The notes under the pieces were generated by a model. The model was not told the origin of the DNA and searched no databases. It saw only the letters and a list, made by a program, of their open reading frames with translations. A stretch of DNA of 64,000 nucleotides from assembly GCF_025698545.1 (NCBI RefSeq), contig NC_068569.1:12524001-12588000 (forward strand), read 5' to 3'. This document shows, piece by piece, positions 1-64,000 of this stretch (the stretch's first letter is position 1; each line of letters begins with the position of its first letter). Both the position numbers and the translations under genes were made by a program. The DNA comes from Gossypium raimondii. Lineage: Eukaryota > Streptophyta > Magnoliopsida > Malvales > Malvaceae.

Positions 1-1550
1 ACTGAGTCTTTCCCCAAATTTACATTAATAAAGACCTATAGTTCATCACGACTGAACCTGAAAAAGAATGTTTCTTTCTTTTTTTAAATATCGGACCAAT
101 TTTATCAGGAACAGGTAAGTGCTAGTAAATTAAATAGCTACTGCTTTTCTTTGGATTCCATAAATTTATTTATTTTCATATAAGGTATGAGGTCAAAGTA
201 CTCAAGTGCATCACTGTAAAGACATTAACGATCGTTGAAGACGACAAACTTCCCATTTTATATCTCTTCACCTTATGTCTTGTTGTCTAGATTTATAGAA
301 AATATTAGATATAAATAAGTTCCTGATAAGAGGGTTTTTTTTTTTTTTTTGTGAATCATATTTCGAATATATATGATTGAACACATGCATTGAATATTGA
401 GAAAAAAAAAGAAAATTGTAGATTGAATTTAGAATTTATTTTTCATGATTTACTTGTATTTGGCAAGTTAGGGCATATATCGGAAACCAAACTCCAGTCC
501 TATTTTTCTTACACGAAGGCAGATTTATGGATTACACTCTTAACCTACTAAACATTGGCATCATGTTGATCAGTTTGTTGTCATATTATAGCTTCAATAT
601 TATTATTGACTTGGCTACTCCATTTTTTTTTCCAGAAATTGGATGTTTAGGGAGTTACAAAAATCTTTAGGGTTGGCTTTCGCTGTGTCACTCGATCAAG
701 CTTTAGATCAACAGGTAGAATATTTCTTTCTTTCTTCATTAGCAATATTTATTTTTTATTTTATTTTTACAAATTAGAGGGAAACAGGTAGAATGTTTTA
801 ACCTGTCTATATTTAATATAGTAAAAACCCGCATTCTTTAAAAGCCAGAACCCATTAATTTGGAACTACTTTCATTTACAAAGGTGGATGATGGTTTTCA
901 CCCACCATCAATGTTTCTGACAGTTTAAAATGCTTAGCACTCGACAATAAGTGTGTGCAGTTAAACCTATCACCTAAAACAATTGGCCTCACACTACATG
1001 ACATTCATAGGATCCAACATGAGATGCAGCTCCAACCCTTCTTAAACAAATGTTTGAAATGCTAGCTTATTTCATTTCGGTTCTATATTGTGTTTTTCAT
1101 ATCTTTGTTAATAGGGTGTTCACCTTAAAAAATCTTCATACCATTTTGGAAAACATCGTGAACAGGGTCTCGTAAAAACTATCATATTAGATTCTTAGCA
1201 GTGCATTAATGTCGACAACATTGTCTTGATCATTTTCATTTATTTGAAGTTATTGCCCAAATAATGGCAAGGCAGGTTGGCAACCATGTAATGTAAGAAA
1301 TGGTCTTACAATTAGCACCAAATATATGCTTTTTAATTACTTATCACACCCAGTACTGTCTAAAAGGCTGGCAAGTAATCAAATCCAACACAATTCTACT
1401 TCAGCGCCATATGGGATGGGAATTCATAGTTGAGCTATCAATAATAATTTTCATTGGGGCCTAAAATGGTAGTATAAATTTTGTTTTCTTTCGGAAATAA
1501 GGGGAAGCTTTCATGGTAGTATCAACTGAACGTGAGCAACGGCAGAAGAC
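1..1550. other. AT-rich upstream intergenic region of the GARP gene
   Basis: I find no coding region or RNA gene here. The stretch is AT-rich with short homopolymer runs, for example a T-run near 336-350. A possible TATA element (GTATAAATTTT) lies at about 1471-1481, roughly 70-80 bases before the first ATG of the next gene. It would suit as its core promoter, but this is only a motif match. Confidence 0.5.
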
Positions 1551-3689
1551 ATGATGGAGATGCATGGAGAAGAAAAGAGGGTTAATAGAGAAGTATGTTC
1601 CCACAAGTGCACGAACTTTGACTTGAATGAAGAAGCTAGCTGCCAAGATAATGATTATGTTGGAAAGGAAGGTGAAGTTAGCGTTGAAGAGGAAGAGATT
1701 GAGAAGAGATCAACTGAAGAAGGGAGTAGTAGCAATAACAATGGAGGCGAGGGAGGTGGCATCAATGATAGAAGAAGAACAGTGAGGCAATACGTTAGGT
1801 CAAAGTTGCCTCGCCTTCGGTGGACTCCTGATCTTCATCTCTCCTTCGTGCATGCTGTCGAGAGGCTTGGTGGACAAGACAGTCAGTTCTTTCAAATATT
1901 GCATCCTTTCCTTTCTTTATTTCATCTTTGATATGAGAAATAAAAATGGAACTATAAATTCATTCTTTGTTGCAGGAGCAACTCCCAAGTTAGTTCTTCA
2001 ATTGATGAATGTGAAGGGACTTAGCATTGCCCATATAAAAAGCCATTTGCAGGTACCAAAAAAAAAACCTTTTTTTTTTTTTTCAACTTTTCAGTCCACC
2101 ATTAATTCTCATTTCTCTCTCTCTCTCTCTCTCTGCATATTCCTGTTTCAGATGTACAGAAGTAAGAAGCTTGATGAGAGTGGACAAGGTGAATTTTCAT
2201 CTTTTAATTAAACATGCATAAAAACAATATTACTAAACAAAGCTTGAAAACCAGTTGCTAAAACCAGTAATGTTTATCTATATTATCATTGGCACTACTT
2301 TTTTTTTATCACTTTAACTTTAAATTTTCAAATTTTAATTAAATTATTTTGTTTAGAAAAAAATAATTGAACTTTTAAATTTTTAATGTCATTGATTTGT
2401 AGCGGTATGACATAACTTTTTAAATTGGTTGAATTTTTAATTTTTTTATGAAATATACATAATTCTCGCACAATTAGCCACATTAATAACATTAAAAATT
2501 TAATGGTTTAATTAACTTTTCATTTAAAAAATTAACTAAATCTTAAATATTAAAAGTCAAAGTGATAAAAAATTTAAAACCAAAATGTCAAAATTAAATT
2601 TATTATTTTTCAAAAAAAAAAAGCTTTGAAATATTTATTTCATTTTACTCTATTTTTGCAGTATTACGAAAAAGTAATCGATCAATAAAAGGAAGGGATG
2701 AAATTCGGCGCATGTCGTTGCAGCGGGCAGCCGCCGTTTCCTCAAGTCCTCATCGACGTTTAAGAATGGAAAATGGTGGAATCGTCTTAGCCGCGGAATC
2801 TCTTGAAAATAACTTCACGCTAACTCGTTTCCGGTCTCCTCTCTACCAACGACCACTAGAATTCAAACCCGGCTTTCCAAGGTAACATTGAATGGATTCA
2901 TACTTTGTGAAAATTATTAATCTCAAACATTTGTATAATGATATAAATATTTTAAATATAACTACAAGATTCAAAAATAATAATATGATAGATGCGAATT
3001 TAAATTCGGTAATATGAAAGAGAAAAATTTAACATGTAATTCTCTTAACTTCTGCTTATATACCACTATGACATGCATGTGGTTTTTTATAGGCACCACT
3101 TAGAACCAAATTCCTTGATAAGCAAAGCTGGTGTAGAAAAAAATGGTTTCCCAAAGGCAGGTGGCTTGTTGAGCAATGAAGGGCAGTCAAACCAAATTCA
3201 TGGAATGGAAATTCGAATTGGAGGCATGAGACGAGGGTGGGTTCTTGAAGAGAAGAGGTGGCAAATGATCTGTAACAGATGGGAAATTGAAAGAGAAATG
3301 AGCAAACACACTTTCATTGGGGGACACTACTCAACTAGCTCAACTCAAGGAAGCAACACAAGTACTGTTGGCCAATTTGTTTCGGATAACCTCAGCAAAT
3401 TCACTAGTGAGTTTGACGCCCCCTTTTTGGTTGAGGTAATAACCATTTTTGGTTGGACATTTTTTCTTTTTAATAATTTAAAAACAAATTACAAATGCTG
3501 GCCTAGTATTTGAAATGTTTTCTTATAATTAATTTGTTTGAAATGCAGTTGAACCAAGATAAAGTGATGGACAGAGAATGGCTGCCTGATCTGCAGTTAA
3601 GACTAAGCCAAAGAATTGGAATTGAGGATAAGAAGAATACCCATTGTAAAGGCACCCACGACATCAACACCCGACTTTCACTTTCGTAG
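1551..3689 (+). CDS. GARP (G2-like) MYB-type transcription factor with EAR-like motifs
   Basis: Six exons assembled by hand: 1551-1881, 1976-2052, 2152-2188, 2662-2881, 3093-3435 and 3549-3689. All junctions are GT-AG and the frame is continuous, giving 382 residues. The GARP DNA-binding domain runs from about residue 84 to 143: it starts RSKLPRLRWTPDLH, continues across introns 1 and 2 (RATPKLVLQLM) and ends SHLQMYRSKK. It is an SHLQMYR-type single MYB-like repeat as in the At1g14600/At2g38300 group. An acidic N-terminus carries FDLNEEA at residues 23-29, and the C-terminus carries DLQLRLS (350-356) and TRLSLS. Both resemble EAR repression motifs, so a nuclear transcriptional repressor is inferred. 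The first ATG is followed directly by a second, and either could be used. The best guide to the model is that the GARP domain only becomes complete after splicing. Intron 3 holds a MITE-like inverted repeat. Confidence 0.9.
2112..2135. repeat. CT microsatellite at the exon 3 splice acceptor of the GARP gene
   Basis: A TC/CT dinucleotide run lies about 20 bases upstream of the exon 3 acceptor (AG at 2150-2151). It may serve as the polypyrimidine tract and is likely to vary in length between lines. Confidence 0.8.
2295..2585. mobile_element. MITE-like inverted repeat inside GARP intron 3
   Basis: The left arm contains TTTTTTATCACTTTAACTTT (about 2305-2324). The right arm contains AAAAGTCAAAGTGATAAAAA (about 2550-2569), its near reverse complement. 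Similar AT-rich sequence continues inwards from both arms. The size (about 0.3 kb) and position in a long AT-rich intron fit a decayed miniature inverted-repeat element. I could not identify a target-site duplication. Confidence 0.5.
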
Positions 3690-4575
3690 CTTTGATCAAG
3701 GCTTCTCCACCACAAACACAAAAAATAGGAAACTGACATCTTACTAAGTACCTGTCCTATAATTGTCTTCTCTTTTCTGGATAGAAAGTGTAATTGTTTT
3801 TCATTTTAACTATTTGTTGTCGAATCAGATAGAGACTCGACTTTAGGAAATAGGAAGCGTTTGTGATTGACAATTAGATGAGTGTGTGGGGCATATATTT
3901 TCACCAACGATATCATTCATGCATCGAGAGTCATGCTTATGCATGCATGTCGAAGCTAATCAATGATCAGCTCAGCAAGCCCAACAACTATACAAACTAG
4001 TGTTTCCAAGCTCAACAGGCCAATTAAATAAATGGCTGTTTTGTTCGTAACACCCAATGTGAGCGTATTGGACCTATGTCTCTTTTTCCATCGTCGGAGC
4101 AGTTGCATTAGATGTCGGAACAGAAAATTCACAAGGACATAACATCGAATCGGTTATATATTGGTATCAGAAATCGTAACTTTAGACAGGAACATCACAT
4201 GAATTAATTACTAGTGTGATCTGCTGTTGTGACAAAAGTTAAGCAGTTGCTGAAATGGCAGATCAAGAAAATAACATATTAATATATTTCAGCCTTTTCT
4301 AGTCAAATTTCTTATGCTATTCGAGATCAAATTGTGGACGTTACAAAGATTTGGATCGACTTTGATTTAACAGTTTCCTCAGCCTGCACTGATGGCTGAT
4401 GTAGGAAAACAGAAACGAACCACTTACAAACTTATACAATAACAAGGTCTAACAAATTGAAGTTAAAAAAAAGATCCTGGAGGAAAGATGAAAACGAAAA
4501 TGGTAGGCTGCTGCAAAATCTTAACCAGCTCTGACCATGTTGAGTGCAAGTATTTGAATGCAGCCCTCTTTATTT
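3690..4575. other. Tail-to-tail intergenic space between the GARP and DUF688 genes
   Basis: The 3' ends of two convergent genes face each other across 886 bases. The stretch presumably holds both 3' UTRs and polyadenylation signals. No ORF or RNA gene is convincing. Confidence 0.5.
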
Positions 4576-6681
4576 TTAGGTTTTGGATTGCTCAGAAAGG
4601 TGAGTTACTAGTTCCTATAAAGGACAATGAGTGTTAGTGTTTACGAAATGAAACTCATATTTCTGAAGACAATAATATCCTTGTTAAAGAATGGTGATAT
4701 TACCTCAGAATAGCGGAAATGATCATGATGCAAGTAAGAAGTTTTGACAATTGTTTCCCACTTGGTATCAGTTGCAGGTATCTTAGGTTCCTGTTTTTTG
4801 GGATAATTAAAACCAGTGCCATTGTAAGACTTTGAAAATGAATTTCTTGATGCAACTGCAGGCAGTGCACGCGAAAGCCAGGACTCCGATGGTGCTTTCG
4901 GTAGAGGAACAGGAAGAGGAGTGTAATCAGCAGAACCACCCTTAGCTTCTCCTTGATCAGCTTGACCTTTGAGATTTGATTTGTCGGAGAAAGAAGAGCG
5001 GCTGGAATTCACTGGCCCTGTGATTTCATTTTCTGATGCGCCCTTTATGTCCAAAAGGTTGGGGCCTTTTATGTCTTGAAGACAAGATTCTACACTAGCG
5101 GCTTCTTCCAGCATTCTATTCATTACTATGGTATCAGAATGTTTTCCCGTAGAGTCCACTGGGGTTTTAGTATTTGAGGAATTGGAAATTGAACTACCAA
5201 TTTTTACAGTATCTACATAGAGACACAGTGTTTTCTCATCTGCAGGGCTCAATGAATATGACCCTTGTTTGCTGCTCTGATAGGGTACTAATTCCTGGGA
5301 GTAGTTATTGCTACCTGTATACTTAACCAACATATTTGCTTTGAATTTCTCAGCGTCTTTGGGCAAACCAAGAAAGCCCCCTCCACTAAAGGGAGATTGA
5401 GGTCTCTCTCTACGATAGGAAGGAATACGAGCACTACCTGGAAGCCTCTTGTGGGGTAACCAAGTTACCATTTGCAGGTCATTTGAGCTGCTACATTGAT
5501 CCCATCTAGATAACAGCTTTTTCCCAATCTCAAGGAACCTATGGGATTGAACTCCGGCATCTGATTTGTTCTCTGGGAACCTGGAGGATTGAACTCTACC
5601 ATCCGATTTGTTGTTACAAGCAACAGCCCAATCATGCTGTTCAAATAAAAAAATCGTAAATGTATGGCAATGAATTATAATCTTTAACATTTAAAGCAGA
5701 GGAGTGATATGAAGGAAAATGGAAAGTCTCCATACTAACCTTGTCAACAATTTGGCTCTGAGACTTGATGAAGGTAGTTTTTCCTGGTTTTGCAACCTCA
5801 CAAGTAGAAGCCAACGAGGAGCGAGTCCTAACTTTTAATCCAGCCACAGGATTTAAGAGGCACATAAAGTTCATAAAGCATAACCTAGCTAACAATCCAC
5901 CAGCTGCTCTTGATAAATTACGGAAATCCTTGTACATATTGTAGTCGTCTTCTTTTGTCTCTTCATGTGGCTCATGATTATAATGTGGAATGGTAGCTAA
6001 CTCATATCTATTAACAGGTTTCCTGCCCCCAACAGCCACTTCCCTTACCTCTCTACGTTGTTCAGGTGCCGTACATTGCTTCCTTGAAGATCGAGGTGTC
6101 TTCAGAATCATTGCCTTGGCAGCAGATAAAAAGTGACTCATCTGTTGGGGATCTGTAGAGAATGTTCCTGACGGTTTTGCAACTGATCCACTTACACTAC
6201 AATTCATTGAGAATGAATCTGTTGGGGACAACGTATCAAGTGCATCCAAATAAACATCATCTTCTTTCTCCAACCCTGAGATTTTCTCATTTAAACAGTT
6301 TGATTTAGTCACATTATCATTCATAGAATATTGGGGGCTCAGCACATACTGATTTTCAAACTCACTCTCCACAGGATACTTTATGAGATCCAAAACCCTC
6401 CCTGGCGGAAGTCTGGGAGTGCCCAAAGCTTCCTTATTAGGCTGAAACTCGTGCTGGATGCCACCTTTTGCTTTCCCAGGGAACTGCTCCCATACAAAAG
6501 GAACTGCAACCGCTTCTGTTACCTGATACCAACTCACTTCCGAGGGGAGAGTATGTGCCCTTGTGGAAGGAGAATTCTCAACTATCTTTTGCTTATCTCT
6601 AGCTGAAAAAGCAAATGTTGAAGAAAGGCGCCTCACTGATAAAAGTGGTGCATTGAAATTTAACTTGCATTCCTCCATCAC
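4576..6681 (-). CDS. DUF688 family protein of unknown function
   Basis: Three exons on the minus strand: 6681-5740, 5636-4704 and 4614-4576. They join in phase 0 at each junction with GT-AG borders and give 637 residues. The family hallmark, a PFxWExxPG-type motif, is present as AVPFVWEQFPGKAK (PFVWEQFPGK at residues 61-70), and a leucine/proline stretch TPRLPPGR follows. A low-complexity Ser-rich middle leads to the conserved tail WETIVKTSYLHHDHFRYSE, which continues across the last intron as ELVTHLSEQSK. That tail justifies the 13-codon last exon. I see no signal peptide, membrane segment or catalytic motif. DUF688 proteins are plant-specific and their biochemical role is not known to me. 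Two ATGs open the frame (6681 and 6678) and either could be used. Convergent with the GARP gene. Confidence 0.88.
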
Positions 6682-9004
6682 ACTTTGTAATATTCAAAAA
6701 CTTCAGCAGCTTAATTTCCTCCTAGGTTATGATTCACCAATTTAAAACATTCTCTATGCTAACACCACAACCCAGAATTGAATTTTCTTTTCAAGATTAT
6801 TATACCAAAAAAAGAAAAAGAAAAGATGGAAATCACTAACGACAAATGAAACAAGAATCTTTAACTGTGGCTATCAACCTGTAATCAACATTAACATTGC
6901 TTGAAGCAAGCAGTTCTTTTACAGAAAAAAGAACATTATATGATGCAAAAAGAAAAAGAAGATATGGGTAGTAAATAGTAAGGGAGTGATGGGCGAGTTC
7001 TTTGAGGTTTTGAGCTTGGGGGTGTCCTAAAATGATGACAAGTGTTCATGGAACGAGTAAGGATAAAGAAAAGTGAAGAAGGGAGAGAGATGTTGGACAC
7101 TACTGCGCTTTTTTCTTTTTCTTTTTTGGTCTTTGGGGGGGTGCAATCTTGAGATTTGCTTTCTATGTATATTGCCTTTGAGATACAGAGTCGAGTCATT
7201 GAGTGCAGATTGTACTTAAAGAGATTGACGGGGATAAACTGTTCTGTTAAAAGAGCTTTGGCTCTAATAACTACAGTCTTTCCACTTTAAATCCATGTCG
7301 CGTTTGAAACCATGCGCCTTACTTTTTTAAAAAAAGAAAATTAGAATTAGAAAAATTTTGTAAATGTTAAAAATTAAATTTATTAAATTTTAAAATTCAA
7401 ATTAAAATGATAAATTTTATAATTAAAATATATAAATATTTAGAATTTATGATTATACCAATAAACAAATCTACCAATTTCTCTCACTCAAAGAGTGAAT
7501 AAAATATTTAATAATTAAATAGAGAAAATTAATAATTGAATTACTAAAATAAAATGAAAAACGGTTTTATAACTTACTTTTTATAATTACAATCCAAAAA
7601 TACTCAAATTTAAATAAAAATAAATCTAAATTTAGACTAAAAACTCTTACTAAGCTCCAACATGAAATCTTAACATTCACAAAATCTCTACCAAGTATTT
7701 AACGGCAGCAGAGTAAACCCATTTTGTATGGTTAAGAATCTGGCAACTCAACTTCTTTTTCTTCCTTGGCGTAAAGATCTATCAAGCCCGAGCCCCGGCT
7801 AAGCTCTTTGCCTTGCCTTGGAATTACTCGGATAATGCATTTTAAAAAATGGCAATATTTATTTTAAGAGATAAATCTTAAATTTATAAATAAATTTTGA
7901 TTTAATGTGTAATTTAATTTATGAATTTTAATTTGATGTAGTTATACAAACGAAATTTTGATTTTGAGTGTGGTTTAAATGTATATATAAAACTTTAATT
8001 TTAATTCAATCATATATATTTAAAAAATAAATACATCAAATTATTTTTAATATATAAACTTAAAATGATGCTACGTTAGTAAAATTTCATATATATAAAA
8101 TATATAAAATTAAAATTTATATAATTATATATTAAACCAAAAATTATATATATTCTTGAGATTTATTCTTGTGTTAATGGTAATAACTTTTAAAAGATAT
8201 TTACCTCCGCTAATTTCCTGAATCAGCGGCTCTAAAACATGTGCTGCTCATATTTAACACATTATTATCTTCTCCACTAGATCAGTCTCTTAAGATCTGG
8301 TATCTTGACAGAATCCAAATGCCACAATATAGGAATAGGAGAGACAAATCCAGATTCCATGGGCCCCGAATCAAGTATTGAGAGAAATTGTCAGCCAAAT
8401 TTTTTGCTTCTCCTCTCTCTTCTCACACATGGTGATAATGATGGCGCATTTTCAACTTTCTGTGTTTGTATTATTTCCATTTATATTAAATAGCAAGACC
8501 CAACACCAACACCCACTACACAATGAGGGGTCATTTTAGTCCCTCAAGTGCACTTTTAGCCTAGTCTCACAAGCCCCAATGCTTTACCTGTCTCTGGGCT
8601 TGTCTGAATCTGGGCCTCTACAATGTCTTCAACTATTTCCAAGCAAATGAAGATGGATTGAGTTGCAAGTTCATTATGCAACTTTTCACTACAAAGACAA
8701 TTTGAGCAATAGAAATCGGAATTTTTTGCTGCCATAAATATCGTCTACTAATCAATAGAGAGAGAAGAATGTTATTTATATTTATAGCATAAAAAGTGAA
8801 GTAGTAATACTTCGTTGACAAACAATATCGGCCCATAAAAAAAAACCTATTGAAGGTTGGAATCATGAGAACAACTTATTTTTACTACTCCATCTCTTCT
8901 AATTTAAAATTTTAACAAAAAAAAATTTCAAAACATTCTTTTAATCTAATCCTAAATTACTTAAGAGGATATTACTCGCTAATACCCAACCCCCGAGTCT
9001 ACAA
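6682..9004. other. Upstream region of the DUF688 gene and AT-rich intergenic sequence
   Basis: The first few hundred bases (about 6682-7260) probably contain the 5' UTR and promoter of the minus-strand DUF688 gene. From 7320 to 8160 the sequence is AT-rich with short inverted motifs, such as AAGAGATAAATCTTAAATTT near 7866 facing GAGATTTATTCTTG near 8158. This fits a decayed MITE of about 0.3 kb, but the boundaries are unclear. No supported gene. Confidence 0.4.
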
Positions 9005-9514
9005 TTACAAGTGAAACTTGGCCATTTTTTCTGTGATCCTAGCTAAAGACCTTAAGTTACACCCAATTATCATATTGGCAAAACAGCAGGTATCCTCCTT
9101 GCTATTCCCCGCGGGAACGTCCACCACGTACGACTCAACCACCTCTGTTTTCCCCCCATTCATTCCTTCTTCGCTAATTTCATGGAGCGTAGTAGTAGAG
9201 CGGTAATTAACAAGCCTGTGATCACCTCCGATGATGCTAATCATCATAACATGACACTCATCATCAAGTTCATCCAGCCTCTCCGTGCTGGTGGCAGCCG
9301 GCAACCCTGACACCACCATCACTTCACGCACGCTCCCGATGCCGCCGTTGCCTGACCTCAACTTACAACTCTTCACGAATAGCTTGTATGCTTGGGGGTT
9401 GTCGAAGCGCCGGATTATGGACCATACTAGAGGAAGTGGGGCATCGATGGTTTGAACTAGGCTTGAACCGCACTGGTTGGATGATAGCTGAGAGGTGTGA
9501 TACTGGTTTTTCAT
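9005..9514 (-). CDS. PYR/PYL/RCAR abscisic-acid receptor, PYL11/PYL12-like
   Basis: A single exon of 169 residues. The START-like fold is recognisable from residue 18 on ([20 protein letters not shown]). Functional landmarks are all present: the lysine that pairs with the ABA carboxylate (K48 in LFVKSC), the gate loop SGLPA (69-73), E78 in [11 protein letters not shown], the latch GGDHRL (96-101), and the C-terminal helix ending MAKFHL. The text around [13 protein letters not shown] and [19 protein letters not shown] is closest, from memory, to Arabidopsis PYL11/PYL12. On binding ABA these soluble receptors inhibit clade A PP2Cs and so release SnRK2 kinases; members of this clade tend to be monomeric. 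The frame stays open for 52 codons upstream to 9670, but the ATG at 9514 (MKNQYHTSQ) fits family length, and a TATA-like element lies inside that extension. No sign of damage. Confidence 0.93.
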
Positions 9515-9587
9515 TGCTTCTGTTTTGGGATGGCGTTGAAGCTCTTTGCTTGGTCGATTATATGGTATTTGAATCACCGTATACATA

Positions 9588-9598
9588 CATATATAGAG
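9588..9598 (-). promoter_or_regulatory. Probable TATA box of the PYL gene
   Basis: On the minus strand the sequence reads CTCTATATATG, about 75-85 bases upstream of the chosen ATG at 9514. Its position supports transcription starting after the upstream part of the open frame, and so supports the shorter protein. Confidence 0.5.
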
Positions 9599-9670
9599 CG
9601 GTAAATGATTTGTATATTGAGGGAAATCTGGAGGGTGAGGTGATATCGTAGTTTGGAATATCCATGGCAT

Positions 9671-10349
9671 TTATCGGTTTATGTCGGTTACCTTTTGTCT
9701 GAGCGTTAATTGTCTCCCTGCATTGTTTCATCTTCTTTCTCGAGTGTCAGACCAATCATCATCACCCATGCTATAAGCCACATCATAAACTTTATTTCAG
9801 AACCAAAGATAAAGTTTTAACACTATAAAAACAGACAATCAAAATAAATTTTAAATTATGGATATATAGTTATTGATGTGAGGAGGATGACGCCCTGTTT
9901 TCTTTGTTTTTTAAGTTAGTTGGGAAATTGAAGGCGGTTAATTAATGGCGAAGGCAACACATTCGCTGTATCATTGAATTTGTCCTTTTCTAGTTTTAGC
10001 GCTCGCAACTCGTTAGCCATGTGTTTTACGACATTTTACCTCCCCTTCATGCTTCATTTTTCAAGTTACAGATTAGAATTTTTTCTCAATTGAAATTTTA
10101 TATGTTAAATTTATATTACAAAATTATTGTCAAATTAGCACAACCTAAAGTATTGAATACAATTATTTTTTATAAAAATAAATATTATTTTTTTAAATTA
10201 TTTATTTCTTATGTTTAATCTTATTTATATGATATTTTATGTTATTTTAGATAAATTTTAAAATATGGTAATTTTAAATATTCATTTTTTAGAAAACAAA
10301 ATTTTATTTCTTTTTTTAATGAAATAAAATGAACTTAATATTTGTAAGA
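9671..10349. other. Intergenic sequence upstream of the PYL gene
   Basis: Presumed PYL promoter, grading into AT-rich sequence. I see no other gene or clear repeat boundary. Confidence 0.4.
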
Positions 10350-11155
10350 GTGAATTCCACTAGACATCTCTAAAATGTGACTTTCATTTTAAATTGGTCC
10401 CTAAACTTTAAAACGTTTTAGTTACATCTCTAAACTATCAATGTTATATCAATCAAGTTCTTTTTAGGGGCGAAGCCAAAAATTCTTTTAGGAGGCTGAA
10501 ATTAAATTATAATTTTTACGATAATAAAAATGTAATTTCATCATTTTAATAGGCTATATCTTTATAATTTTTAAAGGATTAAATCAAATTTTTTATCATT
10601 TATAGGGGGCAAAGTGTAATTTTATCTTTACTAATATAAAATTTTAAAAATTTTAAAGGGGCCTAAATGTAAAATTTTCCATTTAGGGGGGGTCGGGACC
10701 CTGCCAGCCCCCCTTGGTTCTTCTGTTATCAAAATCGTTAATTTAACTATTAAATAACACATCGAATCTTATGTAACATAATTTAAAATAATTTAAAAAA
10801 AAAATAAAATGTTACTACAAACTTTTAAAAGTTGAAACTAAAAATAAAGTAAATTAAAAAAAAATAGAGAATGAACAATAACACCTTTTGTAAAAACTTT
10901 GATAATGATATAACGTCAAAACCAAGCTATTTACAACATCCATTTTTGCATTGTTCACTTTAAAAAAAAATTTTCATTCTAAACTATGCCACCTGAGATT
11001 TGACATATCAAAATAGTTAAATTAACTATTTTAGTAATAAAAGAATCTTATTGATACAACTTTGAGTTTAGGGATGTACTTAAAATGTTTTAATATTTGG
11101 AGACCAATTTAGAATGAAGGTTATAATTTGAGGATGTATGGTGTAATTAACTCTA
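10350..11155. mobile_element. MITE with about 100-bp terminal inverted repeats, carrying a nested insertion
   Basis: The left arm (about 10350-10455) contains TTTAAATTGGTCCCTAAACT. The reverse complement of the right arm (about 11030-11155) contains TCTAAATTGGTCTCCAAATA. The outer tips also match (GAGTGAATTCCACTAGACATC against GAGTTAATTACACCATACATC) and the similarity runs for about 100 bases. The interior is AT-rich and non-coding. A second element is inserted in the left part (10466-10716). A truncated relative lies at about 32960-33325. Confidence 0.7.
10463..10722. mobile_element. Small nested element with GGGGCGAAGCC / GCCAGCCCCCC ends
   Basis: It begins near 10466 with AGGGGCGAAGCCAAAAATTC and ends near 10716 with CTGCCAGCCCCCCTTG. 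GTTCTT occurs just outside both ends (10457-10462 and 10717-10722) and looks like the target-site duplication. The ends resemble a short non-autonomous repeat I know as common in cotton intergenic DNA. It has no coding capacity and splits the arm of the surrounding MITE. Confidence 0.6.
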
Positions 11156-11159
11156 TTTT

Positions 11160-11612
11160 CGTCTCTCAGTGTCAATGATGGGGCAACAAAGTGCTTTGCC
11201 ACTACCATACCCCAGCTTGATAGTTTCCCCCTCCTATCTAGGGTTGAGTCATGGGATTTAACGACAAACTTAAAAAGTCATCTACAAATACTTTACGCCC
11301 AATCATTCTGATTAACACTTGCATACTCTGCATTACCGCGACTATTGGCACAAAGTTAGTTGATGCTTATTCCCCAAATATCGTCATTGCTTCTTCTCCA
11401 AGAAAAGTTCATGACTTGTAAGCCTTCTACCTACACGCGAGATTGCTCCATCAAGCTTTCACCCATTGCAAAAAATTCCCCACTACTACCTCCCATAATA
11501 GTCTGGGCCATGTCTCAGTCTCAGTGTGGTTAGTCATCCTCTCGGACCAGTTACCGATCATCACCTTGATAAGTTATTGCCTCACCAAATAGCTATTAAT
11601 CTAGTCATCTTA
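11160..11612 (-). pseudogene. rrn16: Nuclear insertion of plastid 16S rRNA (NUPT), decayed
   Basis: Read on the minus strand, this stretch follows the 5' half of plastid/bacterial 16S rRNA in order. Landmarks include GAGATGACTAACC near 11535, the TGAGACATGGCCCAGACTAT region, AGTAGTGGGGAATTTTTTGC, and GGGGAATAAGCATCAACTAA. Further on come ATGATTGGGCGTAAAG, the AAGCTGGGGTATGG region, and a final CATTGACACTGAGAGAC. Compared with the functional gene as I remember it, differences are mostly G-to-A and C-to-T, the pattern expected from deamination of methylated cytosine in silent nuclear DNA. It cannot be a working rRNA gene: it is a fragment of about 450 bases with many changes in conserved loops. 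It directly abuts the right end of the MITE at 10350-11155. Confidence 0.85.
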
Positions 11613-13905
11613 TTCAACACTTTTTAAAAAAATTATATTAAGTAAAAAATTAAAATAATTACGTACACATTTAAAATATAAAATGATTAATTTTGAATAA
11701 AATAAAAATTTTAAATGACTACCTCAATAAAAAAAAATCACAACACAAAGGTCATTAGGCGTATTGCATGCAATCATCATCTGTGCGAATTTCCCTAAGA
11801 AAATGACACAGCTTTGCTCATCGAGGATCAACCAACCGACTGAAATTTTAAAACCAAAACCACTACCAATTCCCTACCTACTGAGATAGTGTGAATGTAA
11901 TTATTGAAGGTTGACTCGCACTATATTTTTTCAATTCAAAATTATATTTGAACTTTTAATACTTAAAAAATGAAACTAAAATAAACCAACAGACAACAAT
12001 GTTCTTAATTCCCAGTACATCATTACCAAAATGTGAGCCTTTACAACTACACGTATCTACATTGAGAACTCATTGTAAATTGCTAATCACTGCCTGTGCT
12101 TCAAATTAAGAATTGTGCTTTTTCTTAAGCAAGCATCAAGTCAGGACTAGTGTTGGCCACAACCAATTGGGACAAAGTTCCTATTTTTTTTTCTTTGTCC
12201 TCTTAAATGACCTTGGCTATGAAAGTTGTAACTCTAAACTATGACACCAGACCTTTTGCAAACCCTTCTATGTCTCAACAAGTTGTAGCAGCTTCCCTTG
12301 CTCCTTGAATGTTCAACGTGTGAGCTATGATTTAATTTCAAAGCACGTTATAGATTATATCAAATCATAATTAACTGCAACAACCTTTCAACTACATCAT
12401 TCATTCTCTAGCTTCATCTACCTATTCCAATGTCAAAACCCTTCCAGTATTATTCAATCCATTCAAATCTAAAACAGAGGGAAAACGAGAAAATATACAG
12501 AATCAGGAATAAAACTTGTATGGGCTTAAGTGTCCAAGTAACAAAAGGAATGGACTATTTCCAGTACAGAAAAACTTGGGGTAAAATAAAAGGCTTACTA
12601 GAAATGGAGTCCATACACTAAATTAGACCCAAATACCTTCCATCTGCCTTTTCCATTACTTAATAATTATCATTTACTAGTATAGCTATGCCGCTAACCT
12701 TTTAGCTCAAGTTAATTATTTGTTTGTTTTAAATTATAGAGTAAAATCTTGAAAGTTGAAACTTGTTATATATTTTTATATTTGAAATTTAGTCATTTTA
12801 TTTTTATTTTAGGAATTTGTTTTTCAGATTTAAAATTTTAGGTCTAGTTGTTACCCTCATTAAATTTCTTCTATTAAATTCTTTAGTGTGACATTTTGAA
12901 ATTTAAAAAAATCACTTGATAGTCATGTAACAATGAAAATAATGTTGAAAATACTGATTAAAATTTTTTCTTAAAACACTCATTCAAACTCGTTTGATAA
13001 AATAATTTTTGTTGAAATAGTTTTCTTAAGAATAATTAACCTCAACATTTTGATTGAAAATAGTTAACAATATTAACTATTTAGACTAACGAAAGACATT
13101 ATAAAAGTAGAGGCCAAATTATGTTAAAATTCTAGTATATAGATTAAATTTCAACATAGTCTAGGGTCAAAGTTAGAATTTAACTATTGTCGCAATGAAA
13201 ACCTAAAAAGGAAGCCATCGACCATGTATTAGTCTCTAAAACAACTTGTCAGGCAATTAAATTACATATAACCCTTTAATATTTTAGTTGAAAAGATAAT
13301 AATATTAACTATTTAGACTAATTAATAACATTTAAATCTTAATTTAAAGCATGATAGAGGAACTAAATCTAAAATTTAACCATTTTAGAAAAATTAAAAG
13401 AAAAAGAATATGTCGGCGTGTGAATAACGGAAGGTTTGGACTATGTATGGTATATAGATGTCATTTCTCTGGACAAAAATATGTCGTGTAATTTAAAATT
13501 AAGTAAATTTTTATGGTATATAACGATCCCTTTTAACTTTATAAAAGAGTTATTTTAGTTTTTTATTTAATTTTTTTATCATTTTTTTATTTTTTTATTG
13601 TTTTTGATAAAAAAAAGATTATAAGGAGTTGGGGGGGGGGGTCTTTTATTGTGATATTGTCACCAGATCCCTTGGTTGGTGAAGCATGATTTGGTTTTAG
13701 AAAGGATTCATGTTGACTGCGTGGCGGTGAATCAAATTCTTATCACGGTGTTTAAGGAGGCTTTAACTTCGCTTGCTTGTCCAGTAGCTTCTGTTTTATC
13801 TCTTATTATCACTCCGTTGGTGTTCAAGTGTTGATGTTTGCTTTATGGGAGATAAGGATTATAGCTTGCTTAGATGTTTCAATGCATATGTTTATTGATT
13901 TTTCT
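11613..13905. other. AT-rich intergenic sequence without supported genes
   Basis: Mostly non-coding AT-rich DNA. At about 12750-12860 and 13120-13200 there are facing motifs (TGAAATTTAGTCATTTTA and ATTAAATTTCAACATAGTC) that suggest another decayed inverted-repeat element. A G-run of about ten lies at 13630-13640. The short ORF at 12430-12621 resembles nothing I know. Confidence 0.35.
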
Positions 13906-13907
13906 AC

Positions 13908-14412
13908 GTAGTTATTAAATTATGTATAAGTTTTCATTTTGGTCACTTAATTTTAAGAGTTATAATTTGGTCACTGAATTATTAAAAAATTTCATTTAAG
14001 TAACTGGATGGTAAATCGATGTTATATAGCTTTCTATTTCCCTTCTCTTTTACAGTTTAGCATTTTTTTTCATAAAACAACTTTGGACGTCACAAATCTA
14101 CAAATCAAAATTTACATGCTTTTTGCTCCGATATCCAACATTAACCATCAGATCAGCTTCGATCTAAGGTATGTTCTTCTACTCGTCAATAGATACTAGT
14201 CCACCTACCGATCATTGAATCATCACTTGAAGCTCAATGGCGGAACCTTTTTTTTTTTAAAAAAAAAAACCTTAACAGCCTAGTGACTTGAATAAAAAGT
14301 TTTGAATAATTTTAGCAACTTAAATAAAAAATTTTGAATAGCTCATAGCCAAATTGTAATCGTTGTTAGTTAAGTGACCAAAATAAAAATTTACCCATGA
14401 TTTAGCGACTAA
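13908..14412. mobile_element. MITE with inverted repeats around 'ATTTTGGTCACTTAA'
   Basis: The left arm contains TTTTCATTTTGGTCACTTAA (about 13931-13950). The right arm contains TTAAGTGACCAAAATAAAAA (about 14370-14390), its reverse complement with one mismatch. The match extends outwards (ATTATGTATAAG against AATCATGGGTAA). The interior is non-coding and the total length is about 0.5 kb. The target-site duplication was not resolved. Confidence 0.6.
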
Positions 14413-15299
14413 TGGTGTAGTTTACCCTTATTTTTAAAATTTTTTAATATTCAATGATTACTCTTATTAAAATTGAAGTTGAGTTAAATTAGATCTCTAA
14501 ATGAGAGACAAAACTTTCTTAAAATTATCCCGTATAGAATAAATATAGAAAAGAAATCCCTAAAATCATCAAAATAGCAAAAAAAAATTGTTTAAAAGTT
14601 ATTTTGCTAGTTAAAAGACATAACCAATCTACAATATGAATTAATTTATATGAAGATATAGGATTTTTGGTCCAAAACAGCACATAAAGTATGGCATTTT
14701 ATATATTTGGTAATTTGTATAGACCCTCTCCTTTTTTTTCCTCCTTCAAGATCACATGTTGCCCACTAATATCTAAATTATATTAACCATTTAATTTGTA
14801 GACCACTGCTTAGATTGGACATTACTTAGACTTACACTTTTTAACTTTTAATAGCAATAAAAAAAAAACCAATAGTAGAATTGTTGTCTTGAGTGAAAAA
14901 AGAAATTACACACATCCTTTTGAATCATCTAACATCCCTTTTTTAACAGATACGAATCAGTGTGGACCTCATCATTATGGTAATGATAAAGAAAAGGTGA
15001 ATCATCTCAGTGAGGATTAAAAAATATAGTTGATGGACTTGATACTCGACTTGTTCAAATATGGTAGCAAGGGAGCAATTAAGTTGATGGTTACGTGAAA
15101 TGTTGATTATACGAAACTCATTCATGCAGATACTGGTTTGGGCGATTGTCTCTTACAAGTTCTAGGTGACGTGGTAAACCTACAATATTAACCATCCACC
15201 TACTCCCTTATTGCGGTGGGTTATATTATTGGACGACGAGATCGCTGCTGGGGTTGATATTGGCGTATTGTCATCTGATGGTGACGCGTAAGGGAGGAT

Positions 15300-17380
15300 C
15301 TTTTAAAAAAGGGGTATTCTTAGGTTGCTTGGACTGTTGACTTAGCTTGATCAATGTCCATTTGGTCACTTTCCATGAAGTGATGGACCATTTCATAAAA
15401 CTGGGATAATTTCTTCGGAGTGTTATCAATAAGGTTAAAGTGGAGAAATTTGTGAGTGGTTCCTACAAAGAAGGCTTGAATGATGAAAGTGTTAAAGACA
15501 CCTTTGGTTATCATAGTTGTAGCAATAAAACTCTTTATGAAATCACGAAAAAGTTCACTCCTTTTCTCTGATGGACATGAGGTAATCTAGGGACTATTAT
15601 GGGGTCTTGTTGGCTAAAAATCTACACATGAATAACCCAGCCAACTAATCAAAGTTACTTATGGACCCTAGAAGGAGTGAGAGGTACCATTGTTGGTCGG
15701 TGCTAGAAAGGTTCACGGAGAAAGCTCTGCATTTCACAGCATCTAAGGCCCCAAGAATGTTCATATTGTTGTTGTAATGAGTTAGGTGATCTTCTGGGTC
15801 TCCAATACCAGTGTAAGTTAACTTGGGAAACTTAACAGAAGAAAATAATTTAAGTGTCAACACAATAAGGGATAAGGGTTGATTAGGTAGCTCCGAGAAA
15901 CTTCATCAGATTTAAAACCTTAAGCCTCTTATAAAAGTTCCAAATCAAAGTGCTGCAATTTGCTCTTTAATAGGAATAGTCTTGTTTCGGGGTTCTCGAT
16001 CCAGACAATTGACAAGCTGAAGATCTTGTAGCACATCATTATCATTTTACTCTTTTCTATGTTTACGGACAGTGGATTGTGTTGTACCTTCTGGTTCTGG
16101 CAAAAGGGTAATTCACCATCTTTGGCAACGTCTTTTGCGGAGTGTAGCTCCGCGATCAATTGCTCAATATGGGAATTTTTTTGATCTAGTAGGCGTTGAT
16201 GCTAAGGGTGTTCATTCGGTTAACCGACCGGAAATAGCATTAACCGAATTAACCGACCTTTTAAAATTTTTAACCGTTAATCGAACCGAAATTTTTTCGG
16301 TTAATTCGGTCGGTTAATCGAATTTACCGAAAATTATATGTTTTTAATTTTTGGTTAAAAATTAACCGAATTATCCGAATTAACCGAATTACCCAAATTA
16401 CCCGAATTAACCTAATTGAATCATACATAATTAAATTATTTTTAGACTTTTATACTTTAGTTTTAGTTTTAGAATTTTATTTTTATTTATTAAATTATTT
16501 GTAATTTTTATGATTGGGTTGGGTTGGGTAATTGGGTTTGGTAATTGGGTTGGATTGAATACTTGGGTTTGGATTGGGTTTAGGTGAATAGTGGGCCTAT
16601 TTATATATTATAATTTTATTTATTAATTTTTTCGATTAATCAAAAAATTCGGTTAACCAATTTGTTTGAACCGAATTAATCATTAACCGAAAAATCAAAA
16701 AATAATTAACCGACCCTCGACCGAAAAAATTCGGTTAACCGACCGATTAACCGAATTCGGTCGGTTAACCAAATTTTTTCGATTTTACCCGAATTTTGCA
16801 CACCCCTAGTTGATGCTCATGTTGTTCTTAGAACTGACGCTGTTGAGTTAGGGGTTGTTCCTCCATGAGACGCATATTTTCCTACATCTTAGTAACACGG
16901 TGCTAAGAACTAGTGAGTTGTTGATGTTAGGAATCTTGGTCCGGGGGAATAGCCGCAACAATGGGTTGAGGTTGTGAGGCTAAACAAGAGAGGATTTGTT
17001 TTAAGATATCTTTGGGGTCTTGTGAGGTGGTAGAGAAGATGGTGTGTTGGAAATTGAAGGTGAGGCCTATAATGGCAGGGTTAACCGAATGAGTGTTTAG
17101 GGCATTCAAAAATAGGGCAAGATCTTCCATGATAGTCATGGATAGGCGAGTTCACATTTTGGTTTGGGTTGAGGAAAGTTTGGTGTTGGTGGTATCATTG
17201 ATATTCATCGGATTGGAGGAACTGGCAGGTTTGACGTCGTTAGTTTTATTAATAGGGTTGTGGGTAGCATCATTTTGATTCTGAGACATTGTGGTCCACC
17301 CTCACCACACCAATTTTTTATACAGAATACAACAAATGAGGGGGGCAAGAAGGAACAAAGAGGAGATCAAAGTGATGCAA
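15300..17380 (-). mobile_element. Ty3/gypsy retrotransposon gag relic
   Basis: On the minus strand several short, frame-broken pieces resemble gypsy gag. The clearest, at 15863-15645, has KFPKLTYTGIGDPEDHLTHY followed by NNMNILGALDAVKCRAFSVN and a Trp motif (QQWYLSL), the usual order of the gag retrotransposon domain. A downstream piece (15514-15320) fits the capsid C-terminal part, and upstream pieces (16159-15929, 17139-16927) fit the gag N-terminus. Frames shift between pieces and no protease, reverse transcriptase or integrase is visible, so this is a dead 5' portion. The N-terminal part is interrupted by the MULE-like element at 16204-16808. The flanking sequence is interrupted by the solo LTR at 17439-20210, and the original element's LTR probably continues at about 20216-20590. 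Confidence 0.75.
16195..16817. mobile_element. MULE-like MITE with 9-bp target duplication
   Basis: The element spans 16204-16808. It starts AAGGGTGTTCATTCGG and ends CGAATTTTGCACACCCCTA, giving imperfect inverted ends (GGGTGTTCA / GGGGTGTGCA). Identical 9-base direct repeats GTTGATGCT flank it at 16195-16203 and 16809-16817. A 9-bp duplication is the signature of Mutator-like transposition. The interior is unusual: dense degenerate copies of the pseudo-palindrome CGGTTAACCGA and of ATTGGGTTGGGTTGGGTAAT, with no coding capacity. It sits inside the gypsy gag relic and so is younger than it. Confidence 0.8.
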
Positions 17381-17433
17381 TAGTGATTGGTTCACTTGTA
17401 GGGGTCGAAAGCCAAAACAAGGACAAAATGACA

Positions 17434-20215
17434 AGCTGTGTAACACCCCTAACCCGAATCCGTCATCGGAACAGGGTTACAGAGTATTACTGGAGTTTAA
17501 AAAAAAACAAATAGGCAAAAAATTCACATCATATAAAATTCATATCAGAAATCAATCGAAATCAAACATATTGTCCCTTGTGTGAGCCTTAGAGGCCCAA
17601 AATACACATTAGAAATAAGTCGGGACTAAATCGGATACTCAAATAATTTTTCAGAAAACATTAAAAATTTTTAAAATTGCAGGGGACACACGCTCGTGTG
17701 GTCAAATCGTGTGACTCACATGGTCAAGAGACACGCTCGTGTCTCAGGTCGTGTGGGCATTCCAAATAGGGGCACACGGCCTTGTCCCAGCCCGTGTCCA
17801 TACCCATGTAACTCTCTAACTTGGGTCACACAGTCAAGTCACTCGCCCATGTGCTAGGCTGTGTCACCTGGCCGTGAGTCACACACGGCTGAGACACATG
17901 CCCGTGTCTTTGCTCGTGTGGATAAAAAACAAGTCATTTCCAAACCACATTTCTCACCCCACTTGTCAACAACCTAACTCAACATTTTTGTACATTAACA
18001 AGCCATAACGTGGCATTTAAATCAAGCTAAAATTCAAGTTTTAAACATGTATTATAACAACTTTCAACCAACCTTTAGGTACCTTAAATGACAACTCATA
18101 AACGTGTAAACCAAATATCCAAGAATTTACTTAAATGACCAAACACATACATTTACTTTCATTCATTCCACCATATCAAACACACATCAAACATGATAAG
18201 GTCATATCAAATAAATAATCACATCAAAATATACCAAACACAAACCATTCAAATGGTTAATTTCAACAAAACACTTATATGCCAACATTGGCCAAATAAC
18301 CTATATATGTCATTATAACCAAAAATTAATTTACTAAAGGTACCAAAAGAGTTGATGGATAGTGTGATTTAGCTCCGACCAACATCCAACCCAAACTAAC
18401 TTCCAAATTACTATAAAACATAGAAAATAACACAGAATAAGCATTTAAGCTTAGTAAGTTCGTATAACCTGAAATTTAACTTACCATTTAATCACATTTA
18501 AGGTAAGCATACAAGGCATATATAAACCAATTTGGACAAATGCCCTAACGCATGTCCTCAACATGTTAGCCATGTAAACACATATAATATTCCATAATCA
18601 TGGATGAACATAATCATCAAGCAAGTTCCACATACATGTATCAACTGAATCATGCTTCAATATATATCAAGTAATATCAATTCCATGTATTTCATGTATA
18701 TACCGATAATAGTTCGTACTGAACTCATTTTGTCTCATAACAAAACATTGCCCGTTGAACCGTTTAAAATATCGTTGGATACACGGGTAGTACACATGAA
18801 GTGTACAAAACTGTAATCCGTCAATTCATAGACATGTATGCTTATACGAGCATGTAAACGGGAAGCTCTTCTGAGCTGTATAAAGGGAAGCTCATACGAG
18901 CTGTATATTGGGAAGCTCATGCGAGCCATTTATCGGGAAGCTCATAAGAGTTGTAAATTAAGAAACTCATGCAACCCAAATATCGAGAAGCTCAAGAGAG
19001 CTGTGGTGTGTCCACAACACATGCAGGATCACAACCAAATCGGGAACCCTAATGACATGTCATTTGTATCCTTCAAATTTTTAAGGTTCAAACGGGATTC
19101 AATAATTATCAGATATGTAATCATAGTTATACATGGAAACTTGTACAAATCATACACAACAATATTTAATTTAAAACATTTAAATATACAATTTAGTTAC
19201 ATGAACTTACCTCGATAAGTATATGTAGATACGAAGGCTACTAATCCGATACTTTTTCTTTGCCTCGACCTAATTCTGTATTAGGTCTATCCAGATCTAT
19301 ACGAATGAACTTAACTCAATTTAATATAATTCATATTCAATTTAATCCATCACACATCTTTCACAAAATTACTATTTTGCCTCTATACTTTTAATTAATT
19401 ACAATTTAGTCCCTCAGCTCGAAAAATGAAATTCATACAATTTAATCCTTATTCAAGCCTAGCCGATTTTCATACATATCAATAGCAGCCCATGTATTTC
19501 ACAAAATTTAGAATTTTTCCATAAAATTTTCATCTTTTCAATTTAGTCCCTAATTGATAATTTCATCAAAATTCTCTTTACAAAAGTTGTTTATCTAACA
19601 ACAACCTTTCATTTTCTATCATAAAATTTCAAAATTCAACTATACTCATCCATGGAAAAACCCTAATACTTTAACAGTTTTGCAAATTAATCCTTGAGAT
19701 AGCTAGATTATGCTATTATGACCTCGGAAACATAAAAATCATTAAAAACGGGACAAAAATACTTACCTAATTAAGAAAATGGCTAGGGTTTCCATGTGTT
19801 TTTGATGAAAGATGATGAAAATATATGATAATAATAATTATTTATTTATCATCATTATATTATTTACTTTCCAAAATTAACCTTAATATTTTCTTCAATT
19901 TCTAATGATAAATAATCATTCTTATCTACTAAGCATTTTAATGGTCTAATTACCATATAAGGACCTCCAATTTCAAGTTCTATAGCTATTTAATACCAAT
20001 AGCTATTAGAACTCAACTTTTCCACTTTATGCAATTTAGTCCTTCTCATCAAATTAGGTATGTAAACGGTAAAATTTCTTAACGAAATTTTTATATGACA
20101 TTTCTATCATACTATAGACCATAAAATAATATTAAAATAAATTTTCTTCTGACCTCAAATTTGTAGTCCCAAAACCACTGTTCTGATTTCACTGAACAAG
20201 GGTTGTTACAAGCTG
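17434..20215. mobile_element. Solo LTR (TGTAACACCC...TTGTTACA) with 5-bp target duplication
   Basis: The element spans 17439-20210, begins TGTAACACCCCTAACCCG and ends GGGTTGTTACA, so its tips are TG...CA inverted repeats. The 5-base duplication AGCTG is perfect (17434-17438 and 20211-20215). At 2772 bases it has no second copy, primer site or polyprotein, so a solo LTR left by recombination is the simplest reading. At about 17695-17930 it holds GTGTGG/CACACGG-rich sequence that I associate with cotton gypsy LTRs, and at 18860-19009 a 25-bp tandem repeat. Joining the flanks restores the older repeat sequence. Confidence 0.85.
18860..19009. repeat. 25-bp tandem repeat inside the solo LTR, six units
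   Basis: Units start at 18860, 18885, 18910, 18935, 18960 and 18985, exactly 25 bases apart. Each opens GGGAAGCTC or a variant, followed by a CATACGAGCTGTA-like half. GAAGCTC and GAGCTGT partly complement each other, so each unit could fold back. The last two units are the most diverged. In one plus-strand frame the array reads through as a repetitive peptide, but 25 is not a multiple of three, so coding is unlikely. Confidence 0.85.
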
Positions 20216-20600
20216 TTTGAGAAGGGGAAGTGCTAAAAGTAACTTTAAGGTGCTAAAAGTAACACCCTTTGTTCATAGTTTTCCAAGGTATCCATAAGAA
20301 AGGTCTCTCTGTCCACTGTTATGATACGACTAGATAAGCGTTCAATCCTATTAAATGCGTAATAGATAATCATAGGCATGCATCATGTGATTCTATTATT
20401 ATGGGGTAGTTAAACCTAAATAGACTCTTTATTTTCTTGAACGTGTGTTCACATTAAGATAGCATTCACTTTTAAGCCCGGCTGGTAGATCCAATCTAAA
20501 GCGAGACGGGTGATCATGCTTAGCAAATCAATATGAAGTCAATGATATTTCTTTAGCTTGCCATGTGTCTTCCTCGAGGACAGATATAAATCTTGCATGT
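20216..20600. mobile_element. Probable LTR remainder of the gypsy relic
   Basis: Continuous with the sequence left of the solo LTR once that insertion is removed. On the minus strand it starts near 20584 with TGTCCTCGAGGAAGACACATG, which could be the TG end of the gypsy element's own LTR. This rests on position and a plausible TG terminus only. Confidence 0.35.
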
Positions 20601-20854
20601 CAAAATTTAGGTTTTTGAATGTGATTTTAGCATGAAAAAATATGAATATAAAAATAAGTTACATTATTTCATCACATTATGGTTTGGAAAGGTTAATCGT
20701 TAGAATGTATATGATGAATAATCTTATTAATATTTTACATTAGACTTACATTTCCTTAACTTTATTTTTGTTTCAAATGCTTTTAATCTATATATTTTTC
20801 ACTTTTAATCTTTCTCTATTCATCATCTATTATTTTTTAACTTAAAAGTGTAAA

Positions 20855-21760
20855 AGGTCCCCAAATATTTTTAGAAAAACTAATTAAGTCCTTTTTTTTG
20901 CATTCAATTGAGTGCTTGAACTTTCAAGATGCATAAAAAGACCTCAAACTTAAAAAAATTTTAAAAAAGTAAGCCCATACTTTTGTTTTGCATTCAATTG
21001 GGTACTTGAACTATCAAAATGCATCAAAAAAAGCTATTTGAACATTAATTTTAATTGTTGACTGTTAAAGCTAATCGCTCCTAATTTTTTTAGTTCAAAC
21101 CACCAAGTGTCGCAACCACGGCGTGACATGTAGAAAAAAAATGATAAAAGATGAAAATCAATAAAAGGTATAAAAATTATTAAATTTTAATAAAAAATAT
21201 TAAAATTAGAAAAAAATTGTAAAAAAATTTAAAAAATTGTAAAATTTTATAAAAATCGTAAAAAAATTATAAAATTTTATAAAGCTATAAGAAAATTATA
21301 AAAAATGTAAAGAAATATAAAATTCATAAAAAATTATAAAAATTATCTTACCAAAAGAAGCATTTTATAATTTTTTCTATAACTTTTATTATTATTTTTT
21401 ATCATTTATCGTCACATGTCACGTTGTGTTGCAACACGTAATGGCTTTAATTGGAAAAAAAGTTGAGGTCGTTAACTTTAACGGCTAACGATTAAAGTTA
21501 ATGGTTAAAAGGTCTTTTTGATACATTTTATAATTTTTTATGATTTTTATAAAATTTTACAATTTCTTATATATTTCTACAATTTTTATAATTTTTTTAT
21601 ATTTTTCACTAAATTTAATAATTTTTATAACTTGTTTTTTATTTTTTATATTTTTTTTGCCACATGTCACACCGTAATTATGACACGGGGTGGTTTTAAC
21701 TAAAAAAAATTAGGGACGATTGAAAAAAAAAAGCACAAGCCTAATTGCTTTTTCTTTAAA
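20855..21760. repeat. AT-rich inverted-repeat cluster (fold-back DNA)
   Basis: Several segments recur in opposite orientation. GTGTCGCAACCACGGCGTGACATGT (21107-21131) faces ACATGTCACACCGTAATTATGACAC (21662-21686), and also ACATGTCACGTTGTGTTGCAACAC at 21414-21437. AAACCACC (21097-21104) pairs with GGTGGTTTT (21689-21697), and CTAATTTTTTTAG (21081-21093) with CTAAAAAAAATTAG (21700-21713). The long AT-rich spacers between them also mirror each other. CATTCAATTGAGTGCTTGAAC (20901-20921) repeats directly at about 20991-21011 and reappears inverted at about 24235-24255, beyond the second solo LTR. It probably derives from one or two DNA transposons. Confidence 0.65.
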
Positions 21761-23076
21761 AATATTGTACTAGCCCAATTTTAGCCCGAGCCCGCACCAA
21801 AAATTGAACCAAATTATTAACAGTCCATTTACAAAATTTTAACCCAATTAGAAGCCCAAAATCCCCATGGCCCAATCTAATTAACCCAATTACCCAAACC
21901 CAAGTTAAACCCAAAATAATTAGTCAAACTAGGGTTTAAGCTTTTCTAGCGCTGCCGGCGTCGCATCATCAGTGCAAATGGCGCACCTGCCACCGCCACC
22001 TGCTCACTGACACGCCACCATCAATCACCTGCAAGGAAGAAGACACGCAAGCAGTAGAAAATACAAAAAAATTGTAACATTGGCTATAAAAGTAGAATCT
22101 CATCACTATATGAGGGGTTCTTTTTTTCCCCCCTTTTTTAGGAACACTTTAAAAAAATAAAAAGCAAGAAACATTGAAGGTGATTTTTTTTCTCTCTTTC
22201 GGCTCTATAGATCTATTTTTTCTTTTTGATTTTTGATTTTTCCTTTTACTTGTATATCTAAACAAAAATAGTAAATAAAAGGAGAAGAAAAACTTACCGG
22301 AGACACACTGTGACGCGCTGTCGGAGGGTGGTTCTTCATCGCTGAACCCGGACCGAGAGAGGGCGCGGGGATCTTTCCCTTTGGCCTTTGGTTCATGAAG
22401 GCTCGGCCTTCATTCGGCTTTTGAAGCGGGGTTAAAAACCCATTTTTTCGGTGGCTTCGACCACTGCCTGCGGTGGAGCCACGGCGGTCGGCACGACGGC
22501 CGTCAGTCGGAGCATGGACTGGAGGGAAGGGGATTTTTTAGAGAGATTTCGGTTTTTTTTAAGGGAAGGCAGAAAATGAAATTTTAAGCAAAAATTTTGA
22601 TTTATATAGGCATTTTAAAACGGCGTTGTTTTGAGCCATAGCTCGAGGCGCTAAAACGACGTCGTTTTACCCCCATGACCCGCGCGTTGACCTGACACGA
22701 TTAGGGGATCCGCGTGTTTTTGAGATTTGGGTTATTTACCCTTTTAGTCCTTCTACTTTTTAATGGTTTTTCAATTGAGTATTTTCCTTTTTCTTTAATT
22801 TTACCCCACAATTTTCCGCGCTTACGATTTGGCCCCTATTCGAATGACGCCGTTTTAAAGGAGAAGGGAAAATTGTCCTGTTAGTCCATCTATGTTATTC
22901 GTGCGTTCAGAATAGTCCATCCCCTTTAATTTATTTACGATTTGACCCCGAATTTTATTTTTGATTCAATTTAGCCCTTTTTGTTATTTTGGTTATTTTC
23001 ACATTAAAATTAATAAATTTGATAATTATTACTATTAATTATTATTTACTCATTTTACCTTTTTAATCTCAAATTT

Positions 23077-23116
<40 letters not shown>

Positions 23117-24210
23117 TTACATACATTTCTACAATATATATATACAAGTGCATACTTTCATAATTTACTTATATATATACAATATATATTTTATATTTTA
23201 TAACTTATATACATATCTATATATATATATATACATATTTTTAATTTTCATAAATATATATACATACTTATATATATAATTTTTAAATTTTTAAATTTTA
23301 TATATATATTTTATTTTTATTTTATATTTTATTCATTTTATTTATTTATTTATTTATTTACGTTTTCATTATTATTTTAAAAAATGTTTTAATTTCATTT
23401 GCTTATACACTTGTTGTTTTGTATGTTATGGATTTGTCTTTTTATTTATCTTATTTTTGTTGTTGTTGCTCGTGTTATTTTTATACCATCGTATTCAATA
23501 TTGTTTTGTTACGCATATTAACACCGAGTTTCATTTCTACCATTTTGAGTTAGATTAATCTTATTCGATGCATGAATCATGATTTTAAAACAAGTAAAAC
23601 CTTATGTTTTGATTCGATAAGATCGTACCCTAACTTACAGGGTTTCGACCTTCTCGATAAATTCAAATACACGAATATTTTCAAACATAAGTTGTTTTTA
23701 AGCGATCTCGGGAATTAACAAAAGATCGTGTTCTAACTTACGGGACGTGATCTCTTTTCAAAACCCGAGATAGTCGAACATCTTTTTAAGTAAGAAAATT
23801 TTTGGCATTTATTCGCGTATCGGGAATTCAAGACATTGTGTCCTAACTTACGGGATATAATTCTCTTTCTCGATTGACGTGAAATATGTCATTTCCTCAA
23901 AAATTTTCAGCATTTCAACAAATGATCGTATTTTAAAACTCTTCAAAATTTTCAATCTTCGACACTAAGACACTAATTAATCAATTAGGTACCAATTTTT
24001 GTGCGTTACGAGGGTGCTAATCCTTCCTTGTGCGTAACCGACTCCCGAACCCGTTTTCTGAATTTCGTGGACCAAAATCTTTGTTTTGATAAAATCAAGT
24101 CGTTTATTAAAAACAACCATTTCTCGAGGTGGCCCGATCGCACCTCATCAAATTCGTTTTTTCAAATCCAAGTCGACCCCGTTTTACAAAAAAATGGTGT
24201 CAACAAATAT
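21761..24210. mobile_element. Second solo LTR (TGTACTAGCCC...TGTCAACA) with 5-bp target duplication
   Basis: The element spans 21766-24205. It begins TGTACTAGCCCAATTTTAGC, ends AAATGGTGTCAACA, and is flanked by the duplication AATAT (21761-21765 and 24206-24210). Its 2440 bases include a pyrimidine-rich stretch, several AAAACGGCG/AAACGACGTCG motifs near 22619-22665, an AT microsatellite, and a 3' part with GCGTTACGAGGGTGCTAATCC. Only one copy is present and there is no polyprotein, so it is a solo LTR. It is inserted inside the inverted-repeat cluster, whose sequence resumes at 24211. Confidence 0.8.
23080..23360. repeat. AT microsatellite and TTTA repeats
   Basis: A long (AT)n run at about 23082-23114 is followed by broken AT stretches and a TTTA-type run at about 23335-23360. 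The ORF across it is simply translated repeat (Ile-Tyr) and not a gene. Confidence 0.9.
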
Positions 24211-24483
24211 AAAAATATTTTTTTATTCAATTTAAAAGTTAAAGTACCCAATTGAGTAAAAAAAATTTAATTAAATATTTTTACAAAATTTGACAGCTTT
24301 TTATATCCTTAATTTTTATTTTCGGGAGTCACTTTAAATGATGGATCTAAAAGGTAAAGTAAATTGTAAGGTGCTGTTATTTATGGCAAGTGAAGAAAAA
24401 TTTCCCTTAAAAAAACGAATAAAAGGAACCCGAAACTTAAAAAGAAAAAGAAAAAAAAAAAAGTGGTAGGCCTACTAGGAGTA

Positions 24484-24494
24484 GTATATATAAT
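24484..24494 (+). promoter_or_regulatory. Probable TATA box of the PADRE gene
   Basis: GTATATATAAT lies about 110-120 bases before the ATG, followed by a pyrimidine-rich stretch (CCCACTCTCTCTTTTG) typical of plant transcription start regions. Confidence 0.6.
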
Positions 24495-24604
24495 TTTCTC
24501 ATAATAAAAACATCTAATTCCCACTCTCTCTTTTGAGTTAGCTAAGGCAACCGAAAAAGAAAGACTTGTTTAATTAAATATATTTCTGTATTAGTTCAAG
24601 AGGC

Positions 24605-25114
24605 ATGAAGAACAGCATTCGGTGCTGCATCTCTTGCATTCTTCCCTGTGGAGCGCTGGATGTGGTTCGGATAGTCCACTCCAACGGTCTCATTGAAGAA
24701 ATCAGTGGCTCCATCATGGCCGCCGAGATCATGAAGGCTCACCCTAAACACGTCCTTAAGCTACCCTCCTCTCCTTCCCATGATGGGATGCTCTCGAAAG
24801 TTGTTGTCGTCCCACCCGATGCAAAGCTCCAATGTGGCAAGATTTATTTCCTCCTGCCTCTGCCCCCAACAACCATGAAGAAAAGAGGCCAAAACGCCAA
24901 CCACAATGGCCGCCAGCATCGTCAAAGCGGAAGCACGAGCAACACCAAAAACAACACAATTTTAGTGGCGAATCTTTCGACATCGGATGAACATTGTTTT
25001 AGTGAGGTACTTTCGGATAAGTTGTCAACGGAAAGGGATAGAAGAAGAAGAGGGCGAGTTGGGATGTGGAGACCGCACTTAGAGAGCATCTCCGAGACCC
25101 TTAATAATTATTGA
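24605..25114 (+). CDS. PADRE (DUF4228) domain protein
   Basis: An intronless gene of 169 residues. The N-terminus MKNSIRCCISCILPCG is Cys-rich. The PADRE/DUF4228 core covers about residues 18-85: it has VVRIVHSNGLIEEISGSIMA, then AAEIMKAHPKHVLKLPSS, then LQCGKIYFLLPL. The family's 'xPDAxLxxGxxYFLLP' pattern is intact. The C-terminal half is rich in Asn, Ser and Arg and looks disordered, ending RVGMWRPHLESISE. The conserved W-x-P-x-L-x-S-I tail element is typical of the family. Plant PADRE genes are often induced by pathogens or abiotic stress, but no biochemical activity is established. There is a TATA-like element about 115 bases upstream. The start is the first ATG and gives the expected N-terminus. 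No frame damage. Confidence 0.9.
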   Translation: MKNSIRCCISCILPCGALDVVRIVHSNGLIEEISGSIMAAEIMKAHPKHVLKLPSSPSHDGMLSKVVVVPPDAKLQCGKIYFLLPLPPTTMKKRGQNANHNGRQHRQSGSTSNTKNNTILVANLSTSDEHCFSEVLSDKLSTERDRRRRGRVGMWRPHLESISETLNNY

Positions 25115-27110
25115 TCATCTCCCTGTACGTAGTACTATTTTGGATTTCAAAGAATGGAGTTTGCAATTTTCTTCATATTTTAATGTGGTTCACTTTTAGA
25201 CATCCATCCATGAAGGTTTCTTTTTATTGATTTTCTTTAATGTTGGATTATGTATATTATGTATGTAACCTTAGAAGCAAGATTTTTAATAATGCAAATG
25301 CAAGTTTATGTGGAAATTGTGGTACTGACCTTCAGTCTTGATTATCGATTTCCATAGTCTTCAGGATTATATGAGTGTAATTTTCAAGACCTAAATCTCT
25401 TGGAACTTGTCATTGTCGTGAATGCTGATAAAAAATTTCTGGAATTTTATTTGTTTTTATCATTTATATGAAGGCAATAACTAAGAATAAATTGGGTATG
25501 AAATGAATGGGGTTCTTATTCTAAAGTGATAGCTCAATAGAATCTAATGTATTGATTAATAATAGATGTTCTTTCTTCAAAGAATATATAACATTTGACT
25601 TTGGATTTGGTACATAATTTCATATACTCACACCATTTTATTTATAAAATAATGTTTTTTATAAAATTAAAATAAATAATCACAATTGCACACTATTAAT
25701 ATGTAATATGTGGTTCACTAACAAAAACATGTACGTCTAGATATAAATATTTATAGAATAATCATATATTAAATCTAAATAAATTTAATTGATAATATTT
25801 AATTTTACTCCTAATTTAAACTGAGATTCGCTTTTAGCAAAATAATGAAATATATAAATTGGAAATTCACATGTCAGTTTCATTATTGGGAGATAAATTC
25901 TTTTCATAACTCAATAAGGAAAGAAGGAAGGGAATTTAACACTTGCTAGCACAAAACCCCATCAATAGATTTTGTATCCATCTGTTTTAAATACGTCAAT
26001 TTTTTTGGTTTGAAAAGTAATATGGGACGAGGTAGGTTTTATTTTATTTTATACATAATTGTTTGTGTTACTCCAAATTATTATTTTATCTTTGTATGTA
26101 TAAATTATAAATATGATAAAAATAAAATGACATAATATAGAATATTTTATATATTTTATGTTTAAATACTTTAATTGAAGTGGAGCTGAGGATGATAATT
26201 ATTTTTAAGATTATACGTTTCTAAATGGTGGAATAGATTGTACCAAAGATAAGGAATTTAATAATAATCGCTCCATTACCATTCCTACCATCCATTAAAT
26301 AAAGAAAGAAAAAAGTGAATTTTACATGTCATTTGTCATGAAGCTGACAGTTCATATATTGATATGAGATGGATCAGAGCACATGATGAATATCAATCTA
26401 AACATAAGATGCTTCACAATCAAAATCAAAATTTATATGTAATATTACACAATCAAAATAAAAGATATTCACGTGATCATATATGCATGCTTTAATAAAC
26501 TGGAGCCCATAATCGAAACCACCACAACAACAACAAAAATCTCATATTTTTCATAAAAATATAAGATATGAATGATTTCAAAAGTGACATTGTGAGGAAT
26601 AATAGTCCCCACATAAATCTTTTTCCACCATAGAATATAATTATAACTGAAAGTAGTACACTTGCTAGCTTGCACTAACGAAGTGGGGTTTGAGTAGGCA
26701 TATGTTGAACCATTACGAAGGAACCGGCATCCTGTAAAAGCTTATGAAAAATTGAGTTTGACCTCTACATTGCATTAATTGCTGATGGAATTTGAGTTGA
26801 GGTAGCTAGCTTCATCATCACTCTCCTATGCCTTAGTAACCATCAAACAATTATCCCCCATTTTCCATATCGATGTGTTCCTGAATCTTGAACTGCAATT
26901 TTGTTTTACTTCTGCAGTCCCACCACAAAACGGGGACCAAAAATTGGATTAGGACTTAGGGTAGATATCATATTATTGGACTGCAATCTATTTAAATTGA
27001 TGCCTTGGCATGTCAGAATTGCACATCATTTTATCCACAAAGCATGTAGTGTCTCTTTATGGGTTCATCTCGATAATAAAAATATATGAGAATCGACATT
27101 ATGAATTTTT
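25115..27110. other. 3' flank of the PADRE gene and AT-rich intergenic DNA
   Basis: Immediately after the stop is a likely 3' UTR. The remainder is AT-rich with no recognisable coding region; the ORFs at 26469-26675 and 26901-27089 match nothing I know. Confidence 0.4.
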
Positions 27111-27119
27111 TTTAATTGA

Positions 27120-28365
27120 TCATTTAACTAATTGAACTTTTTAGTCCATTTTCATTAATTGTATTAACAAGAGAATGATGTGTAGTTGAAAATTCATTAT
27201 AATAATAAATTTAGTTCTTAACTTTTAGATATTATATTAATTTAATTGTAATTTTAAAAATAACTCTCACAATTTAAAATTTTCTCTATTTGATCTTAAT
27301 CCTAAAATTTTAAGAAATATATAAAAATACGTAAATATTTTTAAATATATATATAATAATAAAATTTTAAAATATATAAAAATACTTAAATATTTTTAAA
27401 ATATAATAATTAATTTAAATTTTATATTAATATTTAATAAAAATAATGATATTAATATTAAATAATAATAAAACCCTCCTCCCTGCGTCTCTCTCCCTCT
27501 CTGTTGTTGTTCTGTTGTTGTTGCTGCTGCTATTGCAGTAGAAAACCAAATCGGGAACGTCCTTGCTTAATCAAAGAAGCTATGCAAGAACCTGTGGCCA
27601 TAAGCCCTTCTTTGCCAACAACAAATCCAGCAGCCACACAAAAATTTGAACCAAAAATCTTTACAAAGAGAGTACTTGGAGCCAATATGGAATAAGCATC
27701 CACACCATTGAGGTATGCTTTCACTTCGGGAATACCAGAACCTGCCGCTGCTGGAGCAATAAAAGCACAAAGAGCTGCAGCTGATGCTGCCAGACCTAAA
27801 TTGCAGCCAGCATATGCTACAAAAGCCTTGTAATATTTGTGTTTCAGCATGAGTTTTGTGGTGAGCAGCAGCTCGAACCCAGTCTCAACTGCTATATTGT
27901 TAAAGATACCAACTAGGCCAGTGCTTAGCCCTATAATAAGTGCAAATGCCCACCTAAGCTTGGTTTTCTACTGCAGCAGCAGCAACAGAAGAGAGGGAGA
28001 GGGGACGGTGGTGGGAGGGAGACGGGGTTATTTTTATTTAATATGAATATAATTATTTTTATTAAATATTAATATAAAATTTAAATATATTATTATATAT
28101 TTTTAAAATATTTATGTATATTTATATATTTTAAAATTTTATATATTATTTCTTTTCAATAATATTTCTTATTTTTATATATTTTTAAAATTTATTATTA
28201 TATCTTTTAAAAATATTTATATACTTTTATATATTGAATTGAGATATTTTTAAATATTGAGAATTAATTTTTTAAAATTATAACTAAATCAATATAATAT
28301 CACTAAATTTATTATTATATAACTCCATTTAACGCTTTGTTTACTCAATCAATTGAGCTGATTTT
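27120..28365. mobile_element. Long-inverted-repeat (Pack-type) element carrying a CLC gene fragment
   Basis: The left arm 27199-27549 and right arm 27960-28318 are inverted copies of about 350 bases. Both run from ATAATAATAAATTTAG at the outer side, through AT-rich sequence (TTTATATTAATATTTAATAA) and a CT-rich stretch (TCTCTCCCTCTCT), to a perfect 15-base inner match GCAGTAGAAAACCAA (27535-27549; reverse complement at 27960-27974). Weaker similarity extends outward to about 27120 and 28365. Between the arms lie about 410 bases homologous to a plant chloride channel. A gene piece between long inverted repeats is the architecture of Pack-MULE/Pack-TIR elements. The superfamily and target duplication could not be resolved. 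Confidence 0.72.
27533..27967 (-). pseudogene. Captured fragment of a plant CLC chloride channel/antiporter gene
   Basis: The minus strand stays open for about 140 codons, between a stop just upstream (TAG) and one after the fragment. It reads KTKLRWAFALIIGLSTGLVG and later LMLKHKYYKAFVAYAGCNLG. The first selectivity motif is intact (AAAGSGIPEVKAYLNG), as is AYSILAPSTLFVKIFG. The second motif, GKEGP followed by VHTGACIASLLGQGG in functional plant CLCs, is degraded here to GKEGLMATGSCIASL, with the conserved proline and histidine lost. The fragment covers only the N-terminal third of the membrane domain, with no start region, later helices or CBS domains. It resembles the plant CLC-c-type subgroup from memory. 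It probably cannot form a channel; transcription through it could produce antisense or small RNAs against a parent gene. Confidence 0.85.
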
Positions 28366-28413
28366 TCCGTTACCATAAACTCATTCCAACTTTTTTCCGC
28401 TTCCCGGCGCCCA

Positions 28414-28688
28414 ATGTCTGACGTTAAGGATTCGCCCTCACTATCAACTGCCCGTTAATGGTTCAAGAAGATTGTTGGTTCGAAGAAGCTACATCTGCCC
28501 TCATCAACGCTTGGGGTCGACGTTATCTCGAGCTTAACAGTGGGAATCTCCGCCAGACGGATTGGCAAGTGTATGAAAGAGTGGAAGGGGAGAAGCAAAG
28601 AATGCAATTTGCTAAAGATTTGGAATTGCAGAGGATGAGGATGAAGCGATCTTGGGGCCCCAGTGGGGAGGCCTATTCTTCCTCATGA
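28414..28688 (+). pseudogene. Broken trihelix (ASIL-like) transcription factor gene
   Basis: A start-like piece [14 protein letters not shown] (from 28414) stops and shifts frame. The following frame opens with [20 protein letters not shown] and continues [15 protein letters not shown], the first helices of a trihelix MYB/SANT-like domain of the ASIL type. It then jumps directly to [20 protein letters not shown] and RMRM, which looks like the C-terminal coiled coil of the same family. The rest of the DNA-binding domain and the middle of the protein are missing, so an internal deletion plus a frameshift has destroyed the gene. Lack of introns in the relic matches the usually intronless family, so nothing speaks for or against retroposition. 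It begins about 50 bases after the inverted-repeat element ends. Confidence 0.75.
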
Positions 28689-30571
28689 AAACATTATCTA
28701 GATTGATTGAAATGTATATTTTCAATGAGTTGTATGTTGGATTATTAAAACAGAAATATAGTTAATTTGTTAAATGATACTATATTGAGATAACTGAGAG
28801 ACTCTACCCGCATTGTGCTTCTAACCACCATATATATGACTCAAATTGTTGCGTCTTATGTTTCACAAAGAGAAGTTGAAATCATTAAAAAATGTTTGTA
28901 GCTTCATTCGTGCCTGTGATATAGTCGTACAATAGTTAATCTTCAATTATGCTGCTATGCTTTTCTCCTTCAATGCCATAGCATTGTTGCCTGTTTTCTT
29001 TCAATGGTTTATGTATCCATATAAGTTTTAGCATTATCTGCTTCCTAACTAACAACCAATTTTAATGTTTGCCTTGCAATATAAAGTTAATTTGATTCAT
29101 GCTGCTTTCAAGCTTGTGTTGACTTAGTTGAATGATTGTAATTATGGTCGTTTGTGGAGTCCAGGACTTGAGAAAGGCATTTGGATATACTTTAGTCTCC
29201 CATTTCTATTGAATTCTACTAAAATCCTTCAACTTTGCCATCCACGCCACTTGAAATCAGCTACAATTGAGCACTTCTATTTCACATATCTTGGGAGCAT
29301 TAATTTAATTAATAGAATCAACTATTAATTTGTGATCTTGCACCATTGTTTCCAACAAACCCTACTCTTCCATCGATAATATAATAACAAGCTAACTGCA
29401 ATCTAATCCAGCTTTGCTTTTAAACAACTGACAAAAAAGCTTCACGTAGTAAAATGTTTATTTATATAATATTATCCTTAATTAATTTATACGTCTAATT
29501 CATCAGACGTGATAACTCTATAGAACTTACAAACTATTGAGAACTAACAACCGACACAAATTTAATTAAGCTTTGCTAAGTAAGACAAGGGCATTAATTG
29601 ATCATAATGCAAGTAGTGCTTCATATTATACAAGGAAAGGCGCCAGAGATTCAGAAACCAGTGCTTAATGCCTACTTGTATAGTAGTTGTAGTGCTAAAT
29701 TTAACTTCATACATACTCGTTGCCTTGCCTTGCCTTGCCTTATAAACCCTTCCCCACCACTCTGCCATGCATGTTTTCTGAATGCTCATCATCCTGCACA
29801 AATCAATATTCACAAAATACAGAAACGTCTAACGTTAATGGTACTTGACACACAGAAAATGGAATATAAATCATCAACTACTCTTCTACCATTAAGTAAC
29901 TAAACCAAAGAGGGAATATAAAGAAATATTCACAGAATAAACTACAATATTGTTTGTTAATTTAATTTAGCGTGCTTCTATACTTAAACTGGTAATTAAG
30001 AGGTTGTTAAAACTGGCAACCAAGAGATAAACTTTTTCTTGCTTCGTTAGAATTAAGAGGATGAAGGAAGAGATTGTCTCATCCATCTTTGCCCCATATT
30101 TGCATGGATGTAGTTATACCCATAACCATTACACACTGCTTCATGCGGTTTTATCTCACTTGCTTTACTAGGTTTTTCTTTTTTGTATTTAATGTTATAA
30201 AATTATATATTTTAAATTTATTCTTGAATATAATTTGGGCAGATATAGTCTTTGTTTTATGAATCATATAATAATTCTAGTATATATATTTAGCATATGT
30301 ACTAAAATTATAACAATGATACAAAAAATATGGTAAGGTAAATTAGTACTTTTACAAATCAAAGTGGGGGCAGTGAAGCAAGTATTTATTAATGGTCTAC
30401 TCATGCATTTTTTTTTAAGAAACCCATTCAGAATGGATTGATATAAAATTCATTGAATGGTTTAAACTTTGCCATCTTGTGATAGATGTAACTAGAAGAA
30501 AGGCAAACTAGTAAATTGATTTTTTTTCACACAGATTATTGCTCAACCCTTCTATAAATTATTCTAGTGTT

Positions 30572-30671
30572 ATTGGTGTTAATGTAGAGGTTTCTTTGGT
30601 AGGAAGGAGGAATGTTGCAATGTTTTAGTGTTAATGTAGAGATTTCTTTAGTAAGAAGGAGGAATGTTGCA
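30572..30671. repeat. Imperfect tandem duplication of about 50-58 bases
   Basis: GTGTTAATGTAGAGGTTTCT then TTGGTAGGAAGGAGGAATGTTGCAA is followed by a second copy, GTGTTAATGTAGAGATTTCT with TTAGTAAGAAGGAGGAATGTTGCAA. Three substitutions separate the two. Confidence 0.8.
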
Positions 30672-31224
30672 AACAAATGAATTGGATGTAACAAGAGAAA
30701 ATAGAAAGGAAGATTAGAATAAATGCAATAATAGGTGGTGACTTTTAAGGTGAATAAAAACTACATGTAACTGGGAATAAAACTGAGTAAAGAAATAGAT
30801 TGAGAGAACTTTGGAGACTTTTGAAAGTTAGATGATCAAAATGCCAAAAAAAAAAAAAAAACAAAGAGTCCAAATTGAGTTGTGAGTACTCATATATTTA
30901 TAGGTACCAGGAATGAGAGTTATAAAAACAAGCATTTAGTGGGAGTAATGAGATTAACTTTTCAGTCACAAAGACATGAATAATTTTTATTAAAAGAACT
31001 AAAGTTCTTGGTAATGGTGATGGTAGAGTGGGAGTAATGATTTTTATTAGGAAAAACTTAAGAAGAAGGAGAAATACTTAATATTACATAAAAGATTAAG
31101 AAGAAAGCTTTTAACTATCTTCATATTTAATTCACCAAGAAACCTAAGAACTTTATCATGTTTTGGGGTGATTTCCACTATTTCTACTTTGGTGATGGTG
31201 GAAATATCCAATGAAACATCTCTT

Positions 31225-31645
31225 TTGATACAAGTTATTCTTAAAAAAGGTTGTTATTGAACAATAATTGTTCTTGAATAAGAGCTATTCTAACTTATAC
31301 CGCTAATGAGTTGTTCTCAACATAATTATTCTTAGAAAAAGTTATTTTGAACAATAATTGTTTTGCGGTGATGTTTTGTTCAGATAACTTGTTTTGAGTA
31401 GTGGTTCTTCTTAAGCAACACAATTGTTCTAAATAGAAATTGTTTTGAATATCGGGTGTTCTAAGCATAGTTACTTTGAAACATAATTATTCTAAACATT
31501 AGTTGTTCACAACAAGAGCTATTCTCAAATGATAGTTACACTAAATGGCAGTTATTTTAAATTGGTGTCATGTTCTTAATATAGTTGTTCCTAACATAAC
31601 TATTCACAAACAATAGTTGCTCTAAATATGAGTCATCTTTTCAAA
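31225..31645. repeat. Degenerate minisatellite built on 'TTATTCTAAACAATAGTTGTTC'
   Basis: About 18-20 loosely spaced units of roughly 20-25 bases recur on the plus strand. They alternate a TTATTCT-like half with an ACAATAGTTGTTC-like half, as in ATAATTGTTCTTGAATAAG, ATAATTATTCTTAGAAAAAG, ATAATTATTCTAAACATTAG and ATAACTATTCACAAACAATAG. Drift is heavy and spacing varies. Confidence 0.55.
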
Positions 31646-32959
31646 AGAAAACTTAAGTGAAACAATGTTACTACTTATTTCAAGTTAGCTTTATTATTAT
31701 TTTTGGAAGCCAATTTCTCAAAATACACTCTTATTTCTCTTTGAAAAGAGATAAAATGTTAGTAGTCAAAACTAAGCATTTACAACAAGTAAAAATGAAA
31801 AAAAGTTGTCTCATTTGATATATATAAGAAGGAAAACCGAGAAGAAAAGAAAATGGAAGGATTTTTATATGGATAATGGTTTGGTATATAAGTAGTTGAG
31901 TTTTCCAATTTTACAAACAAGATTAGAAGATGTTTATGTATGTTTAATTGATATGATGCGTAGAATTTAAAAGCTCTCCCAATGGTTGATCCAAATAATA
32001 TTATTTCGTTCAATATATATAAAATCCACTATTTTTATCTATATAGAAAAATAATTGTTGTATTTTTAATTAAATTTTTATATATAAATTATGTATTTAT
32101 TTTAAAGAAGTTAGGTTGAGATAGTATACAAACAAATATAAATTTATAGATCCCAACCAGTGGCAATGTTGTAATATCATTGCGCCAGGAATATATATAT
32201 TTTAAATGTGTGTGCATCCCATCCTCTCTCCATTTCTTGGTCTTCTTTTTCATGGTTGTTTGCAAATATATATCATATCATATGATTTATGAAATTTTGA
32301 CAATGTTGATGCATTAAATATAGATTACCATTAGTTTTGTTTCTTCCCGTCTGTGTTGAGGATAGCATTAATTCCATGCTTGGCATAGAAAAGCTCACTG
32401 CCCCTTCAATATCCAATATCCAATATCTAATTATTCAATGACTAAACCATAATTCCTTTTTATGATCTGAAACAAGAAATAAAGCAGTAATTTCAAGAAA
32501 TTTCCTTGACACACCCCTCATTTACTACTCCTCTCCTTCAAAACCCTCCAATTTGCAACATTTAGATATAATTGAGAAAATATCTTATTTTCATTACTTT
32601 CTAAGTTATTTCTCAAACTTTGATACTTTTTTTCTCAACCAAGATACTAATTAAAAATAAAAAAATCACTTAATAACGAAGAATAAGAAAACAAAAAATC
32701 AAAACCAAACATAAATGCACATCATTACTCATCAACTATTGCCTCTTACAATCAAATAAATCAATCATATTTTTCTATTATTTTGAAGTGTTGTATGAGT
32801 TTTTTTGGAGTTTTGAGGGTGTTGTCTCATTTTATTTGATTTGTGGTTTGTGTGGGGATGCTTTTCCCTCATTAGGAAATGCTTCGTTATTGGGTCCGTG
32901 TTTATGCTATTGGTTTCAAGTCCGGTTCTGACTTTAGGTAGTATACCCTTTTGGGGTTT

Positions 32960-33325
32960 AATAACATTCTATTTAGTTTAATACGACATAATTTAAATGA
33001 AATTTTTAAGTAAAAGTAAAATGTCACCGTACTAAAATTAAAAATCAAGTAAAACCGACCAAAAGAGAATAAATGGTACAGATTTTTAAAAGTTTTGAAA
33101 ACCCCAAAATTAAGATTTTTATAACCTTCGTTTTTACAATATTCATTTTCCTTTAAACTATACCACATCAGATTTAACAGTTAAATTAACGATTTTAATA
33201 AAAGAAGAACCTTATTGATATAACCTCAATAATTTAGGATGTAATTAAAATATTTAAAAGTTTAGAAATAGTTTAAGATAAAAGTTATAGATTGAGATGT
33301 TGCGTAGAATTAACTCTATTTTCAT
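32960..33325. mobile_element. Truncated copy of the MITE family at 10350-11155
   Basis: The stretch 33135-33323 parallels 10966-11160 almost base for base, for example TTAATAAAAGAAGAACCTTATTGATATAAC against TTAGTAATAAAAGAATCTTATTGATACAAC, and ending AATTAACTCTATTTTC in both. The inner part also aligns loosely. The opposite arm is missing, so this copy is truncated. Confidence 0.65.
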
Positions 33326-33451
33326 TATTCTCTTTAGCCACATAAGGTGATATAACTGGCTTTCATTTTGATTTCCTCTTGCCCTAAGAAATCTAAAGGA
33401 GAATAACCTTTTCGCCTCTCTTCTTTATATATTTTTCTTAAACATAATTTA

Positions 33452-33758
33452 GTTAGGGCTAGTTTATCATCAATGTTAAAAATGTTGTGAAAAAATCTTT
33501 TAAAAAGTATTTTAAAAATTTGATAATATTTACTATTGTCGTCAAAGAGTGCTTTCGAGAAAATAAAATGATAATTGTAAACATTTTGTAAAGTATAGAC
33601 TTAATGGAAGGATAAAAAGATCATTTCCTTAGAAAGCATTTGATCTTCAAAACCAAAAGCTAAAGTTTATTTATAAAAATGAAATAAAAAAAATTTGGTT
33701 TGAAATCATAATTTGAATTGAAAAGTAGTTTTCAACCTCAATAAACACAGCCTTAGAC
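33452..33758. mobile_element. Small MITE ('GGGCTAGTTTATCATCAATG' type)
   Basis: The left end TAGGGCTAGTTTATCATCAAT and the reverse complement of the right end, TAAGGCTGTGTTTATTGAGG followed by TTGAAAACTACTTTT, resemble each other over about 40 bases. Length is about 0.3 kb and non-coding. Boundaries are approximate. Confidence 0.45.
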
Positions 33759-33759
33759 C

Positions 33760-35896
33760 ACCATTGTATTTAAGAGTATAATGTTTGACATGGTATAGTA
33801 TTAGCTACTCCTTACTGATTTGCACCTCCATTCCAAGTGGACCAAGAAGCTAGCTTATGATCTATCTGAGACATTCCAACCTAACAAACAATTTTTTAAA
33901 ATAAGCTCCTCAAATGATCCAAAAATCGATGACTACAAATGCATGAAAAATCTCACGAACTAAGGTTCCTCATCATATTTATTCTGCTATTATTCCTAGG
34001 GACTCTGGATTGCTATACATATTGCTTTGCTTTCCGAAGGAAAAAACTTGGGAGTCAAGTTTTTAAATCTGGTCTGGTCTGGTCCGCCTACGAAAAACTG
34101 TTTATTATTAGCCTCCGTACTAATCAGAGCTGATAGTAGTGCAGGGAAAAAAGTGGCACTGGTACTACTATTATTATTATTCTATCTGATATTCCTTATT
34201 GGATTCAGTTGAACCCAGAGTCAGAAGGTAGCTTTTTAGTGTTTAGAGCTTTTGGCTTTAGATGCACGTGTGTACTTACGGTCTCCACTCAACTTGCTTC
34301 CAGTCTACAGTCAAGCTACTTGGCATTCACGGGCATTTAATTTCCTATTTACACTAATCAACACCAGTTTGATCTGTTTTTTCTTTTCTTTTTCCTGCAT
34401 GATAATTTTAAATATTCCCATACCAAAACATAATTAAGATCAAAATCCAACGGTGTAATACTATTATATACTTCAACCAAGCATCTCTTAAAACACACAA
34501 TCTATACGCCATACTGTTCATGCAGAAAGTAGCGTGTTCAAATTTTAAGTCACTTTGAATACATTTAGACCAAGAGTTTTCTTCCTTACCTCTTTAATTA
34601 GGACTTAATGCAAATAGAAGGATAAACATGTTTAACCGTGCTAAAATTCACCTTCTCTTACACTGACAACAATGTTGATATCAACTAAACTAATACTCAA
34701 TTCTAATAATTTATCATAATTGTTTTTACATGGTGCTAATCGGGTGTTTGGCTTCTATTGTTCTTACCTTGCTAATGATATATATAATTAAGTATCTTTT
34801 ATGTTCATTTTAAAAATTAATTTTTTGAGGGTTCAAACTTGAATTCTATCATTAAAAAGGCAATACACCTTAACCCATAGCTTGATTACATAAAACATGC
34901 TAATTATAGTACTAGCTACAACTTTATAGTTGATGACGTGATTAGTAAATTAGGTTGATGAAAAGTGCAATCATAATTACACGCCAGGTATTGTATACAA
35001 AATAAAAATGCATGAAATTAAAAGTCTATACGTAACGTAATGGCAATGCCTTGCTACCGCAATCTATTGATATGTATTCTATCATTAGTTTATAAAGATG
35101 CAATCAAAGAGGGGATACGATGACGTACGTATGATTAAATAAATGATTTGAATCTGTTTATATATTATTAGAGAAAATCTAGTACTGTGAATGTAAATTG
35201 ATTCCACCCCCCAAATATTAATATTTAAACTAATTTGGACCATGTGTTCTACGAGAAATCCCCCAAAATTGATATGTATATATAATACCAACATGGACAT
35301 GCATTTCATGGGGAGCACAAAATCGAACAGAATCAGAAAAAGACCCAAAAACAAGGGGAAAAGTAAAGAAATGGGAAATATTTTTCTACATTATTTTTGT
35401 GTTTGAGTGTGCATGATATGGAGGGAGAGAGAAAGACATAAAGAAAAGAAAGAGAGGGGGTAATCAGCTTTCTCTTTCAATCAACGGCACGTAATAGTAA
35501 GAAATGATCGATGGGTAAAATTTTTTTGCTAAAATTACTGACCACCATTTCTGCAATATTGCAGGCCGAGCCTAAGAATTAGGGTTTAGGGTTTTAGAAG
35601 ATCGGAAAGCTAATACGCTAATGTTAATGATTTCTAGTTGGCTAATCAGTTGCAGTTATTGGAGCGATCTTACTTTTCATAGTCTTGAAATTTTGTTTAA
35701 GGTGGATTTTGTATATATATTATTTAAATTACGTTTCCTTTGTGCATCTAGGTAGATTTATTAACTGGATTTTGTGGGGGGAAGCAGAAACGTATTTTAA
35801 AAGAAAAAAACTAATGATATGTTGAACATATATCGTATATGATATGTAACAAAGTCAAAAGAATTACCGTTTATGTGAAGAATCCAAAGAAAGACC
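33760..35896. other. Intergenic DNA downstream of the ALOG gene
   Basis: The part nearest the ALOG stop codon (about 35500-35896) is likely its 3' UTR and flank. The rest is AT-rich without a supported gene; overlapping ORFs at 33939-34437 lack recognisable domains. Confidence 0.4.
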
Positions 35897-36454
35897 CTAG
35901 GTAGCTAGCTGAGAAGAGGGCTGCTGGTTGGAAGAAGGCATAGGATCGTCGACTTTGGGTTTAATTTGAGTCTTCTTCTTCTTTTTCTTTCGATATGGAA
36001 TCCCTCTGGCCTTAGCTTGACAGTCCCTCACTTCACGCAAATAAACCCGAATTGCTCCATTTCCAAAAGGGTTAGTCTCGGGCGACCCACCATGCTCATC
36101 ATAAGCAGCTCTTAGGCGTCCGATCAGTGCATCAAGACTCCCCCAGGCCTGCCTTAGTGGACAAGTACAAGGAGCAGGCGGATCAGGTTGTCCAAAAAAC
36201 ACACAACCATGTAGGTGAACCTTAGTCTTCCCAAACTGGTCCAGATATCTTAGGAATTCAAGAACATGGTTGCAGTTACACTGGGAGAGTGCAACCGGGG
36301 GCCTCTGGTTCTTCAAATACTGCCCAAAAGTGTTCCAGTCTCGCCGTTTCTGTGATTCGTACCGGCTCAGCGGAGGCGATTGAGGTTGATTGTGGTGGCT
36401 GACGGAGGACCGTGAGGAGCCTTCAGCAGAATCTCTGGCAATATCACCTGACAT
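35897..36454 (-). CDS. ALOG-domain protein (LIGHT-DEPENDENT SHORT HYPOCOTYLS family)
   Basis: A single coding exon of 185 residues. A Ser/Pro-rich N-terminus leads to the ALOG domain at about residues 30-158. It opens [20 protein letters not shown], continues [20 protein letters not shown], then [21 protein letters not shown] with the zinc-ribbon insert cysteines (C84, C96, C98), and then [18 protein letters not shown]. It ends [20 protein letters not shown], whose lysine run (156-161) is a nuclear localisation signal. ALOG proteins are plant DNA-binding regulators of light responses and of organ and meristem boundaries, and this one resembles the Arabidopsis LSH10-like group. The frame is open upstream to 36523, but MSGD at 36454 matches the family's length and start. 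Plant ALOG genes often have an intron in the 5' UTR, which I cannot confirm here. Confidence 0.93.
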
Positions 36455-37735
36455 GATTGTGAACTCAACTAATCTTTTTTCCCCCAGAGGAATTATTGGG
36501 TATTTTTGGCAAGAAAGGATCATTAAAAAGAAAAGAAAAGAAAAAGGTGGAAGAATAGGGATAGTGCAGTGGAGCGAAAGATGACTATCACGTCTTTGGG
36601 TCTAACTGAGGAGACATGTTATGGGCCCTCTATAAACCTGCTTTAATTTGTTCCCCGTTTTCTTCTTTAATTTCTCTCCTTTCTTATTTCCCCCTTTATG
36701 TTCTTTTCCCCTTCTTTGACGCAAACAATTAACAAATATCTTCTAATCCAGTGTATAAATACCAATGCCAATGCCATCATCTCTACGATCATTACCATCA
36801 TTTTCATTTGATTTACCTTGGTAATACCATTTTTTTTCGTTTGATTTGATCTCCCACCCAAAAAATAAAAAGTTGGTGGTGTTTGACTTAAATTTGGGAA
36901 TGGAAAACAAATATACATGGTTTGTTTTTGCAGATCGAGAAAGAAATTATTACCACTAATATAATATTTTAGTGGTATCGCTGATGTTTCCTTGGTTTAT
37001 TAACATATCAGTTGATCATGTCCTTGTCTTCATCTCTACCTCCTAACTACTGCAAAATTTTAGTGGAATAACGAGAGGGCTGCCCTAACCCTTAGAACAA
37101 TGTGTGGAAGCTTTTAACATCCTCTTTGTCAGTTTTTCCCAGCACATGGTAATAATATGCATGCATGGAACATTGTCATGCCTACTTAAAAAATTCCTCT
37201 CAAAACTTATTTCTCGAAATACAGTTTAAATTTAAATGTTCTAATCGAAAAAGACCTCCCTATTTGGATCATCTTGTGATTGATTATGGGTTAGAATTTT
37301 TAAATTAATTTTATTATGATTCTGTGATATTCTGGTTTGATTTATTTTATTGTTTGAAAATGCACAATTAGTTGAAATTATAGAGTCTTTTTAAGTAGTG
37401 GGTTTGTTTGAATTTTGCATTTGCTTTTCTTTTCCTTTTAAAAGAAAAAATGTTTTAGCAAAAAGACAATTTTGAAATGGATTCTTCAAAGATTTTCTGC
37501 ATTTATTTCTTTAATTTAGAGGCCTGTTTTGTTTCTGCTTGGTTTTCCATTTTGAATTAAATGGGTATTTATGGTCCTCAAAATCTACTGGTTTAACTTC
37601 AAAACTATTTAACTCTTCCGTTTCTAGGCTAAATTTATTTCTCAATTTTTTTTATTTTAGACATTTATAATTTAAATAGTTCAATCACTTTGATCACTCC
37701 CGTTAAAATTATTAGACAATTTAAAAAATGCGTAT
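36455..37735. other. Upstream region of the ALOG gene
   Basis: Presumed promoter and 5' UTR on the minus strand. A TATA-like GTATTTATACAC lies at about 36752-36763 (minus strand), 300 bases upstream of the ATG. Beyond about 37000 the sequence is AT-rich and featureless. Confidence 0.4.
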
Positions 37736-37737
37736 AA

Positions 37738-38290
37738 AGACCTATTCATGGGTTAGGCTACCCGTCCAAGTCAAAAAACCAGTCCGAAATTTGGAAGAGT
37801 TTGGAAAAAAATATTAAGCCCGAAAAATGAACTTGAGAAATAAAATTAGGCTCATTATATGGGTCGGACTCGGACTTGGACATTCAAGGCCCGTGCCTGT
37901 CCCAACTCAACCCATTTTTAAGTTTATAATATTTTATATCAGTTATTTTTATATATTGTGTAATTTATAACACATACAAAAATAAACTTATACTAAATAT
38001 ATAATACTATTCTAATGTGAACATTAAAATAATGTTAAGATAATTATATAAAAAATTTCAATAAATAAAAAAAACATTAAGTTAAAACAATATAAATATT
38101 TTTTAAAAATTAAAAGAATAATATTGACATACTTAAAATGAGTTTAGGTTAGTCTTTTACAAATATTGACAAATTTAGGCAAAATTTTAGGTCCATATTT
38201 CAGGTCAAGTGGAGTTTGTACAATCTTAAAGTATTACAATATCATGCTTAAGCCTATCTCAAACCCAACCCAACCCATGATATTAATTCT
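37738..38290. mobile_element. Decayed non-autonomous repeat with 'CATGGGTTAGGC...CCAACCCATG' ends
   Basis: The left end TATTCATGGGTTAGGC and the right end CCCAACCCAACCCATGATAT are inverted relatives. The interior contains GGGTCGGACTCGGACTTGGA and GGCCCGTGCCTGTCCC, the purine/pyrimidine-skewed style seen in widespread plant MITEs. Non-coding; boundaries approximate. Confidence 0.45.
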
Positions 38291-38294
38291 ATAT

Positions 38295-39335
38295 GAATCT
38301 AGTATAATAATAAATTTAATCCTCAACTTTTAAATTTTATATCAATTTAGTCATAATATTAAAAAATTAACCCCAAAATTTATAAATATTCTGAATTTAA
38401 TATTAATTCTAGAAAATTCAAAAAAAAATATACACTTCCTCCCACTGCCATCCCCGTTCCCCTTCCTCCCTCTCCCTTAATTTAACCATCTTCCAAACTT
38501 TAATTAAAGCTAAGAACTTGAAATTGAAGAAATAAAATTAGAATCATGAAAGCAACCAAAAAATAAAGCTAGAAAGGACAGTTCAGAATTCAAATCTTCC
38601 TGTATGTAATAATCAATTTTGTAGTCTTAAGTCAAACCCTGTATATATATAGCACTCTCTTTCCTTTTTGCAGCTAAAACCCTGTTCAAACCATAGTTTT
38701 TTATGTTTGTGAAAATAAAACCATCCAGTTCTCTCTCTGAAATGGGTTTACCCAAAAAGTCCCTCTCTTTGATCTTTGTTTCATTGTTTTTGGTCACAAT
38801 CTTTGGTGGTAGGAGTGGGGGAGCTCCGATGGGGAGAGAGAAAGAGAAACGAGTGGGGAGGATTTTATTTTATATTATATTAATATAATTTTTTTATTTG
38901 ATATTAATATTAATATAAAAGTGTCATGTAGTATCTTTATGTAAAAATTTTACTAAATGTAAATACACATTAAAAATATAAAAATAAATATACATATATA
39001 AAATCTAAAAAATCTAAATTTTAAAAATATAATTTTAAAAATACAATAATTGAAAAGAAATTAGTTGAAATTAATAATATTATACAAAAAAAGTAAAATT
39101 ATAAAAATAATTTAAAATAAGGTTTGAAAATAGTTTTTATAAAATTTTAAAATGGTATTTAAATTTCAAGTTTTTTTGTCGTTACTTGAAATTTAAATAT
39201 AGATTCTTTAATTTTGTAGCATTTTTAAATTTTTATTTATTATTTTATAATAAATTCATTTTGAACTTATTTAATTTTTTATATTATATATATATTTATA
39301 TTTTTAATCAATATAATATATATAATACTAAAAGA
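38295..39335. mobile_element. Second, probably related inverted-repeat element with a captured promoter and signal-peptide fragment
   Basis: The left arm begins TATAATAATAAATTTAATCC and runs to CCTCCCACTGCC and CCTCCCTCTCCC. This repeats the order seen in the left arm at 27199-27549, including the ATTTTATATCAATTTAGTCA block. The right arm (reverse complement from about 39000 to 38805) ends TATAAAATAAAATCCTCCCC, close to the inner arm of the first element (AATAATAATAAAACCCTCCTCC). Between the arms lies unrelated, gene-like sequence. Outer boundaries and target duplication are unresolved. Confidence 0.5.
38640..38800 (+). pseudogene. Captured 5' gene fragment: TATA box, leader and signal peptide
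   Basis: Inside the second element, TGTATATATATAGC (about 38640-38653) looks like a core promoter. It is followed by a leader and by an ATG at 38742 opening MGLPKKSLSLIFVSLFLVTI. That is a basic start plus a hydrophobic core, a good secretory signal peptide. The frame then runs into the element's G-rich arm (GGRSGGAPMGREK) and stops. It looks like the beginning of a secreted-protein gene cut off by the element's edge. I do not recognise the parent gene. Confidence 0.45.
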
Positions 39336-41890
39336 AGGAGACATGACGTGTTCTAATAGAGCGACGCGTTCGGTCGATTTCGATCAACACCAATCAATAG
39401 TCAACTAACGTCTATCAAAATAAAGTGTGTTTTAGAAACTAAATCGGGAATTGAGCAAGAAATGTTTTGGTGGGCAATTACAACATTGGTAACGAATCAA
39501 TAGGGCAGTCAAGTGTTTAATTATAAATGTATAAATTGACTCCCTGTTCTGTTTTTGGATCCCTTAAAACGGCGTCCCTAAATTTAGGGGAGTAATTTCT
39601 ATCTTGGGAAATTCACAGGAAGCTAATTTATGTAAGCCATTAACACTTTCAATTTATTGTCTTATTATTATTTTTAAACTAAAACATATAAAATATATTA
39701 AAATCCTATTACATATGTATGTGTGTAAAATTATAAATTCAAAATAACAAGATGCATTTAAAGTTAATTAATAATAACACATGAAATAGGTATAATATTA
39801 AAATGGAAATGATAGATTAAATTATTTATCATGATATTGTCATCAATCTTAAGTCGGTGTCTAGTTAATTTATGACACTAACTTGATCAAATACAATCAT
39901 GCATAATAAAATTAAAATATGTAAAAATATCAAAATAAAATTTCAGCTAAGTGATAAATTAATGCAATTGACGTGAATTCAAAACACGTCATATTTTTAT
40001 TAAATAAAAGACTAAAGATTGTTTATTAAAATTATGAAGCCAAATTGAATGACAATGCCAGCTAAATCTAAGATCCTGATTCACGAGCTTCTAATTTCTT
40101 ATTTTTTGATAAAGAAAACTTCACATTTTTAATTAGCAAAGCAGATAGAAACATGAAAGTATAGATTTTGAATTAGTGGTGCATGCATTGTTTCATTTTC
40201 AATTTATTTCTTATGTGAAGCGGCAACATAAAAGAAGAAAATCCATTCGGATCGGGAAAAGTGTTGATAAGAAAACTGAGGGCCGTGAAAAGAAGAAAAT
40301 ATTAAGGATGTGGATGATTTTGCTGCAAATTTGAGAGACATCTTTGGGAGATGGGGTCCTGAACCCTAAATATTAATGTCTCATGTCTCCATCCTCAAAT
40401 TCAAAATATCCACCCATACAATCTATTTTTGATTTTCTTCTCAATAATTCATCATGATCTTTTCTTTCATATAAAAAGCTTAAAACTTCAGCGAAATGGA
40501 TCTTTTTGCCTACCCTTAAAAATATTTTTATATTCATTTTACTGTTTATTTTAAAATTCATGATTTAGGACTTTCAAACTTCCAAGGAAAATAGAGAGGA
40601 TGATTTGTGTAAATATCGTAAAACACCCAAAGTTGTAATATATTTATTTATGGTCAGCTGAGATATTGTCCAACCCAAAAGTGATTTGCAGCAGCAGTAT
40701 AGCCTATAGAATAGGCAGTACAATGATAAAAGAAAAAACATATTTTACTGCACCAAGATTTGGAAGAATTTTGGCAACTATTTTCCATAACAATTCAACT
40801 TTTAGAACAGTGACCATGACTGGGTTTCAGGGTGCATCTTAAATTATTGGTGACCTTTGCAAGGTTTAAGGAAAAATACTAGGCCAAAGGCAATCAATAT
40901 TCTCAGATGATGATGACCCACACCCCTTGGCGCTGCATATTTATATATGTTTGCATCCTACTCATTAATGATACCCATGTCTGTCTTGAACCAACTCCAA
41001 ACTTGAAAGAAGATGACAATGAAATCGGGAGAAATTTAGGGTTAATATTAATTGTTGCCAGTGGACAATGATCAACACCTAGTCGATGAATGGTGAAGAT
41101 TTTGCTTAATTAATTGTAGTGATATTATTTTGGTTTTGAAGGTGATAATAATTACGCCTACTTTGGTATTATTATGATTCAAGTACTACATGTGGGCAGT
41201 GGGGACATATGTTTGAAACAAGGGAAGTCTATAAGGTGACTTTGAAGACAAATAGTTAGCCTCCCGCGAGGAATCCCACTTTCCATTTCTTCATAATTTC
41301 TTTCACCGCTTATCATCAAACAACAAGTATGAAGTTGAAGAGGTTATTCTCCAACTTCATAAGGTTTGGTTTGGTCCAAAAGGTGTACCCCAGAATATTT
41401 TAGATGAATGTGTATGTATATCAATAAGCCAAGATTCTTTTATAAGTCGGCATCTCCATCTCTTCTAAATTTGATGTATACACCACCAATCATTTTAAAT
41501 GTATAATTACCATTTCTGTTCAGCGCAGGCTGAATTTGTCTGAGTTTTGGTGATTGTATTGCAAGCTTGCAAAATTCCCTACTTTTATCATCAATATTAA
41601 AGTAATAATTTATTCATTTTCTCTCAATTTATAACTCTTTTTGTATTTTACGGTTTTATCTTTAAAAATATATTAATCGAAAAACAAACCAACTGTGTAC
41701 TATCTATTGACTCTTTTCTTTTAATTCTATGTAATATAATTAGTTGTTTTCCTTTTATTAAAATTTTTATTTTCTAACTCATGCATTTCTTTTCTTAAAG
41801 CTTTATGCCTATAATATAATACTCTTACTGGTCGATATGTTGTATATCTCTTTGTTTATATTGTGGAATAAAAATATTATAGCTACCCTT
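39336..41890. other. AT-rich intergenic DNA
   Basis: No coding region or RNA gene that I can support. The ORF at 40373-40561 has no recognisable features. Confidence 0.4.
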
Positions 41891-41894
41891 TGTT

Positions 41895-42070
41895 TTTATA
41901 AGATTTTTGTCGATTAAGTCTTAACTTGATTGGCATAGGTATTATTGCCAGTGTAGGAGGGCCATGTGAAGCTCATTATCCTCCTATTTAAGGGTTAGAG
42001 ATGAGTAGTTCGAAGCATTTTATCAAAAAGAACCGATATGATAATAACTTATAATGAGATTACTGTTCAA
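41895..42070 (+). mobile_element. SINE-like repeat
   Basis: GTCTTAACTTGATTGGCATAG then GTATTATTGCCAGTGTAGGAGG, followed by CTCATTATCCTCCTATTTAAGG and TAGTTCGAAGC, resembles a short repeat I recall as abundant in cotton. GATTGGCATAGG is similar to a pol III A box and AGTTCGAAGC to a weak B box. No poly-A tail or target duplication was seen. Confidence 0.35.
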
Positions 42071-43488
42071 AAAAATTATTAAATTTTTTATATTATTCCT
42101 TAAATCATTTATGTTGGAAAACAAAACAAATATTTTAAAGTACATGTTTTTAATATAATTTGACTCATACCAAAAGTTTTTAAATTGATTCTAAGTCAAT
42201 TTAAAGAATTTAAAAATATTTTTTAAAACAATTTAGTAATTAAGTTTTTATGTTTTGCTCCTAGGCTCAAGTATCAATGCTTTAGGAAGTAAGTAGTCAC
42301 GATACTTGTTATTAAGGTATTGATGCCTAACCCAATAGTATCATGCTTGCCTTTATGGTATTGATGCCCTATTCCAATAATTATTTTTGTAAAAAATATC
42401 TTTCACCCCCAATAACTGTATTTTGTCTCCAACTATTATAAATAGCTCCAAACTCATTCTTTGATATAAATATACCTCAATAATATTAAGAAATAAGAAA
42501 TCAATATTTTGTCTTGACTTAAATGGAGCGGTGATTAAAGTTTTTATTAAACATTTGTTTGGCACAGGTTTGAACTGTGTTACCCATTAATTCTCTACCC
42601 CTGATATTGTTTTTATATATAAAGAAATCAATATCCATGAAAGTACAAGAAAATTTTATTTTCTTACATTCTTTCTCTTGTACATAGGCTTTGAGTTCTA
42701 CTTGGCTAAATCTTTCAATAATTTTTATTCTATCTTTAAGAGAGTTTACACTTTATAAACACCCACCTTAAAGAGATTTTTTTTTAGTCTACACCATTGC
42801 ACCAATTTGTAATTGGGAGGGTTTCTAGTTCAACTATAAAAACTAGAGTGGTTCAATATTAATTAGTGTTATATATAGGTTAAGTGTTTCTAGTTTAGCC
42901 TAAATAAAATATAGGGATTATAAAAGTTACCATTCATGTACCAATTCAAAGATAATAAATTGAAAAATGTTGACAAGTGAGGCTAAGGTAATGCATGCAG
43001 GTAATTGAGGTCGAATAATTATAAATAGTTCAGATTTAATTTTTCTATCCTTTTAACTTATCTCTTTGCAAAATTTTTAATTAGTAATTCAGTGAAAGTT
43101 AAAAATACTTTTAATTAATTTATAAAATAAGTAAAAACAAAAAAAAAAGTTAAAAAAATTACTCTTTATACTTTTTACTCTATTTCTTCCTCTCTTCAAG
43201 GTAGATTGTTCCAACCTAAGGTTTATTTCTTTCTTCTTTCGTATAGGAATTTTTGTGTTCTTACTCTCATAGCTCTTCGAAAGAATTTTTTTTTTTCCTA
43301 TTCCCGGTGAGAATAATTTTAACTTGCCAAGGAAGCTTGCAATCAGTAAACTCTCCTCTCTTCCAATATTCTTGTCTCCAGGCAATGCGTTGTTACATTT
43401 TCATCTTCTTTTTCACCAAATTGATACGAAATCTCAACAAATACAGATTTTGAAGCAGCTGTTGAATGGTTTTCCGAATTAAAATTAA
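42071..43488. other. AT-rich intergenic DNA
   Basis: No supported gene. At about 42405-42500 there is CTATTATAAATAGCTCC followed by a short leader-like stretch, which could be the end of an old LTR. I cannot find a partner or boundaries. Confidence 0.3.
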
Positions 43489-44490
43489 GGCTCTGTTTGT
43501 TTTACTAAAAATAGTTTTCGGAAAATCATTTCTGGAAAATGACTTACTTTTCTGGAAAAGCTAATATTTTCTGGTGTTTGGATGAATGTGTAAAATATTT
43601 TCTTTTGTTTGGCAGATTCTTTAAAAATATTTCATAAAAGTCGTTCTCAATTAAATAAACATACATTTGAGATTTTTTTCATTGTTTAATTGAGTTTATT
43701 TTATATCTATAATTTTATATTTTACATTGTTTTTACATATATTAAAAATATTTTGTTAAATTTAGGTTCATTGCAATGATCATTTTTAGTTACATGACTA
43801 CCAACTGAGTATTTTTTATTTAAAATTAACAAAAAATCAACAATGTCAAGAGTGGACTTGATTTTCAAATCTAGAAAGTAGAGTGACTAAATTCTTGAAA
43901 ATAAAAGTATAGAAACTAAATTGTAAATTTGTGAAGAGTATATAGACTTATGACATATTTTAACATTTATACTACAAAATATTTATTATTAATATATTTA
44001 TAATTGTAATAAATATTTAGTATTAAAATATTAATATTGATATTTTCAATAATATGTGAATAATATTATTTAAAATTATTATTTTAAAATTTACTATTAG
44101 AATAAAATTTAAATATTAAATAATTTATTAAAAATAATAAATTATGTTAATTATATTAATAATTTATTATATGACTAAATATAATATTTTATATTAATAT
44201 TTTAAATATTTTTAAAAATAAAAATAAAAATTATTATTAATATAATAATATTAAACTTGATTTAAGTTAATTTTTATATAAAAGTAAAATTATTTATTGA
44301 GGAGCTCTTTTCCGGAAAATGACTTACGCTTTTCAAAAGAGTAAGTGATTTTATAAGGAAAAAGGCTTATTTTCTGTTGACGTGTAAGTCATTTTCTATT
44401 GACCGAGTTATTTTCTGTGAAACAAAGACGGGAAAATACAGAAAACACATTTTCTGCAAAACCTTTTATATGTAAATAAACGGGCTCTAA
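43489..44490. mobile_element. hAT-like non-autonomous element (GGCTCTGTTTGTTTTAC ends)
   Basis: The left end GGCTCTGTTTGTTTTACTAA and the reverse complement of the right end, AGAGCCCGTTTATTTACATA, are inverted repeats. Sub-terminal motifs GGAAAATGACTTAC and its variants recur on both sides (43546-43559 and about 44315-44328). The interior is very AT-rich and non-coding. The flanks AAAATTAA and AAAAAAAA could be a decayed 8-bp duplication. The end pattern is common for plant hAT-type MITEs. Confidence 0.6.
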
Positions 44491-47400
44491 AAAAAAGAAT
44501 TGTTTAAATTGAAATAAGGGTTTGTTTTGTTTAAAGAGATTGATTTGGTATGGAATCAAATGAACAAAATTATATTTGTGTCGGATATAATTTCTAGTCA
44601 AATGATATGGACGAATGGATAGAGTTATTGTGAAATGAAATCAGAATTCTTATCGAGAGTAAAGTAATTTGGATATTGAAAAGGTGTCAGCTTTCTTTGA
44701 TTAGTATAAAAGAAAAGGGATGAAAAATGGAAGTACCACAATTTGCATTTATCTCATAAGATTTTTAATCACCAATTCTACGATTAATATAACACCGTTG
44801 GACTGAGGGGTTCATATCTAAATTAATATAAAATATTAAAGAAACTGAAAAGAAAGGAAATTTATAAATTAATATATTTACATCCCAAACTTCTAACACC
44901 TTCTTCCACTTGCCATCGACAGCCCATCATACCAAACTTTCTAGATTTTTCAAAAAATTATTATATATTAAGTTGGTAATAATCCTACGCAACGTCTGCC
45001 AACCCCCCAAAAAAAAACCACCTCATTTCTTAACTAATGTCTTTACATACAACAAAATTACTCATTAAAAAATGAGGCAAGCTCATTTTAATGAGTAAAA
45101 AGTACGATTTCAGTATGGTATTTATAGGATATAAGTCTGTAATAAATCAATTTTAATGGATATTTTCAGTCACACACAAATTTGATTTTGGAAAGAGAAT
45201 GATTTTTATTTATTTATTTTAAATATGCCTTATTTTTTATAACATTTACTTATATTTCTAATTTCAAGTATAAATTTGTATCAATTGTATTCTCTATTTT
45301 CTAACCATTATAATATATATTAAACGAATCATTAGTGCAAAGTAAATTTTGGAAGTAAACCAGGAAAGTTTGATAAGTTAAATATGATTTTTACATTTTC
45401 AACATTAAGATGAAAGATTAAAAATAATTTGTTTTAGAAAATTTTAAAAATTTAAATTTGTTACCATAGAACGAATAAATTCACTGGTAAGTATTACATG
45501 TGGTGATTTGAGAGATAATATTATTATATTGAACCGAATAATCACGAACCCCGAACATATATTATAAAGCAAATAATTTTAAATTAATAGAGCGAGGAAA
45601 TAATTTCATTTGGACTACACTAAACTTTTAAATTCATTCTCTCATTTGGTTCTTATTTATAATATTAAATATTTTAAATAATTAAATTTTATAAAATATA
45701 TTTAAAATATTTTATTGAAAGTTTTATAATATAATTTTACAAATTATTATCCATGGTAAAAATAAAAAATACTTATCCAAAAGAAAATAAATTAAAAATA
45801 AGAAGTGGCTGTATATATTGTATCGAAATGGATAATCGTAAATATGGAAATATTGAAATTTGATTTTGTTATTATTCACTTTCATTATTCATCATCTTTT
45901 ATGATTGCTGGAAAAAGATACGTGCTAAGGAGATAAGTGAAGAAGAAATCGGCAATGCTTGAATCGACATGTCCTCAAAGAAAGCATTCATCATTCAATT
46001 TATATTGCTCCTAGCTACCTAACAAACACTAGGTACATCTTCCTGTTGGGGGTCTAATATTGTAATTTTTGCTTTGCTCTCCGACAAATTTGTCCAAACC
46101 CAATAGCAAAGCCCCCAACCCAATTTAGTAAGAGATTTGACATGATATTAGCATTCATGCTACTTGTACGTATTTCAAATGAAACAAGGCAACCCCCGGG
46201 GGGGCCCTGCCCATCCTACACCCAATTTGCCATGTTTAGTCATTCCAAAAAAACAAACAAGCAAAAGCCAACTTTCTAGTGAAATATTTGACACATAAAT
46301 GCATATTACAAAACTAATTCACGGCTGAAATTTCAACTTCCATCACTTTATAGAATCTTATTTGAATGCATCAGCTTTTAATTTTTCAACCATCCTTTTA
46401 ATTGCCTGAACTTACAGAGTCATAAAATATTCCAACTTCTTTATTCTTTTCTTTTCTTTTTTTATAAAAAAATCTGCTTTAATTATCTAACAGAATGAGC
46501 GGCCAATGCACGTGAATGGGTCCATTTCCTTCACCAATTGTCTTTGAGTGCACCGTTTGATGGATCGTGGACCCTAAGTATATGCAAACCAAAGCATCTG
46601 TTGTAATTTTTCAAGACAATTTTAGATTTGTTTTTATATCTCGCAGACTCTCACCAGCAAACTTTAAGCTTGGGTTTCAAAGTAAATGTAGGCACATTAG
46701 CATCTTAGCTTCACTGCGTTTCTATATCCTCACCCAACTTAAGTAGAGGCCTCCAGCATGGCTATGACTCACTAATAAAAAGATAATATTATTGAAGAGA
46801 ACAGTCATATATTTCAAAAAGATTAATTTTTGTGATTATAAAATGGATATGAAAGATGAATTTAAAAAGAAAAAAAAAAACCTTACTTGGACAAGAGTAC
46901 CAAGCTGAGGAACCTGCAAAGTGCAAACACTTCCTAAGCACCTGATTCTACAATCAATCTATTTTATGTTCAAACTCATGGCTGACTTCTTGCTTTTGTA
47001 CTAATACATCTTCAAACACCTTAATAAGGCTGCTCTTCGTAAGTACTTATAGACTAGACATGCGGCTAACCAGCTTTGTTTGAATCATGGGATGGTAGGG
47101 CTTTGGCCCACCAAAAATGCAACTGTTGAGTGCTCAAAACACTCCCTTTCTGATCATACCAAACGAGGTTACCTTTTTGTACTAGGTTCGTTCAATCCAG
47201 CAAAACCCGTAATGGCAGCGCCAGTTTGCCATCAACATCGGCTAACACTAGCACTAGGTTCCCAAACCCAACCCAAAAGTTAAAAGGGGCGCCTTCACAA
47301 ACTGGCCTACCTCCATTCGTCTCAGGGAATGTCTCAGTTATCGTCAGTAGTTGTCCTGGACTGGTTGGCCTAATTGTCCATCTCAAACTGGGCCCAAGTT

Positions 47401-49708
47401 CTTTTAGCTATATCAAGTCTAAAAAATCTTCACACCTCTCAATTCCAATACAAGATTTGGAGAAGTGACGTCAGTTGGCACTCCCCAATTTTTAACATGG
47501 GAAAAATCAAAATAAAGCATTAATGTGGGACGAAGTTGCATTACAAATTTATTTATGAAAAAAGATGTGGTTGCATTAAAACTTTCTGCACCTTGGACCG
47601 CAGATGAGATAGCTGTACAATTGGCTGCATCTTACACTTCCCAACTTAATTCGCTACCCCTTCCCTCCTTCACTATCGCTTCAATGTTGTAGGCCCAATC
47701 CTTTTTCTTATTTTTCTTCTTTTTTCTTTCACCTAATGGAAACTACAGAATCTTTGTTCAAAGAATAGAGATATACATGTTTCTAGATATTAGCTAAGGC
47801 GAAAATGACAGATTGGCAGAATTATAAGGTGAAGAAAGTGATCAGATACAAGGCTACATGCTGAGGAGGATGGATCATGTTAGTTCTACAGGATATGGGC
47901 CCCATCATTCTGCTTCCAGATTTTTTTTTTCTTATGCATAAAGAGATTTTAAGAATAAAATAATTTTTTATTTGAGATAAAATTAAATTTAAAGGTTAGA
48001 AAATTTTAAACATTCTGAAATAATAAAAATTCGAAAAATGATTAATGGACCAAAAGGATCGACCCAGCTAGCATTGATGAACCTCATGTGATTTATGGGT
48101 CCATTTCTATCCGAAGCTCTTTGAAATATATATATATATATTTTCGTTTTTCTATATAAAGAAGGTAGGGTTTGGATCGAATCTGATGATGGACATGGTA
48201 CGCGCGAGGTTATTTTATTTGGTAGGCAAATGCTTTTAAAGTTTAATAATGGAGCGTCAGAGTCAATAGATACCCTAAAAACGAAAACAATTGAAATAAA
48301 ATAATAATATTATTTTGATAACATGGTTTTCCAACAACGTACTTGCTCTGCCACGCATTAAGTTGGTAAATTTTAGGAATGTATTTTCACCTCGGCTTAA
48401 TAAAAAAAATCATTTTTAAAGTTACAATAAAATTAATAAATTTGAAAAAATCAAACATAAGTCAGGAGCATTCCGACTTAAAGATTATTTCTAATAAAAA
48501 TAGAAAATACTTATATTTCATGTCATTTTCAAAATTAAGGATTTGGTTATTTTATTTTTCAGATTTTAAAATTTAGATCAAATTTTTTCCATTTGCATAA
48601 CTCCCAAGTGAGTAGATTTTTTTTCAAAATATCACAGCAACAAAATTAATAAAAAAAAAGTTAATTAAGTTGTTACATAGGTTATCAAAAATAAAAATTT
48701 AAACAAGCTTAAAGATTGCGGGTGTTTTAAAAAACTTCAAAGTTTGATTTTTGTTAGGCAGTGGGAAAAGATGTGATTGGTTGAAACTTAAACTTCCGCT
48801 ATAATCCCGCATTTGTGGAATTAGCGTTTTGCTTGAGATTTTGGGTTTGCGGTTGAAAGGTCAATCAACCAACTTTTGAAATTTTGTGGAATCCTGGATT
48901 ATACTTCCCATATTGATTTTGTGAATATGGAGTGTTTTACTAATTTATAATATATCATAATTTTGATTTCATCTACGTAAAATCAGAAATATTTTAAATT
49001 TTGAAAAGAGATATTGAATACACCAAATGGTTATAAAAGAAGAACATAACTTTTTGAGTTCTATAAACAAAAGAAAGATCACCTGCTCCTCCATGAGTGT
49101 CGCTTTTAAAGTGAATACCACTAACTACGACTGAACTGATTAGGCAAGTGAGAAAAAACGAAATCTATTAATTTCGGCAATAAAAAGTAATTTCAATACA
49201 AATATTTGGTATTATTTTAAATTAATAAAATGGAGTGGTCCCCACGTTCGGTGTCAAGCCTCGGAACCAACCAACACAACCCATAAAATGGCAGAAAAAA
49301 CCCCTATCCCGTAATTTCCCCCACCCAGGTATCTCTGCTAACCTTTTCCCAACTAATTTCTAGGAAAATGGAAGGTTAATTCTGTCTTTTCCACAAACGA
49401 AAAGATTTTCCAGGGAAAGGAAATATGGCTTGCAGTGTTGGCAATGTGCTCCGTTTCTTCTTCCCCTTCTCTCTCTTTTTGCAGTTAGTTAAGCTGCTCC
49501 AATCTCTTCACCTACTCTTTAGCAAACACCAAATTAAATTACCTTAATAAGTATTTTATTAATTGTATACAATTTTTTTCTTCTTTTTATTTCCTTCATT
49601 CAAGTTAGTTTTATAAATTATACTATATATGTTGCTGCTGCTGGTTGTACATAGCTCTTCTTCTCTTTCCTTTTTTTTTTCTTGAATTTTTTAGAGCAAA
49701 AATCGAAA
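44491..49708. other. Intergenic DNA and upstream region of the SCAR gene
   Basis: I find no supported gene. A less AT-rich stretch at 47080-47470 carries short overlapping ORFs on both strands without a recognisable domain. G-runs occur near 46198-46205 and a TA microsatellite near 48128-48141. The last few hundred bases (about 49300-49708), with pyrimidine-rich tracts, probably contain the SCAR promoter and 5' UTR. Confidence 0.4.
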
Positions 49709-52700
49709 ATGCCTCTGGTTAGAGCTCAGGTGAGGAATGAGTACGGGCTTGGTCAACCGGAGCTTTACAAGGAAGTCAATAGAGAAGATCCAAAAGCTGT
49801 TCTCGACGGCATCGCCGTCGCCGGCCTCGTTGGGATCTTGCGCCAGTTAGGCGATCTTGCTGAGTATGTTTAAGCTTTTATTCTTTTTATCGGCTTTATA
49901 ACACCTCTCGTTGGTTGCTTACTAAGGAAATCGAAAGCATTTATAGAAGTTGGAAGTTATAGAGTTTGATTAATGGACCTTTAAGCTTTTTAATTATAGG
50001 ATGTTCTTCTTTTATTACTTAGTTTCGCTTCTGATTTGCGTTTAAATTGTTACTTACTTATTCAAACTGCGGTGTTTAACTGGTGTAGCTCGGTTTGTTA
50101 TGCTGTAGATTTGCAGCAGAGGTTTTTCATGGATTACAAGAGCAAGTAATGAGCACAGCTTCTAGGAGTCATAAATTGACGATTCGTGTGCAACGGATTG
50201 AAGCTGCGCTTCCGCCTCTTGAGAAGGCTGTTCTTGCCCAGACTAGTCATATTCACTTTGCTTATACAGCTGGTATGGCCTCTGTACGTGTCCTTTGCTT
50301 CAAAAGCTACTCATTTTTCTTGGCAGATAATGCTTCTTCTTCATTGTTTTCGCGGTTACAGAGATATGAATTCAGTACATACTACTTTATTTATTTGTTA
50401 TAGTCATATTGTATGCTTTTATGCTTTCTTCTAGCATTTGTTGCCTGAATTTGGGTTGTCTACCAGCAAGATATAGACCTTAAGCTCACTGTTATTCATG
50501 CTTTACTGCAGCAAAAAGGACATCTTTTTTCTTTTTCCTTTTTGAAGTTCAAATATTTAGTAAGAGCTTAGTTTCAGTAAGAACCTTGTATGTTTTCAAT
50601 CATGTGGCATCAGTTGTAAGTTGCTGCTGACAATCGAAGCAATATTCATGTAGGGAGATGACTATATTGAAAGAAAGCAGATCTATGGCATTGGAAACAT
50701 GTTCAACAGAAAACATGCTTTAGTCGTTTAAATCCTGGGAAGGTTTACATTGATTACAGAATAAATGGACTTGAAATATTTTAATATGATTATTTTATCA
50801 GTACATTTATACACACATATATATTTGTTGCATGTAATGTTAATTGTTAATATTATTTTGTTCGAGGTTATTGCATATTAATACACCTGTATGTTTAAGA
50901 ATCAAGATACAAGGAAAACAGTGATCTTGTTTCTTACTTAGACAAAAACTAGGTTCAAGTTTTCATTTTTTATATTGCAAGTTTGAATTTATTGTATTAG
51001 CTATAGGGAATTTTTTATCTTTCTGTTCAAATCTTTATGGAAAGCAGTTGACCTACAGGTTCTGAATGGCACCCTCGGATTCGGAATGAGAAAAATCTTT
51101 TCATTTACAATGACTTGCCACGATTTATTATGGATTCCTATGAAGTTTGTCGCGACCCTCCACATCTACACTTGCTTGACAAGTATGGTTATTTACATCC
51201 ACTCCCTCTTTTTAGCCATGACAAGCATTTTTCAAGAAATAAATTTGTGATGTGTGTAAGTACGTTGTTCTGGATTCTTCTTACTTCTGCTTTGCATTCA
51301 GATTTGATGCTGGTGGCCCAGGATCTTGTTTACAGAGATATTCTGATCCAACCTTCTTTAAGCGAGCTTCAGGTAGCTCCATTGAAGAAGATGTTGAGAA
51401 AGTCCAAAGAGATAAGAGGAGTCGTAAAAGCAAGGTATTATTTACTCTATCAACCATCCAGGCAGAGAATCTTTATAGTTTTGAGTCAATTTCTGCAACG
51501 GTTTTTTGTTGACTCAATTCATGTTAATTTAATGTATTACATAGTTTAATCTTTACAATATATTTGTCGTTGGGATTTCTATGATGTGGAGGTATACTTT
51601 GTATGAATTCAACCTTTTCAGGCTCATGTTGCAACTAAATAAGCTATATGTTCTTCAATTTGGAATTATTTCTGAATTAACATTGTTGAAAATGGACAGA
51701 AAAGAAGATCGTCCCACAGGAATGGCAAACTATTACGTGGTGCATCATTATCAAGTTGCAGTGGCAGGTAATGCATGTATATGTATATAAAAGGCATGTG
51801 TGCACTCACTTTCATACAGACAGCATACCAACACAAAAATGTATATATATATTTTTGCATACGCCTTATTGTGTTGAATGCGGTTTGATTCAATTAAAAT
51901 TTACTTGAAATCTGGCTTTGCAGAATGCAGTTTACTTCTGTACTTGCTAATGGGCGAACTTCCTCTCAAAATGCATCAACAGTTGATATGGCACCGAAAT
52001 CTGATATGGGAGAGCATTCAAGTTCTTTTGATTCAAGAACTGGGTCTGGATATATTGAATGTGCTTTCAATCTTGGTTCATCCATGCTAGAGGAATTGGA
52101 ACCCAAGCAATTCTCCTCTAAGCTGATGCAAGAAACAGATACCCTTGGTTCCAATTTTCCTGTTGATCAAACTCGGGTTCTAGATGATAATTTTTCACGT
52201 AGTTCATCACAAGAGCAGATTGTCCCTAGTTTATCTTGTGTAACATGGGATGAAAAGGCAGAAATAGTGGAGTCCAAAGCAGGAAATCGGGATATAGATG
52301 AAGTTCCAGAGATGAACTTTGATGTAGATGTGCAGGAAATTGGAATTGCCAATGCCGGAAATGGTGACCAAGTGCATATCCCCTTTAATGATGTGGATGC
52401 TCCCCAAGCAAGCATTATTGAGAACCAAAATGATGAAATTGAAAGTGAACCAGACAATTACATGGATGCACTGAACACAATAGAGTCGGAATCTGAAAAT
52501 GATATTGAGTGCCATAGAAAACAAGAAGTGGAACAGTGTTCTGAAAATGATATCGAGTGTCAAAGAGAACTGGGAATGGAACGGAGTGAAGATACTAACA
52601 ACATTAGTAATGAGAATAGAGAAGATGAAGAGGTTGTTATGGATGATAACGTGGACAGTACTTCATCTATAATTGAACCGTCTGCCTCATCCAATATTAT

Positions 52701-55284
52701 TTCTAGCAATGGGATGTCTGGGAGTTCATCTGATCCAGTAGCCTCTGAGAATATTCCCTGTGAACAGGTGCCTCAAATCTTAGGCAAATCTTCTGACCCT
52801 GATCGTACATCAAATACTGGTTTATGCATAAGTGAGGAAATCTGTAATGGCTCACAAGCGGAATTTGTCATCAGTGATCCATCACCATCCTCTGGCTCCA
52901 CAGTTTCTGATATGCATGATCCAGCCGGAGATAGGATCATGAACAGTGTTAATGACTCTCAAAACTCCCAGACTGAATCTTCTGTGCATTCAGTTGGGTT
53001 CTGGACAAATGGTGGCCTTTTGGGACTTCAGCCATCAAAACCTCCTGATTTTGCTGTATCAACTGTAGGTCAGGGTTCTGCAGCTACAACTAGTGAAGTA
53101 TTTGGTCCTCCAAATCAAATACTTATGTCTTTGCAAGATGGACTCAAAGGAAATGCAGGCACTGTGGTTGAGAATGCTAATTTAGATGCAAACCTTGGAA
53201 GACCTGTTAATTCTCATTTTAATGATAATCTTGATAATTTAAATGGTGTTGGCTCTAGCCTAAATACCTCATTGCCACATGGAAACAAGAACCCGGTCAA
53301 TCCTAACATCAAAGCTACATCTATTGAATCTGATGAGGAGGAGGATGACAAGTCATCTAGGATGTTTGGACTTGGCCATAAATTACTTGTAAATGGTTTT
53401 CGCAGAAAGGTGTCAATTGGCAATGATGATGATTCTGAACCAGCCACTTCTAGAAAAACTGGGGTATTGGAGCCTAGGAATGAGCTGCAGCGCATATCGT
53501 ATCAGAAAATTCCTCAGACGACCGTTAATGAACAGATCGGAAATGGATCTCCCATAAATTCACTTACTTCTTCTCCACCACTTGAACATATGAAAATATC
53601 CTTCAACCCTTTAGATGGATTTGGGACTTCCAAACTCAAATTGCAATTTCCTGATGGGAATCATTATCATGAAAACATTAGAGACATGTTTCCTTCATTT
53701 CAGTTGGTCCCAGTGCCTGCTATTTCAGCTCATGGTGTTGCTTCAGACTCTGATGATGATACTTTCTGCAGATCATCCCCTTATATGTCTGATGACTGCC
53801 TTAGTCATTGCTCTGAGTCAAATTCTGAGCAGTGGGAATCTGGTGAAGCACCTGAAAGCAATGATCCTGCGCTGCATGATGCATTAAGCAGATTGTCATC
53901 GATGGAATCTGTTTCAAGCTGTTTACAAGTTAGGGGAGCAGCCAATAATGGCATCTGTGTTAATGGGGGAAATAAAAAACCTATAGCACCGGGGTCTAGT
54001 GCAGCAGAACCATCTCTATCTATGCCACTCGATCTCCCAGGTTTTGATGTCATTAACCCTGTACTGCATGATGAAACCGAAAGTAATTCTGATCAAAAGA
54101 ATCAGGTAAAATTGCAAAATGCAATGCAGCTCAAACCATTGCCTCCACCTCCCCCCCCTGCACAATGGCGGGTTTCAAAACCCTGCTTCAACGAGGCAGA
54201 AGAAAGACAACATGCTTTATCAGAGTCACTGAGACATGAGCTTGATCTGAAACTTCTTAGTTCTTTTGTCTCTCAGAAGCCTGAGCCAGCTTTAGTTAAT
54301 CAACAGAAAATAAATGATAAGGCAAATGCATTGCAACCAGAGAAGAAGGTACTTCAGCAATGTTGTCAATCTGTATTATTATTATTGTTAGTATTACTAT
54401 TTTGAAATGAATGTTGTGAAATGGGAACTGGTTGTATATAAATGGTAAAAATTTGATGAATGCGGTAGGTGGACGAAGAGAAAAATAATGGACAGAAAGG
54501 CGTAAGCCTGCTCAGTGGTGGCCGAGGGATGGATGAAAAGGAAGATTTCTTGCATCAGATCAGAACTAAAGTGAGTATTCATTTATTTTCTTTTATGTCA
54601 CTTGTCATCGTCCAAATGAATAATGGGCCCCTAATTTACATGTACATATACAAATGTGAATTTCACTGTTTGAAGAAACAATTTATTTGATCAAATTCTG
54701 AAAAAGAAGGAAAACAAAAGCAGTAGATAGCTATGTAAATACTAAAATATCATTGATCATTTTCATGGCTTATTTGTCAGTACTTTTTGAATTTGACAAC
54801 AATAATTGCATATGCCTTACAGATGTATTTTTCAGATAAGAATTTCCCACCGCTCTTCCCTCTTTTTCTCCTATAGAACAGAAAATAAGAGAAAGAAGTT
54901 CCTTTGTTATAGAGCGGGAGTTAGTCTGTGTAGTTTGAGCATGTTTTATGCATGGACGCATGTATCTCGTATAGAGTTGATGGCTATTGTGATAAAATGG
55001 AGTATATTTCATTCACTTGCCTTTGTTCTTTGTCATTTCAGTCTTTCAACCTAAGACCCACAGCCACTGCAAGACCAACTGTTATTTCTGGTCCCACTGC
55101 AAATGTCCAGGTCACTGCAATTTTGCAGAAAGCAAATGCAATTCGCCAGGTTTGTAATTCCTCCTCTTTTACTTTTCCCCCCTCTCATCTCAGTTCTCTT
55201 ATGAATGAGGCAACCAGATTAACACTTACGAAACTTGTTCAGGCTGTTGGGAGTGATGACGATGATAACTGGAGTGACAATTAA
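49709..55284 (+). CDS. SCAR/WAVE protein, SCAR1/SCAR3-like
   Basis: Nine exons: 49709-49863, 50109-50272, 51059-51182, 51302-51434, 51700-51767, 51924-54348, 54469-54570, 55042-55149 and 55243-55284. All borders are GT-AG and the frame closes to 1106 residues. Residues 1 to about 190 are the SCAR homology domain ([73 protein letters not shown]), which docks into the WAVE complex. The long exon 6 codes for an acidic, disordered middle with a poly-proline run near residue 951. The C-terminus is the WCA output region: WH2-like [19 protein letters not shown], a central helix ([14 protein letters not shown]) and the acidic DDDDNWSDN. The protein activates ARP2/3-driven actin branching in trichome, pavement and root cells. 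Middle motifs such as [15 protein letters not shown] and [10 protein letters not shown] fit the SCAR1/SCAR3 subgroup. No damage seen. Confidence 0.94.
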
Positions 55285-57335
55285 TTATTTTGGAATACGA
55301 ATGCAGAAGACAATCAGAAGTTCTCCCAGTCTTGGGTTTTCAAATTTGGGTGAGGTTGTTTGAAATGTGTATAATCCTTGTTTCTTCTTGTAATTAGTTA
55401 CTTGGGCTCATCTTGTATCGTATAGTGATTATTTGCATTCGTTTCTTGAATAGTTAATGATTTGAACAGGTATTTAGGTGGATCATGATGCATAATGCAT
55501 GAGAATATGATAGTCTATTAAGTTGTGTGTTCCCCCCTTTTTTTTTAGTTTAAATTTAACGGACTCTACCATGCTCGCAATTTTCTGTTGTTTTGCCTCA
55601 TAGGGAATTGTTATTTCCTCTTAGGACTGAGGACGCGAGGTTATTGCTACCGAAAATTGCTTTACTATTTTGGCACGTCAACTAGGAGTCAGAAATTATA
55701 ATGCAACTTGATATGGATGAATTGTGTGTAAGAAAGCATTTCAGTTTGGCCGTTGAATATAAGGAAAGCTGGATGTTGTGTCGTCGTTAGAACATGGATG
55801 TTGCCAATTTATGCAGCAAATAAAGAATGATTACAATTGCCCGTTTCTCCGTCTTGCTTGAAAGTGTAATTTTCAGCGGCAACAAAAACAGGGATTAGCA
55901 GTGCCGGTTAATTGCGTGCACAGTAGCCACTAACTTGGTTTTGAATCATCATTACTTTGTTTTTCTTGTGTTTTGCATTCAAATATTTAATTTAATTAAA
56001 CCGTTTCGGGAGTGTTTCAATACAAAAGGTAAATGATTAGAATATTGAGTTTTTTCTGATTTTGTTTAATGTGACATAGGGCACTGGCAGTATATGTTTT
56101 TAATTAATCAATTTAATTTGCTGTTCTTTTTTCTGCCAAGAATCAAGGGATAAGAACCCATCATCAAATAAATAATAAAGAAAAAGGCTCAAAGGAGTTG
56201 ACAAAATTGACGCTAGCCAGCAAGTTTAGATTAATGTTAAACGGAATAGGTTTCAGAAACTCCCATCAACTGGGTGAATTAATTAAGCACCCACGTTTAT
56301 TTTGCAACTTGCACGCAGCAGCAGCAGCAGCATAGAAAACTAATCGAGTCAAGCTCATCCCAACATATAAATTTGCCAAGACAGTTTGTGTTTTAGATCC
56401 AGTCATTGTTTTTTCAGTGAATTTATAACAGCGGAGTGTAATTGTATTCGAAAGTCGACATATGTTTTTCCTTTTTACAAAACAAATTTAGTATCAACAT
56501 CGCAGTTGCAATTTGTTGCCTAATTTTGTTCATTGAGGGCCTTTATCAAATAATTAAATTGATTCATATAATCACTTTTCACATAAACTATTAGCAAGTG
56601 TAATATTTTAATCCTAATCTTTGCAGCAGCCTGTTTTATTATTCTTAGAGTGCGGTCCTTTTTATTATTAAATAGTATTATATTCAGATATGGATAGCAT
56701 TAGCCCCACGCTATAAAACCAACTGACACTCCAAATCCAGCTGCAAATTTGGGAGAAGAAAGAAACTTAAGAACCAAGGCACTAACTTCATTAGTTTTTT
56801 CTTTCTTTCTAGAAGACGAGTTTCATTTCCAAAATACTAACATAATGGTGACTTATTTTAATAATAGAAAAGAATGAACAAAGTTAATTATTTTTGACTA
56901 ATAATTTAATAATTGTCCCACTACGTAAAGGAACTTTCCCTCTAAAACAAAGTAGATTAACATTATTATACGTGTCATTTCAGTGCAAATTAAAAGGAGT
57001 TAGCACGAGCTTGAGAAGAGAGAATACTTTCTTTTAAAAGTGTCTGCTTTTGAATATTGGTGATGGTCAAAGAAAAGTAAAAAGATTTATGACCGATATC
57101 AAACTTTTTAAACACACAAGTTGCCCTAAAAACATGCATGCATCTTTTGCGATTTCTCCATCTCCTACTGTTCAAAAGCTGTCCGTAACAAAAAAGTTTT
57201 TGGAGCTCTCCAAAACCTTTTGCCTTCCAACCAAATTAACACTCATGCTATACCCCCTTTTTATTTTCTCACCCTTTGCCTTTGCCATGCCTCCGATGCT
57301 GAGAGATGGGTTCCATCAGGCTTTGCCTCCGCCAT
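55285..57335. other. 3' flank of the SCAR gene and intergenic DNA
   Basis: The likely 3' UTR extends a few hundred bases from 55285. A GCAGCAGCAGCAGCAGCA run lies near 56313-56331. No other gene is supported; the ORFs at 56990-57352 on both strands are shadows without recognisable features. Confidence 0.4.
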
Positions 57336-57344
57336 GGATTTCAT

Positions 57345-57871
57345 TAGGGTGAATAAAATCCGATTTGATATAAAAAATTTAAATTTTGAATTAATTAATT
57401 CATGTTATTTGAGTTAATCAAGTTATTCGGATCTATTCGAATAAAAAATCAAGTTTTTCGGTTTAACTCGAATATGAATTACACAATCCGAGTTATCCGA
57501 AAATCCGAATAAGAGAAGGCAAAACTACGTCGTTTTGATAAATGTTTACCTTTCTAAAATTAAAAGTCAAAACAATTCAATTAAAAGGTAAAATTACGTC
57601 ATTTTGATAAATGTTTACTCATTAAGTTAAAAGGCAAAACCATTATATTGTTTACGTAGTTAATTATAATCTTGTACTTCGTTTACTAGTTAAATAATCA
57701 GTTCATGTAAACGCAATATTGAGTATAAATAATAGGATTCGTTAACTCGACTCTAAAATTTTTAACTCGATTTAAAAAAAAATTCAAATTGAGTTTGGTT
57801 GCTAAAATAAGATTTGCTAATTCGACTAACTTAAAATTTTTTGACTCGATCCGATCGAATACTCACCCCTA
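57345..57871. mobile_element. MITE with TAGGGTGAATA / TATTCACCCCTA-type ends
   Basis: The element starts TAGGGTGAATAAAATCCGAT and ends CCGATCGAATACTCACCCCTA; the ends are imperfect inverted repeats. The interior carries repeated TTCGG/CCGAA and AACTCGA/TCGAGTT motifs, in the same style as the element at 16204-16808. The flanks GATTTCAT and AATTTTAT match at six of eight bases and could be a decayed duplication. Non-coding. Confidence 0.6.
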
Positions 57872-59852
57872 AATTTTATAGATGGACATCCGCTCTTTTT
57901 AGTATTTAAATGGGTTTATAGTAAATTCATTTTACTTTTGCCAATAATAAATTTAGATTTAGATATTCAAATCTATTTTTTTTTACATTTTAAAATTTTT
58001 ATTTAAAAGATTATGGCTAATTCAAATAAGACTCAAATTCGATTCAAAATTTAAAACAATTCTATAAATTCAATTTCTACAAAAATTACAAACATCAAAC
58101 TCACTACTATTATGACTTGTAAGTACCATTGGAATAATCCCCCATGTATGGAAATCTAAGTTTGCCTGAACAAAGCTTCCAAACTACCCAGACATGAATT
58201 GATAAAAAGAAAAAAAGAAAAGCTTTGAAGTGATTAAACAGAGAAATAAAGTAATGGAGAGAAACTGTCTTAACTAAAGCAACTTGACATTATATAATCA
58301 ACAACCGCAAGAAGAAGCAGCAATATGTTGATCTTTAGTTTCTCATGATCCCGTCCTACACCGAAAACTTCTTATAAAACTTGATGAGGGGTACACTTTT
58401 TTGGAACATCAACTTAATCATTTTTAGTTTTACTAGTGTGTTATAATCTAAAAGAAACAAAAATATTTGTTTGTCTACATTATAGAATTGGAAAAAGTGA
58501 TGTTAATGATTGCTTTATTGAACTACTTTAAAACAAAGTTATCAGTGAAATTCAAAATCCGCATGGAAAAGCAAAAAGGAATTGCTGCAATTCCATGTAC
58601 TTATTTCAACTTTATTTCAAGGTATGTATAGTGAAAAGGTACTATCAAATTTTTAACTTGTATTATATTAATATTCTCAGCATAATTTCAGCATTCACAA
58701 ATTGTTTAGACTTTAATTATCATCTTCTAAAATGGTGGTAGTACTTTAAATGAGTTTTTTTAATAAAACAAAATTGAAGAAGTCAATACGTCTTTTCCTA
58801 TATACAAAATATAATTTTTCCAAGTTTTATTTTCATTACTTTAATTTTGAATTTTTTTTATAATTTTGTTGTACTAAAAACATGATAAAAATGCTTAAAG
58901 AAAAAATAATTATTTTGGACGTCCTGCATGATTAATCAGACCATGAATTATGATTATAAATTGTGACCCCTTCTTCTATAATTTTATAAAGTTGATAAAT
59001 GTGAAGTGATGATGCTGGGAAGCAAGGTAGCTTATTGGTGGGATCTGATTGGACATACGACACTAATTAATTTAAATTATCAATGCCAATGTATTTCCAT
59101 TGATTTGGAAATCGAATTTCACAACAGTTGGTATGTCACCCAAAAAATAAAAAAAAAATAATTTCTTCAAGAGAACCAAGTTCTTATTCTTTATTAAATC
59201 ACCCTTTTTTTTTCTCCTGAGCAATGCATCCATCATTTCATGCAACTAGTAGTGGGAATTCTCTCTTTTTCTTCTTTACCATGCATTACATACTCTTTTC
59301 TTTTTTCTTGGATTTATAGTATATATAATATAACCTTAGAAACCATATCTATGAAAAGAAAGAAATTGTATAGATTTTTAAAGGCAAAGTAGGAAGCTTT
59401 TACCTTTATCTCTCTCTCTCTTTATACAAAATAGAATATTGTAATATTGGGAAATAACCCCATTGGCCATTTCCATTACAACCAAACTTTATCTCTTTTA
59501 TTTATGCTCCAATTCTCCATCACTTTGATACTCTGTACGCAAACCTACTAGGATCGGACCCACTTTTGCATTTTTTTTCATGGGAATTACGAATCATGAG
59601 TATATTACTCTATTTTTTTGAAAATTTTTAAATATTATATTTAAGCAAATTAAGAAAAATATTATGTATTAATTATAAATATTGATGACTTGGAGTAATG
59701 ATTTGGAGAAAAAGCTCATCATCAGCTTTTCCACGCCACTTGGTTCTTTGGCGTTGGCGGCGGCTACTTCCCTCACATGCCATCTTCTTCTTTTTTTTCC
59801 CCTTTCAATTCCACCCACTTTTCCTGTGCGTTTCCCCCTCACTCCCTTCCCC
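57872..59852. other. Upstream region of the Dof gene
   Basis: AT-rich intergenic DNA with CT runs near 59411-59421, grading into the Dof promoter. No other gene is supported. Confidence 0.4.
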
Positions 59853-59862
59853 ATATATATAA
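59853..59862 (+). promoter_or_regulatory. Probable TATA box of the Dof gene
   Basis: ATATATATAA lies about 95 bases upstream of the first ATG, after a pyrimidine-rich stretch (TTTCCCCCTCACTCCCTTCC). Position and context fit a plant core promoter. Confidence 0.65.
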
Positions 59863-59953
59863 CCATAATTCCCAGACACCCTTTCGCCCCAAACCAAAGA
59901 AACACTCGTCATATTTTGTCGTCCGCTATTTCTGTCTCTATCTTTGTCTCTAA

Positions 59954-60448
59954 ATGGTCATGGCTAGCCATGAAGGCCAAGGGATCAAGCTATTTGGGGC
60001 AACAATTACGTTGCATGCAGGAAGACAAGTGAAAGAAGAACACAAAGAAGACGACCATTCAAAAGCCGACAAGAGGCCTGACAAGATCATACCTTGCCCT
60101 AGATGTAAGAGCATGGAGACCAAATTTTGTTACTTCAATAACTACAACGTGAATCAGCCCAGACATTTCTGTAAAGGTTGCCAGAGGTACTGGACTGCAG
60201 GTGGTGCCCTTCGGAACGTTCCGGTAGGGGCTGGTCGCCGGAAAGCGAAGCCAGTACCGGGTCGTGGTCTTGCTGGGTTTCAGGAGGGGTACTTGTTTGA
60301 CGGCTCTAGTGGGGTGCACGTGCACCAGTTTGAGTTGGAGGGGATGGTGTTGGACGAGTGGCACTCGGCGGCAGCGAATGGTGGTTTCCGGCAAGTTTTC
60401 CCAATGAAGCGGAGGCGAATAAGCTGCTCAGGAGGTCAACTTAATTGA
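59954..60448 (+). CDS. Dof zinc-finger transcription factor, DOF1.5 (COG1)/CDF4-like
   Basis: A single exon of 164 residues. The Dof finger is complete: [20 protein letters not shown] then [20 protein letters not shown] and [10 protein letters not shown]. Its zinc ligands C48, C51, C73 and C76 are in the C-x2-C-x21-C-x2-C spacing. The N-terminal [11 protein letters not shown] matches the short motif shared by the cycling-Dof/COG1 group, and [11 protein letters not shown] directly before the finger is also typical. The short tail with [21 protein letters not shown] recalls Arabidopsis DOF1.5. Dof proteins bind AAAG cores; this subgroup acts in phytochrome signalling and seed or flowering control. 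Two in-frame ATGs (59954 and 59960) are possible, the second aligning better with family starts. It lies 4.7 kb downstream of the SCAR gene on the same strand. Confidence 0.92.
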
Positions 60449-61729
60449 TCTTCTTCTTTATTTTATTTTATTTTATTTTCTTCTTTCGCGTGCTGAAGTT
60501 TCAACACGGATTAGAAAATTGTAGGGATTATATTATGATAATAGACTAATGTAAATACAGGCTGGTTTTTGAAGAATTAATAAATCCATCCTTCTACTGC
60601 TACTATTTATTATTTTAAAATCTGTAAAAAAAAAATCAAAAGTCTGGATTGAACTTAGATGGTAGCTTAGGAGTTAGTGTTTCCAAAGGGAGAATCAAAT
60701 CTTGGATTGAATAAATTAACAAGGAGAAATGTGGTATTCGCAGATCATGGGGACTCATGTGGCCTCTCAGTAGACCAAAATCAACCCACTAGTGAGGAGT
60801 CCATGATCCAATTCCATTAATCCAAACCAGCCGCAAAATTTATCAAGCGATATGGATGGGATGGGAAAGCGAAAGCAAAACCATGATCAGCACCAGCATC
60901 CTCTTTGATTATGCACCTGCTAAATTTTGACGGATAAGATGGGACAGGTTGGTCGGACAATAGCAAAGATTCTTCGGACAAAAGGTTGATTGCTTGAAAC
61001 AGTTAAAGCTAATGTAAATGGATAACATCTAGATTTCGGAGCCAGGCCCAGAAGAACTTTAATCTCATCAAATCATATTCATCTGAGATTTTGATATAAA
61101 AAAGCAAACCGACATGATTATAATATAAGCATGTACAGATGTTGCAGTAGGGAAAACAGATGCCTTGAGGTGAGGTTATAGGATTAGGCATCTTATCAAC
61201 TACCATGAAGTAAATTTCCTACTCAGATTAGTCGAAACTTGTTCTTGTATCTTTAGAGATTAAACAAGTGCATTTGACCGAGTATGTAGCTTCACAAAGA
61301 ATAAGAGTAATATTCCATTGTAAGACTTTCTACACAGTTCCTTTTTTACTTTTTCCTTGTATCTGTTCTGTTAAATAGAGTTCTTTCCAGAAGGAATTCG
61401 TGACATGATTCCTGCCAAGTGCATGGCTCTAAACCTACCTTCATTTTAATGTTTCATTAATATTCTTCTTGTTGTTATCAAGTATCTGCAGCTAAATACA
61501 AGTGAACACTAAGAAGCGTGAGAATTGTAGATTCAAGTGACCAATGAATGCCATCAGCCCACAAAGTTTTCATGTTTTAGACAAAGCAGCTGAAGAACAC
61601 AATAAGCAACAAAGAAACAGAATGGGTTTTCACATCTCACTAACATAGAATGACTTAACAGTCAAATGCTACTGCAGACTAATATCTAAGCTAATCAAAG
61701 TTAGCCCCAATTTGTTCCCTCATGTTTGC
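60449..61729. other. Tail-to-tail space between the Dof and Agenet genes
   Basis: This holds the 3' ends of two convergent genes. A TTTTA-type repeat (TTTATTTTATTTTATTTTAT) directly follows the Dof stop. No further gene is seen. Confidence 0.45.
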
Positions 61730-63194
61730 TTAGTTGCCAGGATCTGCAGGTTGATCCCCTCGCGCTGATCTGTTTTCTTGGCTGCTTTCGGATCTGATAA
61801 AACGAATCAACCCAGATAAATTAGATTCAATACTCACAGTCCTCGTACATCATTGTAGTGGAAACAAAGTGCTTATGAATAAAAATATTAATTACATATT
61901 TAAGTCATAGACATCTGAAATAAAGAACATAAAAAGCACTACATTCTGGCAGCTAATTTTCAGTACTTAATTTACAGGTAAATGTGGCCGCATGTCTAAG
62001 TTCTACATTCAGCGGAGGAGACTAGCAATTGGCTTGGCTAAAACATGGATATTAGCTTCTGGGAGGTGTAAATCCAGAATGCTGTAACATTTGGGTTGGG
62101 CTAGACAAGAAATTAAACAGGATGTTCCATCCCACAAGTTGACAGTATTAGTCCAAGAAATAAAGGGCAAGGCCTGGTTGATATAGGGGTGGTTGGTGCA
62201 TCGTTGGAATGGGTGCATTTTCTCATACAAGATGCCAAACGTACTAAAGAATTCCCACCTATAAGCTTGCAAACAATGGAATCCAATGCTGGAAATGGAA
62301 AGCCAATGCTCTTAGTTGACCTGTTGACCACAATAGTAGACTGAAAGAAGCTCAAGTCTTGCTTTAGAAATCAATAACTTTCAGGACCAAAATATTAGTA
62401 CAGGTAGTACTTAAGTATCTTGTTACCTAAACTTAAACTTTGCACCCTGGATCAGCAAGAAGTCTAATCAAAGCAGAATATGAAACGCAAAAAATATTTG
62501 AAATAAGAATGTTAATATTGCATTTGGAACAAAAAATTATAGGAAAAAAGTTGGCAGAAACTCCCCAAGATTCTAAACCAATTAGCTAGAAATACCAAGT
62601 AAAAAGAAAAAAAGTCACGATAATAGATGCAAAACAGCAACTATTTGAATCACTAACATATAAGACTAGCAAGAATAATAAGTGCTTAAAACAGAAAAAG
62701 TTAATCAAGAAGGACCAAGAAGCAGAAGACTTTGGCAGATGACTTTGGACAAAAAACCCAATAGCAAGAAGATAAGGAAAGCAAGATTACCCAGTTGCAG
62801 GAGAGAGCCAAGTCCCATTTTGCCATTCAAGATGACGCCTAACTTTAAAGAAAGGACAGTGATGTTCCTTGCCATTGCAATCCAACTTGACATAGTAGTT
62901 GGGGTCAACTTTTCTAATGACAGTTCCAACCCTCCAAGCAAAGTCGACGAAGGCTTCAACCCTTTCAGCCATGGCGAAATTGTAGCCAGAAGGTTGTGGG
63001 GGAGAAGGCCTGATTTCATCGGAGTCAACAGCTTCAGTGAGGAACCTTGATCCGTCCTCGTTGAAACGATTCTCATACCGTACCAAGTATCTCTTTCTTC
63101 CTACCGCGGCTAGAAGAATGGCTGTGTAATAGACGCCAGAGAACCCCTCTTCCTTCTTGCATATCTCCACCAGGTCATTTAGTTTGAAAGCCAT
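61730..63194 (-). CDS. Agenet/Tudor-like domain protein
   Basis: Two exons on the minus strand, 63194-62791 and 61793-61730, joined across a 997-base GT-AG intron, giving 155 residues. The first Agenet-type Tudor module (about residues 3-64) reads MAFKLNDLVEICKKEEGFSG then VYYTAILLAAVGRKRYLVRY, ending AVDSDEIRPSPP. A second module (about 73-130) has FAMAERVEAFVDFAWRVGTV followed by YYVKLDCNGKEHHCPFFKVR and HLEWQNGTW. Tandem Agenet modules in plants bind histone or other peptide ligands, so a chromatin or RNA adaptor role is inferred. The tail SESSQENRSARGDQPADPGN is disordered. The frame is open upstream to 63254, but MAFKLND has the better start context and matches the domain start. Alternative splicing or intron retention would end the protein at once after residue 135. 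Confidence 0.8.
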
Positions 63195-64000
63195 TGTCTT
63201 GTATTGCCGCCTTGACGAAAGAGAGAAAAAGGGATGGCGCAGGCCAGGGCTCAAGAGGGGTTAAGGCCTTGAAAAAGTGCCTTGTTAACTGGATTCCTGA
63301 AATGGGATGATCATCAACCACAGTAATTAAACAAACTTATGACGGAAGTTGGAATCCTGTTTCGGTAAGCTTTATATGGCGAACTTAAACCAACGGTCTT
63401 GGGCATTCAACACTTCTTAAGGACTTATATCAGCCGTTGGATTTTACTTCTGTCCTGCATGATTCTGAATCACTTCTAAAAAGAGTATATAAAAATTTTA
63501 TGACGCTAGCAGCTGGTAAAGCAGTATTCCACAAATTCTATATCCAAAGTTTCAATTTAGAAAGAAGAGAAATTTATAAAATTTCGAGATTTACAAATAA
63601 AGTGGATTAGGAATTTGGCATCCATTTCCCTTTTGTTTTATGGTAAATGTTGCAGAATTTGCAGTTAAATTGCTACAAGAATACATTTAATCAAAGGTTT
63701 AGAACAATTACCAGACCCGAACCATCACAAATTTGTCACTTCATGAAAATAGTAATTTTGAACATGTCAAAAAGGTTCACTGCAAGATGGAAGATCCATG
63801 TAACTCATGAATATCTTGTAAAATCAATTGTGCTGATCAATAAGCACATTGAAGATCAAATATATTTATTACACATATATCAGGGAGGACAGTAGATTTT
63901 CGGGAACTATTCTTGTAAAACTTACCACCATGATAAATAAAACTAAGAACTAGCTAGTTTCATATTATATCTCTGGCAAGATTGGCAAGTGAAATTGTTA
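63195..64000. other. Upstream flank of the Agenet gene to the window end
   Basis: Presumed promoter and 5' UTR on the minus strand, then sequence without a recognisable gene. The ORF at 63647-63895 has no features that I can name. Confidence 0.4.

Follow-up and report, generated by a model that had tools for sequence, protein, structure and literature searches.

A fragment of a chloride-channel (CLC) gene lies between two long inverted repeats in the window, which is the whole 64,000-nucleotide stretch of the Gossypium raimondii genome that was analysed. The fragment occupies positions 27552 to 27959 on the minus strand. The arms at 27199-27549 and 27960-28318 are inverted copies of ~350 bp each, as the original prediction had proposed, and are about 75% identical: a local self-alignment of the arms runs over 382 columns at 75.4%, and in a genome search positions 27198-27549 matched 28319-27960 at ~75% identity (227 bits, E 4.3e-57). 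The inner 28 nt of the two arms are 89% complementary, and the predicted perfect 15-base inner border, GCAGTAGAAAACCAA, is present at 27535-27549 on the plus strand and at 27960-27974 on the minus strand. CT-rich inner sequence, likewise predicted, adjoins the cargo on both sides and in the left arm covers 27474-27534 (plus strand), where it is a feature of the family. While the arms themselves held up, their ends had to be corrected, since homology to the family extends from about 27100 to 28324. The left arm spans 27100-27549 (plus strand), with 27199-27549 pairing with the right arm and 27100-27198 consisting of outer family sequence that has no right-hand partner, and the right arm spans 27960-28324 (minus strand) with its outer end truncated. 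At least 86 nt are missing from the left end relative to family copy L030, and at least 154 nt are missing from the right end relative to copy L021. The window copy is a truncated relic, and because its outer ends have been lost its target duplication is not readable.

The sequence just to the right of the element, at 28414-28690, resembles a remnant of a trihelix-like (Myb/SANT-like) gene with an internal deletion, and its Myb/SANT-like Pfam match (E 0.0014) is below the cut-off. A relative of this remnant at C10:2932255-2933117 matches the window only from 28441 on; positions 28320-28440 have no match to it, and this relative provides no empty site.

That the cargo is a minus-strand piece of a CLC gene is borne out by its 136 stop-free codons, read from 27958 to 27551, and by a match to Pfam PF00654 (Voltage_CLC) with E = 7.9e-12; the nearest solved structures are CLC-a chains. 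The GSGIPE motif is intact and the GKEGP region altered, as had been noted, with the parental GKEGPMVHTGS reading GKEGLMATGS in the window. Both ends of the cargo fall inside coding sequence, and the copy is truncated at either end. It differs from the parent at 24 of the 402 aligned codon sites and by two in-frame deletions, of 6 bp at 27882/27883 and 3 bp at 27596/27597 (minus strand; positions counted by hand). Constraint on the open frame, which a pairwise value of 0.35 between the window cargo and the C12 parent makes it look as if there were, was rejected: over 402 sites, with two three-state sites unassigned, the branch of the window copy carries eight nonsynonymous changes and one synonymous change, and the parent branch carries four and nine, respectively. 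The open frame is therefore no evidence of function. Folding positions 27176-28324 as RNA places 273 of the 351 bases of the left arm in pairs with the right arm, and the z-score relative to 60 dinucleotide-shuffled sequences is -18.9. A read-through transcript would fold back on itself and leave the CLC piece as the loop; such a hairpin, a putative source of the small RNAs raised in the original prediction, is plausible from the predicted fold.

The parent of the cargo, which the original prediction proposed to seek by nucleotide search, is a gene region of three exons at C12:287962-288766. The idea that the CLC piece is part of a nearby gene was rejected, as the parent lies on another contig than the window. 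In the fetched parental sequence (L010), intron 1 is at 4092-4290 (199 bp, borders GTAAGC...GTGCAG) and intron 2 at 4469-4657 (189 bp, borders GTGAAT...TGGCAG). Both are absent exactly from the cargo, leaving exon-exon junctions at 27836/27837 and 27658/27659, respectively, on the minus strand; a paralog on C11 shares both intron positions with the C12 parent. Since two introns are cleanly absent at their GT-AG borders, the cargo came from processed RNA and not straight from the gene. The proposed gene capture thus stands insofar as the parent is elsewhere, and plain genomic capture does not.

A DNA search with the CLC piece alone recovered only the window, a second copy, the parent and the paralog, and no further processed CLC copy was found in this assembly (all five candidates scored). 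At the protein level six more places match in part (all 24 candidates scored). Three distant matches (42-45% identity; on C1, C7 and C10) run across the position of junction 1; two of them contain stops, which were read through. These matches are too remote to be the source of the cargo, and by crossing junction 1 they leave room in the protein search for old processed CLC copies.

The second copy, at C12:22458756, is the same piece in a more decayed state and lacks intron 1 exactly. Past junction 2, some seven bases of it correspond to exon 3, with six matches, after which the sequence is unrelated. On the other side it abuts an arm of the same family, with a junction unlike that of the window copy, and no second arm was seen within the 14.5 kb examined. 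A direct repeat in the fetched stretch (L048, 139-1597 and 6597-8055; 1460 columns, 97% identity) ends ~3.7 kb to the left of this copy and could represent retrotransposon LTRs. Among 264 shared sites, private changes number 23 in the second copy, three in the window copy and six in the parent; C>T or G>A changes account for 15 of the 23. The contrast of 3 versus 23 (p = 9e-5 under equal rates) is hard to reconcile with one capture common to both copies, unless they evolved at unequal rates. Either their rates were strongly unequal, or the two CLC copies do not go back to one history. At no site does the second copy agree with C11 where C12 and the window copy both differ from it, so that an independent older capture is not favoured by the sequence comparison. 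That private changes differ about eight-fold between the two CLC copies is a further puzzle.

The arms belong to a dispersed family. An arm search gave at least 113 matches, on all of C1-C13 of the 750-Mb genome, with 40 of 941 candidates scored. Self-inverted arms of 114-479 columns occur in 12 of the 36 fetched copies L012-L047 (L012, L014, L019-L023, L027, L029, L030, L033 and L044), the longest pair being the 479 columns of L030; shorter inverted pairs of 55-106 columns at L013, L039 and L040 are left out of this count. The other 24 copies have no arm pair by this criterion, and a partner may sit outside the fetched stretch. The copies have an AT-rich body and a CT-rich inner part, and some of them have GGGTAAAYTACAC-like termini. 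In L012 and L033 the arms are separated by hardly any spacer, the spacer of L029 contains an extra arm-like piece, and a second family member lies in the same window at about 38290-38930. The inner-border sequence TGCAGTAGAAAACC has six exact occurrences in the genome, two of them in the window, as against three occurrences of a reversed control, and one of the four places outside the window (L071) is a clear family arm. In addition, L012 (C11:19742000) and L013 (C11:34692500) have a common left flank of ~100 bases and different right flanks, as if a larger unit that is duplicated or mobile included them. The inner sequences of L023 (560-1220) and L031 (1730-1920) resemble, by eye, pieces of retrotransposons.

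Copies with other cargo, which the original prediction had anticipated, were found by the whole-genome arm search, and seven cargoes besides CLC were traced; the tracing excluded the spacers of L019, L020, L022, L023, L027 and L044. Between the arms of L030 is a tau-GST-like piece (Pfam GST_C, 1.8e-6) from C13:48356373-48358302 in which the two ends and the middle of a parental intron are still represented by remnants, so that this cargo is clearly genomic. The member at 38290-38930 contains pieces from the region C7:4523898-4524672, namely the beginning of a gene for a cysteine-rich secreted protein that we call PDLP-like from its translation, together with a piece from ~500 bases upstream and 69 unmatched bases between the pieces; this cargo is probably genomic and internally deleted. 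The arm pair L014 matches C8:55810852-55811188 in one piece; this cargo is LBD-like by eye only, and one of its pieces gave no Pfam match. The arm pair L021 matches C2:33056428-33056607 in one piece. Next to single arms, at L017, L018 and L035, which make weaker Pack elements, are mosaics whose pieces stem from several places, in some cases only ~10 kb away. With regard to splicing, the CLC cargo is spliced, the GST cargo genomic and the PDLP-like cargo probably genomic, and the other five are uninformative. A dispersed family of arms with differing cargoes supports the Pack reading. Given the genomic GST cargo, RNA-derived capture is not the rule of the family, and the proposed RNA origin rests on one gene in two copies.

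The element shares with Pack-MULEs long, similar terminal inverted repeats (TIRs, 100-500 bp), a host gene fragment between them, and family members that carry a different cargo. Movement of Pack-MULEs depends on the MULE (MURA-like) transposase of an autonomous relative. Pack-MULE cargo is usually acquired at the DNA level with its introns kept, a pattern followed by the GST cargo and probably by the PDLP-like cargo, and from which the CLC cargo departs. Evidence on the target duplications of 8-11 bp expected of Pack-MULEs comes from six copies with both termini recognised, in which the best 9-mer flank match averaged 6.8 versus 5.3 for mismatched pairs at offsets of up to 1, and 5.3 versus 4.4 at offset 0; the 30 mismatched flank pairs that served as the control also reach 8 of 9. 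The element is a member of a dispersed long-inverted-repeat family of the Pack type, and its placement among the Pack-MULEs, or in any other named superfamily, would be putative.

What is the mechanism by which a spliced gene piece came to lie between the arms? Our main reading, to which we assign a probability of about 0.7, is that the locus is the relic of a non-autonomous, long-TIR, Pack-type DNA transposon whose cargo descends from spliced CLC mRNA. A break between the arms would have been repaired by template switching onto a CLC cDNA or a since-lost processed copy. The loaded element may then have moved once, or the filling may have happened twice, and later loss of both ends would have left it immobile. 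The same inner border flanks the cargo on both sides and adjoins other sequence in L071, which favours a filling of the space between the arms over the insertion of a retroposon into the element. Whether the template was cDNA, the RNA itself or a lost retrocopy cannot be told from one genome. A specific form of the main reading is that a TIR element gained its cargo by RNA- or cDNA-templated repair, with a spliced messenger copied straight into the inter-arm break, and we hold this only tentatively, as a rather doubtful proposal. If it is true, class II elements could make transcripts, and not only genes, mobile as exon-exon units. The less remarkable form of the main reading, an ordinary DNA-level capture from a processed CLC retrocopy elsewhere, since lost, would require nothing unusual of the transposon and is a serious contender, though we place it somewhat short of even odds. 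It accounts for the splicing and the clean ends by known steps, and an animal precedent has been suggested, the ARF6 retrogene in MER20, for which the authors, in the available part of their account, also allow recurrent retroposition (PMC8277862); against it, the DNA search of this assembly recovered no such retrocopy.

The remaining alternatives do not involve capture between the arms. A retrotransposon may have inserted a processed CLC pseudogene into an existing element, which would explain the spliced state of the cargo. We consider such an insertion improbable, as poly(A) is absent from the cargo boundaries (27549-27552 and 27959-27960), both cargo ends lie within coding sequence, and the same inner border abuts the cargo on either side. 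Nor is there a target duplication beside the cargo: a scan for a retroposition-type direct repeat at its ends gave one 9-mer with a mismatch, within the arms only. It is more improbable still that a CLC retrocopy came to be flanked by two independent insertions of solo arm-type elements. The left arm of the window copy resembles arms elsewhere in the family no less than it resembles its partner, and the 24 fetched copies in which no arm pair was detected (with the reservation on partners made above) would be in keeping with solo arms; however, on both sides it is the 15-base border and the CT-rich inner part of an arm that adjoin the cargo, the pairs in 12 of the 36 fetched copies face inwards, and the second CLC copy likewise abuts an arm.

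A capture between the arms, the reading that we prefer, invites comparison with several known systems. The removal of introns at splice sites is a likeness to processed pseudogenes and retrogenes, whereas the lack of poly(A) and of a target duplication around the insert, the internal ends of the cargo and the enclosing transposon arms set the CLC cargo apart from them. For an element of this kind a spliced gene piece is an unusual load, and among the literature listed, at the level of titles and beginnings of abstracts, no spliced cargo was found in plant Pack elements. Positioned directly between the inner borders and accompanied by a second copy, the spliced cargo is a natural record that RNA can be the source in the end, and it makes the way in which such elements acquire gene pieces testable through the share of cargoes in this family that run intronless over splice junctions.

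In the available portions of the accounts of Pack-MULEs and TIR-MULEs, the elements have TIRs of a few hundred bases, carry pieces of host genes with cargoes that differ between copies, and create target duplications of 9-11 bp (PMC3903597, PMC3310237). The present element may work like a Pack-MULE, and differs from those described there in that its CLC cargo is spliced. The soybean CACTA element Tgm-Express1 is also a DNA transposon with host gene fragments, several in its case, which, as far as the source consulted in part describes them, keep their introns and are spliced only in the transcript (PMC1947982), whereas the CLC cargo in the window is intronless. For the acquisition of gene pieces by Pack-type elements, gap filling and fork switching have been proposed, and gap filling with template switching is the route suggested for single-copy animal Pack-TIRs (PMC8277862, in part); its extension to the cotton element is our inference. 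These animal elements include Ssk-FB4, with long and repetitive arms, and resemble the present one in having a gene fragment between inverted arms. The fillers described in the same partial account are exonic and intronic genomic sequence and one possible retrogene case, whereas the filler here, from a plant gene, spans two splice junctions.
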